A DNA stretch of 64,000 bases from an uncultured Pedosphaera sp. (lineage in GTDB: Bacteria > Verrucomicrobiota > Verrucomicrobiia > Limisphaerales > Pedosphaeraceae). The position numbers were made by a program, and so were the translations under genes. The notes under the pieces were generated by a model. That model searched no databases. It was not told the DNA's origin and saw only the letters and a list, made by a program, of their open reading frames with translations. Numbering within the stretch: the first letter of the stretch is position 1; the number at the start of each line of letters is the position of its first letter. Shown in pieces: positions 1 to 64,000 of this stretch. The stretch lies in assembly GCA_903918755.1 (NCBI GenBank), contig CAIXFN010000071.1, positions 1 to 64,000 of the forward strand, read 5' to 3'.

Positions 1-150
1 CACCTTTGGTGTTGGTGTTGGTGTTGGTGTTGGTGTTGGTGTTGGTGTTGGTGTTGGTGTTGGTGTTGGTGTTGGTGTTGGTGTTGGTGTTGGTGTTGGT
101 GTTGGTGTTGGTGTTGGGGGGGCGGGCCCATTTGCATCCGTTTTTGGCAT
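1..150 (-). CDS. Possible N-terminal fragment of a Pro-Thr-repeat protein (cut by window edge)
   Basis: On the minus strand an ATG at 150 opens a frame that stays open for all 50 codons to the window edge. It begins MPKTDANGPAP and then reads (Pro-Thr)n through the hexamer repeat, leaving it as Lys-Val. An AGGAG ribosome-binding-like sequence lies 10 nt upstream of the ATG. Pro-Thr tracts are typical of extracytoplasmic linkers, but a linker this close to the N-terminus with no signal peptide is unusual. The tract could equally be a non-coding microsatellite in an intergenic region. No function can be assigned. Confidence 0.3.
   Translation of the reverse strand, partial: MPKTDANGPAPPTPTPTPTPTPTPTPTPTPTPTPTPTPTPTPTPTPTPKV
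8..115. repeat. GGTGTT hexanucleotide tandem repeat, 18 perfect copies
   Basis: Eighteen uninterrupted copies of GGTGTT. The unit length is a multiple of three, so any coding frame stays open: the minus strand reads Pro-Thr, Thr-Asn or His-Gln dipeptides depending on frame. Perfect copies point to slippage-prone, recently changed DNA. The tract reaches almost to the window edge, so its full context cannot be seen. Confidence 0.97.
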
Positions 151-201
151 AGAATCAGGACTCCTATTCCCGTGCCCGGGATTGGCGGAAAGCGCGTTGT
201 C

Positions 202-230
202 AGCTTCCTCACGTCAGCTGCTACAAGGGG
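202..230 (+). repeat. Dispersed 29-nt motif, copy A
   Basis: A 29-nt sequence that matches 255-283 at 24 of 29 positions, with the core GCTGCTACAAGGG conserved. A third partial copy lies at 29458-29482. It sits in the gap upstream of the PQQ-propeller gene. Its role is unknown. Confidence 0.6.
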
Positions 231-254
231 AAAGCATCGGAAAGGCGATATCAG

Positions 255-283
255 AGCCTCCTTACATCGGCTGCTACAAGGGA
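255..283 (+). repeat. Dispersed 29-nt motif, copy B
   Basis: Second copy of the motif at 202-230, offset by 53 nt in the same orientation. The shared right half is the most conserved part (GGCTGCTACAAGGG here). The rest of the 151-370 gap shows no convincing gene or terminator. Confidence 0.6.
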
Positions 284-370
284 AGAGCGCCGGAATGGCA
301 GAAAGGGAGAAGATGAACGATTCGCGGTTTGACAAAGCCCGGTCCGGGAGAACACGCTTAAGTCCAGCTT

Positions 371-1744
371 ATGAAATGGCTAATCATCCTGGTACTTTGC
401 GGCAGTCTGGCACTCACCGGCGGGGCGGTGGCGCAAACCAACTGGCCCGCCTTCCGCGGCCCCAATGCGAGCGGCATCGCGTCGGGGCCCACACCGGCGC
501 TGCAGTGGGATGTGGCCAAAGGGGAAAAGGTCCGGTGGCGCACCCCAATTCCCGGCCTGGGCCATGCGAGCCCCGTCATTTGGGGCGACCGCCTGTTCGT
601 GACGACAGCGGTGAACCAACAGCGGACGGCCGCGCTCAAGGTGGGACTTTACGGGGATGGCGAGTCGGCGGCGGACGACGACACGCAACAATGGCAGGTA
701 TGGTGCGTGGACAAGAACACGGGCGAACGGCTCTGGCAGCAGACCGCGCGGGAGGGAATCCCCCGGGCCCGCCGCCACCCGAAAGCCACCCATGCCAATT
801 GCACGGTGGCGACCGATGGCGATAGCCTGGTGGCGTTTTTCGGCTCGGAGGGACTTTACTGTTACTCGCTGACCGGCCAACTCCGCTGGCAAAAGGATCT
901 GGGCACCCTGCGCTCCAGCCCCATGGTTTATAATGACGCGGTGGAAACCAATGGGTGGATGCTGGAATGGGGTTTTGCCAGTTCGCCCATCATTTATGAT
1001 CACCGGGTGTTCTTGCAATGCGATGTCCTGACGAACGGATTTCTGGCGGCGTTTAACCTGGCGGATGGCACGCTCGCCTGGCGGGTGCCCCGGGACGACA
1101 CCGCGACCTGGAGCACGCCAAACCTGAACCTGGCCCTGCCCCACCCGCAATTGCTGGTGAACGGCTGGAAACACATGGGAGGCTACGACCTGGCAACCGG
1201 GCGGGAGGTCTGGCGGATGGCGGGGGGCGGGGATTGTCCGGTGCCGACGCCCATGGTGGCCAACGGTCTGATCTATTTCATGAGCGCGCACGGGCCGCGC
1301 AAACCCATTTACGCGGTCCGACCCGAGGCGGTGGGCGACATTTCCCTGCACGAGGGGGAGACGACCAACCGGTTCGTGGCTTGGAGCTCCCTCCGGGGTG
1401 GTTCCTACATGGAGACCCCCTTGCTGCTCGACGGGTTAATGTACACTTGCCAGACCGACGGCATTCTATCGTGCCTGGATGCCGTCACCGGCCGGCAGTT
1501 CTATAAGGAACGATTGGGGACGGGGGGCGAAGGTTTCATGGCCTCCCCGGTGGCGGCGGGCGGACAAATCTATTTCGCGAGTGAAGCGGGGACGGTCTAC
1601 GTGGTGGCCGCGGGGAAAGAATTCCGGGTCCTGGCCACGAACCAATTGACCGAGCCCTGCCTGGCCACACCGGCGATCTCCGCCGGGACGATTTATTTCC
1701 GCACGCAAAGCCACGTGGTGGCCATTGCGGCGGACCATCGATAA
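371..1744 (+). CDS. Secreted PQQ-binding-like beta-propeller repeat protein
   Basis: 457 aa with an N-terminal signal peptide (MKWLIILVLCGSLALTGGAVA, cleavage near residue 22). The body is a chain of WD40/PQQ-like blades: repeated segments such as DKNTGERLWQQ, LTGQLRWQKDLGT and LADGTLAWRVP, each an 'x-TG-x-x-x-W' blade edge. This places it in the outer-membrane-assembly/PQQ-like propeller superfamily, probably periplasmic or extracellular. It carries no obvious dehydrogenase cytochrome domain, so PQQ-dependent enzyme activity should not be assumed. It ends 2 nt before the convergent xylulokinase stop. No clear Shine-Dalgarno sequence precedes the ATG. Confidence 0.88.
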   Translation: MKWLIILVLCGSLALTGGAVAQTNWPAFRGPNASGIASGPTPALQWDVAKGEKVRWRTPIPGLGHASPVIWGDRLFVTTAVNQQRTAALKVGLYGDGESAADDDTQQWQVWCVDKNTGERLWQQTAREGIPRARRHPKATHANCTVATDGDSLVAFFGSEGLYCYSLTGQLRWQKDLGTLRSSPMVYNDAVETNGWMLEWGFASSPIIYDHRVFLQCDVLTNGFLAAFNLADGTLAWRVPRDDTATWSTPNLNLALPHPQLLVNGWKHMGGYDLATGREVWRMAGGGDCPVPTPMVANGLIYFMSAHGPRKPIYAVRPEAVGDISLHEGETTNRFVAWSSLRGGSYMETPLLLDGLMYTCQTDGILSCLDAVTGRQFYKERLGTGGEGFMASPVAAGGQIYFASEAGTVYVVAAGKEFRVLATNQLTEPCLATPAISAGTIYFRTQSHVVAIAADHR

Positions 1745-1746
1745 GG

Positions 1747-3273
1747 TCAGCGCGTCACGAACTGGCGGTGTTTGAGGAACACGTCGCGCAAACTGGCGGA
1801 GGTTTCGTCCTGAAGCGCCTGCAGTTGCTCGTAGATTTCCACATTGGCCGGGATCGGCTGCAGGGTCTCGTGCTGATTGACCTCGATAAACTTGTCGGTG
1901 ATGTCCTGGATGGAGAGTTTTTCGCCCTGGTGGCGGCGCCAGCACCACAACGCCTGCAACGCGGCGCCATAAGCGGCGCCTTCGGCCACCTTAAGGGTGA
2001 CGACCTCCGCATTGAAAACGTCCGCCATGATCTGGCGCCAGGCTTTGGAACGCGCGCCGCCACCGGTGGCGCGGATTTGCTCGGGGGTCACGCCGAGCCG
2101 GGCGATCCGCCGCAGGCCGTAGTTCATGCCGAGCGTCACCCCTTCCATGGAGGCGCGGGCCAGATTATCGGAGGTGTAGGTCCGCTGATTGACGCCGAGC
2201 CAGACGCCGGTGCCGGCGGGGACATTGGGCGTGCGCTCGCCTTCGAGATAAGGCAGCAGGAGCAGGCCACCGGAGCCGGCGGGCACGCGGGAAATGGTGG
2301 CGGAAAACTTCTCGTGGGTCCAACCGAGGCTGGTGCGCACCAGTTCCGTGGCGGTGGTCACGTTCATGGTGCAGAGCAGCGGGAGCCAGCGATTCGTGGA
2401 ATCGCAAAAGGCGGCAATTTCGCCCTTGGGATCAACCACGGGCTTCTCGGCGCAGGCGTAAATGGTGCCACTGGTGCCGAAGCTGGCGGTGATGACGCCG
2501 GCACGGGTGTTACCGGTGCCGATCGCGCCCATCATGTTGTCGCCGCCACCGGCGCTGACGAGGACATCCGTGTTCAGATCCAACTGGCGGGCGGTGGAGG
2601 ATTGCAGGCGGCCGGCGGGCAGGTCGCTGGAAATCAAGCGCGGCAGTTTCCCGGCGAGTTCAGGATCAATGGCGGCCAAAGTCTCGGGTGACCACGTGCG
2701 TTTGCGGACGTCGAGGAGGGCGGTGCCGCTGGCATCGCCATATTCCATGACCCGTTCGCCGGTGAGCCAAAAATTCAGGTAATCGTGGGGCAGCAGCACG
2801 GTGGCCAACCGGCGGTAGTTCTCGGGTTCATGCTTTTTCAGCCAGAGAATCTTGGGGGCGGTGAAGCCGGGCAGGACGGCATTGCCGAGGGCGCGAATGG
2901 TGGCCTTGGGCCCGCCGAGGCGCTCGGTAATTTCGTCGCATTCCGGGATGGTCGTGGTGTCGCACCAGAGTTTGGCGGGGCGGATCACTTCGCCGCGGGC
3001 GTCCAGCGGGACGAACCCATGTTGCTGGCCACTGACGCCGATGGCCTTGACTTCGGCGCCGCTGGCCTTGGCCTGGCGGAGGGCCTGGCGGATGGCGCTG
3101 CCGGTGGCGTCGCGCCAGGTGTGGGGGTGCTGCTCCTTGGCGCCGGGCGGCAGGTCGGCGATCAGGTCGTATGCCTGGGCGGCAGAAGCCACGACCTTGC
3201 CGGTGTTGGCGTCCACCACCAGCACCTTGGTCGATTGTGTCCCGCTATCAATGCCAATTAAAAGGCTTCTCAT
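1747..3273 (-). CDS. xylB: Xylulokinase (FGGY-family carbohydrate kinase)
   Basis: 508 aa, the normal length for FGGY kinases. The N-terminal phosphate-binding loop is GIDSGTQSTK (residues 8-17). The expected catalytic Asp is D245 in SAGGGDNMMG, and the C-terminal nucleotide-binding part contains RATGGGARSKAWRQ. The protein fits xylulokinase best: ATP-dependent phosphorylation of D-xylulose to xylulose 5-phosphate in the cytoplasm. Another ketose or polyol substrate cannot be excluded, because no xylose isomerase or pentose transporter is nearby. It is convergent with the propeller gene and divergent from the amidohydrolase cluster. Confidence 0.88.
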   Translation of the reverse strand: MRSLLIGIDSGTQSTKVLVVDANTGKVVASAAQAYDLIADLPPGAKEQHPHTWRDATGSAIRQALRQAKASGAEVKAIGVSGQQHGFVPLDARGEVIRPAKLWCDTTTIPECDEITERLGGPKATIRALGNAVLPGFTAPKILWLKKHEPENYRRLATVLLPHDYLNFWLTGERVMEYGDASGTALLDVRKRTWSPETLAAIDPELAGKLPRLISSDLPAGRLQSSTARQLDLNTDVLVSAGGGDNMMGAIGTGNTRAGVITASFGTSGTIYACAEKPVVDPKGEIAAFCDSTNRWLPLLCTMNVTTATELVRTSLGWTHEKFSATISRVPAGSGGLLLLPYLEGERTPNVPAGTGVWLGVNQRTYTSDNLARASMEGVTLGMNYGLRRIARLGVTPEQIRATGGGARSKAWRQIMADVFNAEVVTLKVAEGAAYGAALQALWCWRRHQGEKLSIQDITDKFIEVNQHETLQPIPANVEIYEQLQALQDETSASLRDVFLKHRQFVTR

Positions 3274-3457
3274 AACTATTGCTAGACCGAGTAGATGAAC
3301 TTAGAAAACCAGACTACCAGCGGGTTGGAAAGCATTATCCACGAAACGGTGGGGTGCGGGTGCGGCGGCGAACCCAGCGCCCGTGCGGTCCAAAATTAAA
3401 TCTTTGCAACTCGGCGCTTGTGCCCGGCCCGTAGCTCGGCATAATCAGCCCACCGTG

Positions 3458-6400
3458 ATGAACGAGTTCTTCCGATTTCACGCCGGTCGCGGTGCGCGAC
3501 TGGGTATGGCGCTGGCCTTGCTTTCCGGCGTTGGACGCGCCGCCCCCCCGGATCTGGTGCCCCCCGGTTACCGTCCCATTCCGCCCGGAATCCATGCGCT
3601 CGTCGGCGCGCGCGTGGTGGTGAAGCCGGATGAAACCCTCACCAATGCCACCATCATCGTCCGCGACGGGTTGATCGAACGGGTGGGCAAGAGTGTGACT
3701 CCGCCGGCCGACGCGCGGGTCTGGGACCTGACGGGGATGACGGTTTACGCGGGTTTCATCGACCCCCATTTGACCGCGGCGGCAGCGCCACGGACACCGA
3801 CCGCAGGAGGCCGGGGCGGCGGCGCACCGGTCAACGATCTGACGGCGGGTACGGTGAAATTTTTCGGTGTAAGCTCCCAGGACCGCGAGGCGGAAGGCCC
3901 GGGGTATGAGGTGGCGCGGGTCACCCCGGAGCGCCAAATGGCCCGAAGCTACGTGCCGGACAGCAAAGCGAACGAGAAACTACGGGAAATCGGTTTCACC
4001 GCGGCCAACGTCACGCCCGAGCGCGGGATTGTGCGGGGGGTGAGCGCGCTGGTGGCCCTGTCCGATGAAGAACCCAACGCGACGGTGATCCGCCCCGAGG
4101 TGTTCCAGCATGTGGCGTTTGAAATCGGCGGCGGCCGGGGCGGCGGATATCCCGGGTCCCTGATGGGAATGGTGGCGGTGGTGCGGCAAAGTTTTCTGGA
4201 TGCGGAGCACTACAAACTGGACCAGGACGATTACCGCAAGCACGACGGGCAACGCCCGCGCCCGGCCTACAACCCGGGTCTGGAGGCGTTGGAACCGGCG
4301 CTGGCCAAAAAGATGCGGGTGATCTTCGAACCCCGAACCGCTTTGATGGTGGACCGGGCCACGCGCGTCGCGCACGAACTGAACCTCGAGTTTGGGATTC
4401 TGGCCACCGGCCAGGAATGGCGTCGGCCGGAACTTGCCAAGGCCGCCGGGGCGCCCTTCATCGTGCCGCTGAATTTTCCCAGTGCGCCGCGCCTGCCGCA
4501 GGACGACGATTGGCAGCAGGTCACGCTGGATGAGTTGCGGGTATGGGATTGGGCCGCCGAAAACCCGGCAGTATTGCGCCATCAGGGATTGGAGATTGCG
4601 CTCACCACCACGGGGTTGGCGGACAAATCGGTTTTCCGCAAAAATCTGCGGCTGGCGCTCGATCGGGGCTTGTCGGAAAAGGACGCCCTGGCCGCGCTGA
4701 CCACGGTGCCCGCCCGCCTGTGTGGCGTGGAGCGCCAGATGGGGACGATCGAAGCGGGCAAGCAGGCCAACCTCACCATCGTGGATGGCAAGGGCTATTT
4801 TGATCCGGAATCCAAGGTGCGCGCGGTGTGGATTGACGGACGCTATTACCGGATTGCGGCGAGCGAGACGAAGGAAGACACGAAGGATGGAACCGGCCGC
4901 GGCGGCGGTCGGGGCGGTCGCGGGGGCAACCGCGGGGGCGCCACCGAGTCCGCCAATTCCACGAATGTCACCAGCACGGCGATGGCCACAAACTCAGTCC
5001 CGGCCGGGACCAACAAACTGGAAACCCTCGCCGGCAAGCAGCCGGAAGGGACGAATGACCAGCATACCGGTGCGCCGGAAGGCCGCGGGGGCAAATCGAA
5101 AGAAGCGCAAAAGCGGATCGCACAGTCACCGTTGACCGGGCGTGGCGTACTGACCAATCCCCCGGCGTTGTTGATTCGCAATGCGACGATTTGGACCGAG
5201 AGTGCGGCGGGTCGTCTGACGAATGCGGATTTGTATGTCCGGGACGGCAAGATTCAGAAAATCGGCCGCAACCTGTATCCCATGGGCGGGGCGCCAGACA
5301 ACACCCTGGTAATGGATGGGACTGGTTTGCAGATTACGCCGGGAATCATTGATTGCCACAGTCATAGCATGATCCTGGGCGGGGTGAATGAAGGGACGCT
5401 GCCGTCCTCGGCCATGGTGCGCGTGGGGGATGTGGTGAATTCCGACACGGCAAACATTTATGCCCAACTGGCCAGCGGGGTGACCGCGGTCAACCTGCTG
5501 CATGGCTCGGCCAACCCGATCGGCGGGCAGAACTGTGTGATCAAACTGCGCGATGGCGAATCACCCGAGGGATTGAAATTCAAGGACGCGCCCCAAGGCA
5601 TCAAGTTCGCGCTCGGCGAAAACGTCAAGCAAAGCAATTTTGGCGACCGGACCGCCTCGCGCTTCCCGCAGACGCGCATGGGCGTGCAGACGTTCTTCAA
5701 CGAGCGGTTTGTGGCCGCGCAACAATACCTGCAGGCGTGGACGGAATACCGGAAATCCGGGGACGTGCCCCCGCGCCGGGACCTGGAGATGGAAGCGCTG
5801 GGGGAAATCCTCGAAGGCAAACGGCTGATCCATTGCCATTCCTACCGGCAGGATGAAATCGTGATGCTGATCCGGTTGATGGAGCAATTCGGGGTCAAGA
5901 TCGCGAGTTTCCAGCATGTGCTGGAGGGCTACAAAGTGGCGGATGAAATTGCGCGGCACGGCGCGGGAGGTTCCACGTTCTCGGACTGGTGGGCCTACAA
6001 ATGGGAGGTTTACGACGCGATCCCTTACAATGGCAGCCTGATGCGGTCCCGCGGGGTGGTGGTTTCCTTCAACTCGGATTCGGATGACCTGGCCCGGCGG
6101 CTCTATCAGGAAGCCGCCAAGGCCGTGAAATACGGCGGCACCCCCGAGGAGGAAGCGCTGAAATTCGTGACGTTGAACCCGGCCAAGCAATTGCACATCG
6201 ACCAACGCGTGGGCTCGCTGGAACCCGGCAAGGACGCGGACTTTGCCGTTTGGTCTGGATCGCCCCTGGATTCCTTCACGGTCTGCCGGCAGACGTGGAT
6301 CGAGGGTCGCGAGTATTTTGACATCGCCCTGGCCCTGGCCCGGGCGGCGGCGTTGGCCCGGGAGCGGAGTGAATTGCTCGTGAAAGTGAAAAAGGCCGGC

Positions 6401-6508
6401 GGACCGGGCGGTCCCGGCGGTGGTGACGCCGCTAACAACAGCTTCTTTGAGGTATCCCTGGAACACCAATACGACGGCACGATCCGCCATTGCCTGGACA
6501 ATGAATAA
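3458..6508 (+). CDS. Secreted tandem amidohydrolase (two fused amidohydrolase-family domains)
   Basis: 1016 aa from the first ATG of the frame; a signal peptide follows (hydrophobic stretch ending ALLSGVGRA). Two amidohydrolase/imidazolonepropionase-like domains are joined by a low-complexity Gly/Arg and Ser/Thr/Asn linker (about residues 485-570). Domain 1 (about 45-480) reads GFIDPHLTAAAAP where an active enzyme has HxH, so its metal site looks lost. Domain 2 (about 575-1000) keeps GIIDCHSHS, LIHCHSY, FQHVLEGYK and SFNSDSDD, the expected metal and catalytic positions. Hydrolysis of a C-N bond in the periplasm is likely; the substrate is unknown. It overlaps the next amidohydrolase-like gene by 8 nt, so the two are probably co-translated. 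Confidence 0.85.
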   Translation: MNEFFRFHAGRGARLGMALALLSGVGRAAPPDLVPPGYRPIPPGIHALVGARVVVKPDETLTNATIIVRDGLIERVGKSVTPPADARVWDLTGMTVYAGFIDPHLTAAAAPRTPTAGGRGGGAPVNDLTAGTVKFFGVSSQDREAEGPGYEVARVTPERQMARSYVPDSKANEKLREIGFTAANVTPERGIVRGVSALVALSDEEPNATVIRPEVFQHVAFEIGGGRGGGYPGSLMGMVAVVRQSFLDAEHYKLDQDDYRKHDGQRPRPAYNPGLEALEPALAKKMRVIFEPRTALMVDRATRVAHELNLEFGILATGQEWRRPELAKAAGAPFIVPLNFPSAPRLPQDDDWQQVTLDELRVWDWAAENPAVLRHQGLEIALTTTGLADKSVFRKNLRLALDRGLSEKDALAALTTVPARLCGVERQMGTIEAGKQANLTIVDGKGYFDPESKVRAVWIDGRYYRIAASETKEDTKDGTGRGGGRGGRGGNRGGATESANSTNVTSTAMATNSVPAGTNKLETLAGKQPEGTNDQHTGAPEGRGGKSKEAQKRIAQSPLTGRGVLTNPPALLIRNATIWTESAAGRLTNADLYVRDGKIQKIGRNLYPMGGAPDNTLVMDGTGLQITPGIIDCHSHSMILGGVNEGTLPSSAMVRVGDVVNSDTANIYAQLASGVTAVNLLHGSANPIGGQNCVIKLRDGESPEGLKFKDAPQGIKFALGENVKQSNFGDRTASRFPQTRMGVQTFFNERFVAAQQYLQAWTEYRKSGDVPPRRDLEMEALGEILEGKRLIHCHSYRQDEIVMLIRLMEQFGVKIASFQHVLEGYKVADEIARHGAGGSTFSDWWAYKWEVYDAIPYNGSLMRSRGVVVSFNSDSDDLARRLYQEAAKAVKYGGTPEEEALKFVTLNPAKQLHIDQRVGSLEPGKDADFAVWSGSPLDSFTVCRQTWIEGREYFDIALALARAAALARERSELLVKVKKAGGPGGPGGGDAANNSFFEVSLEHQYDGTIRHCLDNE

Positions 6509-7847
6509 CATCCCCTTCCCTTCCCGGAGACCGACGGCGGGCACCGTTCCGGCTTTATTGGCTGCCCTGGCCGTGTTGCCCTGGACACCCACCGTCCGCG
6601 CCGCCGATCCTGAGTCGCTGTTGCTGAGCAACGCCATCGTGCACGTGGTGACCGGCGCCCCCCTGCCCGGCGGCATGGTCTGGATCCGAGACGGCAAAAT
6701 CCAGGCGGTCGGGACGCATGTCGAGGCATCCGGGGCCACGCTCGTGGATCTGGGCGGCCGGCATTTGTATCCGGGCCTCATCAGCCTGGACAGCGCCCTC
6801 GGGTTGGAAGAAATCGAATCCGTGCGGGCCACGCTGGATACGACGGAAGTCGGCGAATTTCACCCCGAGGTGGAATCGTGGATCGCGGTGAATCCGGATT
6901 CGGAATTGATTCCCGTCACGCGGGCCAACGGGATCACCCATGCCGAACCCGCCCCGCAAGGCGGGACCATCGCAGGATTGTCGGGAGTGGTCGCATTCGA
7001 CGGTTGGACGATGGAGCAGATGACCATCAAGAAGCCGGCGGCCCTGCATGTTTACTGGCCGAGCATGAGCCTGGATGTGACACCGCGCGAACGGATGCGA
7101 CCGCCCACGCCGGGTGGGGGCAGGTCGTCCGATGAACAGGCGCGGGAACGCGTGGCGCGCGTCAAAGCTTTCGATGATTTCTTTCAGGAAGCCCGGGCCT
7201 ATGCGAAGGGCCGGGCGGCCGGCAAGGCGGGGGTAAACCCGCCGTGGGAAGCGATGTTGCCGGTGGTGCGCGGCCAGATTCCGATCATGGTGCACGCAGA
7301 CGACACGCGCCAGATCAAGAGCGCGATCAAATGGGCGCAAACGAATGACTGCAAGATCATCATCGTGGGCGGCCAGGATGCCTGGGAGGTCGCGCCCCTA
7401 CTGGCGGAACGCCAGGTGCCGGTGATTTATGAGGGAGTCTTCACAGTGCCCGGTCAGGAGCAACGGGGCTACGATGTCAATTTCAAGGCACCGGAAGTCC
7501 TGCGCGCAGCCGGGGTAAAAGTAGCCTTCAGCGTGGGCGCCAGCGGCATGGGCGCGTCGTTTGCCCGCAATCTGCCGTATGAGGCCGCCCAAGCGGTGGC
7601 CTTCGGCCTGCCGGAGAGCGATGCCTTGAAAGGGATTACGCTCTACCCCGCGCAAATCCTGGGACTGGGCGACCGCCTGGGCTCCATCGAGGCGGGGAAG
7701 GAAGCGAGCCTGTTTGTCGCGGACGGAAACATTTTCGACATCCGATCCAACGTGAAGAAGATGTGGATCGCCGGCCGGGAAGTGGATCTGGCCAGTCGCC
7801 ACACCCGGTTGTTTCATAAGTACAAAAACCGCCCCCTGCCCCAATGA
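6501..7847 (+). CDS. Secreted amidohydrolase-like protein, metal site degenerate
   Basis: 448 aa starting at an ATG that overlaps the upstream stop by 8 nt. A signal peptide runs to about residue 34 (LLAALAVLPWTPTVRA). The fold is recognisable from the N-terminal beta-sandwich (DGKIQAVGTHVEA, GGRHLYPGLIS) and the C-terminal GDRLGSIEAGKEASLFVADG. The place of the usual HxH is LISLDSALG, with no histidines, so catalysis through the standard binuclear metal centre is doubtful. Adjacent pairs of a long and a short amidohydrolase-like protein occur in other bacteria; it may form a complex with its neighbour. That partnership is inference. Confidence 0.82.
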   Translation: MNNIPFPSRRPTAGTVPALLAALAVLPWTPTVRAADPESLLLSNAIVHVVTGAPLPGGMVWIRDGKIQAVGTHVEASGATLVDLGGRHLYPGLISLDSALGLEEIESVRATLDTTEVGEFHPEVESWIAVNPDSELIPVTRANGITHAEPAPQGGTIAGLSGVVAFDGWTMEQMTIKKPAALHVYWPSMSLDVTPRERMRPPTPGGGRSSDEQARERVARVKAFDDFFQEARAYAKGRAAGKAGVNPPWEAMLPVVRGQIPIMVHADDTRQIKSAIKWAQTNDCKIIIVGGQDAWEVAPLLAERQVPVIYEGVFTVPGQEQRGYDVNFKAPEVLRAAGVKVAFSVGASGMGASFARNLPYEAAQAVAFGLPESDALKGITLYPAQILGLGDRLGSIEAGKEASLFVADGNIFDIRSNVKKMWIAGREVDLASRHTRLFHKYKNRPLPQ

Positions 7848-8674
7848 TTTCGCTATTCGGACGCTTCCTGGCCACGGCATTGCCGCTCGGCGCCCTGCTT
7901 TTCGCCGGCCAATTGACCGTAGCGGGGGCGGAGACCAACACCGCCGTGGTGCCGCTGCGGAACACGCACGCGCACAATGATTATGAACACCCCCACCCGC
8001 TGTTCGACGCCCTGGCGGAAGGGTTCTGCAGTGTCGAAGCGGACATTCATCTGGTCAACGGACAATTGCTCGTGGCGCATGATGTCCAGCACCGGGATCC
8101 GCAGCGTACACTCGAATCTCTTTATCTCGCGCCGCTGCGGCAGCGGATCAAGGAAAACGGCGGCCGGGTCTATCGTGGTGGGCCGGAGTGTGTCTTGCTG
8201 ATCGATTTCAAGACCGACGGTACGGCGATGTATCCGGTGCTGCGGGAGCAACTCCAGAAATATGGGGACATTTTCACGGTCTTCCGCGATGGGCGGAAGG
8301 AAACCAACGCGCTGACCGCCATTCTCACGGGGGGGTATCCCCGGAAACTGCTGGCGGCGGATGCCGTTCGCTATGCGGCGGGCGATGGCACCCTGCCGGA
8401 TCTGGAAACCAATCCGCCGGCCAGCCTGGTGCCGTGGATCAGCGAAGAATGGAAAGCGCTCTTCAAATGGCGCGGCGCGGGGGTGATGTCGGAAGCGGAT
8501 CAGCAGCGCCTGGATGGAATCGTGACCAAGGCGCACGAGCAGGGCCGCCGGGTTCGATTCTATGGAGCGCCCGACAAGCCGATTTTCTGGCAGGCGATGC
8601 TGGACCATCACGTGGATTTGATCAATTCGGACGACCTGCCCGGTTTGCGCAAGTTTCTGACCGCCCGCCCCTGA
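7844..8674 (+). CDS. PI-PLC / glycerophosphodiester phosphodiesterase-like secreted protein
   Basis: 276 aa with a signal peptide (about residues 1-25). The start of the mature protein, NTHAHNDYEHPHPLFDAL, followed by CSVEADIHL and LLVAHD, gives the His, Glu and Asp residues of the PLC-like/GDPD TIM-barrel superfamily. It also has LLIDFKTDG and a C-terminal HVDLINSDDLPGL typical of that group. It probably cleaves a phosphodiester or related substrate outside the cytoplasm; the exact substrate is unknown. Its ATG overlaps the stop of the preceding gene by 4 nt (ATGA), so it belongs to the same transcription unit. Confidence 0.8.
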   Translation: MISLFGRFLATALPLGALLFAGQLTVAGAETNTAVVPLRNTHAHNDYEHPHPLFDALAEGFCSVEADIHLVNGQLLVAHDVQHRDPQRTLESLYLAPLRQRIKENGGRVYRGGPECVLLIDFKTDGTAMYPVLREQLQKYGDIFTVFRDGRKETNALTAILTGGYPRKLLAADAVRYAAGDGTLPDLETNPPASLVPWISEEWKALFKWRGAGVMSEADQQRLDGIVTKAHEQGRRVRFYGAPDKPIFWQAMLDHHVDLINSDDLPGLRKFLTARP

Positions 8675-8682
8675 ACTCCAGC

Positions 8683-8931
8683 GTGAAGCGCAAACTCCGA
8701 ATAACGGCGGTCTATGGGGCGTCCATGGTGGTGATCTTCTGGGCCATGTCCGGCGCGAATCGCGGTTGGACCAAGACCTCGGTGCCGCACACGGTCAAAG
8801 ACCCGGTGACGGAACTGGACGGGGTGGTCTATGTCAACAAATTCGTGCCGGGGGTGGATTTCCTGGGGGCGGGATTGCTGATCAGTGGTTTGATCGCGGC
8901 GGTCTCGCTCGCACTGCAGCGCAAAAAATGA
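8683..8931 (+). CDS. Small membrane protein of unknown function
   Basis: 82 aa with a GTG start 8 nt after the previous stop. Two hydrophobic segments are visible, about residues 7-25 (ITAVYGASMVVIFWAMSG) and 59-78 (DFLGAGLLISGLIAAVSLAL), ending in a basic RKK tail. An ATG 42 nt downstream is an alternative start but would shorten the first segment. No family was recognised. The spacing suggests co-transcription with the amidohydrolase and phosphodiesterase genes. Confidence 0.6.
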   Translation: MKRKLRITAVYGASMVVIFWAMSGANRGWTKTSVPHTVKDPVTELDGVVYVNKFVPGVDFLGAGLLISGLIAAVSLALQRKK

Positions 8932-8959
8932 CTGGATTTCCCGACTTGCACTGTTTCTA

Positions 8960-9577
8960 ATGAATCTTATGAAAAAGCATGCTTTTCTAATGACTTGTTT
9001 CGGTTTCTGCCTGGCGGCTACGGCGGGCCAGCAGACTTTTGATTTCAAAGATCCCAAAGGGGTCAACAACGTGATTTTCAAGACCGATGCCCCGCTGGAA
9101 TCGATCAACGGGACCGCGACCGGTGTCTCGGGCAATGTGGCGTTTGACCCGGCTGATCCCGGCTCGATCAAGGGGAAGATTGTCGTGGATGCCGCCACGC
9201 TGCATGTCCCCAACCCGATGATGAAGGAACATCTGCAAGGGGCCATGTGGCTGGATGTCGCCAAGTTTCCAACGATTACGTTTGAGGCGATCAGTGCGGC
9301 CAAGGCCAAAACGGCTGAGAACGTCACCACGGCGGACCTCACTGGCACCATGACGATCAAGGGCGTGGCCAAAAAAATCACCGTGCCTGTGAAGCTCACC
9401 TACCTGGCGGACAAGTTGAAGGACCGCGTGCCCAATCTGAAGGGTGATCTGCTGGTTTTGCGCGGCACTTTCACGGTGAAGCGGAGCGACTTCGGCATTA
9501 ATCAGGGCAAAGGGGAAGACAAGGTGGCGGATGAGATCGAATTGACTTTGAGCCTCGCCGGTCAATCCCCCCGCTGA
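8960..9577 (+). CDS. YceI-family periplasmic lipid-binding protein
   Basis: 205 aa with a signal peptide (MNLMKKHAFLMTCFGFCLAATA). YceI-domain features are GTATGVSGNVAFDPADPGSIKG near the N-terminus and KRSDFGINQGKGEDKVADEIELTLSL near the C-terminus. The family forms an elongated lipocalin-like barrel that binds isoprenoid-type lipids; the physiological ligand here is unknown. A second ATG nine bases downstream is an equally good start. It follows the small membrane protein by 28 nt. Confidence 0.9.
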   Translation: MNLMKKHAFLMTCFGFCLAATAGQQTFDFKDPKGVNNVIFKTDAPLESINGTATGVSGNVAFDPADPGSIKGKIVVDAATLHVPNPMMKEHLQGAMWLDVAKFPTITFEAISAAKAKTAENVTTADLTGTMTIKGVAKKITVPVKLTYLADKLKDRVPNLKGDLLVLRGTFTVKRSDFGINQGKGEDKVADEIELTLSLAGQSPR

Positions 9578-9596
9578 GCGGAGCCCACCTGCCCTT

Positions 9597-9998
9597 TTGA
9601 ACACCTTCCCGACATTTCAGGAACCCGCCGGATTGCGGGTGACGGTGGATCGCGTCATCTACCTGCGGACCGCCCAAACCAGCGAGGATCGGCCGCACTG
9701 CTTTGGCTACTTTATTACCATTCACAACGATACCGAATCGGCGGTGACCGTGAAGGCCCGCAAGTGGGTGGTCACGGAAGGTGAAGGCCGGGTGACCGCA
9801 GTGGAGGGGGCGGGCGTCGTGGGGCAAACCCCGACCATCGAACCGGGGGAGTCCTTCAGCTACAACAGCTTCCATCTCCTGACCGACCTACGCGGAGTGG
9901 CGGAAGGCAGTTACCTGGGGATCGACGCGGCCGGCCAACGGGTGTTGACGAGAATTCCGCGGTTTGAGATGACTGTGCCGTCCGAGGGCGCGGAATAG
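9597..9998 (+). CDS. apaG: ApaG-domain protein
   Basis: 133 aa, close to the usual ApaG length. Diagnostic segments are FGYFITIHNDTESAVTV and LTDLRGVAEGSY, with RKWVVTEGEGRV between them, giving the FN3-like beta fold of the DUF525/ApaG family. The start is taken as TTG (residues NTFPTF follow), because there is no ATG in the frame and other ApaG proteins begin at about this point. Members have been linked to divalent-cation homeostasis and nucleotide binding; the role here is not shown by the sequence. It ends 12 nt before the convergent infA stop. Confidence 0.82.
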   Translation: MNTFPTFQEPAGLRVTVDRVIYLRTAQTSEDRPHCFGYFITIHNDTESAVTVKARKWVVTEGEGRVTAVEGAGVVGQTPTIEPGESFSYNSFHLLTDLRGVAEGSYLGIDAAGQRVLTRIPRFEMTVPSEGAE

Positions 9999-10010
9999 CG
10001 CCGACCGGGG

Positions 10011-10229
10011 TCAGGTATGGCGGAAGATGATCCGCGCTTTACCGAGATCGTAGGGGGACATCTCGACGTTGACGCGGTCGCCAACGCTGATCCGGATGAA
10101 ATTCTTGCGCATTTTCCCGGATATATGGGCGAGGACTTCGTGGCCATTTGGCAAGGCGACACGAAACATGGTTCCCGGCAACACCTGGGTCACCGACCCG
10201 GTCACTTCAATGGGCTCTTCTTTAGCCAA
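10011..10229 (-). CDS. infA: Translation initiation factor IF-1 (TTG start)
   Basis: 72 aa, exactly the IF-1 length. The S1-like OB fold is clear from [35 protein letters not shown] and [12 protein letters not shown], ending [12 protein letters not shown]-1 binds the ribosomal A site during 30S initiation. The start codon is TTG; GGAG lies 8 nt upstream and the second residue matches the family start MAKE. It stands alone here, convergent with apaG and divergent from the small membrane protein pair. Confidence 0.96.
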
Positions 10230-10420
10230 GCTGTACTCTCCGAAATTGAGTTTTAACCGTCACTGTACCAATCACTTAAAGCATCAATTACCGTTCGGAA
10301 ATCGCGTTTCTCGTTGCGACCGGCGACATTCGCCTTTCCCGGCGGCAAAAGCAAGCGCGTTTTTCGAAAAAAAACGCCTTGGAACAGCCCCAACCCCGCG
10401 CTAGCATTAGGCGAATATTT

Positions 10421-10747
10421 ATGAAGAACAATCCGTTGGCGCTCATGCTGGTGGGCATCCTCTTGATCAGTTCCCTGATCAATTTGTGGCTGGCGTACAG
10501 CTATAACTCCTCGCTCTCCCAATTGCGTGCGTTGCAGAACGAGATTGCGGGAGTGCAGAATTCCCGGAACACCCTGAATATCCTATTTAACGAATTGGCG
10601 GAGTATAGCCGGAAGAATCCGGCCATCACGCCGATGCTTCAGCAGGTGGGCATCCTGCCACCGACGGCGCCCAAACCGGGGACCCCGGGCATGGCCGCTC
10701 CGGCCCCTGCCCCCGTCCCCACCACCGCCAAACCCGCCGGAAAATAA
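10421..10747 (+). CDS. Small single-pass membrane protein, paralogue 1 of a tandem pair
   Basis: 108 aa. It has an N-terminal transmembrane helix (about residues 5-25, LALMLVGILLISSLINLWLA), a heptad-rich region (about 30-60, SLSQLRALQNEIAGVQNSRN), then a segment with RKNPAITPMLQQVG and an Ala/Pro-rich tail. The next gene, 3 nt downstream, has the same architecture and recognisable similarity around the helix end and the NP-ILQ-like segment. No known family was recognised. A bitopic inner-membrane protein with a periplasmic coiled coil is the likely topology. Confidence 0.7.
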   Translation: MKNNPLALMLVGILLISSLINLWLAYSYNSSLSQLRALQNEIAGVQNSRNTLNILFNELAEYSRKNPAITPMLQQVGILPPTAPKPGTPGMAAPAPAPVPTTAKPAGK

Positions 10748-10750
10748 TTT

Positions 10751-11113
10751 ATGAGCGATCTCGAAACTCCGCGTTCCGAAGCCGGCGCCACTTCCTCCGT
10801 CAGCGCCCTGCAACAAGAAGTTCAGGCTTTGCGGGGACTGCTCCTGGGGGTGGTGACCGTGCTGATCATTCTCAGTGGCTCCGTGAATCTTTTCCTGCTC
10901 CGGCAGGCTTCGATGGCGCGGGGGCAATTGGCGGAGAACCAGAAGAACATCGATGAATACAAAAATCATCTGCGCCCGAATGTCCTGGATTTTTGGACCA
11001 AGTTGAACGCCTTTGCCAAGACCAACCCGGATTTGGCACAGATTCTCGGCAAATACAATTTCCAGGGGCCCAACGCTAATACCGCGGCGCCGGCAGTTCC
11101 CGGCCAGAAATAG
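10751..11113 (+). CDS. Small single-pass membrane protein, paralogue 2 of a tandem pair
   Basis: 120 aa. A short coiled-coil-prone N-terminus (SALQQEVQALRG) leads into a transmembrane helix (about residues 33-52, LLGVVTVLIILSGSVNLFLL), a second helical stretch (QLAENQKNIDEYKNHLRP), then FWTKLNAFAKTNPDLAQILG and a short Ala/Pro-rich end. The latter segment aligns with LFNELAEYSRKNPAITPML of the upstream protein. The two genes are 3 nt apart and probably co-translated. Function unknown. Confidence 0.7.
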   Translation: MSDLETPRSEAGATSSVSALQQEVQALRGLLLGVVTVLIILSGSVNLFLLRQASMARGQLAENQKNIDEYKNHLRPNVLDFWTKLNAFAKTNPDLAQILGKYNFQGPNANTAAPAVPGQK

Positions 11114-11139
11114 CCAGGGGGTCGAACGGCCCCCAGTGA

Positions 11140-11550
11140 TCAGCCGGGAAGCGGCGCACTGGCTAGCCGGGTGCCGCAGGCGGAACAGTATTTGGCGCGT
11201 GGCGGGCAAACGGCCGAACAGGAGGGACAAGCAAGTTGCGCCAAAGCATGCCGCCGGTGGATGACAATATTTCGCATGTAGGGAATCCAGGCGAAAGCGT
11301 AGGAAACGATAAAGACCAGGCTGTGCGGGGAAAAGATCGCATACGCCAGCAGCATGAGCGATCCGGTCAGGCTTAACCACCAGAACGATTCCGGAACAAC
11401 CACCTGTTTGCGTTTCTCCGTGTAGTACCACTGCACGAAAAAACGGGTGGTGAAAATCAGGTTGCCCAGCCAGCCCACCGCCGACCACCAAGTCCATTCC
11501 TGGCCGAGGAACTGGCCATGCCGCCACAGCAATTGATGCAGAGTTTCCAT
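11140..11550 (-). CDS. LpxB N-terminal-like (LAB_N) membrane protein with C-terminal zinc ribbon
   Basis: 136 aa. Residues 1-95 carry three hydrophobic segments and the LAB_N-type motifs NLIFTTRFFVQWYYTEKRKQ, VPESFWWLSLTGS and AWIPYMRNI, as found at the N-terminus of some lipid-A-disaccharide synthases and in stand-alone proteins near lipid A acyltransferases. The C-terminus adds CPSCSAVCPPRAKYCSACG, a four-cysteine zinc ribbon. The fold suggests a membrane role in envelope lipid or sugar transfer, but that is inference. It lies 3 nt downstream of the thioredoxin gene on the same strand. Confidence 0.78.
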   Translation of the reverse strand: METLHQLLWRHGQFLGQEWTWWSAVGWLGNLIFTTRFFVQWYYTEKRKQVVVPESFWWLSLTGSLMLLAYAIFSPHSLVFIVSYAFAWIPYMRNIVIHRRHALAQLACPSCSAVCPPRAKYCSACGTRLASAPLPG

Positions 11551-11553
11551 TGA

Positions 11554-12726
11554 TTATTGCGCCAAAAGTTTTTCCACCCGCGCCGCCAGACCGTCCCGGG
11601 CATCCAGGGAGTTCAACCGCCCCAGTTTATCCACCAGCCACATAGTGGGGATCGATTCGATCCCAAATTCTTTGGCGAAGTGATTCTGCTCCCCGCCGTC
11701 TTCAAAATGCTGCGGCCAAGGCATTTTTTCCTTTTTAATAAACTGCGTCAATTTGTCTTTGTCCTGATCGAGGCTGATCCCAATAATCTCAAAACCCCGA
11801 TCATGGAGCCGGGTGTAGGCCTCCCGGACGTGGGGCACTTCACCCACGCAGGGACCGCACCAGGTGGCCCAAAAATCCACCAACACAACCTTGCCCTTCA
11901 GCGCGGCCAGATCCACTGCGCGGCCATCAGTAGCCGTGAATTTGATATCCAAAGGCTGGCCAACGCGCTCCATTTGTTTGAAATGATCCGTCACCATCGC
12001 CTTGAACTGGGCGGGAGCCTTGCTCTCCTGAAATTCGCGCGCCATCGCCCGGGCTTTATCCCCCTCGTTCAGAAAAATCACCTGCACCAGAACCTGGTAG
12101 GGTTCGCGCCAGTTGGGGAAATCGTGCTGCAATTCGACCGCGGCTTTTTCGAGTTCCGGCAGGGTTTTGGGCACCCCCTGCATTAATTCCTCAATGGCGG
12201 CCAGCCGCGTTCGGAGCTTTTCCTCCTCTTTGGAGACCGGACGAGTCGCCGCGGCGGCCGCAGGCTGGGCTTTGGCATCCTCCGGAAATTCCTTTGCCAG
12301 AATTTCCAGCCGCGCCGTTTGATTCGTCTCGCCAAATTGGGTCACCGCCCGGTTCAGCAAATCATGCTCCAGCTTCCGCGCCTCGACCGCTTTGGAATGA
12401 CCGGGATATTTCTGGTGGAAATCCCGCGCCAGATCCACGGCCTTCATGGTGCTCACCCGATAATACTCGGCGACAATCTCCCGAGGCGGTCGATTGGTCT
12501 GCCATTCCACCGGGGGAAACGGTGGTTGCGCGGCCCGCCGGACGGCCCGCCAGGCGGCGTCCCCGGCCGCCTGTTCCGTCGCCGACAGGGGTTTGGCCGC
12601 GTTGGTGGTAGCGACCGGGGGCGTTTGCGCCTCGACCACGCTAACGTCGGCCGACAAAACGCCCAACATCAGCGCCACCCCGGCCGAGCCGGGAAGTGCC
12701 CGTCGAGCAAAAGAATAAGCGTTCAT
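11554..12726 (-). CDS. TlpA-like secreted thioredoxin-fold protein
   Basis: 390 aa from the ATG at 12726, which gives a sensible signal peptide (MNAYSFARRALPGSAGVALML, ending near VEAQ); the frame is open further upstream. Residues about 55-240 are helical and of unknown type. The C-terminal 140 residues are an AhpC/TSA-Redoxin/TlpA domain with the active site WATWCGPCVGEVPHV, followed by GFEIIGISLDQD and the cis-Pro region ESIPTMWLVDKLG. It is expected to act as a periplasmic thiol-disulfide oxidoreductase. Probably co-transcribed with the upstream putative 4Fe-4S gene (19 nt) and the downstream LAB_N gene (3 nt). Confidence 0.87.
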   Translation of the reverse strand: MNAYSFARRALPGSAGVALMLGVLSADVSVVEAQTPPVATTNAAKPLSATEQAAGDAAWRAVRRAAQPPFPPVEWQTNRPPREIVAEYYRVSTMKAVDLARDFHQKYPGHSKAVEARKLEHDLLNRAVTQFGETNQTARLEILAKEFPEDAKAQPAAAAATRPVSKEEEKLRTRLAAIEELMQGVPKTLPELEKAAVELQHDFPNWREPYQVLVQVIFLNEGDKARAMAREFQESKAPAQFKAMVTDHFKQMERVGQPLDIKFTATDGRAVDLAALKGKVVLVDFWATWCGPCVGEVPHVREAYTRLHDRGFEIIGISLDQDKDKLTQFIKKEKMPWPQHFEDGGEQNHFAKEFGIESIPTMWLVDKLGRLNSLDARDGLAARVEKLLAQ

Positions 12727-12745
12727 AGCATCAATCCTGAATGGT

Positions 12746-13384
12746 TCATCCAAGGGCATTGGCGGGCGGTACGGCAAGTACCGAATCCCTCCGAGCTGCC
12801 CGGCGTGCCGCATCGAGAAACAAAGCGCAAGGTTCCAGGCAGGGGATACAACTTTTGGTCGCCGACGGATCGACCGCCATTCCCTCCACGGTCCAGAGTC
12901 GGCGCTTCAAACAAGCGGTCGGCGCACAGGTTGCCGCGATGACCTCCCCCACCCTGCGATCATCCAGGGTGGCAGTCACCTGGTACATCCCGGTTTGCCG
13001 ACCGGCAAACTCCCGATAATGGGTTACGGGCGGGACAGCGTGCCGGGCCGCGAACCAATCCACCAGCGCCCCGGGGTAGAGTTGATTCAAGGCAGACTCC
13101 AGACTGGCCGGGTCGGCGGCCAAGGCCCGCCATCCCGGGACAAGAGTAGGCGCTGACTTCAAGGGGCGGAATTCCCCCGCAACAGTGAATTGCGCCAGAT
13201 TTCGCAACTCCGAGAGTTTTACCGGGCGTAATTGAGCCGCAGGCGTGGTGGAGTCAGCCACATGCCGCAATTCAAATGCCACGCCGGTTGAGTGGCGGAG
13301 CAAGACCTGCGCCAGGACAAATCCGTCCCCATCCAGGGATTCCGCGAGCAAGGCATTTAATGCGGGATTCGTGATCGGGCTCAT
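12746..13384 (-). CDS. Putative 4Fe-4S protein (DR2241-like C-terminal domain)
   Basis: 212 aa from the ATG at 13384; the open frame extends further upstream, but that part reads as non-protein sequence and overlaps the toxin-antitoxin promoter. The C-terminal region has four clustered cysteines: CAPTAC and, about 25 residues later, CIPCLEPC, next to RRLWTVEG and a final helix LFLDAARRAAR. This resembles the cluster-binding domain described for Deinococcus DR2241-type proteins; the family link is from memory. The N-terminal half (LNALLAESLDGDGFVLAQVLLR) has no recognised motif. Likely in one unit with the thioredoxin gene. Confidence 0.6.
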   Translation of the reverse strand: MSPITNPALNALLAESLDGDGFVLAQVLLRHSTGVAFELRHVADSTTPAAQLRPVKLSELRNLAQFTVAGEFRPLKSAPTLVPGWRALAADPASLESALNQLYPGALVDWFAARHAVPPVTHYREFAGRQTGMYQVTATLDDRRVGEVIAATCAPTACLKRRLWTVEGMAVDPSATKSCIPCLEPCALFLDAARRAARRDSVLAVPPANALG

Positions 13385-13505
13385 CAGGTTTAAAAATACT
13401 CCATTCAAGGCGTTTGCAAACCCAAAAACGGGAGTATCCCCCGCCGTGCGCTGGGGAGGAAATAGCGGGCCATTCCCGAGTTTACCACGGGTATTTATCG
13501 AAGGA

Positions 13506-13536
13506 TTGACAAAATACAGGAATACAGGAAGCTGTA
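13506..13536 (+). promoter_or_regulatory. Candidate promoter/operator of the toxin-antitoxin pair
   Basis: TTGACA at 13506-13511 is a good -35 element. It is followed by a direct repeat of AATACAGG (13513-13520 and 13521-13528) and an inverted repeat TACAG-GAAG-CTGTA (13523-13536), just before the antitoxin ATG at 13541. Such symmetry is expected for autoregulation by a ribbon-helix-helix antitoxin. A canonical -10 at 17 nt spacing is not evident. Confidence 0.45.
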
Positions 13537-13540
13537 ATCC

Positions 13541-13864
13541 ATGAAAGCTACACTTGATATTCCAGATGAGCTTTACCGCCAAGTGAAAGCCCGCAGCGCA
13601 CTGGAAGGACGTCCGGTGCGCTCCGTAGCGGTGGAACTGTTTCAGAATTGGCTGGCCGAACCAATGCCAACAGCTTCCCCTGCCGCGCCCAAAAAGGTAG
13701 ACCGCCCGCCCACGCGTTTTGATAATGCCCCCTGGCTGGTATTTACAGCCCAATATGCCAAACCGGAGAGCGACTATGACCCGGAAGGAGAGCGAGCCGC
13801 CATCGCGGCAGGCCGGGCGGCTGAGGTCGTGGAAAAGCTGGGGCTCACGCCGGATAAGTCATGA
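13541..13864 (+). CDS. VapB/FitA-like antitoxin
   Basis: 107 aa. The N-terminal 40 residues (MKATLDIPDELYRQVKARSA, then a helix ending FQNWLAE) fit a ribbon-helix-helix DNA-binding domain: a short beta strand followed by two helices. The remainder is Pro-rich, then acidic (ESDYDPEGERAAIAAG), as expected for a toxin-binding tail. Its stop overlaps the PIN-domain toxin start by 4 nt (ATGA), the usual arrangement for a type II module. It should bind and neutralise the downstream PIN protein and repress their shared promoter. Confidence 0.8.
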   Translation: MKATLDIPDELYRQVKARSALEGRPVRSVAVELFQNWLAEPMPTASPAAPKKVDRPPTRFDNAPWLVFTAQYAKPESDYDPEGERAAIAAGRAAEVVEKLGLTPDKS

Positions 13865-14280
13865 GTCACACGCAAAACACGCTGGCCTTGGACACGTCAG
13901 TGGTGATTCGCCTGCTAATGCAACAACCGGTTGCGCTCTATGAACGCGCCGCGGAATTTCTGGAGGCCCAATTGCTTTCGGGCGCGATTATTGTGGTGCC
14001 AGACGAGGTGCTGGCCGAAACCTACTATGTTTTGCAGTCGTTTTACCAAATGCCCAAAGATCGGGCGCTCAAAAGTCTCGCGGCGCTGGGCGCCGGTCGA
14101 GGCATCTCGCTTTCACCCGTAGCCCAAGCGGTACTGAGCTTGCCTAACCTCGCCAGCGCCAAACCAGGATTTGTGGATCGATTGATACATGGTGCCGCCC
14201 TCGCCAATGGCCAAACGTTGGTCACCTTCGAACAGTCGGCCAGAAAGTTGTCCCGAACGATCGTGCTGCCCGGCACTTGA
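13861..14280 (+). CDS. PIN-domain toxin (VapC-like ribonuclease)
   Basis: 139 aa, normal for VapC. The PIN acidic residues are visible: D11 in LALDTSVV, E49/E53 in VPDEVLAETYY and D106 in GFVDRLIH. The C-terminal motif reads TFEQSARKL, with Glu where TFDK is commonest. VapC toxins are Mg-dependent RNases, typically cleaving tRNA or rRNA; the target here is unknown. It is co-translated with the antitoxin. The divergent putative 4Fe-4S gene is unrelated to the module. Confidence 0.87.
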   Translation: MSHTQNTLALDTSVVIRLLMQQPVALYERAAEFLEAQLLSGAIIVVPDEVLAETYYVLQSFYQMPKDRALKSLAALGAGRGISLSPVAQAVLSLPNLASAKPGFVDRLIHGAALANGQTLVTFEQSARKLSRTIVLPGT

Positions 14281-14405
14281 AAGTTGAGTGGCTGGAGATG
14301 ATGGCGCTTGGGGCGATGCGAAAGGAATGAAAGCAAAACCCGGTCGCGCTCGACCAATCCCAAACCGCGGTTGGGAAAGGATTCAGCAATTGAAGCACAG
14401 GAAAT

Positions 14406-14435
14406 TTACTTTCGCAGCGGGGGCGTGCGAAGTAA
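14406..14435 (+). promoter_or_regulatory. Hairpin in the fumC 5' leader
   Basis: TTACTTTCGCA and TGCGAAGTAA form a 10-bp stem with one bulged T around a G-rich loop, ending 12 nt before the fumC ATG. It covers the place of a ribosome-binding site and no other Shine-Dalgarno sequence is evident. It could influence translation or act as a protein-binding site; this is inference. The rest of 14281-14405 shows nothing else. Confidence 0.4.
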
Positions 14436-14447
14436 GAATATTCCCAC

Positions 14448-15862
<1,415 letters not shown>

Positions 15863-15866
<4 letters not shown>

Positions 15867-16723
15867 TTGGGCGGTGCCCCAGCCGGCCCCGGATAACCGG
15901 TCAGGCCGGCGAGATGCTTTTCGCGGTAGCGCCGCGGCGGCAAGCCCGTCACGGCGCGAAACTGGTTGGTGAAAGCGCTCTGGTCATTGAAGCCGAAGCG
16001 CGCCGCGATATCCGCGATGGGATGATCCGTATGGGTCAACTCATGGATGGCGGCGTGGATGCGGGATTGGATGATGAACTGCTGAATGGTCATGCCAAAG
16101 ACCCGGTGGAAGAGGCGTTGCAATTGGCGTTCCGAGAACCCGGCCTGGCGGGCGATTTCACCAATCATGAGCGAGTCGCCCAGGTGGTCGCGGATGTAGT
16201 CGGCGGCGCGACCGACGGGCCCCAGATGGGCCAGCAACTGGCGGCGCGCGGCAAAACTCTGAATGGTGCCGATCAGGCCCACCACCCGGCCGCGGGCATC
16301 CCATAAGGGGAATTTGTCGGTGATGATCCAATCCCGCCGACCTTCCGCGTTGAACCACATCTCCACCAGATTCCGGAGGGGCAGGCCTTCGTGAATCACG
16401 CGCTGATCATCGAGGAGGTATTTGCCGGACAAATCCCCCGGTAGATATTCCTGCACGGTGCGGCCGATGATCTCGTTTTCACTGGCAAATCCCATGCGAA
16501 CGACACTCTCCCGGCTGATGGCCATCAGGCGGCTCCGCGCATCTTTAACAAAATAGAGCAGCCCGGGAATGTGGTTAAAAGGTTCCAACAAATGCCGGGG
16601 ATCCACAGTTTCGCGGAAAAACTCGTCGCGCAGCCGGAGTCGGCCAGCCAGCTTGCCAAGGGCGGGAGCCGACGGCGCCGGAACGGGCGGTTTTGCCACC
16701 GGGCGGGAAGCTGGTTTTTTCAT
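15863..16723 (-). CDS. AraC-family regulator with N-terminal PAS domain
   Basis: 286 aa from the ATG at 16723; a TTG at 16762 would add 13 residues. After a Pro/Ala-rich N-terminus, a PAS-like domain spans about residues 40-160 (HIPGLLYFVKDARSRLMAIS, EIIGRTVQEYLPGD, VVGLIGTIQSF). The C-terminal AraC HTH pair occupies about 180-275, with IGEIARQAGFSERQLQRLF and IADIAARFGFNDQSAFTNQF followed by GLPPRRYR. It is divergent from the DUF1592/DUF1552 pair, so it may regulate that pair or itself; the signal is unknown. Confidence 0.87.
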
Positions 16724-16881
16724 CACAGGGCCGCCAGTCCCCGGCGCCGACAAACCGGCCAAAAAGGGCCGGAATTAAGAGAAAGGCGGATGACCGGATT
16801 TTGCAATAATTTGTCCGTCCCTTGCAAGAAGAATATGGCCAACCGTGTTAGGTTCAGAGATTAGCACTAACAGTTGACCAA

Positions 16882-19614
16882 ATGAAGCGCACCAGCACGG
16901 CCGGGTTCGAAGGGATGAAACTAGTTGCCACCGCAGCATCCAACTGGCGGACATCCGCCCTTGGCGGGGCCCGGGGCCGGAGTTGCGGCGCAGGTGGGGT
17001 CCTGGCAGCCCTGTGGCTTGCCGGCAGCCTGGGCCAACTTCCCGCGGGCGGCGCGGAATTGCCCGCGACGGCGGATTTTCACAAGAAGGTGGAGCCGCTG
17101 TTGACACAATATTGCGCGGATTGCCACTGCGGGGAGGAAAAGAAGGGTGGAATCAGCCTGGATGCATTCAAGAACGAGGCAGATTTAGTTAGTGATCATG
17201 AGCTTTGGCTCAAAGTCGTCAAAAATGTCCGCGCCGGCCTGATGCCGCCCGCGAAAAAGCCCCGCCCCACGGATGGTGAACTCGCCGTGCTGGCCGACTG
17301 GGTGAAGTATGAGTCGTTTGGATTGGATGCAAAAAATCCCGATCCGGGCCGGGTGACCGTCCGGCGGCTCAATCGGGCGGAATACCGCAATACCATCCAT
17401 GACCTGATGGGGGTGGAATTCAACGCCGAGGCGGAATTTCCGCCGGATGACACCGGTTACGGCTTTGACAACATCGGCGACGTCCTGACGCTCTCCCCGA
17501 TGCTTTTGGAAAAATATCTGGCGGCCGCCAAGACCATCGTCACGGAGGCGGTGCCCACGGTTTCGCGCGTGACCCCGGAGCGGGTGGTATCCGGGTCGAA
17601 ATTCCGTCGGACGGATGGGAAAAACAGCCCGGGAAAAAACGGCGGCAATGGCCGGGATGGCTTCATTGGTTTGAATTATTACGAACCCGGCGCGGCGGCC
17701 ACCACCTTTACGGCGGACTATGACGGCACGTATCGCATTTCCTTGGAGTTGGCGGTGCGCGGCACGTTTGATTTTGATCCCGGCCGGTGCAAGATCCGGT
17801 TCAAAATTGATGACCAGGAGGTGCTGGCCAAGGAATACGGCTGGTATGACTTCAAAATCTTCCGGTTCGATTTCGAGCGGAAATGGACGGCGGGAGACCA
17901 CACCTTTGCGGTGGCGCTGGAGCCACTCACCCCGGTCGAGGACAAGTTGAATTCCCTGGAGATGCGGATCAATTCCGTGTCGGTGGGCGGCCCGCTGGAA
18001 CCGGAACACCGGAAGCATCCGCGGAATTACGAGCGTTTCTTCACCCGGGACGCACCCGACGGGGCGGCCGAACGGCAGGCTTATGCCCGGGAATTGTTGC
18101 GCGGGTTCACCCGCAAAGCTTACCGGCACCCGCCGGAGGAAAGGCAGGTGGATCGCCTGGCCAGACTCGCGGAAGGGGTTTACAGTCAACCGGGCAAGAC
18201 CTTTGAAGCCGGTATCGCCCATGCCCTGATTGCCGTGCTGGCCTCGCCGCAATTCCTGTTCCGGTTGGAAGATAATGAACCGGGGACCACCCCGGACGCC
18301 CGGACCGCGAATCTGGACGAATACGCGCTGGCCACCCGGCTTTCCTATTTCCTCTGGTCCACCATGCCGGATGAGGAACTTTCCGGTCTCGCCGACCGCC
18401 ATGAACTGCGGAAGAATCTCGACGCGCAGGTCAAGCGCATGCTCGCGGACTCGCGGGCGGAAAAGATGATCCAGAATTTTGCCGGCCAATGGTTGCAGAC
18501 CCGGGATGTGGTGGGCATCACCATCAATGCGCGCGCCGTGCTGGCCCGGGACGATGGCAACGAAAAGCAAATGCGGGAGGAACAGGCCGCCTTCCGCGCC
18601 CGCTTCGCCCAGGGCAACAATCCCACCAACCGACTGAACGCCACTAATGCGCTCGCGCTGCTGGACGGCGCCGGGCGCACCAACGTCGCCGGCTCCACAA
18701 ATCAGACCGGCCGGGGGCGGGGCAATGCTCCGCGGGGACAGGCCAATCGCTTTGCCCCGCCGCGAGTGGAACTGGATGCGGACTTGCGCACGGCGATGCA
18801 GCGGGAAACGGAACTGTTCGTGAGCAGCATCCTGCGGGAGGATCGCAGCATCACGGAGCTGATCGATTGCAATTACACTTTTCTCAATGAAAAGCTGGCC
18901 AAGGTCTATGGGATTACCAACGTGACGGGAACGGAAATGCGGCGGGTGCCCCTGCCCCCGGACAGCCCCCGGGGAGGTGTTCTGACCGAAGGCAGCCTGA
19001 TGGTGGTGACTTCCAATCCTGACCGGACCTCTCCGGTGAAGCGGGGCCTGTTCATTCTGGACAATATCCTCGGAACCCCGGCCCCGCCGCCGCCCGCCAA
19101 TGTGCCGTCGCTGGAGTCCACGGAAAAAGACTTCAAGGACCACGAACCCACCCTGCGGGAAGTCCTGGCCGTACATCGCGAAAAGCCGCTGTGCGCCTCC
19201 TGCCATAACCGCATGGATCCCATCGGCCTGGCGTTTGAAAATTTCAACGCGCTCGGGATGTACCGGGAAAAAGAACGCAACCAAAAGATCGAGCCGCAAG
19301 GCAAACTCATCACGGGCGAAACCTTCACGAGCGTCAGCGAGCTCAAGCACCTCCTGGTCAACGAGCACCGGCAGGACTTTTACCGCTGTCTGACGGAAAA
19401 ACTGCTCACGTACGCCCTGGGCCGCGGGCTGGAGTACTATGACCTGGAGACCGTGGACCAGATCGTGGCCCGATTGAACCGCGAGAATGGCCGCTTTTCC
19501 GCCCTCCTGCAGGGGGTGGTGGAATCCGCCCCCTTCCAAAAGCAACGCCTGCAAGCCAACCCGGTACCTGCAGTCACGCCGACGGCCGCCGGCAAGAAAC
19601 TCGCCCTGAATTGA
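16882..19614 (+). CDS. Planctomycete-type cytochrome with DUF1587/DUF1592/DUF1588/DUF1585 domains
   Basis: 910 aa. A hydrophobic stretch at about residues 36-57 (after a long basic N-terminus) acts as signal or anchor. A c-type heme site CADCH (C78, C81, H82) follows, then DUF1587-like sequence (VTVRRLNRAEYRNTIHDLMG), a carbohydrate-binding-like insert (about 260-370), DUF1595/DUF1592 (LATRLSYFLWSTMPDEEL, MIQNFAGQWLQTRD), and DUF1588 with a second CASCH (C771, C774, H775) and RMDPIG. The C-terminus is DUF1585-like (KLLTYALGRGLEYYD). A Thr/Asn/Gly/Arg-rich insert lies at about 595-630. These proteins always accompany DUF1552 proteins in this phylum group; the substrate is unknown. The gene downstream is that partner. 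Confidence 0.92.
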   Translation: MKRTSTAGFEGMKLVATAASNWRTSALGGARGRSCGAGGVLAALWLAGSLGQLPAGGAELPATADFHKKVEPLLTQYCADCHCGEEKKGGISLDAFKNEADLVSDHELWLKVVKNVRAGLMPPAKKPRPTDGELAVLADWVKYESFGLDAKNPDPGRVTVRRLNRAEYRNTIHDLMGVEFNAEAEFPPDDTGYGFDNIGDVLTLSPMLLEKYLAAAKTIVTEAVPTVSRVTPERVVSGSKFRRTDGKNSPGKNGGNGRDGFIGLNYYEPGAAATTFTADYDGTYRISLELAVRGTFDFDPGRCKIRFKIDDQEVLAKEYGWYDFKIFRFDFERKWTAGDHTFAVALEPLTPVEDKLNSLEMRINSVSVGGPLEPEHRKHPRNYERFFTRDAPDGAAERQAYARELLRGFTRKAYRHPPEERQVDRLARLAEGVYSQPGKTFEAGIAHALIAVLASPQFLFRLEDNEPGTTPDARTANLDEYALATRLSYFLWSTMPDEELSGLADRHELRKNLDAQVKRMLADSRAEKMIQNFAGQWLQTRDVVGITINARAVLARDDGNEKQMREEQAAFRARFAQGNNPTNRLNATNALALLDGAGRTNVAGSTNQTGRGRGNAPRGQANRFAPPRVELDADLRTAMQRETELFVSSILREDRSITELIDCNYTFLNEKLAKVYGITNVTGTEMRRVPLPPDSPRGGVLTEGSLMVVTSNPDRTSPVKRGLFILDNILGTPAPPPPANVPSLESTEKDFKDHEPTLREVLAVHREKPLCASCHNRMDPIGLAFENFNALGMYREKERNQKIEPQGKLITGETFTSVSELKHLLVNEHRQDFYRCLTEKLLTYALGRGLEYYDLETVDQIVARLNRENGRFSALLQGVVESAPFQKQRLQANPVPAVTPTAAGKKLALN

Positions 19615-19660
19615 ACCGAACCGAACCGAACTGCACTGTAACCAAACGGAGCCCATCGCC

Positions 19661-21040
19661 ATGAATAGCAATCCTTCCCTGCAACGCAATCGCGCCGCGG
19701 AACGGCACCTCAGCCTGAGCCGTCGGAATTTCCTGCGCGGACTGGGCGCGTGCCTGGCCCTACCCGCGTTCGAATCACTCCAACCGCTCGGAGCCCTCGC
19801 CAGTCCGGCAGCCACGGCGCCCGTCCGGATGGCTTTTCTATATGTCCCCAATGGCACTATTCCGTCGGCCTGGTGGCCGGAAGGTGAAGCCGGCAAGGAT
19901 TTCGCTTTGTCCCGCACCCTGAAGCCCCTGGAAAAAGTCCGTCACGAATTGCAAGTAATCGCGGGGCTCAACGACGTGAGCGCCGATCCCGGACCGGATG
20001 GCGCGGGCGACCACGCGCGGGCGGGCGGAACGTTCCTGACCGGGGTGCGGATCAAGAAGACCAATGGCTCGGACATTTATGCCGGCGTGTCGATCGACCA
20101 GGTGGTCGCGCAGCAAATCGGCCATCTCACCCGGTTTCCCTCGCTGGAATTGACCTGCGACGCGGTGCGGAAATCCGGCGGTTGTGATTCGGGCTATTCG
20201 TGCGCCTACGAGTACAACATGGCCTGGCGCTCCCCCACCCAACCGGTCTCGCCCGAACCCAATCCGCGGATGGTTTTTGAGCGGCTATTCGGAGCCGGCA
20301 GCCGGGAGCAACGAGTGGAGAATCTGAAGCGGCGGCAGGCCGAGCAGCATTCCCTGCTGGATTTCGTCCGGGAAGACGCGGATGCGGTGGAGCGTAAACT
20401 CAATGGCCGGGACCGGCAAAAACTGGATCAGTACCTGACCGGGGTCCGGGAGATTGAAAAGCGGATTGAACAGGCGGAGAAGATGCCGGTGGCCAACCCG
20501 ACCGTGGACACCCCGGCGGGAATCCCCCCGAACTTCGATGAGCACATCCAGCTCATGGCGGACATGATGGTCCTGGCCTTCCAAACCGATACGACCCGGA
20601 TCGCCACGCTGCTGTTCGCGGGTGAAGGCAGCAACCGGACTTTCACCGAGATCGGACTATCCGAAGGGCACCACAACCTGACCCATCACCGCAACATCCA
20701 GGAATCCATCGACAAGGTGAAGGAGATCGATCTCTGGTACGTGAAACAACTGGCCAAATTCCTGGAAAAAATGGAACAAACCAAGGACATCGACGGCCAG
20801 TCCCTATTGCACAATTCGATGATTGTTTACGGCTCGGGGAATGCGGACGGCAACCGCCACACGCACTCCAACCTGCCGATCCTGTTGGCAGGTTCCGGCG
20901 GGGGCAAGCTCCAGGCCGGCCGTTACCTCAAGGCCAATTCCGTACCGCTGACCAACCTTTTCCTGACCATGGCCGACCAGATGGGCGCCCGCGGCGTGGA
21001 ACGGCACGGCGACTCCACCGGCCGTCTTAACCTTGGTTGA
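19661..21040 (+). CDS. DUF1552 protein with Tat signal
   Basis: 459 aa. The N-terminus has SRRNFLRGLGACLALPAF, a twin-arginine export signal. The body matches DUF1552: RMAFLYVPNGTIPSAWWPEG, GDHARAGGTFLTGVR, SLELTCD, EGSNRTFTEIGLSEGHHNLT and a C-terminal GSGNADGNRHTHSNLPILL, giving an alkaline-phosphatase/sulfatase-like arrangement of Asp, His and Asn. It follows the DUF1592 gene by 46 nt on the same strand. The pair is presumed to work together outside the cytoplasm; no biochemical role is established by the sequence. Confidence 0.92.
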   Translation: MNSNPSLQRNRAAERHLSLSRRNFLRGLGACLALPAFESLQPLGALASPAATAPVRMAFLYVPNGTIPSAWWPEGEAGKDFALSRTLKPLEKVRHELQVIAGLNDVSADPGPDGAGDHARAGGTFLTGVRIKKTNGSDIYAGVSIDQVVAQQIGHLTRFPSLELTCDAVRKSGGCDSGYSCAYEYNMAWRSPTQPVSPEPNPRMVFERLFGAGSREQRVENLKRRQAEQHSLLDFVREDADAVERKLNGRDRQKLDQYLTGVREIEKRIEQAEKMPVANPTVDTPAGIPPNFDEHIQLMADMMVLAFQTDTTRIATLLFAGEGSNRTFTEIGLSEGHHNLTHHRNIQESIDKVKEIDLWYVKQLAKFLEKMEQTKDIDGQSLLHNSMIVYGSGNADGNRHTHSNLPILLAGSGGGKLQAGRYLKANSVPLTNLFLTMADQMGARGVERHGDSTGRLNLG

Positions 21041-21065
21041 TCCGGCCTGTTGGACTAAGGCCGGA
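21041..21065. terminator. Hairpin between convergent DUF1552 and subtilase genes
   Basis: TCCGGCCT (21041-21048) and AGGCCGGA (21058-21065) form a perfect 8-bp stem with a 9-nt loop. It sits exactly between the two convergent stops and overlaps the last codons of the minus-strand gene. There is no T-tract, so its strength as an intrinsic terminator is uncertain. Confidence 0.5.
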
Positions 21066-24000
21066 CCTGCACCCGGTAGAGCGTCGAGCCGCGCGCCGGC
21101 TTGTTGGTCGTCACAAATGACATGGGGCTCTGGGCCGCCTGGAGCCAGGCGGAGACCGGGGTCCAATTATGCAGGTTGGTGGAGGTTTCCACCTGGTAGA
21201 GGCGTCCCGGGACCGCGGACCATTGAAACTTGGCGAATCCGTTGGTCTGAAACGTCCCGCTGAGGAAGCGCAAATTGGAAAGCGAATTCGTTGGATCCGT
21301 CCCGGCGATGAATTCGGCGTAATCGGTCATCCCGTCGTGGTCGGTGTCGGTGAACCGGGTGCGGTTGGTGACCGTGTCCCCGAAGTAGTAATTTTCCCAG
21401 GCGTCCGAGATGCCATTGCGATTGGCATCGATGAAGCCGTAGTTTCCGTTTAGATTCACGGTGGCCCCATTGGCCAGATTGGTCGTCAGCGTCAAGGGGG
21501 TCTGATAGAAAGTAACGTCGTCAAAAGCCACGGTGTAATCGCCGGGCGGGGCATTGCTGACAACGGTGGAAAGCGCGGTTCCTCGGCGCTGGATCGGTCC
21601 GGAGAGCGAGAACCCGCCCTGCCCCAGGTTCTTGGTCACGATGATCGTGCCGCCGCCGGCGACTCCCGTGATAGCCACATCGTCAACCACCCACCCGTTC
21701 AGCGGGGTGCCGATGTCGATGCCCTGATAATACCAAACCACCTGGATCGTCTGCCCAACATAAGCGGTCAGATCCACGATGGCCTGCACCCATTCGCCGG
21801 GAGCCTGACCACTGTAATCCACCAGCGTGGGAATCTGCGCCGGTGGCGTGCTGCTGTTCGTGCTGATGCCGAGTTGGCCGGTTTCCAATCCGCCGCTGAA
21901 ATTGAAGTCATGCCAGAACGTCAGCGTGACCGTGCTCATGCCGGAAAGATCAATGATCGGGCTGTAGAGGAAGGAACTCGCAATTCCGAAGAAGGAACTG
22001 TTCAGGCTGACCCCCTTCAGATTGCTGCCCCAAGCATTCACGCCGGAATGGGCGCTAGTGGCGACGGCATTGTGAGGCGTTCCCAATTCCCAGTTCAGGT
22101 CGCTGCCACCGGGATCGGGCACGACGGTCCAACCCGGGGCTCCCGTTTCCAGGTCATCAAACCAGGGCGGGGTGGGTGCCTTCAAGGTTTGGAATATGTA
22201 GAAATTGCCGCCGTTGTTGTCGATGGTCACGTTGCCGGCGAGGTCCCGGCTGACCACCTGGTAATAATAGACCCGGTTGGCCGTCAGTCCGGTGATGGCG
22301 ACGGCATGGTTGGTGACCGATTGGCCGGCATACACCGTGCGGTCCGGCAGGGTTGATTCACCATATTGCACCAGCGAATCGGCAGCCTTGTCCGTGGTCC
22401 AGGAGACGACGGCGTCCCCATAGCGGGTGGTGGCGGAGACCCCGCTGATGACCGGAGCGATGGTATCCACGCGGGCCGTGACGGTCACATTGCGATTGTT
22501 GGAGGCATCGAAATAGGTGGCGGTGATGGTGTCTCCCTGTCGGACCGCCAGTTGCGTGGCCGTAGGATTGGCCGCCACCAACCCGACCACCCCTTGAAAT
22601 AAACCGGGGTGGGTGGTTTCCGCAAGATTGAGGGTGACCCGGCGGGTCGAGGAACTGGTGGAGAAAGTGACAGTGGTCTGGCCCGTGCCAACCAGGTCAG
22701 AATCCCCCACCTGCACCGTCAGCAGGTCATTGGTGGTGTAGGAGGTGTTGTCCAGGAACAAGACCCCGGCACCGCCAGCTCCCGGTGCCAGGAATTTCAG
22801 GCAGTCTTTCAAGACCGTGGCCGCATTGTTCGGGGTACTGGCGTTGACGGGAATGGCCTCCAATGGGAATCCCAGAAAGATCACCCGCCCCGGGCTGGCG
22901 ACCCCGAAGTCGGGATAACTCAGGCCGCAAGGCTTGCCGCTGACGGATTCATAAAAGATGCTCGTAGCATTGGTGGTGGGGGTAAAAGTGTCCGAAAAAT
23001 CGGGTCCATAAATCGTCCCGTCACCGAGGTCGAACAGGGGATAATTGCTGTAATCCAGCGTGAGAGTCATGCCCGAGGTGACCGGATTGCCCGCCGCGCC
23101 GAGGGCAATGGGCACGCCAAAATATTCGTCGCAGTCCGCGCACGGGGCGGGCGGATCGGGGTTCTGCAGGAAGCCGGCAATTTGCAGCACATTCCGGCGG
23201 AACGGCACATCCCCCAACTGGCTGAGCACGCCCATCGAAGCCATGAAGAAGGAACCCCCGCCGGCGAGATATTTCTGGATTATCCCCTGCTGGACCGGCG
23301 GGATCGTATAATTGGTGCCACTGTAATTGATGATGTCATCGGTGGTTCGCCACATCAAAACCGGGTAGCCCTGTACATCCTGGAGGGCGGGATAGCCGCG
23401 GTCATTCACCTTCCAAAAACTGAAGGTGAATCCGGCCGCAGTCAGGGCGTCGGTGTAGATATTATCCGGGATGACATAAGAGCCATCGGATTCCTCGCCC
23501 GCACTGTCGTAATCATCCACCAGCAGAACCGTGGGCGGCACCACTCCGATGAAGGAGTAATAGGCCCCGGAATTGTTATTGGTGGTGACATTGCCGGCGG
23601 CATCCGTGGAAACCACGAAGTAGTGATAAGTCTTGCCGGCCTGCAGGCGACTGAGTTTCAGGAGGTGGGCGGTATCCAGCGCCTGATTGGTGACGGATAT
23701 ATTGAAAGCGAGATTCGTGCTGTAATAAACCACCGAATTGGCGGGCTCACTGCTCTGCCACCGGATCGCCACGATGCCAAGATCATTGGTGGCGAGCACC
23801 CCGGTCAGCACCGGCGGCGTCAATTGAGCGGTCGCCAGCGCGGTGCGGGTGGTGTGGGTGGCATCCACATAGTCCGCTTCGATGGCGTCGCCATTGTGAA
23901 TCTGGAGTTTCCCGTCTTTGGTGGCCACCCCCACGATGGTCGCCACCGCGCCGGTGAAAACCCCGGAACTGCCAAACGCATTCAGCACGACCGTTTCCCC

Positions 24001-26286
24001 GAGGGGTTCCGTGGTGCTCTTGACCAGGAGGCTGACTGAGTTGGTGCCGGCCCGGGCCAGATCAAACACCTCGAGCTTGATGGTCGATGGCGCGGTGTAG
24101 GCTGACCGATCCAGCAGGACCTGGCCTACACCCGAACGCGCCAGATCGCCCGATACGACGAGGGCGAAATCCTGATCAATGACGCTGGTGGCCAGGAGTG
24201 CGTCCTCCACAATGTTGCGCCCCCGGACGCGGACGAGGTAATCCCCTGGCAGGGGAACAGCGAGATGAACAGCTTCGACGTTATTGAGCGTATCGGGAGT
24301 CTCCGCGTTCGGCACCGACTCGCCCGCGGTAAACTGGTTGCCGCGGTACAGCGTTCCGTCCGGCCCCACCACTTCGAGATCCAAATCATTGACGAGCGCC
24401 GGGATCGCCCCGGCGAAACCGGGCACGTCGGTATAGGTGAGGGTGATCTTGAGGGGCTGCGCGGCGGATTCCACGAAGGCATGGGTGGTATAGACCTGGC
24501 CGTTCGTCAGTGGGAAGGTCTGGTCCACGTATTGATAGACCCGGGGGGAAAGCACAGAGTTCGTGACGATTAGATTGGTGAGGGTGATGCGCCCCCAGCC
24601 CTCATCGAAATTGGGGATCGGTCCGGGGCCGCCGTTGGACTGGTCGAGTTCTCCGGCGGAATTGATCAGGGCGGCCTTGACCAGCGCGGGCGAAGGAATG
24701 GCATTGGTGTGCAGGCTCTTGTAATACTGCACAAAAACCGCCGCCGCCCCGGAGGCCTGGGGACCAGACATGCTGGTGCCACCCATGAAAACATAGTAAT
24801 CGTCGATCACTGACCAGGCGATCGAACCAAGATTGGGAGCGGCCGAGGAGGCGGCGGAGGCGATCCAGGAGCCCGGAGCGACGACATCCGGCTTGATCCG
24901 ACCGTCCTCACACGGACCGCGACTCGAAAAATCCGCCATGGTATCCGGGCCATCGGCATAAAGCCCATAAGTGGCGGCCAGCGTGGCGGTGACATTCTGG
25001 GAGGCCCCGGTGGCAATCACGTTTTTGCCGCTCGCCGGACTGTCCATGGTTTGCGAGGCGGACCCGGCGTTACCGGCGGAAAACTCCAGGATGTAGGGTT
25101 GATCCCCGGGCGTGGTTGGATCGGCATCCCGCACCAATTCGTCAAACTGCGCGGCGTCGGTGTCGTACTCCCCCTGAACATCACTGCCCCAACTGTTGGA
25201 GCCAATCACCGCCCCACCCCGCACGGCATCCCGCGTCAGGGTGGCGTCGGCCGGAAAGGGACTGACCTCATTGGCGTCACCGTCAAATATCCGCTGGATC
25301 AACAGTTTGGCCTGCGCGGCCACCCCCAATCCGTAGAAGGCGCCCGTGTCGGGGTCGGTCTCGCCGGTGGCGGCGTTCCCGGCCACGATTCCGGCGGCAT
25401 GGGTACCGTGACCGTAACCGTCGGAACCGTCCGTGACCGAACCATAGAATTGAAACCCAGTCACCCGGCCATAAAAATCGGGGTGTATGAAATTGGTGTC
25501 CCCGGTGTCCAAACCGGTGTCCGCGACACAAACAATGACCCCCTGGCCGCCAAAACCCTGTTGCTGGGTGATGGTAGGAGTGGCGACGAGGCCGTCGTCG
25601 CCGCCGACGATTTTGGCCGCCGCCTCATCCACCAATTTATGGTGGGGAGCCAGTTCCACCCAAAGCACGGCGGGCGAGCGGCTCAGGGCATCCAAACGAG
25701 CGGCGGGCAGCAGCCCGCGCAAAATCACGCCCTGACGCAGATGGCTCTCATGATCCAATCCCGCGAGCAAGGCACGCACTTGGGCAACTTCCGGCAGGGT
25801 GGCGCGCGCCGGGAGCACAATGGTGACGGCGATCAGCCCGTTCGTTGGCCCGGCCGCCACGGCGGCGGCAGTGAGGCGCCGGTGAACTTTGTGGTCCGGA
25901 CGATAATCCCCCACCCAGCGGACATTCGGGAGGGCGCGAATGGCATCCGGGGAGGCATTGCGGAACCGGGCGATGAAGGCCTGGTCCGGGACGTATTTCA
26001 CCAATTCAACACCCAAGGCGCGCAACTCGGCCCGACTGGCCACGGTGGGAGCGGCCTCGAATTGAACCAGGAACAGCCCCGTGGCCGGGGCCAAGACCTG
26101 GGCAGTGGCGGGCGTCGCCGAGGAATCCGGCCGGGGTGGGGTCGCAATGGATTCATTCCGGAGATGGATTTGCCGCATTTCGGCCCCGCGAGCAAACGGG
26201 CTAAAGGCCAGAAAGACCGCCGCAATCAGATTGCAGCCCCGATGAAAACAAGCACGACTGGAGATCACTGGCAGAGTATACCTCAT
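21055..26286 (-). CDS. Very large secreted subtilisin-like serine protease (S8) with multiple C-terminal modules
   Basis: 1743 aa from the ATG at 26286, which places a signal peptide (NLIAAVFLAFSPFARG) near the N-terminus. An inhibitor-like prodomain precedes an S8 domain with the full triad: D256 in VADTGLDTG, H293 in GHGTHAAG and S505 in GGTSMSGPQASG. Beyond about residue 650 come FN3-like repeats (twice with a Y-Y-x-V-S-x-D-x-A-G-N-V-T pattern), a ThuA/GATase-like segment (TVLLVDDYD...), a jelly-roll-like adhesion module (GWVVDDVAITG), and calcium-binding thrombospondin-3-like repeats (DANRNGISDAWE, DTDHDGMTDYAEF). The end (RLYQVETSTNLHNWTPVS) is a module common in secreted proteins of this phylum. 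Likely an extracellular or surface protease. Confidence 0.92.
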   Translation of the reverse strand: MRYTLPVISSRACFHRGCNLIAAVFLAFSPFARGAEMRQIHLRNESIATPPRPDSSATPATAQVLAPATGLFLVQFEAAPTVASRAELRALGVELVKYVPDQAFIARFRNASPDAIRALPNVRWVGDYRPDHKVHRRLTAAAVAAGPTNGLIAVTIVLPARATLPEVAQVRALLAGLDHESHLRQGVILRGLLPAARLDALSRSPAVLWVELAPHHKLVDEAAAKIVGGDDGLVATPTITQQQGFGGQGVIVCVADTGLDTGDTNFIHPDFYGRVTGFQFYGSVTDGSDGYGHGTHAAGIVAGNAATGETDPDTGAFYGLGVAAQAKLLIQRIFDGDANEVSPFPADATLTRDAVRGGAVIGSNSWGSDVQGEYDTDAAQFDELVRDADPTTPGDQPYILEFSAGNAGSASQTMDSPASGKNVIATGASQNVTATLAATYGLYADGPDTMADFSSRGPCEDGRIKPDVVAPGSWIASAASSAAPNLGSIAWSVIDDYYVFMGGTSMSGPQASGAAAVFVQYYKSLHTNAIPSPALVKAALINSAGELDQSNGGPGPIPNFDEGWGRITLTNLIVTNSVLSPRVYQYVDQTFPLTNGQVYTTHAFVESAAQPLKITLTYTDVPGFAGAIPALVNDLDLEVVGPDGTLYRGNQFTAGESVPNAETPDTLNNVEAVHLAVPLPGDYLVRVRGRNIVEDALLATSVIDQDFALVVSGDLARSGVGQVLLDRSAYTAPSTIKLEVFDLARAGTNSVSLLVKSTTEPLGETVVLNAFGSSGVFTGAVATIVGVATKDGKLQIHNGDAIEADYVDATHTTRTALATAQLTPPVLTGVLATNDLGIVAIRWQSSEPANSVVYYSTNLAFNISVTNQALDTAHLLKLSRLQAGKTYHYFVVSTDAAGNVTTNNNSGAYYSFIGVVPPTVLLVDDYDSAGEESDGSYVIPDNIYTDALTAAGFTFSFWKVNDRGYPALQDVQGYPVLMWRTTDDIINYSGTNYTIPPVQQGIIQKYLAGGGSFFMASMGVLSQLGDVPFRRNVLQIAGFLQNPDPPAPCADCDEYFGVPIALGAAGNPVTSGMTLTLDYSNYPLFDLGDGTIYGPDFSDTFTPTTNATSIFYESVSGKPCGLSYPDFGVASPGRVIFLGFPLEAIPVNASTPNNAATVLKDCLKFLAPGAGGAGVLFLDNTSYTTNDLLTVQVGDSDLVGTGQTTVTFSTSSSTRRVTLNLAETTHPGLFQGVVGLVAANPTATQLAVRQGDTITATYFDASNNRNVTVTARVDTIAPVISGVSATTRYGDAVVSWTTDKAADSLVQYGESTLPDRTVYAGQSVTNHAVAITGLTANRVYYYQVVSRDLAGNVTIDNNGGNFYIFQTLKAPTPPWFDDLETGAPGWTVVPDPGGSDLNWELGTPHNAVATSAHSGVNAWGSNLKGVSLNSSFFGIASSFLYSPIIDLSGMSTVTLTFWHDFNFSGGLETGQLGISTNSSTPPAQIPTLVDYSGQAPGEWVQAIVDLTAYVGQTIQVVWYYQGIDIGTPLNGWVVDDVAITGVAGGGTIIVTKNLGQGGFSLSGPIQRRGTALSTVVSNAPPGDYTVAFDDVTFYQTPLTLTTNLANGATVNLNGNYGFIDANRNGISDAWENYYFGDTVTNRTRFTDTDHDGMTDYAEFIAGTDPTNSLSNLRFLSGTFQTNGFAKFQWSAVPGRLYQVETSTNLHNWTPVSAWLQAAQSPMSFVTTNKPARGSTLYRVQVRP

Positions 26287-26420
26287 TTGGGAGGTCGGGA
26301 CAAGTTTGCAAAACATCCACAACGCGGCAAAATGGCAGTCGAAACGAGGGGAATTGGTCAAAACCGGGCGGATGGCGGAGGTGCGTTGACCCAGAGAGGG
26401 AACGCCGCCAAACTGGCCAG

Positions 26421-27872
26421 GTGCAATCCAGTCCTCGAACGGCCAGAACTCGCTTTCTTTTGCTCCTGAGCGGGGTGGTATTGCTCGTCCTGGTGCTGGC
26501 GATTCAATTTCGAAAGCCCCGGGAAACCGACGTCCAAAAGTATTTGGCCCGCTTGCGCGCCCAAGGTGAAAAAGTCACTTTTCAGGAGCTGATCCGCGGA
26601 ATCGCCCCGGACAGCAGCTTGGCGCACGACTTCATCCTGACGAATGTCCCACGGCTACCGAGCTGCAATCTGGACGCAAAAATTATATTCGACGACCCGT
26701 ACGGGCGACCGGGCCAGGCCGGCGTTGACTGGCGGAGTCCCCGGCCCCCGATGACCTCAACCAGCGGGGAAATCCTCACCTGGGATCAATTCAACGAAAT
26801 CATGCTCCAAGCTCAGGGACCGCTCGGCGAAATCCGGGAAAGCCTCAAGACGGCCAGTCTCGCCGGTAAAGTGGGAACGAACGCCATGGACTCGATGCCC
26901 GGAAGTATCTCCGCCTTCAGAAACTCCGCCCGTTGGTTCAATGTCAAAGTAACCGGTGAATTACACCAGGGCCGGCCGGCCGAGGCGCTGGCGGACATTG
27001 AAACCCTGGCCGCCTTGGCCAAGGTGAACCTTTCCCCGGCTAATTTGTTGAGCACGGCCTGGCGCATGGGAGCAAGCAAAATAGCTCTCTCCGCCACCTG
27101 GGAGGCGCTGCAATTCCCCGGTTGGTCGGACACTCAATTGGAGCAGATGCAAGAGGCCTGGGAGCCGCTCGACCAACTCACCATCGCCGAAGCAGGAATC
27201 GGCGGAGAGCGGGTTCTCGGCATCGAATACTGGGATCTGCTGCGAAGGTCCAGCATCTCGCCACTGGCAAACAGGGGAAAAACTGCTACCCGCACATGGC
27301 GCGAGTTGGTCAAAGAGTGGACGCCCGATGCCGGGTACCGCATCTATAAAATGACCAGCCTCAACCAGGATGAACTTTTTTATCTCGCAGGGTTTCAGGA
27401 AGCCATCGATACAATTCGCGCCGTCAAAGGGGGGCGGCCACAAGTTCTCCAAAATTTCAAAACCAACGCACCGGACCAAAAACTCGGACCGCCGTCCGGC
27501 CCCCCGTTTAATCGCTATTACTTTAGCAATCTGCTGATGCCAAAGCTATCGGGGTTGGTTCAGCATATGGCGCAGAGCGAAACGGTTCGCCAAATGACTC
27601 TGACAGCCATCGCGATCCGGCGCTACCAACTCCGTCACGGCATCCCACCGGCCGACCTGACGATGCTGTGCCCGGAGTTCCTGTCCCAGCCAACGTACGA
27701 TCCCATGAGTGGCAAACCCCTGCGCTACCGTCCCGGCACCAACGGCGATTGGCTCCTGTATTCCATCGGCGAAGATGGAGTCGATGACGGCGGTGATCCG
27801 ACGCCTCGAAAGGGTGCCACCGCCGGATTCTGGACGGGACGGGACGCCGTTTGGCCGCGGGCGGGTGAGTGA
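26421..27872 (+). CDS. Hypothetical membrane-anchored protein
   Basis: 483 aa with a GTG start; no ATG lies near the N-terminus. A transmembrane or signal-anchor helix spans about residues 12-29 (FLLLLSGVVLLVLVLAIQF), leaving a large extracytoplasmic domain that is mostly helical. The C-terminal segment KPLRYRPGTNGDWLLYSIGE, then DGVDDGGD, resembles the end of pseudopilin-like and uncharacterised proteins of Verrucomicrobiota and Planctomycetes. No catalytic motif was recognised. It is divergent from the subtilase, with starts 135 nt apart. Confidence 0.7.
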   Translation: MQSSPRTARTRFLLLLSGVVLLVLVLAIQFRKPRETDVQKYLARLRAQGEKVTFQELIRGIAPDSSLAHDFILTNVPRLPSCNLDAKIIFDDPYGRPGQAGVDWRSPRPPMTSTSGEILTWDQFNEIMLQAQGPLGEIRESLKTASLAGKVGTNAMDSMPGSISAFRNSARWFNVKVTGELHQGRPAEALADIETLAALAKVNLSPANLLSTAWRMGASKIALSATWEALQFPGWSDTQLEQMQEAWEPLDQLTIAEAGIGGERVLGIEYWDLLRRSSISPLANRGKTATRTWRELVKEWTPDAGYRIYKMTSLNQDELFYLAGFQEAIDTIRAVKGGRPQVLQNFKTNAPDQKLGPPSGPPFNRYYFSNLLMPKLSGLVQHMAQSETVRQMTLTAIAIRRYQLRHGIPPADLTMLCPEFLSQPTYDPMSGKPLRYRPGTNGDWLLYSIGEDGVDDGGDPTPRKGATAGFWTGRDAVWPRAGE

Positions 27873-27974
27873 ATGCTGGGGGGCTTTTGGTCGATCAAAT
27901 TTGATGGATTGATGGGGAACTGAGTTCGGGCTGGGGGATGTTGTTCAATGGCAATTATTAGTGGCGAATATTCA

Positions 27975-28052
27975 TCACCGGCCGGTCACTTTTAATTGTC
28001 GATGGCCAGCAAGCAAGAGAACGCCCTTTTCGACTCCGCTCAGGCGTTTCAT
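27975..28052 (-). pseudogene. Truncated remnant of the small membrane protein at 28918-29169
   Basis: The first 15 codons read MKRLSGVEKGVLLLAG, matching MKRHSGVEKGVLLLAA of the intact gene 1.1 kb away, after which the sequence diverges and stops (25 codons in all). The upstream DNA is also duplicated. It is best read as a 5' fragment left by a partial duplication, although a very short peptide cannot be excluded. Confidence 0.55.
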
Positions 28053-28245
28053 AAGGACGCGGGCCGGGTTTTCATTTTTGCGCGTTTCTCCTGCATTGGA
28101 TGTGTATCCGAGGGTCGGAATGCCGAGGCTTGGACGGTTGTGGCTATGGCAGGCAAAACCATTTGGAAGGATGTTTCCATAATTTCGGGGTTTTGCAAGT
28201 TGCTTGGGGAGATGATTGGCGGTCAAGGGAGCCTTTAGATTTTGG
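28009..28245 (-). repeat. Degenerate duplicated segment, copy 1
   Basis: Diverged copy of 29126-29348. The best-conserved block is GCAAGCAAGAGAACGCC through GCGTTTCAT (28009-28052), identical to the other copy at about 40 of 44 positions; weaker similarity with small indels runs on (for example ACGGTTGTGG and the GGCA.GCAAA.CCATTT stretch). It covers the start of the small gene plus about 190 nt upstream. The flanks, 27873-28008 and 28246-28465, hold no convincing gene; the latter carries a GC-rich degenerate element. Confidence 0.65.
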
Positions 28246-28329
28246 GAGCACTGCGATGGGGTCCCGAAGGAGCGAGGCAAGCCCAGGGGCCAACTGATGG
28301 GCAAACCTTGCGGCGGGAAATTCCGAGCC

Positions 28330-28465
28330 CGCGCAAGGCGTGTGCCGCCCCGCTGGGGCTGGGGTTAGATGGGGAATGGCGCAGGCTATAAACATGGTGA
28401 ACCGACGGCGCTTTTGCCGTCCATCCGGGTGCCCAAATCTCGGCGTCGGCGAGTTGCCCCCCTCC
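28330..28465. repeat. Degenerate GC-rich intergenic repeat element
   Basis: The stretch with GTGCCGCCCCGCTGGGGCTG, GGCGCAGGCTATAAACATGG and ACGGCGCTTTTGCCGTCC contains several short inverted repeats (CCCCGCTGGGG, ACGGCGC-TTTT-GCCGT). It resembles the palindromic intergenic repeats common in Planctomycetes and Verrucomicrobiota, as also seen at 42.2-42.5 kb. The family link is inferred by eye. Confidence 0.4.
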
Positions 28466-28870
28466 TCAGGGGCAGCGGTTGAAACGTTTGCGCAACTTGG
28501 ATACAAAAATCGTCACCAAAACCGGCAGCAAGCAAACAATCTCCGCCAACGGCACAATTCCAAAATACATCGAGTTCGATGAGGAGAAGCGCAATCTGAT
28601 CATGTCAAAATAGAAGTAATTGCCCCAAGTCGCAAACAGAAAGGCAAGCGTAAACATTAGAACCAGCCAGAAAAACGACCGGGTATAGTGTAACAGCCAC
28701 AGAACACAGCAATATGGCGCGACCGACACCAGGCACACGGGCCCAGCAAAGCCGCTGTCTATCGCCCACGCCACTTGAGCAAATGTCAGGAGAAACCCAC
28801 AAATCGCCAACACCTTTGTGCCGAGCCGTAAAAGATTAGCCGCTTTTTGCACACGTCTTGCCGGGGACAT
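28466..28870 (-). CDS. Hypothetical integral membrane protein
   Basis: 134 aa with four hydrophobic segments, about residues 17-38 (LGTKVLAICGFLLTFAQVAW), 42-62, 66-86 (FFWLVLMFTLAFLFATW) and 103-123 (FGIVPLAEIVCLLPVLVTIF), and a basic C-terminus (SKLRKRFNRCP). No family recognised. It lies 47 nt downstream of the small membrane protein at 28918-29169 and may be co-transcribed with it. Base composition is more AT-rich than the neighbours, which may mean a foreign origin. Confidence 0.6.
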   Translation of the reverse strand: MSPARRVQKAANLLRLGTKVLAICGFLLTFAQVAWAIDSGFAGPVCLVSVAPYCCVLWLLHYTRSFFWLVLMFTLAFLFATWGNYFYFDMIRLRFSSSNSMYFGIVPLAEIVCLLPVLVTIFVSKLRKRFNRCP

Positions 28871-28917
28871 TCATGACGCAAATTACCATAGGCAGGTGGC
28901 TGTGTGCGGACATCAGA

Positions 28918-29169
28918 CTAGTCGTATCTTTTCGTCAGCACCGCCCAGCCAATCCCACTGCCCAAAAGCAGGGAGAGAACTCCATAGACCCGTGACGCAT
29001 TGGGAGAGACGTGCTCGCCGTACGAACTTCCTGCCCCAGATTTATAGCCACTGGTTCCGGGATGAATAATTACCATATCTTGTGGATAAATTATCAGGTA
29101 AAAGCCAACCATCATGAATAGAGCGGCAAGCAAGAGAACGCCTTTTTCGACTCCGCTATGGCGTTTCAT
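28918..29169 (-). CDS. Small membrane protein, intact copy of a duplicated 5' region
   Basis: 83 aa from the ATG at 29169 (MKRHSGVEKGVLLLAALFMM). Two hydrophobic segments flank a polar loop: about residues 10-28 and 61-78 (VYGVLSLLLGSGIGWAVL). The frame is open to 29358, but the upstream part aligns with the other copy only with indels, so it is more likely 5' untranslated sequence. No family recognised. Confidence 0.55.
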   Translation of the reverse strand: MKRHSGVEKGVLLLAALFMMVGFYLIIYPQDMVIIHPGTSGYKSGAGSSYGEHVSPNASRVYGVLSLLLGSGIGWAVLTKRYD

Positions 29170-29348
29170 AGGGAAATGAGCAGGTTTTTCATTTGCCTTG
29201 GATGGCGCAATGATGGAATTCGGAAACTTCGACGGTTGTGGTTCTGGCATGCAAAGCCATTTAGGGAAATGGTTCCATAGCTTCGGTGATATTGCAAATT
29301 GCACGGGGGAGGAATTGATGGACGAGTGCCCTCCAGATTTCCAGCGGC
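29126..29348 (-). repeat. Degenerate duplicated segment, copy 2
   Basis: Partner of 28009-28245. It includes the first codons of the intact small gene and about 180 nt of its upstream region. The conserved block around the start codon suggests either a recent partial duplication or selection on the translation start. Both copies are in the same orientation about 1.1 kb apart. Confidence 0.65.
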
Positions 29349-29457
29349 AAAATTCCAAACTCCGTGGGTGAACTTTGCGATTTTGGGGCTATCGATACAG
29401 TCCGATCTGGATCATTCGAGGGCCGTGCGGAAGGAGGTCGGGAGTGCCAAATGTCAG

Positions 29458-29500
29458 AGCCTCGTCACCTCGGCTGCTACCATAGTTTAATGGTAGAAGC
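29458..29500 (+). repeat. Dispersed motif copy C with hairpin
   Basis: AGCCTCGTCACCTCGGCTGCTAC repeats the motif of 255-283 and continues into an imperfect stem-loop: GCTGCTACCA (29473-29482), loop TAGTTTAA, TGGTAGAAGC (29491-29500). It lies about 90 nt beyond the rlmN stop, the only gene flanking it on that side. It could be a transcript end or part of a mobile repeat. Confidence 0.5.
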
Positions 29501-29587
29501 TGAGGAATCAGTCGAATGGTTTTGGCTGGGCGGCGAGGGAGGCAGACCCGAACCGGCTGAAGCTGGAACTCCAAGCCTGGGCCGCTA

Positions 29588-30769
29588 TCAGCGGGCGGGG
29601 ACTGCCGCTACCTTTTTCTGGGCTTGCTCGACTTTTTCGCGTTGGAGGCGCAACTGGCCGCAGGCGGCGGCGATGTCGTGGCCTTTTTCGCGGCGGAGGG
29701 TGGCAACGACGCGCTGGTCTTCCAACGCGGCGAGGAAGCCTTCCTGGACGCTTTCCGAGGGGCGCACCCAGTCCAGGCCTTCCACCCGGTTGTAGGGGAT
29801 GAGATTGACCTTGGCGTTCAGGCGGTTGGCCAGGGCGGCCAGCGGCTTGATTTGCTCCAGACCATCGTTCACCCCGGAAATCAGGATGTATTCGAGCGTG
29901 ATCATGCGCTCCTTGCGCTTTTGATAGTACTCGCAGGCCAGGGTCAGTTCCGACAACGGGAACTTGCGGTTGACGGGCATGATCTTGTTGCGGGTCTCGT
30001 CGGTCGCACCGTGGAGGGAGATCGCCAGACGGAATTGCAGGGGATCATCCGCGAGGCGCCGGATCTGGGGCGCCAGGCCGCTGGTAGAGATGGTGATCTT
30101 GCGCGCGCCGATCCCACCGCCCCAGGGAGCATTCAGGATACGGAGGGCGGTAAGCAGGTTTTCGTAATTCGCCAGCGGCTCGCCCATGCCCATGATGACG
30201 AGGTTGTTGATCAAACGTTCGGGCGAGGCGGCCTTGAGGGCGGGCGCGGCCGAATCCGCAGCGGGAGCGACGCCGCCGTCCGCGGCTGGGGCAGGAACGG
30301 TCTGCTGGAGATGCCAACGCTCGACGGCCAGCACCTGCTCCACGATCTCATCGGGCCGCAAATTCCGTTTGTAGCCATCCAAGCCGCTGGCGCAAAACTT
30401 GCAACCGTAGGCGCAGCCCACCTGGGTGGAAACACAGAGGGTATGACGGTCGCTCGCCTCGCCATAAAGAGCCGGATTGGCGGGGATCAACACGCTTTCG
30501 ATCAGGGACTGATCATCCAGACGCCAGAGAAACTTGATGGTGCCATCCTCGGCGCGGTGCAATTGCACCAGGGCCAGGGACTGGAGGGTGTAATGCTTCC
30601 GAAGCAGATCGCGCAAGACCTTGGGCAGGTTGGTCATAGCGTCCCACGAAGTCACGCGACGACCGTAAACCCAATCGAGCGCCTGGGTGGCGCGGTAAGC
30701 CGGCTGGTTCCAGTCACGAAACTGGGCCTGCAATTCGTCCGCCAGCAAAGATTTTATATCACGTACCAC
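29588..30769 (-). CDS. rlmN: 23S rRNA (adenine-C2)-methyltransferase / dual-specificity methyltransferase RlmN
   Basis: 393 aa with a GTG start at 30769 preceded by AAGGTGG. The radical SAM cysteines are C119, C123 and C126 in GCAYGCKFC; other RlmN motifs are NLVIMGMGEPLANYEN, RLAISLHGATDETRNKIMP, EYILISGVND and NLIPYNRVEG. It methylates A2503 of 23S rRNA and A37 of some tRNAs. An Ala/Pro-rich insertion of about 25 residues (around 150-175, TVPAPAADGGVAPA...) sits between the radical SAM motif and the SAM-binding GMGEP. It lies 25 nt downstream of the glycosyltransferase, at the end of the heptose operon. Confidence 0.94.
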   Translation of the reverse strand: MVRDIKSLLADELQAQFRDWNQPAYRATQALDWVYGRRVTSWDAMTNLPKVLRDLLRKHYTLQSLALVQLHRAEDGTIKFLWRLDDQSLIESVLIPANPALYGEASDRHTLCVSTQVGCAYGCKFCASGLDGYKRNLRPDEIVEQVLAVERWHLQQTVPAPAADGGVAPAADSAAPALKAASPERLINNLVIMGMGEPLANYENLLTALRILNAPWGGGIGARKITISTSGLAPQIRRLADDPLQFRLAISLHGATDETRNKIMPVNRKFPLSELTLACEYYQKRKERMITLEYILISGVNDGLEQIKPLAALANRLNAKVNLIPYNRVEGLDWVRPSESVQEGFLAALEDQRVVATLRREKGHDIAAACGQLRLQREKVEQAQKKVAAVPAR

Positions 30770-30794
30770 AAGCCACCTTAACCGATCCGCCCGC

Positions 30795-31952
30795 TCAAGC
30801 GAGCTTAAGTTCACGGAGTTGCCCCAGGAATACGTGCTCAAAGTTCTCCATGGTGAGCAACGAGGGATCCACCTGGATCTGCGGCCGCCAGCCGGGGGTG
30901 AGAATGCGGTCGGCCCATTGGAGCACCGCTTCGGTGATGGCGCGGGAGTCCCGGATGGGGACCAGATCGCCATTGATCCCCGGCCGGATGAGGTCGCTGG
31001 CCCCGGTGTTCAGGGTGGTAATCACGGGCAGGCCACACGCCAGGGCCTCGACCACGGTCAGGGCCAGACCGTCCTCGAGGGAGGGCAGCAGGAACAAATC
31101 CGCCTGGCGAAGATGGTTGGCCAGCTCCGCGTGGGGCATGGAATCCAACCAGGTGATGGGGAGGTCGTTGTAGGCCGCGAGCAGGGGTTTGAAATCGTCA
31201 GCAATGATGCGACGGAGCACGAAGCGAATATTCGGGATCTTTTGCCACAACTCGCGGAAGGCGGCGAACAGATAGGGACTGCCCTTGCGGAGGCACTGGG
31301 TGCCGGTGGCAATGAGCGTCAAAGGTCGGTCTTTGGGCCGCTCGCCGGTCGCCGGTTGGAAGGCGGCGAGGTTGATCGGACGGGGATGGGGCAGAATGTT
31401 CTCCGGCTTGAAGCCCCGCTCCAGAAAAGTCCGGGTGACGAAGGAACTGGCAGAAAGCACGTAATCCACGTGCTCCATCATGGCGCGGGAGCGTTCATAA
31501 TGATGACGCGCCACCGGGGGAAAGGGGGATTTCCAGCGCTTTTGTTCCTCGGTCAAAATATTCCAAAAATTCTCGGGATGGGAGTTGCCGGCATCCAAAA
31601 AAGTCTTGCCGCCATGCGCGCGCGCCCATTGAAACGAGGCGTTGGCGTAGCCGTAGCTGGAGATGACATTGTCGCCAGGCTGCAACTGGCCGCGGACCCA
31701 GCGATCAAACCAGGGATGCAGGCGGAAGCGGAACGATTCCGCGGCGAAGGCGGAAACCGTGCGCGCGCCGGCGTAATTGAGCAGGCCAATGACGGGTTTG
31801 AGGCGGGTCACGGAGGCCGGCAGACCGTCCACGCCGCGCCGGGTGCCCATGGCCAGGAAACGCAGCCGGCCGTGCTTATGCAAGGCCAGGGCTTCGTTGT
31901 CATAAATCGAAGCGTGGCCGGGCGAGGCAATCACGAAATTGGCGGCGGACAT
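30795..31952 (-). CDS. Glycosyltransferase family 4 (GT-B)
   Basis: 385 aa from the ATG at 31952. The C-terminal half has GT-B/GT4 features: RPLTLIATGTQCLRKGSPYL for the nucleotide-sugar site region, then MPHAELANHLRQADLFLLPS, LEDGLALTVVEALACGLPVI and TTLNTGASDLI. The EDGLALTVVEA motif corresponds to the EX7E retaining-transferase motif. It probably adds a sugar, perhaps the heptose made by its upstream neighbours, to a surface glycan. Donor and acceptor are not shown by the sequence. It lies 73 nt downstream of the HddA stop. Confidence 0.87.
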   Translation of the reverse strand: MSAANFVIASPGHASIYDNEALALHKHGRLRFLAMGTRRGVDGLPASVTRLKPVIGLLNYAGARTVSAFAAESFRFRLHPWFDRWVRGQLQPGDNVISSYGYANASFQWARAHGGKTFLDAGNSHPENFWNILTEEQKRWKSPFPPVARHHYERSRAMMEHVDYVLSASSFVTRTFLERGFKPENILPHPRPINLAAFQPATGERPKDRPLTLIATGTQCLRKGSPYLFAAFRELWQKIPNIRFVLRRIIADDFKPLLAAYNDLPITWLDSMPHAELANHLRQADLFLLPSLEDGLALTVVEALACGLPVITTLNTGASDLIRPGINGDLVPIRDSRAITEAVLQWADRILTPGWRPQIQVDPSLLTMENFEHVFLGQLRELKLA

Positions 31953-32025
31953 CGGCGGATACGTTAGAGATTGGGCCAAGGTTGGCAAGGCGAATGCGCC
32001 CCCGCTACCGGACGGCGCCTGGAAC

Positions 32026-33009
32026 TCAGCGATGCACGAAAATGATGCGGCTGCCGTGCTGTTCAAACCGGAAATCCATCCGGCGCAAGTCGCCCAAAGC
32101 GGCGGCGATGGCTTCATGGCGGTCCGGCGGCGCGCAAAACATCAGGAAGCCACCCGCGCCCGCCCCGAGCAATTTACCGCCGACCGCGCCCGCCCGGCGG
32201 GCCTTCTCATACCAGTCATCAATGACACTGGAACTGATGCCGGAGGTGAGGCTCTTCTTCAACAACCAGCCTTCATGGATGATTTCGCCGAAGGCTTCGG
32301 GCTGATTGCGCTGCAATTCCTCGCGCAACCGGTGGGCCAGTTCGACCATGCGGCCCATGACCTTCTGCTTTTTTCGCTCCGAGCCGACGGCAGTTTGTTG
32401 GTGTTGCAGGATGCTCGAGGCGCTCCGGGTGATGCCGGTGTAAAACACCAGGATGCTCGCCTGCAAGTGCGCGACGGTTTGGGTCCGACAAATGATGGGC
32501 TCAACCGTGACGGAGTCGTCGCGGTTGAACTGGATGAAATTCAACCCGCCATAGGCCGCCGCATATTGATCCTGCAGGCCGATGGGCTCGCCGCACTTTT
32601 CGATTTCAATGGTGCAGGCTTCGCGGGCCAGTTGCTCGGCGCCGGCGAACCGTTCGGCATACGCGTGCAAGGCATGCAGCAGGCCCACGGTAAAGGAACT
32701 CGAACTGCCCAGGCCGGTGCCGCGCGCGGGAATGTCCGCGACGGAAGTGATTTCGATGCCGCCGGTGAGACCCAGCATCTTCATGGCTTCGCGCACCAGC
32801 GGGTGCTTGATGCGGGCCACGGAGCGGGCGTTTTCCGTGCGGGAATAGCTCACCCGGATGTGGTCATCAAATTTCTTGTTGATCGTGACGTAAACGAAAT
32901 GGTTGATGGCAGTGGACAGGACGGCCCCGCCAAAGCGGCGATAATAAACCGGCAGGTCACTGCCCCCGCCCACAAAACTCATCCGTAAGGGTGTCCGGCT
33001 GATAATCAC
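32026..33009 (-). CDS. hddA: D-glycero-alpha-D-manno-heptose 7-phosphate kinase-like GHMP kinase
   Basis: 327 aa, GTG start overlapping the upstream stop by 4 nt. The N-terminus RTPLRMSFVGGGSDLPVYY and the ATP loop ARGTGLGSSSSFTVGLL are characteristic of HddA-type GHMP kinases; GLQDQYAAAYGGLNFIQF and LLGAGAGGFLMFC follow. The expected reaction is phosphorylation of D-glycero-alpha-D-manno-heptose 7-phosphate at C1. L-fucose kinase-like relatives are possible, but the fused HddC-GmhB gene next door supports the heptose assignment. Confidence 0.88.
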   Translation of the reverse strand: MIISRTPLRMSFVGGGSDLPVYYRRFGGAVLSTAINHFVYVTINKKFDDHIRVSYSRTENARSVARIKHPLVREAMKMLGLTGGIEITSVADIPARGTGLGSSSSFTVGLLHALHAYAERFAGAEQLAREACTIEIEKCGEPIGLQDQYAAAYGGLNFIQFNRDDSVTVEPIICRTQTVAHLQASILVFYTGITRSASSILQHQQTAVGSERKKQKVMGRMVELAHRLREELQRNQPEAFGEIIHEGWLLKKSLTSGISSSVIDDWYEKARRAGAVGGKLLGAGAGGFLMFCAPPDRHEAIAAALGDLRRMDFRFEQHGSRIIFVHR

Positions 33010-34316
33010 AGGCTTGTTCTTGCCAGAATGAGGTGGACCGCGTCGAGCAAGTTATCCGCCACCAATCCGGGCGCACCCGGGAATTTGGCGTCACTTCCCG
33101 CATGCCCGGTGCGGACCATTATCCCGGGCAGGCCGGCCACGCGCGCGGTTTCCAAGTCGATGGTGGTATCGCCGATCATCCAGGACGCGGCGAGGTCCAG
33201 ATTCAAATCCGCGGCGGCCTGCCGGAGCATGCCGATTCCCGGCTTCCGGCATTCACAGTCGATTTTTAGTTCCGGCCGTTCGCCGGGATAGCCCTTGTGC
33301 GGGTGATGCGGGCAATAGTAGATCCGGTCAACAAAAGCGTGCTCCCGACCGAGGAGGGTTTCCATTTTGTTGTGGATGACGCCCAGTTCGGCCTCGGTGC
33401 AAAAGCCTTTGGCGATCACGGGCTGATTCGTCACCACCACGACGCGCCAGCCGTGGTGATTCAATTCGCGCACCGCCGCGGCCACCCCGGGCAGCAAAAC
33501 CAATTGCTCCGGGGAACGGAGCCCGTCCATTTCCTCAATCAACGTGCCGTCCCGGTCCAGGAACACTGCCCGTTGGGGCGTGCCGAGGGAGTTGCGGCGT
33601 ACAACCCCAGCGGTGAGTTCCGCCTGGATCTTGTCGTAGCGTTCCGGTGTGCCGATATCCTTGATATATTCCGGGCTGTTGTAAGCCAGCAACCGGGCAC
33701 CTCGAGCCAGCATGGCCGGGAACAAATCTTTGCCAAAATCGAGGGACTGGGTTGAGCCCGCCCAGGGCGTCAAGGCGGACTTGGTGAGGACATACAATCC
33801 GGCATTGACCAGATTCTGGAACCAACGATCCGCCGGATGCGGCCGGTTGTGAAACGCGGTCACCCACCCTGCCCCATCGGCTTCAATGAGATCGGAGTCG
33901 AGCGGATGATCATTGGGGTGAACCAGCAGCGTGGCGTCCGCGCCCTGATCCAGATGCGCCTTGGCCAATCGCCCCAAATCCACGTTGACCATGGTGTCGC
34001 CGTACATGACCACGAACTGCTCCGCCAGGATATCCAGCGCGGCCAACACCGCCCCGGCCGTACCCAGGGGTTCCTTTTCCACGACTGTGCGGACCCGCAC
34101 GCCCCAGCGGGAGCCGTCGCCGAAATGCCGTTCGATGACTTCCGCCCGATGGCAGGCGAAAATGAGGATGTCCGTGAACCCGTGGGATTTGGCCAGCTCG
34201 ATCTGGTGCTCCAACAGCGGACGGCCGTCAAAGGGGATCATCGGCTTGGGCAAATCGCCCAACCGCGCGCGCAAGCGCGTGCCCATACCGCCTGCCAGAA
34301 TGACAAGTTGATTCAT
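33006..34316 (-). CDS. HddC-like heptose-1-P nucleotidyltransferase fused to GmhB-like phosphatase
   Basis: 436 aa with two enzymes in one chain. Residues 1-240 are a nucleotidyltransferase (LAGGMGTRLR, DLPKPMIPF, EPLGTAGAVLAAL, MYGDTMVNVD) of the HddC type, which makes GDP-D-glycero-alpha-D-manno-heptose. Residues 247-436 are a HAD-IIIA histidinol-phosphatase/GmhB-like phosphatase with D254 and D256 in FLDRDGTLI, VTNQPVIAKG, the zinc-site CPHHPHKG and CECRKP, and IGDTTIDLETA. GmhB dephosphorylates the C7 phosphate of heptose 1,7-bisphosphate, the step between HddA and HddC. First gene of the minus-strand operon; sedoheptulose-7-P isomerase is not in the window. Confidence 0.88.
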   Translation of the reverse strand: MNQLVILAGGMGTRLRARLGDLPKPMIPFDGRPLLEHQIELAKSHGFTDILIFACHRAEVIERHFGDGSRWGVRVRTVVEKEPLGTAGAVLAALDILAEQFVVMYGDTMVNVDLGRLAKAHLDQGADATLLVHPNDHPLDSDLIEADGAGWVTAFHNRPHPADRWFQNLVNAGLYVLTKSALTPWAGSTQSLDFGKDLFPAMLARGARLLAYNSPEYIKDIGTPERYDKIQAELTAGVVRRNSLGTPQRAVFLDRDGTLIEEMDGLRSPEQLVLLPGVAAAVRELNHHGWRVVVVTNQPVIAKGFCTEAELGVIHNKMETLLGREHAFVDRIYYCPHHPHKGYPGERPELKIDCECRKPGIGMLRQAAADLNLDLAASWMIGDTTIDLETARVAGLPGIMVRTGHAGSDAKFPGAPGLVADNLLDAVHLILARTSL

Positions 34317-34622
34317 GAAAATGTGACGAACCGAAAAAACTGTGCGTCATCAGCGCCCCAACACCCACCGGCCGGGCTGCGGAAGCCCCGGAAAATCAAG
34401 GTCGCGAAGTCGCATCGGGCGAGAAGATGGCAAAGGCGGACCGGCGCTGTCAATCCCCGCGGAAAGGGAAACGCAAGGAGCACCCTTCCGCAGGGGGCAG
34501 CCAGAGTCGAGCCCCGTTGTCACCGGTTTGTAACCCGGAAGCCTTGCCCCCGTAACACCGCATTGCGACAAACTCCGCGACGTGGTGAGGGCAAAAACAG
34601 TCAGCCGGTGAAACAACTTATT

Positions 34623-35441
34623 ATGATCAAGAATCTCAAGCTGATGGCGGTCAGTTCCACCCTGCTGACAGCGGCGGTTCAAGGTCAGGCGCAAACCGCG
34701 ATCGCCAACTGGAGCTTTGACCAACTCGCGGTGGGCATCAATGCGAACCCCGCCCCATCCTCGGGAACCGGCACCGCCCTGGCACTGGGCATGTCCAACA
34801 GCTACAACAACACCACCGCCGTGAGCAATCCCGACGTCCTGGTGGATGCCGGCAGTTCGACCGGTGGCGCCAATGCCTGGCGCATCCGTGGCACCACTCC
34901 GGGGAACGGGTGGTCTTCGCAAGCCCCCATCGGCACCCAGGGCGCCGAGTTTGATGTGAGCACGGTAGGTTTCAGCAATATTCAACTGACTTTTGACGCC
35001 CACACCACGACGCAGTCGGAAGCCAATCTAGCGGTGCTTTACACCACCGACGGCTCCAGTTGGAAGACCGCCACCCTGACCTTCAGCGGCGCCACCGCCA
35101 ACGTGCTGAATAACAGCACCAGCGCCAATACCGTCACGGGCAGCTACCTCCACTTTGCCACGTCCGCGTCGCCTTGGTACAACGGCATCACCGCCGATTT
35201 TACCTCCGACACAGCCGCCAACAACAACGCCAATTTCGCGGTCCGCCTGGTGAATGCCTCCACCGGCGCGGACAATGTCAACCAATCGGGGACGGCGTAC
35301 AACAATACCTCGGGCAATTGGCGCTTTGACAATGTGGCGATCATTTCGACACCCGCGCCCGAACCTTCGGCTTGGGCGGTGTTTGGGCTCGGTTTTGGCG
35401 CGCTCGTCTGGCACCTGCGGCAGCGCCGATTGAATTCCTGA
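34623..35441 (+). CDS. PEP-CTERM sorting-domain surface protein
   Basis: 272 aa from the ATG at 34623; the frame is open far upstream but that part overlaps the heptose gene. A signal peptide ends near QGQAQT. The mature part is Ser/Thr/Asn/Gly-rich with a jelly-roll-like pattern (NIQLTFDAHTTTQSEANLAV, NWRFDNVAI). The C-terminus has PEPSAWAVFGLGFGALVWHL then RQRRLNS: PEP motif, transmembrane helix and basic tail of the PEP-CTERM/exosortase sorting signal. It should be processed by an exosortase encoded elsewhere. The 34317-34622 gap upstream shows no other gene. Confidence 0.93.
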   Translation: MIKNLKLMAVSSTLLTAAVQGQAQTAIANWSFDQLAVGINANPAPSSGTGTALALGMSNSYNNTTAVSNPDVLVDAGSSTGGANAWRIRGTTPGNGWSSQAPIGTQGAEFDVSTVGFSNIQLTFDAHTTTQSEANLAVLYTTDGSSWKTATLTFSGATANVLNNSTSANTVTGSYLHFATSASPWYNGITADFTSDTAANNNANFAVRLVNASTGADNVNQSGTAYNNTSGNWRFDNVAIISTPAPEPSAWAVFGLGFGALVWHLRQRRLNS

Positions 35442-35471
35442 GCCGCCCGCGACCGATTTTCCGTTTTCGTT

Positions 35472-35509
35472 CCGCGCGCCAGTGCCCCACTGGCGCGCGG
35501 TACTTTTTC
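35472..35509 (+). terminator. Strong intrinsic terminator after the PEP-CTERM gene
   Basis: CCGCGCGCCAGTG and CACTGGCGCGCGG form a perfect 13-bp GC-rich stem with a 3-nt loop (35472-35500), followed by TACTTTTTC. It begins 30 nt after the PEP-CTERM stop. On the minus strand the hairpin is also downstream of the lactate permease stop, but no T-tract follows in that direction. Confidence 0.92.
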
Positions 35510-35514
35510 AGTCC

Positions 35515-37173
35515 TCAAGGCGGCACCATGCGGGTGAAGGGAAAGACGTAAGCCTGGAGGAAAACCAGCAAACCCATGAGTCCCGCCAGGGCCAGACTGT
35601 GGAAAAACACGTAGCGCAGGATGCTCCCTTCGTGGCCATACCAATTGGTGGCCGTGCTGGCCACCACGATGCTTTGCGCATCCACCATCTTGCCCATCAC
35701 GCCCCCGGAACTGTTGGCGGCGGCCATGAGCGTGGGCGAAATGCCAAGTTGATCCGCCGTGATTTTTTGGAGGCTGCCGAAAAGAACATTGGAAGCGGTG
35801 TCGGAGCCCGTCAAAGCCACGCCGAGCCAACCCAGCAAGGTGCCGAAGAAGGGATAGAGCCGGTCGGTTTTCGCCAGCGCCAGACCAAGCGTGGCGTCGG
35901 TGCCGGAAAAACGGGTCACATAACCGAGCGCCAGCATGGCGGCGATGGTGATCAGCGAAAAGCGCACCCGCACCAGGGTCTCCCAGTAAATCCGGGCCAT
36001 GCGGGCGGGTGAAAGCCCCATAACCAACCCGGCGACCACCGCCGAAAAGAGGATGCCGCTGCCGGTGGCGGAAAGCCAGTTGCGCACGAACAGCGCCGGT
36101 TCGGGTTTCGCGGGATGTTCCGCGGTCGGCACCGGCGCCACCGGGGGCGTGCGGACGATGGCCTGGTGCAACCCCGGCACGGGAAAATCGGCGGGCGACC
36201 ACCGGTTGAGCGTGGCCTTCACCACGGGCAATCCCCAGACGAAAAGAAAAGCCGTGAGCAGGAGCCAGGGAGTCCAGGCGCGCAGGATCATCTTCCCGGA
36301 GTAACCAGCCGTCAGCGGGGCAACAGAGGCCTGATCCTGGCCGTCCAAGGGCCAGATCCGGCGCGGCCGCCACCAACGCAGCAGCACGGCCACGGCAATC
36401 ATAGAGACCATGGCGGAGATGATGTCCACCAACCAGGGACCGTGATAGTTGGCGACGAGGTATTGGGGAATCGCAAAGGCGAGCCCGGCAGTCAAGGCGG
36501 CCGGCCAGACTTCGAGCATGCCCCGGAAACCTGCCATCGCCCAAACCACCCAAAATGGAATAATCAAAGAGAACCAGGGCAATTGCCGGCCGATCATCGC
36601 GGACAGCGTCAATTCGCTGATGCCCGTGACCTTGCTCAGAGCGAGGATAGGAGTGCCCAAACCGCCGAAAGCGACGGGGGCGGTGTTCGCGATCAGGGAG
36701 AGTCCGGAGGCCATCAAAGGGCGGAACCCCAATTGGATGAGGATGGCGGAGGTGACCGCCACCGGAGTGCCGAAGCCGGCCGCGCCTTCAAAAAATGCGC
36801 CCAGGGAAAAGGCGATCAGGATCACCTGCAAGCGGGGATCCGGCGCGAGGGTCGCCAGACTGCTCCGCAGGATCATGAAGTAACCTTTCTCCACCGTGAG
36901 CTGATAAAGAAACATCAAATTGAGAATGATCCAACCGATGGGAAACAAACCGTAGGCCGCGCCGAAAACGGTGGTGGCCGCCGCAAGCCGCACCGGCATG
37001 CCGTAAACCAGGATCGCGACCGCGAGCGCCGCCACCAAACCGAGCAGAGCCGCGACATGAATCCGGAGCCGGCCCACGGTGATGCCCCCCAGCAGCAAAA
37101 TCACCGGCAGCGCGGCCACGAGGGTCGAGCCCAGGGCATTGTGCAGCGGATCGTATTGTTGCGCCCAATTCAT
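35515..37173 (-). CDS. lctP: L-lactate permease (LctP family)
   Basis: 552 aa from the ATG at 37173, matching the family length (about 550). It is highly hydrophobic, with 12 or more predicted helices. LctP signatures are FFEGAAGFGTPVAVTSAIL, VAFGGLGTPILALSKVTGI, LTGSDTASNVLFGSLQKIT and NSSGGVMGKMVDAQSIVVAS. It imports lactate (and usually glycolate) by proton symport across the inner membrane. The frame is open upstream to 37611 but the extra residues look random. No lactate dehydrogenase is adjacent. Confidence 0.93.
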   Translation of the reverse strand: MNWAQQYDPLHNALGSTLVAALPVILLLGGITVGRLRIHVAALLGLVAALAVAILVYGMPVRLAAATTVFGAAYGLFPIGWIILNLMFLYQLTVEKGYFMILRSSLATLAPDPRLQVILIAFSLGAFFEGAAGFGTPVAVTSAILIQLGFRPLMASGLSLIANTAPVAFGGLGTPILALSKVTGISELTLSAMIGRQLPWFSLIIPFWVVWAMAGFRGMLEVWPAALTAGLAFAIPQYLVANYHGPWLVDIISAMVSMIAVAVLLRWWRPRRIWPLDGQDQASVAPLTAGYSGKMILRAWTPWLLLTAFLFVWGLPVVKATLNRWSPADFPVPGLHQAIVRTPPVAPVPTAEHPAKPEPALFVRNWLSATGSGILFSAVVAGLVMGLSPARMARIYWETLVRVRFSLITIAAMLALGYVTRFSGTDATLGLALAKTDRLYPFFGTLLGWLGVALTGSDTASNVLFGSLQKITADQLGISPTLMAAANSSGGVMGKMVDAQSIVVASTATNWYGHEGSILRYVFFHSLALAGLMGLLVFLQAYVFPFTRMVPP

Positions 37174-37337
37174 TGGTGGTTTGGTGGGCGGCAGGCTAGG
37201 GAAAAGCCACCGGCGAAACAAGTCCGAAGCAAGGTTGACGACAGGTGATAAAGATCCGCGCACCTGTCCCCGGCCCCACCGCGCGGGCACCCGCAAGCTA
37301 GAGTGGAATCGGGTTCCTAAACGGGATCGGCCCCAGA

Positions 37338-38459
37338 CTACGTGATATGCGCACCCCGGGTGTTGACGTAAAGGGCGTAAAGCGACTGGCTGGCCACCAT
37401 GAACAAGCGGTTCCGCCGGGGACCGCCAAAACAAAGATTCGCGCAGATTTCCGGCAGGCGGATCGCGCCGATGCGCTTCCCGTCCGGAGCGAAGATGTGC
37501 ACCCCATCGTAACCCTCCCCTGCCCAACCGGCGGCGGACCACACATTCCCATCCACATCCACACGAATACCATCGGAACCGCCCATTTTGCCATTCCACT
37601 CCATGGAACAAAACCGGCGGCGATTCCGCAGTTTCTGATCAGGGGTCACATCATACACATCAATACCCCGGGGATCGGGACCGCCGGTATCGGCCACATA
37701 CAGCTTTTGGTAATCCGGCGAGAAGCACAAACCGTTGGGCTTAAAACCTTCATCCGAGACCATCTCCATCTTCCCGCTGACGGGATCAATTCGATAAATC
37801 GCCTCCTTGATTTCCAGTTTCGCCAGGTGCCCCTCATAATCCATCATGATGCCGTAGCCGGGATCGGTGAACCAGATGCCGCCATCCTGATGGACCACGA
37901 TGTCATTGGGCGCATTCAAGGGTTTGCCCTGCCAGTTGTCCGCCAGCACCCGGATGGTACCGTCGTGCTCATGCCGCACCACGCGCCGCGCATCATGCTC
38001 GCAGGAAAGCAGGCGTCCTTCGCGATCAAAAGTGTTCCCGTTGGTATTGTTGGACGGCGCCTGGAACACCCCCACGTGCCCATCCTCGTCCAGACGGCGA
38101 AGCAGGCGATTATTGGGAATATCGCTCCATACCAGATAACGTCCCGCGGCATTCCACGCGCAGCCCTCCGCCCATAAAGCGCCCGTCCACAGCCGCTGGA
38201 TCGCGGCATTGCCCACCTTGTATTTGGCAAACCGTTCATCCAGCACCAGGACATCGGGGTCGGGGTAGCGCACCGGGTCGGACCCGCTCCAGTCCCGCGG
38301 GGAGCCGTTGGCCGGGCCCGCCAAAGCCGTCACCCCGGCGGTGCCGGCGGCGGCCAACGCGCCGAGTTTCAAAAAGCGGCGGCGATCCAACTGGGCGGGG
38401 TTTCCCGTCGGGGAAGGGTCCGTTGGCGAACGCAATGATAGGGCGTTTTTCATAAGCAT
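37338..38459 (-). CDS. Tat-exported SMP-30/gluconolactonase-like protein
   Basis: 373 aa from the ATG at 38459 (another ATG two codons later). The N-terminus contains DRRRFLKLGALAAAGTAGV, a twin-arginine signal. The mature protein is a six-bladed SMP-30-like propeller: WTGALWAEGCAWNAAGRYL, LLSCEHDARRVVRHEHDGT, LNAPNDIVVHQDGGIWFTDP, KPNGLCFSPDYQKLYVADT and GGSDGIRVDVDGNVW. The conserved Glu, Asn and Asp residues for divalent metal are present, so lactone hydrolysis (gluconolactonase type) is plausible. It is 164 nt upstream of the lactate permease on the same strand. Confidence 0.87.
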   Translation of the reverse strand: MLMKNALSLRSPTDPSPTGNPAQLDRRRFLKLGALAAAGTAGVTALAGPANGSPRDWSGSDPVRYPDPDVLVLDERFAKYKVGNAAIQRLWTGALWAEGCAWNAAGRYLVWSDIPNNRLLRRLDEDGHVGVFQAPSNNTNGNTFDREGRLLSCEHDARRVVRHEHDGTIRVLADNWQGKPLNAPNDIVVHQDGGIWFTDPGYGIMMDYEGHLAKLEIKEAIYRIDPVSGKMEMVSDEGFKPNGLCFSPDYQKLYVADTGGPDPRGIDVYDVTPDQKLRNRRRFCSMEWNGKMGGSDGIRVDVDGNVWSAAGWAGEGYDGVHIFAPDGKRIGAIRLPEICANLCFGGPRRNRLFMVASQSLYALYVNTRGAHIT

Positions 38460-38757
38460 GATCCGGTGGTGAAATCGAAACCACGTTGCCGGACGGCCCA
38501 CGATCTGACAAGCGCAATTGCCAGGAAAGTTTACCAAGCGCGGCCAGCCAGCCGGCCGAGTGGCGGACTGCGACCAGGTAGGCAGACAGGTGCGCTTACT
38601 TCAGTTCCGCGGGCAATTTCAGACAACGACAAGACGATCAAAGTGAATGACCACATTCCCGTCCATGGCCAGCGATTTTGTCGCGAGATATTCCGGCCCG
38701 GAAGTGGGCCCTTCCGTCATCCTTGTTAGGCCACCGGGAAACGAATATCGTCCAGGC

Positions 38758-40458
38758 ATGACGCAAAACCGCGACTCCCGTTCGTTGCGCCCCGGCCGCC
38801 TCGGCCTGTTGGCCGTTCTGGTTGCCACTTCCCTCGCAGCGCAACCGGCGGATCTCGTCCTGCGTCATACCACCGTTTACACGGTCAACGAACGGCAACC
38901 AATGGCCCAGGCGGTCGCCGTGCAAGCCGGCCGGATTGTGTTTGTCGGGAACGACGCCGGGGTTGCCCCGTTCATCGGGCCGGGAACCAAGGTCCTGGAT
39001 CTCGCCGGAAGTTTTGTTTACCCGGGATTCGTGGACGCGCACGCGCATTTCCCGGCGATCGGCGAACGGGAGATGGTCCTCAATCTGGAAGGCACACGCA
39101 CGAAGGCGGACTTTCTGGCCAAGGTGGAGTCGGCGGTGAAAACAGCCAAGCCGGGCGCATGGGTAACGGGACGCGGCTGGATCGAGACATTTTGGTCGCC
39201 GCCGGTTTTTCCGTCGCGGCAGGATTTAGACGCGATCGCTCCAAATAATCCCATCCTCCTCGAACGCGCCGATGGTCACGCTGCCATCGCCAACAGCATC
39301 GCGCTCCGCCGGGCGGGCATCACCGGTTCCACCAAGGCGCCCGCGGGCGGCGCGATCAATCTGGACGCGGCGGGCGAGCCGACGGGAATGCTGATCGACC
39401 ACGCGCAGGGGTTGGTGGAGGTCCTGGTGCCGCCACCGGACGAGGCCGCGGCGGAGCGGGCGCTGCAACTCGCCGATCAGCGGGAGCTCTCGCTGGGCTG
39501 GACCCAGGTGCAGGACATGCACGGCGATTGGACGGAGGTGGCACGGATGCGGAAACTCTACGCCGAAGGGAAACTCCACATCCGGCTGCTCAAGGCGATT
39601 ACCGGCCCCGGTCCTGAAGCTGACCGCCTGATTGCGCAGGGGCCCGGGAGTCCGGAGTTCAACGACCGTTTCCAGGTCCGCGGGATCAAGCTGGTGATGG
39701 ACGGGGCCCTGGGTTCGCGCGGGGCGGCATTGCTCGCGCCCTACTCCGATGATCCCGGCAACACCGGGCTGATCACACTCGAACCCGCGGCCGCCCTGGA
39801 CCTGATGAAACGCGCTTTGCGCGCCGGCGTGCAGGTGCAGGCGCACGCCATTGGTGACCGCGGGAATCGGTCCCTCCTGGAACTCTACGCCGCGGCGATG
39901 GCCGCCGTGCCGCGCGCCGAACGCAAAATCGCCGACCCGCGTTGGCGGGTGGAACACGCCCAGATTGTGGCCCCGGTCGATTTCCCGAAGTTCAAAACCC
40001 TTGGCCTGATCGCGTCCATGCAGCCGTCGCACGCCATCGGGGATCTCTTCTTCGCCCCGAGCCGGTTGGGTCAGGATCGTCTCCCGGGGGCTTATGCCTG
40101 GCAGACCTTGCTTTCCCTGGGCGTTCCTTTGGCTGGCGGCTCTGACGCGCCAGTCGAACGCGGCGAGCCCAATATTGAGTTCTACGCCGCCGTGGCGCGC
40201 ACAGCCATCGACGGTCGCTCCGGTCCTGGCTGGCATCCCGAAGAGAAGGTGACACGGGCGCAGGCGCTGAAAATGTTCACCTGGTTTCCCGCCTACGCCG
40301 CGTTCGAAGAAGATCGCCACGGGTCGATCGAGACGGGGAAAGCCGCGGACTTCAGCGTCTTCGATCAAGACCTAATGACCATTCCCGAAGCCGATATCCT
40401 CAAGACCCGGAATCGCTATACGATCATCGGAGGGAATATCGTTTACCAGGCGAAATAA
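38758..40458 (+). CDS. Secreted YtcJ-like metal-dependent amidohydrolase
   Basis: 566 aa from the ATG at 38758, which gives a signal peptide (LGLLAVLVATSLAAQ). YtcJ-like features are VYTVNERQPMAQAVAV, the metal motif VDAHAHFPAIG with intact HxH, RGWIETFW, ANNPILLERADGHAAIANS-type region, VQAHAIGDRGNRSLLELY, RVEHAQIV and GGSDAPVE. These supply the metal ligands and catalytic Asp. Family members hydrolyse N-acyl or formamide-type bonds; the substrate is unknown. It runs 13 nt before the tail sheath gene, which is otherwise unrelated. Confidence 0.88.
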   Translation: MTQNRDSRSLRPGRLGLLAVLVATSLAAQPADLVLRHTTVYTVNERQPMAQAVAVQAGRIVFVGNDAGVAPFIGPGTKVLDLAGSFVYPGFVDAHAHFPAIGEREMVLNLEGTRTKADFLAKVESAVKTAKPGAWVTGRGWIETFWSPPVFPSRQDLDAIAPNNPILLERADGHAAIANSIALRRAGITGSTKAPAGGAINLDAAGEPTGMLIDHAQGLVEVLVPPPDEAAAERALQLADQRELSLGWTQVQDMHGDWTEVARMRKLYAEGKLHIRLLKAITGPGPEADRLIAQGPGSPEFNDRFQVRGIKLVMDGALGSRGAALLAPYSDDPGNTGLITLEPAAALDLMKRALRAGVQVQAHAIGDRGNRSLLELYAAAMAAVPRAERKIADPRWRVEHAQIVAPVDFPKFKTLGLIASMQPSHAIGDLFFAPSRLGQDRLPGAYAWQTLLSLGVPLAGGSDAPVERGEPNIEFYAAVARTAIDGRSGPGWHPEEKVTRAQALKMFTWFPAYAAFEEDRHGSIETGKAADFSVFDQDLMTIPEADILKTRNRYTIIGGNIVYQAK

Positions 40459-40471
40459 AGAATTGATATCG

Positions 40472-42040
40472 ATGCCAACCACACCCAGCTATCCCGGAGT
40501 CTATGTCGAGGAATTCCCCAGCGACGTGCGGACGATCGCAGGCGTGGCTACCACGATAACCGCGTTCATCGGCCGGACGGTTCGCGGGCCGACCGATGAA
40601 CCGACACTCCTTGAAAGCTTCGCGGAAATTGAGCGACGGTTCGGCGGCTTGAGTCATGACTTGCCGCTGGGTTACGCGATCCGTGATTTCTTCCAAAATG
40701 GGGGCCAGCAGGCGATCATCGTGCGACTGGCCGGTAATGGACAAAGAGCCCGGGAAACCGGCCTTAATCTGGAAGCCAGCAACCCGGGCAGTTGGGGAAA
40801 TACGCTTACCTATGTGACCGATGCTACCGGCATTACGCCGGACACCGCCCGACAACTGGGATTGCCCGATGGGACGGTGCTTTTTAATCTCACGCTCCGC
40901 GACAACTCCCCGGGCAATGTACAAACCGAGCGCTTCACCCAGGTAGCTGTTTCGCAAGCAGCAGGGGCGCGTCGCCTGGATCCGGTTCTCCAGAGCGGGT
41001 CAAACCTGGCCCGGGTCCAAACCCGGGGCGATGGCGAACCCGATTTGCCGGCGATGCCGCCCGCGATGGGACAAACGATGGCGCTGAGCTCCGGCACCGA
41101 CGGGGGCCCGCTCTCGGCGGCGGATTTCACCGGGTCGCAAACCACCGGCACGGGTCTTTACGCCTTTTACCGGACCGATTTGTTCAATTTATTGTGCGTG
41201 CCCCCGGATATCCGGGGAGGAAACACGAACGCCATGGTTTATCAGGCTGCGTTGGCATATTGCTTTAGCCGCCGGGCGATCCTCATCGTGGACCCACCCG
41301 CGGAATGGGGAGACGGCCAGAACGGTGCGGCGACGGCAACGACGGCCCTGGGCGGTTTCCTATCGGCTGCGGGATTGACCGGACCAACCGCCCGGAATGC
41401 CGCCCTTTATTTTCCGCGCGTGGTGCAAACAGATCCATTGGCGGGTGGGAATTCGGACACATTTGTCCCCTGCGGGATGGCGGCAGGTTGTACTGCGCGG
41501 TCGGACACGAGCCGGGGAGTCTGGAAGGCGCCTGCGGGTCGGGAGGCGAATCTGGTGGGGACCCAGGGGTTGCAAGTAAATCTCACCGATGCCGAAAATC
41601 GCGTATTGAATGCCGCCGGCATCAATTGCCTACGCACTTTTGCGGGAAGCGGTCCGATCATTTGGGGAGCGCGCACGCTGGCCACCGCAAATGAAACCGC
41701 GGCGGCCGAGGTGTATCTCCCCGTGCGCCGCCTGGAGTTGTTTCTAACGGAAAGCCTGCTCCGGGGGTTGCGCTGGACCGTGTTTGAACCGAACGCGGAA
41801 CCGCTCTGGGACCAAATCCGACTGAAGGTCGGCGCATTTCTGAATGGCCTGTTTCGGCAGGGCGCTTTCCAAGGGCAGACACCAAAGGAAGCCTATTTCA
41901 TCCAGTGTGACCAGACCACCACCTCGCCCAGCGATGCAGCCCAAGGAAAGTTGATCCTACAATACGGCTTCGCGCCGCTCAAACCCGCGGAATTTGTGGT
42001 GGCGACATTGGAACTCCCGGCCGGACCCACACCGGGGTGA
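40472..42040 (+). CDS. Contractile tail sheath-like protein (orphan)
   Basis: 522 aa from the ATG at 40472 (a TTG nine bases upstream is possible). The N-terminus PSYPGVYVEEFPSDVRTIAG and FIGRTVRGPTDEPTLLESFA are typical of phage/contractile-injection-system sheath proteins. The middle is a variable beta domain, and the C-terminal sheath domain shows NCLRTFAGSGPIIWGARTL, YLPVRRLELFLTESLLRGLR, VFEPNAEPLWDQIRLKVGAF and YGFAPLKPAEFVV. Sheath subunits polymerise around an inner tube and contract to drive it through a membrane. No tube, baseplate, ATPase or spike gene is in the window, so its partners must be elsewhere or lost. Confidence 0.9.
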   Translation: MPTTPSYPGVYVEEFPSDVRTIAGVATTITAFIGRTVRGPTDEPTLLESFAEIERRFGGLSHDLPLGYAIRDFFQNGGQQAIIVRLAGNGQRARETGLNLEASNPGSWGNTLTYVTDATGITPDTARQLGLPDGTVLFNLTLRDNSPGNVQTERFTQVAVSQAAGARRLDPVLQSGSNLARVQTRGDGEPDLPAMPPAMGQTMALSSGTDGGPLSAADFTGSQTTGTGLYAFYRTDLFNLLCVPPDIRGGNTNAMVYQAALAYCFSRRAILIVDPPAEWGDGQNGAATATTALGGFLSAAGLTGPTARNAALYFPRVVQTDPLAGGNSDTFVPCGMAAGCTARSDTSRGVWKAPAGREANLVGTQGLQVNLTDAENRVLNAAGINCLRTFAGSGPIIWGARTLATANETAAAEVYLPVRRLELFLTESLLRGLRWTVFEPNAEPLWDQIRLKVGAFLNGLFRQGAFQGQTPKEAYFIQCDQTTTSPSDAAQGKLILQYGFAPLKPAEFVVATLELPAGPTPG

Positions 42041-42209
42041 CGGGAAAGGGATTGGGGGTGGTCTGATGAAGTGGGCGAGCCCGTGAGATAAGCCGCCACC
42101 CCGCGCAACGTGCCACAACGTAACCATGATCGGGCAAGCGGCATTCCGGTGTGATTAGTGCCTCGCGGTCTTGCGGGGGAAAACACAAGTGGTAATGCCA
42201 AGCTGAGTT

Positions 42210-42485
42210 ATGATGACCCCATCATGTCTTTCGGGGCTGGCATCCCTCCAGGATGCTGAATCCATGATGACGCGTTTACGGTGGTGTCGTCGCTGCGCTC
42301 CTCAACCACCGGCTAATGGCTAGGGACCTTTCGGGTTCCGGAACACCGCCGACCATCCCGGAGGCATGCCAGCCATAAGCCGGGGGTTGAGCGCAGCGAC
42401 ACCCCCGGGACATGCGTTCGAAATCGACTCGATCCCCCCGGAGGGATCGCAGATGTCTGCCGATCGTTGCGATCTTTCCGGCCAT
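42210..42485. repeat. Large palindromic intergenic repeat element
   Basis: The 42041-42741 gap has no gene. This part holds a hairpin ATGATG-ACCC-CATCAT (42210-42225), then two long imperfect inverted arms (42281-42321 and 42370-42408) sharing GTGTCG.CTGCGCTC..AACC.CCGGCT.ATGGCT in opposite orientation, around a loop containing the palindrome GTTCCGGAAC (42335-42344). CCCTCCAGGATG and CCCGGAGGCATG / CCGGAGGGATCG modules flank it. Similar elements are scattered between genes in Planctomycetes and Verrucomicrobiota genomes. The remaining 42041-42209 and 42486-42741 show nothing recognisable apart from a TTGACA at 42694. Confidence 0.75.
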
Positions 42486-42741
42486 GACGTCAATAATAGG
42501 CACGCGCTTGCGGAGTGTCGAATGCACGGCGGGATTGGTTGTGCCGCATCATTTCCTTCATCTGATTTAGCAAACTGAAGGGCCTGGGGCAAACTGAATT
42601 GGCTTGCCGAAGTAGTTGGAAACAATCGTTAAGCCGTGCGCCAGCGAGCTGCCAGGCGGGAGGGATAGCCCTTTTCGATCCCTTTTTGCGCCATTGACAT
42701 TTCTACCCCAATTCCGATGATGCTCAGCCAAGGCCAATAAT

Positions 42742-43323
42742 ATGACACCCGATAAACTGAACCCGGTGTACTTAGCCGAGCTGACCGCCTCCAAAGTAGA
42801 CTTCGGCCAGTCCGCCATGCCAGTCTGCGGCGTGCTATTGTTCATTTTTGCCCTGGGACTGATGATTTACCAGACCAGTAAGGGCAAATCCATCAAGTCC
42901 GCCCTGGTGTTGCTTCCCATGGCGATGTTGATGATCGGTTTTTCATACATCAAATCCGCCGAGGTGCTGGGGGTGAAGTTTGAGGAAAAAACCGTTGCCG
43001 ATTATGCAGCCAATCCGAATGACGCCACCGCGCGGACCAACTACCTGCAAGTGATCAACCAGTTGGAAGCCGACCGCGAGGCCCATCCGAATGTGGCGCT
43101 GACCCCGCAAGTGCGCACGAACCTGGCCCAGGCGGTGGCGAGCCTCAATCGGAAGGCGAACCTCTCGGCGGAGTCGCGCCTGGCCCTGTCCCGCACCGAA
43201 CTGCTGCTGGGCGATACGAACGCGGCGCGGATCAGCCTGCACACGGCGATCGCGGAGAATACGAATGTCCTCAAAACGATCAATCCGCGCCTGAAATTCC
43301 TCTTGCCCGCCTCCCACCCGTAA
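42742..43323 (+). CDS. Hypothetical membrane protein
   Basis: 193 aa. Two hydrophobic segments lie at about residues 27-43 (PVCGVLLFIFALGLMIYQ) and 53-70 (ALVLLPMAMLMIGFSYI), followed by a soluble helical domain of about 120 residues (NYLQVINQLEADREAHPNVA, RTNLAQAVASLNRKANLS, SRTELLLGDTNAARISLHTA) that could be a TPR-like helical repeat. No known family recognised. It lies 91 nt upstream of uvrA and probably has its own promoter. Confidence 0.7.
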   Translation: MTPDKLNPVYLAELTASKVDFGQSAMPVCGVLLFIFALGLMIYQTSKGKSIKSALVLLPMAMLMIGFSYIKSAEVLGVKFEEKTVADYAANPNDATARTNYLQVINQLEADREAHPNVALTPQVRTNLAQAVASLNRKANLSAESRLALSRTELLLGDTNAARISLHTAIAENTNVLKTINPRLKFLLPASHP

Positions 43324-43414
43324 GCGCCCCCGGGCTGGCGGGTGTTTGAATGCCTTGCATCCCGCCGGGCTTGCCTTAAGTTTTTGACTGGTTGCAGCAT
43401 ACAATTGGCAAGAC

Positions 43415-46360
43415 ATGGCATTGGGATTCATCAAAATCGGCGGCGCGCGCGAGCACAATCTGAAGAACCTGACCCTGACGATCCCGCGCGACCAATTGGT
43501 CGTCATCACGGGGTTGAGCGGGTCGGGGAAATCCTCCCTGGCCTTCGACACTATCTACGCCGAAGGCCAGCGCAAATACGTCGAATCCCTGTCCGCCTAC
43601 GCCCGGCAATTCCTGGATCAGATGCAAAAGCCGGAGGTGGATTACATCGAAGGCCTTTCGCCGGCGATCGCCATCGAACAGCGCGGTTCGGGAGCGGGTC
43701 CGCGCAGCATCATTGCGACAACCACCGAGATCTATGATTACCTGCGGTTGCTGTTTGCCCATGTGGGCCAGGCGCATTGCCCGGTAAGCGGCGTGCCCAT
43801 CAGCGCCCAGACCACGACCGATATCGTGGACAAGATTCTCGCCCTGCCGCCAAAGACCCGGGTCATGCTGCTCGCGCCCGTGGTGCGGGATCAGAAAGGC
43901 GAATTTCGGGACGTGGTGGAACGCCTCGCCAAGGAGGGGTTCGTGCGCGCCCGGGTGGACGGCGAGATCCTGGAATTGGCCGCCAACGTGGCCGTGAAAC
44001 TGGATCCCAAGAAGAAGCACACCATTGAAGCCATCGTGGACCGCCTGGTCATCGATGACAAAATCCGGGTGCGCCTGGGGGACTCGGTGGAAACCGCGCT
44101 GCGTTGGGGTGAAGGCCGGCTCCTGGCCCTGCAACAGGCACCCGGCGCGGCGACGTCTGATCCCTGGGTGGAAACCCTGCATTCCAACCGGCATTACAGT
44201 CCGGCCACGGGGCAGAGTTTTGAGCCGTTGACGCCCAAGCATTTTTCCTTCAATTCGCCGGCGGGCGCCTGCCCGGTGTGTCACGGTCTCGGGCAAAAGC
44301 TGGTGTTTGATGAAGGTCTCATCGTGCCGGACCCGGAGAAATCGCTGGACCAGGGGGCGATCCTGCCCTGGCGCCGGGGTGGCAAACGGATGGTGGTTTA
44401 CTACAAGGCAATGCTGCGGGGCATCGCCACACATTTCGAGCAAAGTCTGGAGGTGCCCTATCAATCCCTGCCCGACTCCTTCAAGCAGGTTTTGTTGCGG
44501 GGCTCCGGGGCCACGGAAATCAGTTTCAATTTTTGGCGGGCCGGAAAAATGTCCAAGGCGGACCGCCCATTTGAAGGGGTGATCCCGAACCTGGAGCGAC
44601 TCTACGTGGAGAGTGAAAGCGAGTTCACCCGCAACCGGCTGAAGGCCTTCATGAGCCCGCAGTTCTGTGATGCCTGCGCCGGGCGACGGCTCAAGCCGGA
44701 AATCCTGGCCGTAACACTGGCAGGCGGCCAATCGCCCCCGGTCGCCCCGTCCAAAGGCAAAGCGGCGGGGAAAAAGGCCGCCCCGGCGATTCCCGGGCTT
44801 TCGATCATGGATGTCTGCGCCCTCTCCGTGGAAACCGCGGATGCCTTTTTCGCCGGGCTGAAGTTGACCGCCTTCCAGGCGAAAATTGCGGGCGACCTGG
44901 TGCGGGAAATCCGGGCGCGCCTCGGTTTCTTGAAAAATGTCGGGCTGGGTTACCTGACGCTGGACCGCGAAAGCGGGACGCTAAGCGGCGGCGAGGCCCA
45001 ACGCATCCGTCTGGCCACGCAGGTGGGCGCGGGCCTGGTGGGCGTCCTGTATATTTTGGACGAACCGAGCATCGGGCTCCACCAGCGGGACAACGAACGG
45101 CTGTTGAAAACCCTCGAAGGACTGCGGGACCTGGGGAACTCCGTGCTGGTGGTGGAACATGACGAGGACACGATCCGGCGGGCGAATTACATCCTGGATC
45201 TGGGCCCGGGCGCGGGAGTCCATGGCGGAGAAATTGTGGCGGCCGGGACGCTGGCGGAAATCCTGCTCTCCCCCAACTCGCTGACGGCCAAATACCTTAC
45301 CGGGGCGCTGACCATTCCGGTTCCCCCGGAACGAATCGCCCCCTCGGCCGAACGCGGCTGGCTCGAAGTGCTGGGCGCGTCCGAAAACAATCTCCGCGAC
45401 GTGGATTTCCGCGTGCCGCTGGGAACGCTGACGTGTGTGACCGGCGTGAGCGGTTCCGGTAAAAGCACCCTGGTGGACGACATCCTGCGACGCGCGCTCT
45501 TCCGGAAGCTGCATGGCTCCAAGGAACGGCCGGGGGAACACCGGGAATTACGGGGATTTGAGCGAATCGACAAGGTGATTGTCATCGACCAGACCCCGAT
45601 CGGCCGGACACCGCGGAGCAATCCCGCGACCTATACGGGGATGTTCAATCATATCCGCGATCTTTTTGCCAAACTCCCCGCTGCGCGGATTCGCGGTTAC
45701 GAGGCGGGCCGGTTCAGTTTCAACGTGAAGGGCGGACGGTGCGAAAAATGTGAAGGCGACGGCCTGCTCAAGATCGAGATGCACTTTCTGCCCCCGGTTT
45801 ACGTGACGTGCGAAGCCTGCCAGGGCCGCCGCTACAACCGGGAAACGCTCGACATCACCTATAAAGGACTGAACATCGCCCAAGTGTTGAGCCTGACCGT
45901 GGAGGAAGCGGTGAACTTTTTCCGGGCAGTGCCCCCCATTCACACTCCTTGCGCGACCCTGGCCAGTGTCGGCCTGGGCTACGTGGGCCTGGGGCAATCA
46001 GCCACCACCCTGAGCGGGGGCGAGGCGCAGCGCATCAAGCTGGCGGCGGAACTCTCCCGGCGCTCCACCGGCCGCACCCTCTACATTCTCGACGAGCCCA
46101 CAACCGGTCTGCATTTCCATGATGTGGCCACACTCCTGGAGGTGCTGGTCAAGTTGCGCGCCGCCGGCAACACCCTGCTGGTGATTGAGCATAACCTGGA
46201 TGTGATCAAGACGGCGGACTGGGTGGTGGATTTGGGTCCGGAGGGCGGCCACCAGGGCGGGCAGATCGTCGCGCAAGGGACGCCGGAGCAAATCGCCACC
46301 TGCCGGGCCAGCCATACGGGCCAATATTTGAGTCGCATCCTCGGCGGGAATGGCGGATAA
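43415..46360 (+). CDS. uvrA: Excinuclease ABC subunit A
   Basis: 981 aa, slightly above the usual 940. Two ABC ATPase modules: Walker A GLSGSGKSS (residues 33-41) and GVSGSGKST (about 677); signatures LSGGEAQRIRLATQ (523) and LSGGEAQRIKLAAE (866). Both zinc modules are present: CPVCHG...CDACAG and CEKCEGDG...CEACQG. UvrA with UvrB finds bulky DNA lesions for nucleotide excision repair. A Lys/Ala/Pro-rich insert (about residues 437-460, SPPVAPSKGKAAGKKAAPA) accounts for the extra length. The stop is 10 nt before the start of the TPR gene, so transcription may continue. Confidence 0.97.
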   Translation: MALGFIKIGGAREHNLKNLTLTIPRDQLVVITGLSGSGKSSLAFDTIYAEGQRKYVESLSAYARQFLDQMQKPEVDYIEGLSPAIAIEQRGSGAGPRSIIATTTEIYDYLRLLFAHVGQAHCPVSGVPISAQTTTDIVDKILALPPKTRVMLLAPVVRDQKGEFRDVVERLAKEGFVRARVDGEILELAANVAVKLDPKKKHTIEAIVDRLVIDDKIRVRLGDSVETALRWGEGRLLALQQAPGAATSDPWVETLHSNRHYSPATGQSFEPLTPKHFSFNSPAGACPVCHGLGQKLVFDEGLIVPDPEKSLDQGAILPWRRGGKRMVVYYKAMLRGIATHFEQSLEVPYQSLPDSFKQVLLRGSGATEISFNFWRAGKMSKADRPFEGVIPNLERLYVESESEFTRNRLKAFMSPQFCDACAGRRLKPEILAVTLAGGQSPPVAPSKGKAAGKKAAPAIPGLSIMDVCALSVETADAFFAGLKLTAFQAKIAGDLVREIRARLGFLKNVGLGYLTLDRESGTLSGGEAQRIRLATQVGAGLVGVLYILDEPSIGLHQRDNERLLKTLEGLRDLGNSVLVVEHDEDTIRRANYILDLGPGAGVHGGEIVAAGTLAEILLSPNSLTAKYLTGALTIPVPPERIAPSAERGWLEVLGASENNLRDVDFRVPLGTLTCVTGVSGSGKSTLVDDILRRALFRKLHGSKERPGEHRELRGFERIDKVIVIDQTPIGRTPRSNPATYTGMFNHIRDLFAKLPAARIRGYEAGRFSFNVKGGRCEKCEGDGLLKIEMHFLPPVYVTCEACQGRRYNRETLDITYKGLNIAQVLSLTVEEAVNFFRAVPPIHTPCATLASVGLGYVGLGQSATTLSGGEAQRIKLAAELSRRSTGRTLYILDEPTTGLHFHDVATLLEVLVKLRAAGNTLLVIEHNLDVIKTADWVVDLGPEGGHQGGQIVAQGTPEQIATCRASHTGQYLSRILGGNGG

Positions 46361-46370
46361 AGCACGGAGC

Positions 46371-49049
46371 ATGAAGTGGTCTGTTAATCGGGTAGGCTGG
46401 CTCTGGCTGGTGGCGCTGCTGGGGTTGACTCCCGGCCGGCTCACGGCGCAGGGATTTGGCGAACGCAAGGCGTTCGACGAGGCGTTGCAATCCTTCAACG
46501 TCGGCGACTGGCAGCGAGCCGAAACCCAACTGGCGGAGTATACCCGGACGAATCCCCCCACGGTCCGGTATTTTCCGGACGCCGTGCTCCTCCGGGCCCA
46601 GGCCCTTTCCCATCTCACCAATCACACGGCGGCGCGCGATTTGCTGAGCGCCCAACTGGGCGTCGCCGGCAAACTCGCCGACCAATACGTGTATGGCATC
46701 GCCCGGGAAAACGCATTAATGGGCGATCACACCCGGGCGGCGGCGGCGTACGCGCAGGTGGTGCGGGATTATGCCGATTCTCCCCTCCGCTGGGACGCCA
46801 TCTACCATCAAGCCCGGGAGGTTTATGAACAGCAGGATTGGGCGCAGACGATCGAATTGCTGGGTTGGACCAACGGCGCGTTTCAACTGGCGCTGGCGGC
46901 CAACCCCACCAATAGCGCGGCGATGGACGGACTCCTCCTGCTGACGGAGGCGCAACTGAATCAGAAGAACTACGGTGCGGCGGAGGAAACCCTCCGGCGC
47001 CTGGGGGCGCGCAAATTGGAGCCGGCGGCGGAATGGAAGCGGGAGCATCTCACCGGTTTTGTGCAGTTGGCCACCGGCCGGGCGGAACCGGCCCTGCGCA
47101 CCAGCACCAACCTGCTGCAACTCTCCTCCGCGCTGCGGCAGGGCGAATTGCAGGCGGAAAGCGCCCGGTTCCGCGTGGAAGTTCTCGAGAAACTCGACCG
47201 CCTGGCGGAAGCCATTGAGGCGGCCCATGTGTACGAGACGAATTTCGCCACGTTGCTCACCCCCGAACGGCGCCGGCAGGTGGCTTTTAAAATCGTGGAA
47301 TTGAACCTGCGCACCAACAATGTCAGTGCGGGAGCGCAGCAACTCGACGAATACTTCACCCGGCACCCGGAAGAGCGGGCCTCCGATCTCGCGCTGCTGA
47401 CGCTCGGGGAATTGCGCCTGAAACAGCATTATCAAAACCTGGAAATCGACCCCAAGGCCCCCCCCGGGGCGGCCCCGCTCTCCGGCACCAATTACCTGCA
47501 ACAGGCCCGCACCAACCTGAATTTGTTTGTGCTCGTGTTCACCAACAGCGAGTACCTCGGCCGGGCGTATCTGGATTTGGGCTGGTGCAACTGGGCGGAC
47601 ACCAACATCGCCGAGTGCCAGTCCGCTTTCAGTAATGCCGTGCGCCTGTTGCCGCCCGCGGGGGAGGAACAGGCGGTCGCCCGTTTCAAACTGGGGGACC
47701 TCCAATATTTGCAACAGGACTTCGCAGGGGCCATCTCCAATTATTACACGGTGATTGACCGTTTCGGCCGGCTGCCGGCGGTCAAAGACAGCCTGGTCGA
47801 ACAGGCGCTTTACCAGATTGTCCGCGCCGGCATTGCGGAAACCAACCTGAACGTGGCGGACGCCGCGCTGGGGCGGATTCTGGCGGAGTACCCAAATGGT
47901 TTCCTGACCGAACGCGGCACGCTGTTGATGGCGCAGGAGTTCACCCGGCATGGCGCCCCGGCACATGCCCGCGAATTGCTGCTGGCCTTCGCTGCCCGCT
48001 GGCCCAATTCCGACCGGATGACCGAAGCGCGACTGGCCATCGCACGCAGTTACGAAAAAGAATCCGCCTGGGCGCTGGCCATCGGCGAGTATGACAAATT
48101 GCTCCAATCAGGAAACACGAACACCAGCCTGCCGCGGGCCGAGTTCTCCCGGGCTTGGGATTATTATCTGCTCGGCAACGAAAGCAACGCGTTCGGCCTC
48201 TTCACCAATTTTGTGGCGAAAACCTCCAATCATTTTCTCGTCCCGTATGCGCAGAATTGGATCGCCGACCACTACGCCCGTCAGGAGAACTATTCGTTTG
48301 CGGAACGCAACTACGAGGCGGTGTGCAATACCCGGCCGGATTCGGAACTGGCGCTCCAGGCGCGCATGAATGCGGGCCGGATGGCCGTGCAACTGGCCAA
48401 TATCGCGGATGCCAGCAACTACTTCAGCGAAGTGATCCGCAACACCAACTCCCCTCCCGGCCTGGTGCTGGAAGCACGTTTCGCCTATGGGGATGCGCTG
48501 AAATCCCTGGGCAGCGAAACCACCAACCGCACCTATTACCTCGACGCGGCCAAGATCTTCACCAGCCTGTTCAACCTGTACCCCACCAACCGCGTGGGCA
48601 TCCAGGCCCTGGGCCGGGTGGGCGATTGCTACCGGGACCTGGCCGTGGCCGACACCAATTATTATGCCGAGGCGACCAAGACCTATCAACAGGTGGTGGA
48701 CGCCCCGCCCGCGGACGTCCCGACGCGCTGTCTGGCGGAAATCGGGCTGGCCCAGGTCACCGAACGACTGGCCGATCTCACCACCAACGCGCCGGCCAAA
48801 CGGGAGTTCCTGCGGCGGGCCCGGGAAGGCTATCTCAACGTGGTGCAGGGCACGCGCCTGCGGGAAGGCGAAAAACGCGTCCTGTTCTGGGTCAGCGAGG
48901 CGGGCGCCGCGGCATTGCGGGTGGACGAGGAATTGGGGGACTGGGAGCAATACGTGAAGCTTTGCGACACCCTGCAGGATTTGCTCCCCTCGCTGCGCGA
49001 GCAATTGTTGAAAAAACGGGCCCGGGCCGTGGAATCCGCGCGGCGGTGA
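46371..49049 (+). CDS. Secreted tetratricopeptide-repeat protein
   Basis: 892 aa from the ATG at 46371; an ATG at 46350 overlapping uvrA would add seven residues. A signal peptide follows (VGWLWLVALLGLTPGRLTAQ). The rest is a long run of helical TPR-like pairs, for example ALQSFNVGDWQRAETQLAEY, LDLGWCNWADTNIAECQSAF, LRILAEYPNGFLT-type breaks and AERNYEAVCNTRPDSELALQ. Such proteins act as periplasmic scaffolds (YbgF/BamD-like). No specific function is visible. It may be coupled to uvrA by read-through only. Confidence 0.82.
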   Translation: MKWSVNRVGWLWLVALLGLTPGRLTAQGFGERKAFDEALQSFNVGDWQRAETQLAEYTRTNPPTVRYFPDAVLLRAQALSHLTNHTAARDLLSAQLGVAGKLADQYVYGIARENALMGDHTRAAAAYAQVVRDYADSPLRWDAIYHQAREVYEQQDWAQTIELLGWTNGAFQLALAANPTNSAAMDGLLLLTEAQLNQKNYGAAEETLRRLGARKLEPAAEWKREHLTGFVQLATGRAEPALRTSTNLLQLSSALRQGELQAESARFRVEVLEKLDRLAEAIEAAHVYETNFATLLTPERRRQVAFKIVELNLRTNNVSAGAQQLDEYFTRHPEERASDLALLTLGELRLKQHYQNLEIDPKAPPGAAPLSGTNYLQQARTNLNLFVLVFTNSEYLGRAYLDLGWCNWADTNIAECQSAFSNAVRLLPPAGEEQAVARFKLGDLQYLQQDFAGAISNYYTVIDRFGRLPAVKDSLVEQALYQIVRAGIAETNLNVADAALGRILAEYPNGFLTERGTLLMAQEFTRHGAPAHARELLLAFAARWPNSDRMTEARLAIARSYEKESAWALAIGEYDKLLQSGNTNTSLPRAEFSRAWDYYLLGNESNAFGLFTNFVAKTSNHFLVPYAQNWIADHYARQENYSFAERNYEAVCNTRPDSELALQARMNAGRMAVQLANIADASNYFSEVIRNTNSPPGLVLEARFAYGDALKSLGSETTNRTYYLDAAKIFTSLFNLYPTNRVGIQALGRVGDCYRDLAVADTNYYAEATKTYQQVVDAPPADVPTRCLAEIGLAQVTERLADLTTNAPAKREFLRRAREGYLNVVQGTRLREGEKRVLFWVSEAGAAALRVDEELGDWEQYVKLCDTLQDLLPSLREQLLKKRARAVESARR

Positions 49050-49071
49050 AAACCATGTGTCCCCACCCATT

Positions 49072-52017
49072 ATGATAATAAACCAGGTAGGCTGCAGCTT
49101 TCGGATGCGGCCATGGTTGGCGGCACTGACCGGGGTGCTCATAATGATCCAAACCGCCTGGGCCGGTCTTCCGCCACTGCTCCGTCCATCCGCCATAGGT
49201 TTGACCGATTTGACTAATCGCTGGGAAACGCTCCAAACCATTCCCCTCGAAGGAGATTTCCTTCTGAAAATCAAAGGCCTGCAATCCGCGGCGGAGCGGG
49301 GTGACACCAAGGCACAATATACCCTGGCACAAATCTTCGACTCCGGCCATGGTGTGGCGCGCGATGCGACGGCGGCGGTCAAATGGTATCGGCGGGCGGC
49401 GGAAAGTGGTTTAAAGGAAGCGCAACATGACCTGGGCCATTGTTACTTCGCCGGCGACGGAGTGGCTCAGGATTACCGGGAAGCCCGGGAATGGTATCAA
49501 AAGGCCGCCGAGCAAGGCTACGCGCCTTCCCGCCATAATCTTGGCCGTCTCTATCTCAAAGGTCAGGGGGTGGCCACCAACCTGGATGAAGCTATCCGGT
49601 GGTTCCGCGCGGCAGCCGACCACAACCTAGCCCCGAGTCAACACGCGCTGGCCGTTATTTACTCGGTTCCCGAGTTCGGCCGCCAGGATTGGCCGCAGGC
49701 CATGGATTGGCTGCAAAAAGCCGCCGCCCAGAATCTGCCAGTCGCCGAAATGTTGCTAGGCCATTGTTACGCCTTTGGCGAAGGGGTCGCCCACGACGAA
49801 ATCGCGGCGGAGAATTGGCTACGCCGGGCGGCGGACCACGGAGCCACCCTTTGCTGGGATTGGCTGGGATCCATGTTGATAACCGGCAACGGGGTCCGGC
49901 AAAACTTTCCCGAGGCCATCAAGTGCCTCGAAAAAGCCGTCCAGCTGGGCGATCCGCAAGGGGTCAGCGACTTGGGTTATTGCTATGCCAACGGATTGGG
50001 AGTGGAGCGGGATCCGGAAAGAGCGGTCGAACTTTACCGGCGCGCTGCCGCCGCCGGTTCGGCTATCGCGGAGGCCAATCTGGGTTTCCAATACCGCAAA
50101 GGGGAAGGCGTCGCGCGGGATTATGACGAAGCCCAGCGCTGGTACTTTCGCGCGGCCGAGCATGGCAACGCCAACGCCTATCTGGGGATCGGACTCATGC
50201 ACTACCTCGGCCTCGCCGGCCCCACCAATCTCGCGGCGGCGGGGAGTTGGATTCGCAAGGCCGCGGAAGCCGGGGACCCCCAGGGAGAAGCCCTGCTGGG
50301 AGAGGGATATTTGAATGGTGACATTGTCCCGGAAGACCGGGAATCCGGCATCCAGTGGCTGCGCCGCGCCATCCGGCAAAATAACGCCGAGGCGATGTTC
50401 TCGCTGGGGAAAGCTTATCTGGAGGGAAAAGGCGCGCCCAAGGACCCCACTGAAGGATGCAACTGGATTCAGAAGGCCGCCGAACACGGCAGCCGTCCGG
50501 CGCAATATCGCCTGGGCAGTTTTTATTATAGCGGTACTGGCCGCCCTCAGGATTTTGCCCGGGCGTTTCACTGGTTCAAAAATTCGGGGGACGCGGGTTA
50601 CGCGGATTCCGAAGTCATGCTGGGTTTCTGTTATCAACTCGGCCAAGGCACGCCCCGGAATTTGCCCGCCGGATTTGAATGGTACCGAAAAGCCGCGGCG
50701 CATGGATCGGCGATCGGAGAGTTCTGGGTGGGCTACTGTTACCATGAGGGCAAGGGAGTTCCGATCAACTTGATGGAAGCCCTCCATTGGTATGAACAGG
50801 CGGCGGCGCATGGTAACGCACTGGCGGAGTTTCAGTCGGGAAACTTCTATTTCAGCGGGCAGATCGTGGCCCGAGACCAGCAAGCGGCCGTCCGGTGGTG
50901 GACCCGGGCGGCTGAACATGGCAACAATGACGCGCGCAAGTCGCTTGGCCGGTTGTATTTGAACGGCGTGGAGGTACCCAAGGATGAAGCGCAAGCGTTT
51001 GCTTGGTACCAATTGGCAGCCGATTCTGGCGACGCCGCCGCGCAAAGAGTACTGGGCTCATTTTTCGAGAACGGGCTGGTGGTGGCCCGGGACCCGGTCA
51101 CTGCGGCGGGCTGGTATTTGAAAAGCGCCGAGGGCGGCAATCTTGATGCGGCGAATGCTTTGGGAATGGCGTTGTTGCTGGGAAAAGGCATCCCAGCAAA
51201 TCGGGAGGACGCTATCCGTTGGTTGCGCGTGGCCGCCACTGGAGGGCACAAATCCGCACAATTCACCCTCGGCGTCTATTACGCGGGTGGCGCGAATTCA
51301 CCCACCAACCTGACCGAGATGACCAATTGGATTTTTCAAGCCTCCGCCCAAGCCGAGCCGCGCGCTTGGCATCAACTTGCCAACCTGTATGCGCGGGGAT
51401 ACGGCGTGCCGCAGGACAACTCCCAAGCCCTGGATTACCTGCGCCGGGCGGCGGGAGCGGGCTTGGGCGGAGCCCAGCACGATCTCGCCGAGCGGCTGTT
51501 GTTTGGCGTTGGCACCGGCACGAATATCAGCGAAGGCTTGCGCTGGTTGCGGCAAGCCGCGGAAGCGGGTTGGGAGCCATCCGAATGCCGGCTGGCCCAA
51601 GCGTATACCGAGGGGCGATGGGTGGAGCAGGATGACACGCGGGCGGTTTACTGGTATCGCAAAGCGGCGGAGGCGGGAAACGCAATGGCCCAATTAAACC
51701 TGAGCGTTTTCGCAGTGAAGGGACGCGGCATGCCGAAGGATTTGCCGGAAGCGGCCAAGTGGGCGGCCTTGGCCGCGGCCCAAGGGCTGCCGGAGGGGGA
51801 AAACTTCATCGGTTATGCTTACGACCAAGGCTTGGGGGTGACCCAGGATCTCGCCGAAGCCTACAAATGGTACCAGTTGGCCATAAAACAGGATAACGCC
51901 ACCGCCAAGGTAAACTTTCGCAATCTGAAAGACCGCCTGACCAAGGAGCAGATCATCGATGGGGAGAACCGGGTCGCGGCGTTCGTGCCCCACCGCCGCG
52001 GTGAACCTTCAAAATAA
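49072..52017 (+). CDS. Large secreted SEL1-repeat protein
   Basis: 981 aa from the ATG at 49072; a GTG at 49057 and an ATG at 49105 are alternatives. A signal peptide ends near IQTAWA. From about residue 75 to 960 there are roughly 24-25 SEL1 units of 36 residues, recognisable by A-x-x-x-L-G-x-x-Y-x-x-G-x-G-V-x-x-D-x-x-x-A-x-x-W-Y/F-x-x-A-A. Two or three units carry short indels. SEL1 proteins are protein-protein scaffolds. It follows the TPR protein by 22 nt, and both are exported repeat proteins, which suggests a shared extracytoplasmic role; this is inference. Confidence 0.88.
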   Translation: MIINQVGCSFRMRPWLAALTGVLIMIQTAWAGLPPLLRPSAIGLTDLTNRWETLQTIPLEGDFLLKIKGLQSAAERGDTKAQYTLAQIFDSGHGVARDATAAVKWYRRAAESGLKEAQHDLGHCYFAGDGVAQDYREAREWYQKAAEQGYAPSRHNLGRLYLKGQGVATNLDEAIRWFRAAADHNLAPSQHALAVIYSVPEFGRQDWPQAMDWLQKAAAQNLPVAEMLLGHCYAFGEGVAHDEIAAENWLRRAADHGATLCWDWLGSMLITGNGVRQNFPEAIKCLEKAVQLGDPQGVSDLGYCYANGLGVERDPERAVELYRRAAAAGSAIAEANLGFQYRKGEGVARDYDEAQRWYFRAAEHGNANAYLGIGLMHYLGLAGPTNLAAAGSWIRKAAEAGDPQGEALLGEGYLNGDIVPEDRESGIQWLRRAIRQNNAEAMFSLGKAYLEGKGAPKDPTEGCNWIQKAAEHGSRPAQYRLGSFYYSGTGRPQDFARAFHWFKNSGDAGYADSEVMLGFCYQLGQGTPRNLPAGFEWYRKAAAHGSAIGEFWVGYCYHEGKGVPINLMEALHWYEQAAAHGNALAEFQSGNFYFSGQIVARDQQAAVRWWTRAAEHGNNDARKSLGRLYLNGVEVPKDEAQAFAWYQLAADSGDAAAQRVLGSFFENGLVVARDPVTAAGWYLKSAEGGNLDAANALGMALLLGKGIPANREDAIRWLRVAATGGHKSAQFTLGVYYAGGANSPTNLTEMTNWIFQASAQAEPRAWHQLANLYARGYGVPQDNSQALDYLRRAAGAGLGGAQHDLAERLLFGVGTGTNISEGLRWLRQAAEAGWEPSECRLAQAYTEGRWVEQDDTRAVYWYRKAAEAGNAMAQLNLSVFAVKGRGMPKDLPEAAKWAALAAAQGLPEGENFIGYAYDQGLGVTQDLAEAYKWYQLAIKQDNATAKVNFRNLKDRLTKEQIIDGENRVAAFVPHRRGEPSK

Positions 52018-52076
52018 ACAACGTCCGCGCGCTCCATTGCCCGAACCTTTTGCGCGCCAATGCCCCGGGGTTCGAA

Positions 52077-52105
52077 TTGACAGGCCGGGAGTCCGCCCTT
52101 AGCTT
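52077..52105 (+). promoter_or_regulatory. Candidate promoter of the A-type Fe-S carrier gene
   Basis: A perfect -35 TTGACA (52077-52082), a 17-nt spacer and a weak -10 TAGCTT (52100-52105) end 15 nt before the ATG at 52121. The spacing is ideal, but the -10 matches at only three positions. Confidence 0.4.
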
Positions 52106-52120
52106 GGGTGCCAGTTGATT

Positions 52121-52471
52121 ATGAACGCCATCGCACCTGTCGAAACCGTTATCCGCATCACCGAGAGCGCCGCCGCGCAGATCAAACACCTCACGGCCAT
52201 GGATCCGGCTAATGCCGGGAAACACCTCCGGATTTACGTGGAGCAAGGCGGTTGCTCGGGCATGCAATATGGCATGGTTTTCGATGAGGTCCGCCCCGAT
52301 GATCACCAGGTGGAGATGTTTGATCTCATCGTGCTGGTGGATCCTTTCAGTGGGGGTCATTTGCGCGGTTCGACCGTCGATTTCCAGGATACCCTGAACG
52401 CCTCCGGCTTCAAGGTCATCAACCCCAACGCCCGCCAAAGCTGCGGCTGCGGCAAGTCGTTCGAAGCCTGA
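52121..52471 (+). CDS. erpA: A-type iron-sulfur cluster carrier (IscA/ErpA family)
   Basis: 116 aa. The three cluster ligands are C45 (QGGCSGMQY), C108 and C110 (QSCGCGKSF), the invariant arrangement of the HesB/IscA/ErpA family. DPFSGGHLRGSTVDF and NASGFKVINPNA between them are also typical. It carries Fe-S clusters from the scaffold to apoproteins in the cytoplasm. IscA, ErpA and SufA cannot be told apart by sequence alone here; no isc or suf genes are adjacent. A TTG six bases upstream is a possible alternative start. Confidence 0.9.
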   Translation: MNAIAPVETVIRITESAAAQIKHLTAMDPANAGKHLRIYVEQGGCSGMQYGMVFDEVRPDDHQVEMFDLIVLVDPFSGGHLRGSTVDFQDTLNASGFKVINPNARQSCGCGKSFEA

Positions 52472-52519
52472 TTCCCGGCCGTTTTCCGCCCCGAAAAACT
52501 ATCGCGGCGGCCGACTGGA

Positions 52520-52755
52520 ATGAGGGAGGAGGTTTATTTGCCCCTTTTCAGAAAAAAGGCTGGCCTAGACCGGAGCCCACGGTTAATCATTTCTGCGAAT
52601 TTGATCGCTAATCTCCCCGGACGGGGCGTGCGATCCACGGTGGATGGTGAACGTCTAAAACCCGACCGAAACGGCCATGCGGATGGAGTCGATATCGACA
52701 AATCTGAGGGGGTGTTGCCGGGACCTGCCTCGCGGTGCCCGGCCAGAGGAAAGTC
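52520..52755 (+). promoter_or_regulatory. Structured leader of mgtA with an overlapping leader ORF
   Basis: Contains several symmetries: ATCCAC-G-GTGGAT, a perfect 12-nt palindrome GTCGATATCGAC (52688-52699), and a stem GCCGGG/CCCGGC (52717-52722, 52738-52743) just before the mgtA Shine-Dalgarno AGAGGA. An open frame of 85-91 codons begins at ATG 52520 or at TTG 52538; the latter is preceded by a very strong GGGAGGAGG. It runs past the mgtA start to 52795 in another frame. It does not match the M-box riboswitch by eye. Leader-peptide control of Mg2+ transporters is known in enterobacteria (mgtL); a parallel here is inference. Confidence 0.4.
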
Positions 52756-55401
52756 ATGCTTAAGTCGATATTCTCCAAAATTTCTCCCGTCCTGATCGTC
52801 CGTGAGGCGAAGGCCGGCGCCAAGAAGATCACCGCGAATGAGCAGCGGTTGGTAGATTTTTGCGCCGTCAGCGTCGAGGACGCCCAAAAACGCTGTGCCA
52901 CCGGGGCGAACGGATTGACCGCCGAACAGGTCGAAGGCTCCCGGCGGGAATTCGGCCCCAACGAACTGAAAGTGGGCGAAAAGACGGGGGTCCTGGGCGA
53001 AATCCTGCTGCGGTTCAAAAACCCCCTCGTGATCCAGCTGCTCGTGATCGCCGGAGTTTCCCTCGCCACCCAGGATTACGGCTCCGCCATTGTGGTGGGG
53101 GTGATGATTTTTCTCAGCGTGGTGCTGGCTTATTTTCAGGAAAGGCGCTCGGGCAAGGCGGTCGAAAAACTCCAGGCAATGGTGCAAACCAATTGCGTGG
53201 TGATCCGCGATGGCAAGGAAGTCGAAATCCCCATGCACGAAATCGTGCCCGGCGACCTGGTGATCCTGCAGGCGGGAGCCATCATCCCGGCGGATCTGCG
53301 GCTCCTGTTCACGAAGGACTTTTTCCTCGGCCAATCCGCTCTGACCGGTGAATCCATGCCGGTGGAAAAGAACGCCGCGCCCTGCGATCTCGCCGACAAG
53401 GGCATCATCGAACTGCAGAACGCCTGCTTCCAGGGCAGCAATGTCATCAGCGGCACGGCCCGGGCGATCGTGGTCAACACCGGCAACCGCACCTATTTCG
53501 GTTCCATTTCGGAAAAATTGGCCGGTCAGCGCACCCTCACCAGCTTCGACCGGGGCATCGCCAGTTTCACCTGGCTCATGATCCGCTTCATGGTGGTGAT
53601 GGTGAGCGTGGTGTTTGTGATTATCGCCATCAAGAAGCGCGATTTGCTCGAAGCCATCAAATTCAGCCTCGCGGTCGCGGTGGGCCTCACACCGGAAATG
53701 CTCCCCATGATCGTGACGGTAAACCTGTCGAAGGGCGCGATGGCCATGTCCCGGAAGAAGGTGATCGTCAAAAAGCTCAATTCGATCCAAAACTTTGGCG
53801 CCATCGACATCCTTTGCACGGACAAGACCGGCACCCTGACCCAGGATCGCATCGTGCTGGAAAAGCATGTGGATGTGACCAACCGCAACAGCGACGACGT
53901 GATGCGGTATGCGTACATGAACAGCTATTACCAGACGGGTTTGCGCAACCTGCTGGACCGTTCCATCCTCTCGCACACGGACCTGGATGTGGAACAGAGC
54001 TGCAAGAAGGTGGATGAGATTCCCTTTGATTTTTCCCGCAAACGCATGTCCGTGGTCATCGATTACGAGGGGGATCATGTGCTCATCTGCAAGGGCGCGG
54101 TGGAGGAAGTTTACCGCGTGTGCGACCGCTACCAGGTCGATGACGACATCAACCCGCTGATCGAAGTCATCAAAAATGACCTGATGGAAGAATATGAAGA
54201 CCTGAGCGCGGACGGCTACCGGGTGGTGGCCATCGCCTACCGGGAGTTCCCGCGGGACAAACTGGTCTTCTCCGTCGCGGACGAAACCAACCTGATTCTC
54301 CTCGGCTACATCGCCTTTTTCGATCCCCCAAAGGAATCCGCCGCCCAGGCCCTGGAAACGCTGGCCAAAATGGGGGTGCAGACCAAAATTCTCACCGGCG
54401 ACAATGCGCTGGTGACCCAAAAGATTTGCCGCGATGTGGGCCTCGTAGTGGAAAAGGTCGTGACCGGGGATCAATTGCGGGTGATGACCGAGGAACAATT
54501 CTCCGAAGTGGTGGAGAAGGCGAATGTGTTTGCCCGGCTGTCGCCTTCCCAAAAGTCGGATATTATCCATGCCCTGCAAAAGCGCGGCCACGTCGTCGGT
54601 TACATGGGCGACGGCATCAATGACGCGCTGGCGCTCAAGATTTCGGATGTGGGCATTTCGGTGGATACCGCCGTGGACGTGGCCAAGGAAGCCGCAGACA
54701 TCGTCCTGCTGGAAAAGAGCCTGCTGGTCCTCGAGGAAGGCATTTACGAGGGGCGCAAGGTTTTCGGCAACATCATCAAATACATCCGCATGGGGGCGAG
54801 TTCCAACTTCGGCAACGTGTTCAGCGTGGTGGGTGGCAGCCTGTTCCTCCCCTTTGAGCCCATGCTGTCACGCCAGTTCCTCGTCAACAACCTGCTTTAC
54901 GATTTCTCCCAACTGGCCATCCCTACGGACAAGGTGGACGAGGAATACATCCAGAAGCCGCGCAAGTGGAACATCGACAACGTCAAGCGCTTCATGATGT
55001 ATGTGGGGCCGATCAGTTCGATTTTTGATTATGCCACGTTTGCCCTGATGTGGTTCGTTTTCGGGGCCATGCATCACCAGACCGACGGCGACCATGCCGA
55101 ACAGATCTTCCACACCGGCTGGTTCGTGGAATCGTTGCTCACCCAAACCTTGATTGTGCACATCATCCGCACCCGCAAAATCCCCTTTCTACAAAGCTCG
55201 CCGAGCCTGCCCCTGCTTTTGGGCACCATCTTGGTGATCGGCATCGGGGCCTATCTGCCTTATTCCATGTTTGCGCAGTACTTGGGCTTTGTGCCGCTGC
55301 CCGCCGCGTTTTGGTTGTGGATGGGCGGGTTTTTGCTCACCTATGGCGTGTTGTGCCATGTCGTCAAATCGTGGTTCTTCAACAAATTTGGCGCTGACTG
55401 A
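52756..55401 (+). CDS. mgtA: Magnesium-translocating P-type ATPase
   Basis: 881 aa from the ATG at 52756, preceded by AGAGGA at good spacing; a GTG seven codons upstream is less likely. P3-type ATPase features: GPNELKVGEK, SALTGESMPVEKN (actuator), the phosphorylated Asp D356 in CTDKTGTLTQD, KGAVEEVYRVC (nucleotide-binding), ILTGDNALV and MGDGINDALAL. About ten transmembrane helices, with EMLPMIV in the ion path, as in MgtA/MgtB. It imports Mg2+ at the cost of ATP. The EIIA-like gene starts 2 nt after its stop. Confidence 0.95.
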   Translation: MLKSIFSKISPVLIVREAKAGAKKITANEQRLVDFCAVSVEDAQKRCATGANGLTAEQVEGSRREFGPNELKVGEKTGVLGEILLRFKNPLVIQLLVIAGVSLATQDYGSAIVVGVMIFLSVVLAYFQERRSGKAVEKLQAMVQTNCVVIRDGKEVEIPMHEIVPGDLVILQAGAIIPADLRLLFTKDFFLGQSALTGESMPVEKNAAPCDLADKGIIELQNACFQGSNVISGTARAIVVNTGNRTYFGSISEKLAGQRTLTSFDRGIASFTWLMIRFMVVMVSVVFVIIAIKKRDLLEAIKFSLAVAVGLTPEMLPMIVTVNLSKGAMAMSRKKVIVKKLNSIQNFGAIDILCTDKTGTLTQDRIVLEKHVDVTNRNSDDVMRYAYMNSYYQTGLRNLLDRSILSHTDLDVEQSCKKVDEIPFDFSRKRMSVVIDYEGDHVLICKGAVEEVYRVCDRYQVDDDINPLIEVIKNDLMEEYEDLSADGYRVVAIAYREFPRDKLVFSVADETNLILLGYIAFFDPPKESAAQALETLAKMGVQTKILTGDNALVTQKICRDVGLVVEKVVTGDQLRVMTEEQFSEVVEKANVFARLSPSQKSDIIHALQKRGHVVGYMGDGINDALALKISDVGISVDTAVDVAKEAADIVLLEKSLLVLEEGIYEGRKVFGNIIKYIRMGASSNFGNVFSVVGGSLFLPFEPMLSRQFLVNNLLYDFSQLAIPTDKVDEEYIQKPRKWNIDNVKRFMMYVGPISSIFDYATFALMWFVFGAMHHQTDGDHAEQIFHTGWFVESLLTQTLIVHIIRTRKIPFLQSSPSLPLLLGTILVIGIGAYLPYSMFAQYLGFVPLPAAFWLWMGGFLLTYGVLCHVVKSWFFNKFGAD

Positions 55402-55403
55402 CC

Positions 55404-56258
55404 ATGAAAACCCTCTTAACCGCCCTCCAGGAAGGCCGCTTCGTCGAGTTGCCAGAAACGAACAAGGAGAAGGCGCTCAACTACCTGGCCAACCTCATCG
55501 AGGCCATGCCGGACCTCAATCCGGGCACCGATGTGGCGGGCGGCGTGCTGGCCCGGGAAGCCCAGTTCAATACGGGCATCGGGATGGGCTGGGCCTGTCC
55601 GCACATGCGCACGAACCACGACGGCGCGATGATCTGCGCCGCCGGCTGGAGTCCCACGGGCCTGGATTACGGCTCGCCCGACCAGAAGCCGGTCCATTTC
55701 GTGGTGATGTTTTACGTGCCGGATTCCCAAAAGCACGTCTATCTCAAAGAAATCTCCTCCCTGGTCAAGGCCATCCAGCGCAAGCAGGCCAACCAGGATT
55801 TGGCGGCGCTAACCACTCTGGCAGCCGCCCGGGATTGGATCCTGGATCTCGTCTCCTCGGCCCTGGAATCCCAGATGTCCGATGCCAAGGCGCGGATGAT
55901 CCATCTGGAAGCCAAGCAGGCCGCTGCCACTTCGGTGTTGGAATGCGTTGCCCCCGCCATCTCCGCCCTGCCCTACACGGTCGTGCCGGTCTCCATCCTG
56001 GTCGCCCCCGGCGTCAAGCCCGTCGTCCTCTCCCAGGATGCCGATGCCATCGCCAAACTGGAATCCGGTCCGGAAATCGAAACCGCCCTGGCCCGCCAGG
56101 CGCCGTTTGACCACGCCGGCTACAAGATCATTTTCCGCTCCGTCATCAATTACCAATCCAAGCGCCAGCTTTACGATTGCCTGGCGCTCCGGGCCATCAC
56201 CGCCCCCGCCCCTGCCCCTGCCGCGCTCACCCCGGCAACCGACAAGCCAAAGGTCTGA
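55404..56258 (+). CDS. PTS EIIA (fructose/mannitol-type) domain protein
   Basis: 284 aa. The N-terminal 150 residues form an EIIA-2 domain, with the phosphorylatable histidine H67 in GIGMGWACPHMRTNHDG, FVVMFYVPD and the ELLxxL-like helix EISSLVKAIQRK. The remaining 130 residues (about 155-284) have no recognised family and end in an Ala/Pro tail. No EI, HPr, EIIB or EIIC gene is in the window, so a regulatory role is likelier than sugar uptake. It starts 2 nt after mgtA on the same strand and is almost certainly co-translated. Confidence 0.82.
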   Translation: MKTLLTALQEGRFVELPETNKEKALNYLANLIEAMPDLNPGTDVAGGVLAREAQFNTGIGMGWACPHMRTNHDGAMICAAGWSPTGLDYGSPDQKPVHFVVMFYVPDSQKHVYLKEISSLVKAIQRKQANQDLAALTTLAAARDWILDLVSSALESQMSDAKARMIHLEAKQAAATSVLECVAPAISALPYTVVPVSILVAPGVKPVVLSQDADAIAKLESGPEIETALARQAPFDHAGYKIIFRSVINYQSKRQLYDCLALRAITAPAPAPAALTPATDKPKV

Positions 56259-56285
56259 GCGTTCGCGGCACCGGGACCAGCGGCC

Positions 56286-57737
56286 TCACGCCTTCGGCTT
56301 CATCTGCGGGAAGAGGATCACGTCGCGGATGCTCTCCTGCCCCAGCAACATCATGCAGAGGCGGTCAATGCCCATGCCCATGCCCCCGGCGGGCGGCATG
56401 CCGTGCTCCAAGGCCACCAAAAAGTCCTCGTCGAGCTTCTGCTGTTCGCCCCCCGCCTGGTGTTCCAGGCGTTCGCGCTGCTCCACCGGATCGTTCTGTT
56501 CCGAATAGGCCGGCGAGATTTCCTGCCCATTAATGCAGCATTCAAACACTTCCACGGTGGTGGGATCATCCGGGGATAGCTTGGCCAAGGGAACCAATTG
56601 CTTCGGCAAATGGGTCACGAATGTAGGCTGGATGAGCGTCGGTTCAATCAGCTTCTCGAAAACCGCGCTGGTCACCTCGAAATCCTCGTATTCCTTGCCA
56701 ATTTCCGCGCCTAGGGCCACCGCCCGTTCGCGCCGGACTTCCGGGGTCACCTCGAACCAATCCGCGCCGCCCTTTTCCCGGATCAAATCCTTGTAACGCG
56801 CCCGCCGCCAATTGGGGGTGAGGTCGATGGTCTTGGTGACCTGCCCTTCCGCATCGCGATGCTCGATCACCAGGGTGCCCAGCGTGGTTTGGGCCACATG
56901 CACGATCAGGGATTGGACGAGTTCCATCATGGTCTCGTAATCGCCATAGGCCTGGTAGGCCTCCAGCATGGTGAATTCGGGGTTGTGCTTGCGGGACAAC
57001 CCTTCATTCCGGAAATTCTTGCCCACCTCGAAAATCTTGTCGATGCCCCCCACCAACAACCGCTTGTGGTACAATTCAATGGCGATCCGGAGATAGAAAT
57101 TGCAGTTGAGCGCGTTGTGATGCGTCACGAATGGCGCGGCCGCGGCGCCGCCGGGAATGTTCTGCATCATCGGCGTCTCCACCTCCACATAACCGCGCCC
57201 GTGGAAGAAATTGCGAATTTCCCGCACGATCGCACTGCGCAGCAAGAAGGTCCGCTTGACGGAATCGTTGGACATCAGGTCCAGATACCGCTGCCGGTAA
57301 CGGATCTCGGTATCCACCAGTCCGTGCCACTTCTCGGGCGGCGGTCGCAACGCCTTGGTCAGGATGACAAACGACTCCAATTTGACCGAGATCTCGCCGG
57401 TCCGGGTGGTGAACATCGAGCCGTTGACCCCGATGAAATCGCCGAGGTCGAGGTGCTTGAAGATGTCAAATTGTTCGTCCCCCAAAGCCTGCTTTTGGGC
57501 ATAAACCTGGATGCGACCACTCTGATCTTTGATGTCGATGAACAGGCTCTTGCCCATCTCCCGGTGCGCGGTAATGCGTCCGGCCAGCGCCACGGGGCGC
57601 CCCTCCACATAGGCGGCCCGCGCTGCGTCACACGCTTCCGTGGGCGTGAATTTGTTCGCGAAAGGGTTGATCCCCTTCGCCCGCAGGGAGGCGAGTTTGG
57701 CTTTGCGTTGCTCGATCAATGAATTTGTTTCGTCCAT
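56286..57737 (-). CDS. lysS: Lysyl-tRNA synthetase (class II)
   Basis: 483 aa from the ATG at 57737; the frame is open further upstream. An anticodon-binding OB domain (residues about 50-150, VALAGRITAHREMGKSLFID) precedes the class II core: motif 1 around FFHGRGYVEVETPMMQ, motif 2 FRNEGLSRKHNPEFTMLEAY and motif 3 GMGIDRLCMMLLG, ending RDVILFPQMKP. It charges tRNA-Lys in the cytoplasm. It is convergent with the EIIA-like gene. The 57738-57933 region upstream is non-coding. Confidence 0.97.
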   Translation of the reverse strand: MDETNSLIEQRKAKLASLRAKGINPFANKFTPTEACDAARAAYVEGRPVALAGRITAHREMGKSLFIDIKDQSGRIQVYAQKQALGDEQFDIFKHLDLGDFIGVNGSMFTTRTGEISVKLESFVILTKALRPPPEKWHGLVDTEIRYRQRYLDLMSNDSVKRTFLLRSAIVREIRNFFHGRGYVEVETPMMQNIPGGAAAAPFVTHHNALNCNFYLRIAIELYHKRLLVGGIDKIFEVGKNFRNEGLSRKHNPEFTMLEAYQAYGDYETMMELVQSLIVHVAQTTLGTLVIEHRDAEGQVTKTIDLTPNWRRARYKDLIREKGGADWFEVTPEVRRERAVALGAEIGKEYEDFEVTSAVFEKLIEPTLIQPTFVTHLPKQLVPLAKLSPDDPTTVEVFECCINGQEISPAYSEQNDPVEQRERLEHQAGGEQQKLDEDFLVALEHGMPPAGGMGMGIDRLCMMLLGQESIRDVILFPQMKPKA

Positions 57738-57933
57738 ACAGATTTGCGCCTCCAGATAGAACACGGATTGCCGCGGCTTGTCCAAGACTTTGTCCCGGTC
57801 CCGATCCACCCTCGCCACCCCATTCTTCAGCATGGCGCGTCCGCCGCCCCTCTGGTAGGGTGGGCCCACTTCCCGCGGAATCGCGGGTGATCCCGGTCAA
57901 TCGCCCTTTGACCCCGGCGGCCCAGCCGCTGCC

Positions 57934-58749
57934 ATGAACACTATGAACCAACTCTTGTTGCCCCGGTCCCCCCGGCGCGCCGGCCTGTGCGGGTCCGGTT
58001 TTACCCTCATCGAACTGCTCGTGGTCATCGCGATCATCGCCATCCTCGCCGGCATGCTCCTCCCGGTCCTCGCCCGCGCCAAGCAACGGGCCTTGAGCAT
58101 CGCCTGTTTGAGCAATCTGAAACAGTTGCAGATTTGCTACGTGATGTACTGCCAGGACAACCATGATTTCGTCCCGCTGAACCACGCCGTTTCCACCACC
58201 AGCCTCCAGCAGTCCTGGGTCCTGGGCAATGCCAAGACCGACCTCACCACCAGCAACATCGAGGCGGGCGTGTTGTTTCCGTACAATCGCTCCGTCAGCG
58301 TTTACGTCTGTCCCGCGGATCAGTCTAAGACCCTCCCGAGCGCCGGCCTGCCCCTGGGCGTACCTCGTTGCCGCAGCTATTCAATTGATTACGTCCTCGG
58401 CGGCGATGATGGCCTCGCTTACGTCATCAACCGCGCCGCGGACATCGTCCACCCCGTCCCCTCCAAAAAATCCGTCTTCTGGGACGAAGATTACCGCAGC
58501 ATCGACAACGGCGCCTTCGGCATCCTGCCCAAGGGCAACTGGTCCTGGTGGAACCAACCCGCCAGCCGGCATAACCGCGGCTGTTGCATGTCCTTTTTCG
58601 ACGGTCACGCGGAATATTGGAAATGGCTGGACCCCAGCGTCCTGGCCGTCGGGGTGCCGGTTTCCCCGGTGGGTTCCGCCATGGCCACGCCGCCCGTACC
58701 CACCACCGACCGGGACCTGCCCCGCGTGCAGGCCACCACTCCGCCTTGA
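57934..58749 (+). CDS. Type II secretion/prepilin-like protein (DUF1559-related, Verrucomicrobia type)
   Basis: 271 aa. The cleavage/methylation motif GFTLIELLVVIAIIAILAGM begins at about residue 23, followed by LLPVLARAKQRALSIACLSN and LKQLQICYVMY, the standard start of this abundant family in Verrucomicrobiota and Lentisphaerae. The C-terminus has the H-x9-DG-type motif RHNRGCCMSFFDGHAEYW. It should be cleaved by a prepilin peptidase after the Gly of GFTL and inserted in a pseudopilus or displayed. A second ATG nine bases later is possible. Confidence 0.92.
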   Translation: MNTMNQLLLPRSPRRAGLCGSGFTLIELLVVIAIIAILAGMLLPVLARAKQRALSIACLSNLKQLQICYVMYCQDNHDFVPLNHAVSTTSLQQSWVLGNAKTDLTTSNIEAGVLFPYNRSVSVYVCPADQSKTLPSAGLPLGVPRCRSYSIDYVLGGDDGLAYVINRAADIVHPVPSKKSVFWDEDYRSIDNGAFGILPKGNWSWWNQPASRHNRGCCMSFFDGHAEYWKWLDPSVLAVGVPVSPVGSAMATPPVPTTDRDLPRVQATTPP

Positions 58750-58767
58750 TCCCGTGTCGACGGCCAC

Positions 58768-59967
58768 ATGCGCGCATCCCCTTCAACCTCGTTTGCGAAC
58801 TACCAAAAGGTCTTTCGCTCAGCCGGAGCCAGCGAGACCGAAGCCGGATTTGAGTCACAAATTTCGTTCTTTGGGGCCGCCATGCTAACCGAACGTGAAC
58901 AGCGAAGAATCCTGAAAGGCAGGAATGTTGCAGCCCTGATTGGAGCCGGAATCGCGGGATATTTGGACGCACCGCTGGACGAGGCCTTGCTGCAGCGGGC
59001 CGCCCAGATCTCGCCCACCAATCCCGTTGTCTGGGCCGCCCTGGGGTATCGCAGTTTCAGTTTGATCGCCAATGGGCTGACCAACGGCGGGTCAATGGAA
59101 GCAACCTGCCAAAACGCGGTGGATCAATGGCAAAAATTGGCTCCCGAAAACGCCGCTCCTCGTTACCTGGCGGCAGCCCTCGCTGCGCGCCAATCCAACC
59201 TGGCGGTGGCCAAACAACTGCTCCGGGTCGCCTCCCAAATGGATACGTTCGACTCTTGTGAAGGCCCGCTCAACCGCTGCGTGGTCGTGGCCCTGGAGTC
59301 CGCTGGACGCAGCCGATTCACGGCGCGTCTCGTGGGTTCCGGGAATGTCTCTGGTTTGGTTGCCTGGCACAAATTGAGCCAGTCAATCCTGGATTCCGCC
59401 CCTTCCCGGGAAGAAATTCAAGGTTGTCTCCAACTCGGCTCCCAACTGGCCCGCGACAACAGTATCGCGACCCAAATGCTGGGTTGGGCGATCCAAAAGC
59501 AAGGTTGGGCGAAAATCGCGGAACCGACCACCCCGGCGGAGCTGGCACGAATTGCCGCCGCCAGGCAGCACGTCAGACTGGCTAATGATTATCTGGAATC
59601 ACACCGTACCCGGATCGTAACCGAGGCCCAGTGGATCGATTACTTTGATCGCTCTTTCATCGTCGGGGAAATGACGGCGATTCAGGAGTTGGCCGCCCAG
59701 CTCGGCGACACCTTCAGTTACGCTTGCCGCCCCGCCAACGACTCAGGCAGAATGTTTCCCCATGGCAGTAGTGCTTCATCACCTGCGGGACGGAAACCAA
59801 CAGTGCGGCCGGAATCGGTCCACTTTCCCATCGGTCTGCAATTTCGCAACCCGCTCCCGAATCGCCGGATTGGCCCTGCTGCTGGCTTTCTTTTTTTCCA
59901 CGCCCCTGCTCCCCTTGCGCGCCGCCCCCATCAGCCAGCCCAATATCATCGTCATCTTGGTGGATGA
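58768..59967 (+). CDS. Hypothetical protein with decayed or frameshifted C-terminus
   Basis: 399-aa open frame starting 18 nt after the prepilin-like stop; an ATG at 58882 is an alternative start. Residues about 40-325 read as a plausible helical protein with TPR-like features (LLQRAAQISPTNPVVWAALG, QLAPENAAPRYLAAALAARQ-like, AVAKQLLRVASQMDTF). After about residue 325 the sequence becomes Pro/Arg/Ser/His-rich and overlaps the sulfatase start and signal peptide by 206 nt. A one-base shift would give a stop at 59771, next to the sulfatase ATG. This suggests a frameshift or a lost stop codon. Function unknown. Confidence 0.5.
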   Translation: MRASPSTSFANYQKVFRSAGASETEAGFESQISFFGAAMLTEREQRRILKGRNVAALIGAGIAGYLDAPLDEALLQRAAQISPTNPVVWAALGYRSFSLIANGLTNGGSMEATCQNAVDQWQKLAPENAAPRYLAAALAARQSNLAVAKQLLRVASQMDTFDSCEGPLNRCVVVALESAGRSRFTARLVGSGNVSGLVAWHKLSQSILDSAPSREEIQGCLQLGSQLARDNSIATQMLGWAIQKQGWAKIAEPTTPAELARIAAARQHVRLANDYLESHRTRIVTEAQWIDYFDRSFIVGEMTAIQELAAQLGDTFSYACRPANDSGRMFPHGSSASSPAGRKPTVRPESVHFPIGLQFRNPLPNRRIGPAAGFLFFHAPAPLARRPHQPAQYHRHLGG

Positions 59968-62101
59968 CATGGGATTCTCCGATATCGGCTGCTATGGCAG
60001 CGAAATCCCCACTCCCAACCTCGACCAACTGGCGGCCAACGGACTGCGCTTTACCCAGTTCTATAACACGGGCCGCTGCTGTCCTTCGCGGGCCAGCCTG
60101 CTGACCGGACTCTACTCCCACCAGGCGGGCGTCGGCCACATGGTGGAAGATGGCGGGGTGCCGGGTTACCGCGGCCGGCTGAACGACTCCTGCGTCACTC
60201 TGGCGGAAGTGCTCAAACCGGCCGGTTATTTCACGGCCATGACCGGGAAATGGCATGTGGGGATGGAACACGGCGTGACCCCCGCGAAGCGCGGCTTCAT
60301 GCGCAGTCTGAACGCCCCGGCGGGCGGTTTTTATTATGGCGCCTCCCCGCGCGCGGAATTGTATCTCGACGGCCGCAAACTCGCCCCCAACGCCCCGGAA
60401 CTGCCCAAGGATTGGTACACCACCGATCTCTGGACGGACTATGGCATCCGGTTCATCGATGAGGCGCGCGCCGCCAAGAAGCCCTTTTTTCTCTACCTCG
60501 CGCACAATGCCCCGCATTTCCCCTTGCAGGCGCCCGCGGATGAAATCGCGAAGTTTCGCGGTAAATATCGCGTCGGCTGGGATAAACTCCGGGAAGCCCG
60601 CCACGCCCGGCAGCTCGAACTGGGCATCATGGACAAATCCTGGCCGCTTGCGCCCCGACCGCCGGCGGTGAAAGCCTGGGATTCCCTCACCCCGGCCGAG
60701 CAGGATCGGTTCGACGAAATCATGGCGATTTACGCCGCCTGCGCCGCGCACATGGACACCGCGGTCGGGCGATTGGTAAGCGCGCTCCGGGAACGCGGCG
60801 TGCTGGACAACACCCTGATCCTTTTTATGAGTGACAACGGCGGCAACGCCGAGGGCGGCCCTAACGGCACCACGGAAGGCAGTCCCCTGGGCAGCGCCGC
60901 TTCCACGGTATTTTGCGGCCAGTCCTGGGCCACCCTCGAAAACACCCCCTTGCGCCGCTACAAACACTTCAATCATGAAGGGGGCATCGCCACGCCGCTC
61001 ATTGCCCATTGGCCCGCGGGCATTGCCGCCCAGGGCGAATTGCGCGCACAACCGGGTCACCTGATCGATATCATGACCACCTGCGTGGAAGTCGCCGGGG
61101 CCACGTATCCCCGCAAGTTCAAGGGCAAGCCCATCCGGCCGATGGAAGGCCGGAGTTTGGTGCCGGCCTTCGCCAACCAACCGGTCACCCGCGAGGGACT
61201 CTTTTGGGAACACGAAGGCAACGCCGCCGCCCGCGTCGGGGATTGGAAAATCGCCCGCGTCGGCCGGAACGGCGCCTGGGAATTGTATAATCTCGCGAGT
61301 GACCGCACCGAGTTGCAGGATCTCGCCGCGACCCAACCGGAACGGCTCCGCGAAATGGCCGCCCTCTGGGATCGCTGGGCGGAACGCGCTCAGGTCAAGC
61401 CCTACCCCACCCCGGCCGCCGCCAAACCCAAAGCCCCCACCGTCAAATCCACCGCCACGCACCAAACCAACCAACTCGAAGGCTGGTCGGTCATCATCAA
61501 CACGCGCCTGCTCGAAACGGAACCGGAGGCCACGGCGAAGGCGCTGGAGCTCCTGCGGATCCAACTCCAGGAAATCATCCGCGTCGTCCCCGCGCCCGGC
61601 GTAAAATTTCTGCGCACGGTCAATTTGTGGTTCTCCCCCGAATATCCCGGCATCCCGCCCCGGGCGGAATTTCATCCGGACGCCGGCTGGCTGCGCGACC
61701 ACGGGCGCGATCCGCGTATGGCGAAGGGCGTGGAATTCACGGACGTGCGGAGTTTCGCCGCCGAGACCATCCGGATGCCGAATTTCACCCTGCACGAATT
61801 GGCCCACGCCTACCACGACGGCATGCTGCCGGGCGGATTTGACAACGCGGACCTCAAGGCGGCCTACGACCGCGCCAAGGCCAGCCATACCTACGATAAG
61901 GTCGAGCGCTGGTTCGGCAGCGGCCGCCCCAACACGCACGAGCGCCACTACGGCATGACGAATCCCATGGAGTATTTTGCCGAATCCACCGAGGCTTATT
62001 TTTCCCGCAACGATTTCTATCCTTTTAATCACGCGGAACTCATCCAACATGATCCCGAAATGGAAAAGCTGCTCACCCGGCTTTGGGGCGTGACCCCTTG
62101 A
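59762..62101 (+). CDS. Arylsulfatase-type sulfatase fused to a C-terminal HExxH metallopeptidase-like domain
   Basis: 779 aa. A signal anchor spans about residues 33-53 ([20 protein letters not shown]). The sulfatase domain (about 60-540) has [20 protein letters not shown], the formylglycine site C106 in [11 protein letters not shown], and [28 protein letters not shown]. From about 545 the chain continues with a new domain containing H678 and H682 in [10 protein letters not shown] and a downstream acidic motif [12 protein letters not shown] (E741/E744), a zincin-like arrangement. Sulfatases need Cys to formylglycine conversion by FGE. The enzyme is exported and probably acts on a sulfated polysaccharide or glycan. 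Confidence 0.87.
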
Positions 62102-62126
62102 CCCTTTTTTAAGCAAACTGATCCCG

Positions 62127-63230
62127 ATGAAAATCAAACGCATCTTCGCGCATCGCGTCGAACTCCCTCTGCACGAAACCACTTACAAATGGTCCGGCGG
62201 CAAATCCGTCACCGTTTTTGACAGCACCATCGTCGGCGTGGAAACCGACACCGGCCTGGTCGGCTACGGCGAGGTCTGCCCACTCGGGCCCTTTTATCTG
62301 CCCGCCTATGCGGACGGCGTGCGGGCCGGCTTGCGGGAATTGGGGCCGCACCTGATTGGCCAGGACCCCCGGGAATTGACCAAACTCAACTATCGCATGG
62401 ACGCCGCGCTGAAGGGCCATCCGTATGTGAAATCAGGCATCGATATCGCCTGCTGGGACATTTTGGGCCAATTCGCCCAAATGCCCGTCTGTGAATTGCT
62501 CGGCGGCCGTTACGGCGAGGACGTGCATCTCTACCGCGCCATCTCCCAGGAAACGCCAGAGATCATGGCCGGCAAAGTGGCCGAGTATCGCGCCCAGGGC
62601 TACCGCCGCTTTCAACTGAAGGTCGGCGGCGATCCCGATGTGGACATCGCCCGCATCCATGCCGTGGCGGCCCAGTTGGAGTCCGGCGACCGCCTCGTGG
62701 CCGACGCCAACACCGGCTGGGTCCAACACGAAGCCGTACGGGTGGCCCGCGCGGTGCGCGATGTGGATGTTTACATCGAGCAACCCTGCCTCACCTACGA
62801 GGAATGCCTGGCCGTCCGCCGCCAGACCCCGCACCCCTTCGTCCTCGACGAGAATATCGACGACCTCAACATCCTCCTGCGCGCCAAGGCCGATCTGGCC
62901 ATGGATGTGGTGAATTTGAAGATCAGCAAGCTCGGCGGCCTTACCAAGATCCGCCAGGCCCGCGACCTCTGCGTCAGCATGGGCATCGCCATGACCTTGG
63001 AAGATTCCTGGGGTGGCGATATCGCCACGGCTGCCATTGCCCATCTCGCTCACAGCACGCCGACGCCGTTCCTGTTCACCACCACGGATTTCAACAGCTA
63101 TGTCACCGTCAGCACCGCCGATGGAGCGCCCCAGCGCGTGAACGGCCGGATGGCGGCGTCCAAATCACCGGGCCTGGGCATCCAGCCAAAAATGGAAGTC
63201 CTCGGGCCCCGCGTGGTGGAAATCTCATGA
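62127..63230 (+). CDS. Mandelate racemase/muconate lactonizing enzyme family protein
   Basis: 367 aa. Enolase-superfamily residues are visible: K165 in FQLKVGGD, the metal ligands D193 in ADANTGW, E218 in YIEQPC and E242 in LDENI, and K265 or K268 in NLKISKLGG. The second-Lys pattern fits the subgroup of cis-3-hydroxy-L-proline dehydratase and 4-hydroxyproline betaine 2-epimerase more than true mandelate racemase. The exact substrate is not decided by sequence. It lies 25 nt downstream of the sulfatase and overlaps the next gene by 4 nt. Confidence 0.87.
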
Positions 63231-64000
63231 ACCGCCACCCCTCACTGACCCGCCTCGCCGCCTGGCTTCTGGCCGCCTCCCTGGCTGGGCTGGCCTCCCT
63301 GGCTGGGCTGGCCTCCCCGGTGACCGCTGGGGAATCCCGGGTCAGCGAGTTGAACTGCACCGCCTGCCATGCGGCTTCGGAGAAGCAATCCGCGTGGCTC
63401 GCCCCGAAGGTGGCCCCCCGTCTCAACGAAGCAGGCAGGCGGTTGAGCCCGGATTGGTTAAGGGCGTTTTTGGCCGCGCCCGCGACCACGTTCCCGGGAA
63501 CCACCATGCCCGATTCGCTGTCCGGCCAATCCGTCGCGGAACGGGCCGCCAGTGCCGAGGATCTCACCCATTATTTGCTTTCGCTCACGCCGGGCAAATT
63601 TCAGCGGGAATTGCCGGACCGGGCGGCCGTGGAACGCGGCGAAAGCCTGTATCATAAGATCGGGTGTGTGGCCTGCCACACCCCGCTCGGGACGAACGCT
63701 CCCGTGGCCACCTCGGCTCCCTTCCCCAATCTAGTCGCAAAATGGTCGTTTACGGGCTTGCGCCAGTTCCTGCGCGACCCGCTGGCCTCCCGCCCCAGCG
63801 GTCGGATGCCGGGGATGAATCTCACGGATCGCGAAGCCGCCGACCTCGCGCATTATCTCCTGCACGACACCAAAGTGCCCGCCACCTTGGAGGTCGCCCA
63901 GTTCCAGGGACCGATCCGTTCGCTGGCGGATCTGGACCATGCCGAATTGGCCCGCACGGGTCCGGCCACCAGTTTCGCGCTGGAAGAGCCGGGCCGGGCT
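63227..64000 (+). CDS. Diheme c-type cytochrome, N-terminal part (cut by window edge)
   Basis: 258 codons without a stop run to the window edge; the ATG overlaps the upstream stop by 4 nt (ATGA). A signal peptide is present (about residues 1-35). It contains an 18-nt tandem duplication, giving [14 protein letters not shown]. Two heme c motifs follow: CTACH (C44, C47, H48) and CVACH (C147, C150, H151), each with a downstream Met ligand candidate (TTMPDSL, GRMPGM). It is thus a periplasmic diheme cytochrome, perhaps the start of a longer protein. Its co-operon partner is an enolase-superfamily enzyme, which does not itself use electrons. Confidence 0.85.

What the first reader, a model, noticed from the sequence alone, without database searches (positions are those of the whole stretch)
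59762..62101. Sulfatase fused to a zincin-like HELAH domain
The C-terminal 230 residues contain HELAHAYHD and, about 60 residues later, [12 protein letters not shown], an HExxH + Glu arrangement reminiscent of lethal-factor-like or M90-type gluzincins. A sulfatase and a metallopeptidase-like domain in one exported polypeptide could de-sulfate and cleave a sulfated glycoprotein, or process another partner. I do not know of such a fusion as a described family.
Basis: partly seen in the sequence, partly recalled or inferred. Interest (0 to 1): 0.6.

Follow-up and report, generated by a model that had tools for sequence, protein, structure and literature searches.

The report
Sulfatase fused to zinc-peptidase domain
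One apparently exported bacterial protein joins a sulfate-removing enzyme to a zinc-peptidase domain shaped like the catalytic part of anthrax lethal factor and of bacterial proline-proline peptidases, and it lies beside a hydroxyproline-breakdown gene, which suggests a tool for eating sulfated, proline-rich glycoproteins.

Summary
ORF 59762-62101 is an S1-type sulfatase (nearest solved relative 7ALL, an S1_4 endo-sulfatase) followed by a 215-residue domain with HExxH...Tyr-x6-Glu. AlphaFold models the domain confidently (pLDDT 92); it aligns over most of its length to Pro-Pro endopeptidases and the lethal-factor catalytic domain (Z 10-12). The expected zinc/catalytic residues are identical in 86 of 86 relatives. 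A second species of the genus has the same fusion. On my tree the sulfatase partnership needs five changes, all forced by supported branches, with sulfatases of different kinds; sulfatases are also its commonest co-directional neighbour gene. [quoted passage not shown] The pair is adjacent in three genomes outside the genus (ATGA overlap in one), and the families co-occur (36 of 41 dehydratase genomes have the domain, against 49 of 351 others; relatedness not corrected). Fold, residues, fusions and context are computed results; export, peptidase activity, Pro specificity and substrate are inferred. My paper searches showed no sulfatase-peptidase fusion. New variant of a known kind; interest 0.62.

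The parts
59762..62101 (+). Whole ORF: signal-peptide-like N-terminus (by eye), sulfatase, linker, zinc-peptidase domain (779 aa; start codon uncertain)
59939..61099 (+). Sulfatase domain (PF00884); nearest solved relative 7ALL, 1.1e-118 over residues 55-548
60077..60091 (+). Sulfatase C-x-P-S-R motif (Cys106 as expected formylglycine site)
   Evidence: sequence; aligned with 7ALL; the motif's meaning is recalled knowledge of S1 sulfatases
61391..61450 (+). Pro/Ala/Lys-rich linker without internal ATG or a second signal-like segment, so the peptidase domain should be exported only as part of the fusion
   Evidence: sequence; inference
61451..62092 (+). Zinc-peptidase domain, PPEP/lethal-factor fold
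61793..61807 (+). HELAH zinc-binding motif (His678, Glu679, His682)
   Evidence: 86 of 86 conserved
61949..61951 (+). Tyr730, equivalent by spacing to PPEP-3 Tyr190 / PPEP-1 Tyr178 (oxyanion hole)
   Evidence: 86 of 86 conserved; PPEP numbering from PMC12828418
61970..61972 (+). Glu737, expected third zinc ligand (7 residues after the Tyr, as Glu197 after Tyr190 in PPEP-3)
   Evidence: 86 of 86 conserved
62127..63230 (+). [quoted passage not shown] enolase superfamily
   Evidence: same order in L004
57934..58749 (+). Prepilin-like gene upstream (ORF 58768-59967 lies between); a similar gene directly precedes the fusion in L004

Best explanation
The gene encodes an exported two-headed enzyme. 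The N-terminal half is an S1-type sulfatase that removes sulfate esters from glycans still attached to protein. The C-terminal half is a zinc endopeptidase of the PPEP/lethal-factor (ATLF) fold that cuts a proline- or hydroxyproline-rich backbone. Together they open sulfated, hydroxyproline-rich (or mucin-like) glycoproteins as food. The hydroxyproline released is taken up and dehydrated by the enolase-type hydroxyproline dehydratase encoded by the next gene. Further co-directional genes downstream (GH127 beta-L-arabinofuranosidase, DPP-IV) may strip arabinose and Xaa-Pro dipeptides. Shown by computation: open frame, domain identities, predicted fold, invariant catalytic residues, same fusion in two species, repeated sulfatase fusions, neighbour genes and co-occurrence. 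Inferred: export, zinc binding, peptidase activity, Pro/Hyp specificity, the substrate, and joint action of the two halves.
For: Fold: AF2 pLDDT 92.0, pTM 0.90 from 16 sequences. VIA-align: PPEP-2 Z 12.3 (rmsd 3.2, 156 aligned), PPEP-3 Z 12.2, lethal factor Z 11.9, PPEP-1 Z up to 11.1. His, Glu, His, Tyr and Glu are identical in 86 of 86, with the PPEP Tyr-x6-Glu spacing. Sulfatase: 7ALL is the best hit, i.e. BT4683, an endo-acting S1_4 enzyme on intact mucin O-glycans (PMC10154612 and PMC10154620, passages). Six sulfatase-fused rows need 5 changes on the tree of 86, and starred branches force 5. Partners differ: 7ALL-like; iduronate-sulfatase-like in L017 and L095; GlcNAc-6-sulfatase-like in L093; mixed in L097. 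Separate sulfatase genes adjoin the domain on the same strand in 9 of 82 loci, the commonest co-directional neighbour family. Hydroxyproline dehydratase: adjacent and co-directional in 5 of 82 loci, needing 4 changes on a quick tree, with an ATGA stop/start overlap in L131. Co-occurrence in 392 genomes: 36 both, 5 dehydratase only, 49 domain only, 302 neither, Fisher p 3.9e-22; 2 of 387 in the own phylum, both with a strong domain match. DPP-IV is also a fusion and neighbour partner.
Against: No activity is known to me for any member. A PPEP-like protein with intact HExxH (CD1597) showed no activity in two assays (PMC11460543, passages). The window domain itself is below the Pfam cut-offs (ATLF 19.4 of 27.4; M90 21.6 of 26.2), and Foldseek's best E is only 0.021. 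PPEP-specific substrate loops were not tested. cis-3-hydroxyproline is said to be scarce in nature, and the authors suggest that free 3-hydroxyprolines come from peptide antibiotics (PMC5144071, passages); the abundant plant and algal form is 4-hydroxyproline (recalled). 49 of 85 domain genomes lack the dehydratase, as do three of the five sulfatase-fused lineages: G396, G533 and G716 (not among the 41 hits). GH127 lies near the domain in only 1 of 82 loci. The co-occurrence test ignores relatedness, and only up to 7 or 4-5 candidates per genome were scored. Changes on a tree can be losses as well as gains.
Confidence: 0.45

Rival explanations
1. The peptidase domain acts, as PPEP-1 and PPEP-2 do, on bacterial surface or adhesion proteins, or on the enzyme itself: it releases or processes cells or the sulfatase, and the sulfatase is a separate polysaccharide enzyme.
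For: Characterised PPEPs cut bacterial adhesion proteins (PMC11460543, passages). The partners are varied (sulfatase, SASA esterase, S9, GH39, amidase, beta-lactamase fold), as expected for a general helper.
Against: It does not explain the hydroxyproline dehydratase neighbour and co-occurrence. 60 of 86 tree rows have no partner that I recognised, so most have nothing fused to release. The linker holds no Pro-Pro pair.
Confidence: 0.2
2. The domain binds but does not cut: a pseudo-peptidase that anchors the sulfatase to protein or glycan.
For: CD1597 has HExxH but no detected activity. A fusion partner of many different enzymes resembles a binding module.
Against: All five catalytic positions are identical in 86 of 86 divergent sequences, which binding alone would not demand.
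Confidence: 0.1
3. Same two-headed enzyme, but the substrate is mucin-type (Pro/Thr/Ser-rich) glycoprotein or proteoglycan rather than algal or plant hydroxyproline-rich glycoprotein; the dehydratase link is incidental.
For: The nearest solved sulfatase, BT4683, works on mucin. L093's partner is close to a GlcNAc-6-sulfatase and a mucin-desulfating sulfatase. SASA esterases are partners in three rows with three changes.
Against: Adjacent dehydratase with four changes on a quick tree. S1_4 also covers other specificities (BT3487, 6S-Gal).
Confidence: 0.15
4. The fusion is of no functional weight: these bacteria carry many sulfatases, so chance fusions with secreted domains survive.
For: 17 full-length sulfatases in this genome and 21-108 PF00884 matches in eight other genomes. 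Planctomycetes are known for multi-domain sulfatases (PMC4807772, passages).
Against: Five changes for sulfatase fusion, forced by supported branches, plus sulfatases as adjacent co-directional genes above a rough positional null (9 of 20 against 1.1 expected, P 5.5e-7; some loci are close relatives, so the P is optimistic).
Confidence: 0.1

Closest known systems
Pro-Pro endopeptidases (PPEP-1/Zmp1, PPEP-2, PPEP-3)
   Same: About 200-residue zinc peptidase fold over most of the domain (Z 10.2-12.3), HExxH, Tyr-x6-Glu spacing
   Different: 14-19% identity; longer gap between HExxH and Glu (59 residues against about 44 in PPEP-3, reckoned from His153 and Glu197); fused to a sulfatase; specificity untested
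Anthrax lethal factor catalytic domain (ATLF, PF07737)
   Same: Fold (Z up to 11.9), zinc site; relatives L006, L008 and L096 pass the Pfam cut-off
   Different: No toxin context seen; window domain itself below the cut-off
Peptidase M90 (MtfA, PF06167)
   Same: HExxH region and Glu motif; 14 of 14 members of A2 match at E up to 0.1; L006, L008 and L096 pass the cut-off
   Different: Window domain below cut-off; only 37 positions match 3DL1 (an MtfA-like entry, recalled), E 1.6
BT4683 (PDB 7ALL), S1_4 galactose-3-sulfatase of Bacteroides thetaiotaomicron
   Same: Sulfatase half, 1.1e-118, active-site stretches aligned
   Different: The 523-residue solved chain ends soon after the matched part (22-500), so it has no room for a peptidase domain; substrate of the window enzyme unknown
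Multi-domain sulfatases of PVC bacteria (with GH10, GH29, GH32, alginate lyase, esterase, laminin G)
   Same: Sulfatase fused to another module (PMC6388578, PMC4807772, passages)
   Different: The word 'peptidase' does not occur in either main text. A GH20-peptidase protein is mentioned in PMC12997984 (passage)

Membership tests
S1 (formylglycine) sulfatases, PF00884 | Full-length domain match over the curated cut-off | tested here: met
   210.9 bits, cut-off 25
S1 (formylglycine) sulfatases, PF00884 | C/S-x-P-x-R motif and surrounding active-site residues | tested here: met
   C106-C-P-S-R110; DDMGFSD, GKWHV, SDNG and YK aligned with 7ALL. PF03781 (FGE-type) has 8 matches in the genome
SulfAtlas subfamily S1_4 | Placement by the SulfAtlas profiles | not testable with these tools
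   Only nearest solved relative: 7ALL, assigned S1_4 in PMC10154620
ATLF/PPEP-fold gluzincins (PF07737; MEROPS M34, name recalled) | Fold of the catalytic domain | tested here: met
   Z 12.3 PPEP-2 (156 aligned, rmsd 3.2), Z 11.9 lethal factor (173 aligned, rmsd 4.0); Foldseek E only 0.021
ATLF/PPEP-fold gluzincins (PF07737; MEROPS M34, name recalled) | HExxH, downstream Glu ligand and Tyr seven residues before it | tested here: met
   86 of 86; PPEP numbering from PMC12828418 (passages)
ATLF/PPEP-fold gluzincins (PF07737; MEROPS M34, name recalled) | Score over Pfam's cut-off | tested here: not met
   Window domain 19.4 of 27.4; relatives L006 30.6, L008 34.3, L096 40.0 pass. So: a divergent relative, not filed as a member
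Pro-Pro endopeptidases | Cleavage between two prolines | not testable with these tools
   Needs an assay
Peptidase M90 / MtfA | Score over Pfam's cut-off | tested here: not met
   21.6 of 26.2; relatives L006 29.3, L008 29.3, L096 28.7 pass
Peptidase M90 / MtfA | Fold of MtfA | tested here: inconclusive
   Not among the 50 rows listed, which is a second look only
[quoted passage not shown]
   604.1 of 500; neighbours in L130, L131, L156 599.5, 647.4, 618.8
[quoted passage not shown]
   Activity of LhpJ of Labrenzia from PMC5144071 (passages)

The most novel reading that the evidence does not exclude
An undescribed family of PPEP-fold zinc peptidases, present in many Planctomycetota and Verrucomicrobiota, is dedicated to proline/hydroxyproline-rich glycoproteins. 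It has repeatedly recruited, by fusion or as neighbour genes, the enzymes that unmask such proteins (sulfatases, sialate-type esterases, DPP-IV) and a hydroxyproline dehydratase that consumes the product. It would be a nutritional branch of the lethal-factor fold and a route by which algal or animal sulfated glycoproteins are recycled.
Probability: 0.35. Interest if true: 0.8.

Novelty: new variant of a known kind. Interest (0 to 1): 0.62.

Why it matters
It links three things that my paper searches did not show linked: sulfatases, the lethal-factor/PPEP peptidase fold, and hydroxyproline catabolism. If right, it gives a function to a peptidase family found at E<=1e-8 in 85 of 392 genomes of one phylum and at E<=1e-20 in 24 of 387 of another. 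It would show that a fold known mostly from toxins and adhesin-cutting enzymes also serves nutrition. It would also suggest where hydroxyproline for 3-hydroxyproline dehydratases might come from. Each step can be tested with purified proteins.

Tried and rejected
Considered and dropped: (1) assembly chimaera: rejected, because the same fusion and gene order occur in a second species. (2) The 822-aa ORF on the other strand as the real gene: rejected, since the + strand frame carries two conserved domains. (3) M90 as the family: sub-threshold by sequence for the window domain; MtfA is not in the listed fold rows, which excludes nothing. (4) Phage or plasmid spread: no tblastn match among 72,556 plasmid records and no relative confirmed in viral contigs. 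(5) GH127 as a conserved partner: near the domain in 1 of 82 loci only, so kept as a local observation. (6) A first gene-calling pass found the domain in 64 of 83 loci, probably because shadow ORFs displaced genes; replaced by an all-frames search that found it in 82 of 82.

Led nowhere: paper searches for sulfatase + anthrax toxin lethal factor + Planctomycetes (0 papers), sulfatase + metallopeptidase domain + fusion + Verrucomicrobia (0 papers), PPEP with Verrucomicrobi-, Planctomycet-, hydroxyproline and sulfatase (144 papers, 12 listed, none of the 12 holding the PPEP term), multimodular sulfatase with peptidase domain (23 papers, 12 listed; three papers out of these two listings were checked by passages). 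The statement that I found no such fusion in print rests on these searches only; subscription journals and preprints are mostly not held. 45 of the 69 genomes with a match had only weak matches (about 20-29 bits), perhaps M90 proteins; not followed up.
Full report
What is there. ORF 59762-62101 (+, 779 aa) has a signal-peptide-like N-terminus (by eye), a PF00884 sulfatase domain (residues 60-446, 3.5e-62), a Pro/Ala/Lys-rich linker and a C-terminal domain of about 215 residues with HELAH (678-682), Tyr730, Glu737 and Glu741. The linker holds no ATG and no second signal-like segment, so the C-terminal domain should leave the cell only as part of the fusion (inference). The start codon is uncertain. 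The window is C71:1-64000 of a 7.19 Mb genome. A second genome of the same genus, G387, has the same fusion on a contig that matches L004's in number and length (record titled uncultured Pedosphaera sp.), so I take the host to be a Pedosphaera-like verrucomicrobium (inference from that title).

The sulfatase half. The best solved relative is 7ALL (1.1e-118 over residues 55-548), which PMC10154620 lists as BT4683, S1_4, 3S-Gal (passage). PMC10154612 calls it endo-acting on intact colonic mucin O-glycans (passage). The C-C-P-S-R motif and the other active-site stretches are aligned. Similar sulfatases occur at E<=1e-60 in 39 of 58 genomes of the order, the own genome counted. None of the 11 best non-window loci fetched (L110-L120, with 1.5 kb flanks) carries the peptidase domain, so the fusion looks derived.

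The peptidase half. Pfam gives only sub-threshold matches for the window domain: M90 21.6 of 26.2 and ATLF 19.4 of 27.4. Relatives L006, L008 and L096 pass both cut-offs (ATLF 30.6, 34.3, 40.0). AlphaFold2 on 16 sequences gave pLDDT 92.0 and pTM 0.90. Foldseek's top hit is a lethal-toxin entry (6zxk_J) at E 0.021, with none at or below 0.001. The second look by VIA-align placed PPEP-2 (Z 12.3, rmsd 3.2, 156 aligned, 17% identity), PPEP-3 (Z 12.2), lethal factor (4pku Z 11.9) and PPEP-1 (up to Z 11.1) at the top. In 86 domains (identical ones counted once; four partial pieces from L018, L041 and L063 dropped) the His, Glu, His, Tyr and Glu positions and Glu741 are identical in 86 of 86, Glu744 in 85 of 86, and the third His of HELAHxxH in 76 of 86. 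The Tyr-to-Glu spacing of seven equals that of PPEP-3 (Tyr190, zinc-coordinating Glu197); in PPEP-1 the Tyr is 178 and the Glu pair 184/185 holds the ligand (PMC12828418, passages).

How common, and with what partners. Strong matches (E<=1e-20) occur in 24 of 387 genomes of the window's phylum (69 of 387 at E<=1e-3), and matches at E<=1e-8 in 85 of 392 genomes of the phylum of L009, a record titled Pirellula staleyi. Of the matches, I opened the 19 newly found ones with frames of 391 aa or more, and one. In 60 of the 86 tree rows I recognised no partner; shorter frames were not each examined with Pfam. Fusions read, with partners named by Pfam: sulfatase (window, L004, L017, L093, L095, L097), SASA esterase (L014, L089/L060, L094), S9/DPP-IV (L009, L092; L011 and L013 by reading), GH39 (L101), beta-lactamase fold (L100), amidase plus NHL (L102), arylsulfotransferase (L103), and a second domain of the same kind (nine rows). 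On the tree of 86, the six sulfatase rows need five changes, and the well-supported branches alone force five; the three SASA rows need three. Changes may be gains or losses, but the fused sulfatases differ in kind, which favours separate gains. L017 and L095 are nearest 6HHM and iduronate-2-sulfatase and lie in different main clades, L093 is nearest a group including 9S8Y, 5G2V and 7P24 (GlcNAc-6-sulfatase, mucin-desulfating sulfatase), and L097 is mixed. Their formylglycine motifs read intact.

Neighbours repeat the fusions. I fetched about 7 kb on each side of 80 domain loci (61 of the 91 matches, and 19 of the strong matches), plus the own locus and G387's contig (some cut by contig ends): 82 loci in all. 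Besides four fused ORFs there are 20 separate sulfatase genes. Nine loci have one within 500 nt on the same strand, the commonest co-directional neighbour family. A rough positional null, assuming 60% same strand, expects 1.1 of 20 (P 5.5e-7); close relatives such as L133 and L134 make this P optimistic. Counting fused or adjacent together, a quick tree of 88 rows needs 13 changes, 9 forced by the best-supported branches. The most frequent neighbour of any orientation was a gene read the opposite way in 15 loci, a 3-keto-disaccharide hydrolase.

The hydroxyproline link. [quoted passage not shown]), and is closest among solved structures to 4MGG (2.1e-148). The order is the same in L004. Among 82 loci, a close homologue (69-100% identity) is adjacent and co-directional in five: own and G387, G717 (upstream of a DPP-IV-peptidase fusion), G653 and G612. 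The last three score 599.5-647.4. In G653 the peptidase stop and the dehydratase start overlap as ATGA. On the quick tree these adjacencies need four changes, two forced by the best-supported branches. Across 392 genomes, 36 have both families, 5 the dehydratase only, 49 the peptidase only, and 302 neither (Fisher p 3.9e-22). In the own phylum only 2 of 387 have the dehydratase (E<=1e-110), both with a strong peptidase match; of nine further genomes searched, only G387 has it. These counts ignore relatedness, so adjacency weighs more. PMC5144071 (passages) describes the enolase-type enzyme LhpJ and its substrate; it says that cis-3-hydroxyproline is thought scarce in nature and suggests peptide antibiotics as the source of free 3-hydroxyprolines, which counts against a simple picture.

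Further downstream, on the same strand, with two genes between the dehydratase and the first of them, lie a GH127 beta-L-arabinofuranosidase (C71:68721-70793, 283.3 bits) and a DPP-IV (71653-73929). GH127 enzymes act on arabinosides of hydroxyproline-rich glycoproteins (PMC4454575, passage; PMC7263609, start of abstract in a listing). DPP-IV removes Xaa-Pro dipeptides (recalled). GH127 was near the domain only here (1 of 82). Operon structure was not tested.

Reading. The most economical account is a secreted enzyme that desulfates and cuts proline/hydroxyproline-rich glycoproteins, with downstream catabolism of the imino acid. Algal or plant hydroxyproline-rich glycoproteins and mucin-type proteins both remain possible substrates. 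Export, peptidase activity, specificity and substrate are unproven, and a PPEP-like protein with intact HExxH showed no activity in published assays (PMC11460543, passages).

Known and new. Sulfatase fusions with glycoside hydrolases and other modules are reported in PVC bacteria (PMC6388578, PMC4807772, passages). I found no report of a sulfatase-peptidase fusion or of a PPEP/hydroxyproline link. Both parent folds are known, hence 'new variant of a known kind'.

Noticed in passing
G000:C73:123766-124413 (L002, - strand): Stand-alone paralogue of the peptidase domain in the same genome (42% identical) with a signal-like N-terminus, catalytic residues kept.
   Followed up: partly
L097:1133-3742: Triple fusion: GDSL lipase + sulfatase + peptidase domain in one ORF.
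   Followed up: partly
L103 (- strand): Peptidase domain fused to an arylsulfotransferase-type (ASST) domain.
   Followed up: no
L007, L008, L016, L020, L024 and L005, L006, L064, L096: Tandem proteins with two domains matching the same profile, both with HExxH and a downstream Glu motif by reading, in either order; recalls lethal factor's two ATLF domains.
   Followed up: partly
L112, L114, L120: Unfused relatives of the window sulfatase carry other C-terminal additions instead (LamG- or discoidin-like by eye).
   Followed up: no
L131:3469-5241 and 8094-9746: A SulP sulfate permease and a sodium:solute symporter flank the two-gene peptidase/hydroxyproline-dehydratase pair in G653.
   Followed up: partly
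15 loci, e.g. L172:2081-3433: A gene of one family lies next to the peptidase gene on the opposite strand in 15 of 82 loci; the representative is a 3-keto-disaccharide hydrolase.
   Followed up: partly
window 58768-59967: 399-aa ORF without Pfam or NCBIfam match whose 3' end overlaps the annotated start of the fusion gene; its tail may be non-coding.
   Followed up: no
45 genomes: Weak matches of about 20-29 bits over the HExxH-to-Glu region in frames of about 250-600 aa, perhaps M90/MtfA relatives.
   Followed up: no
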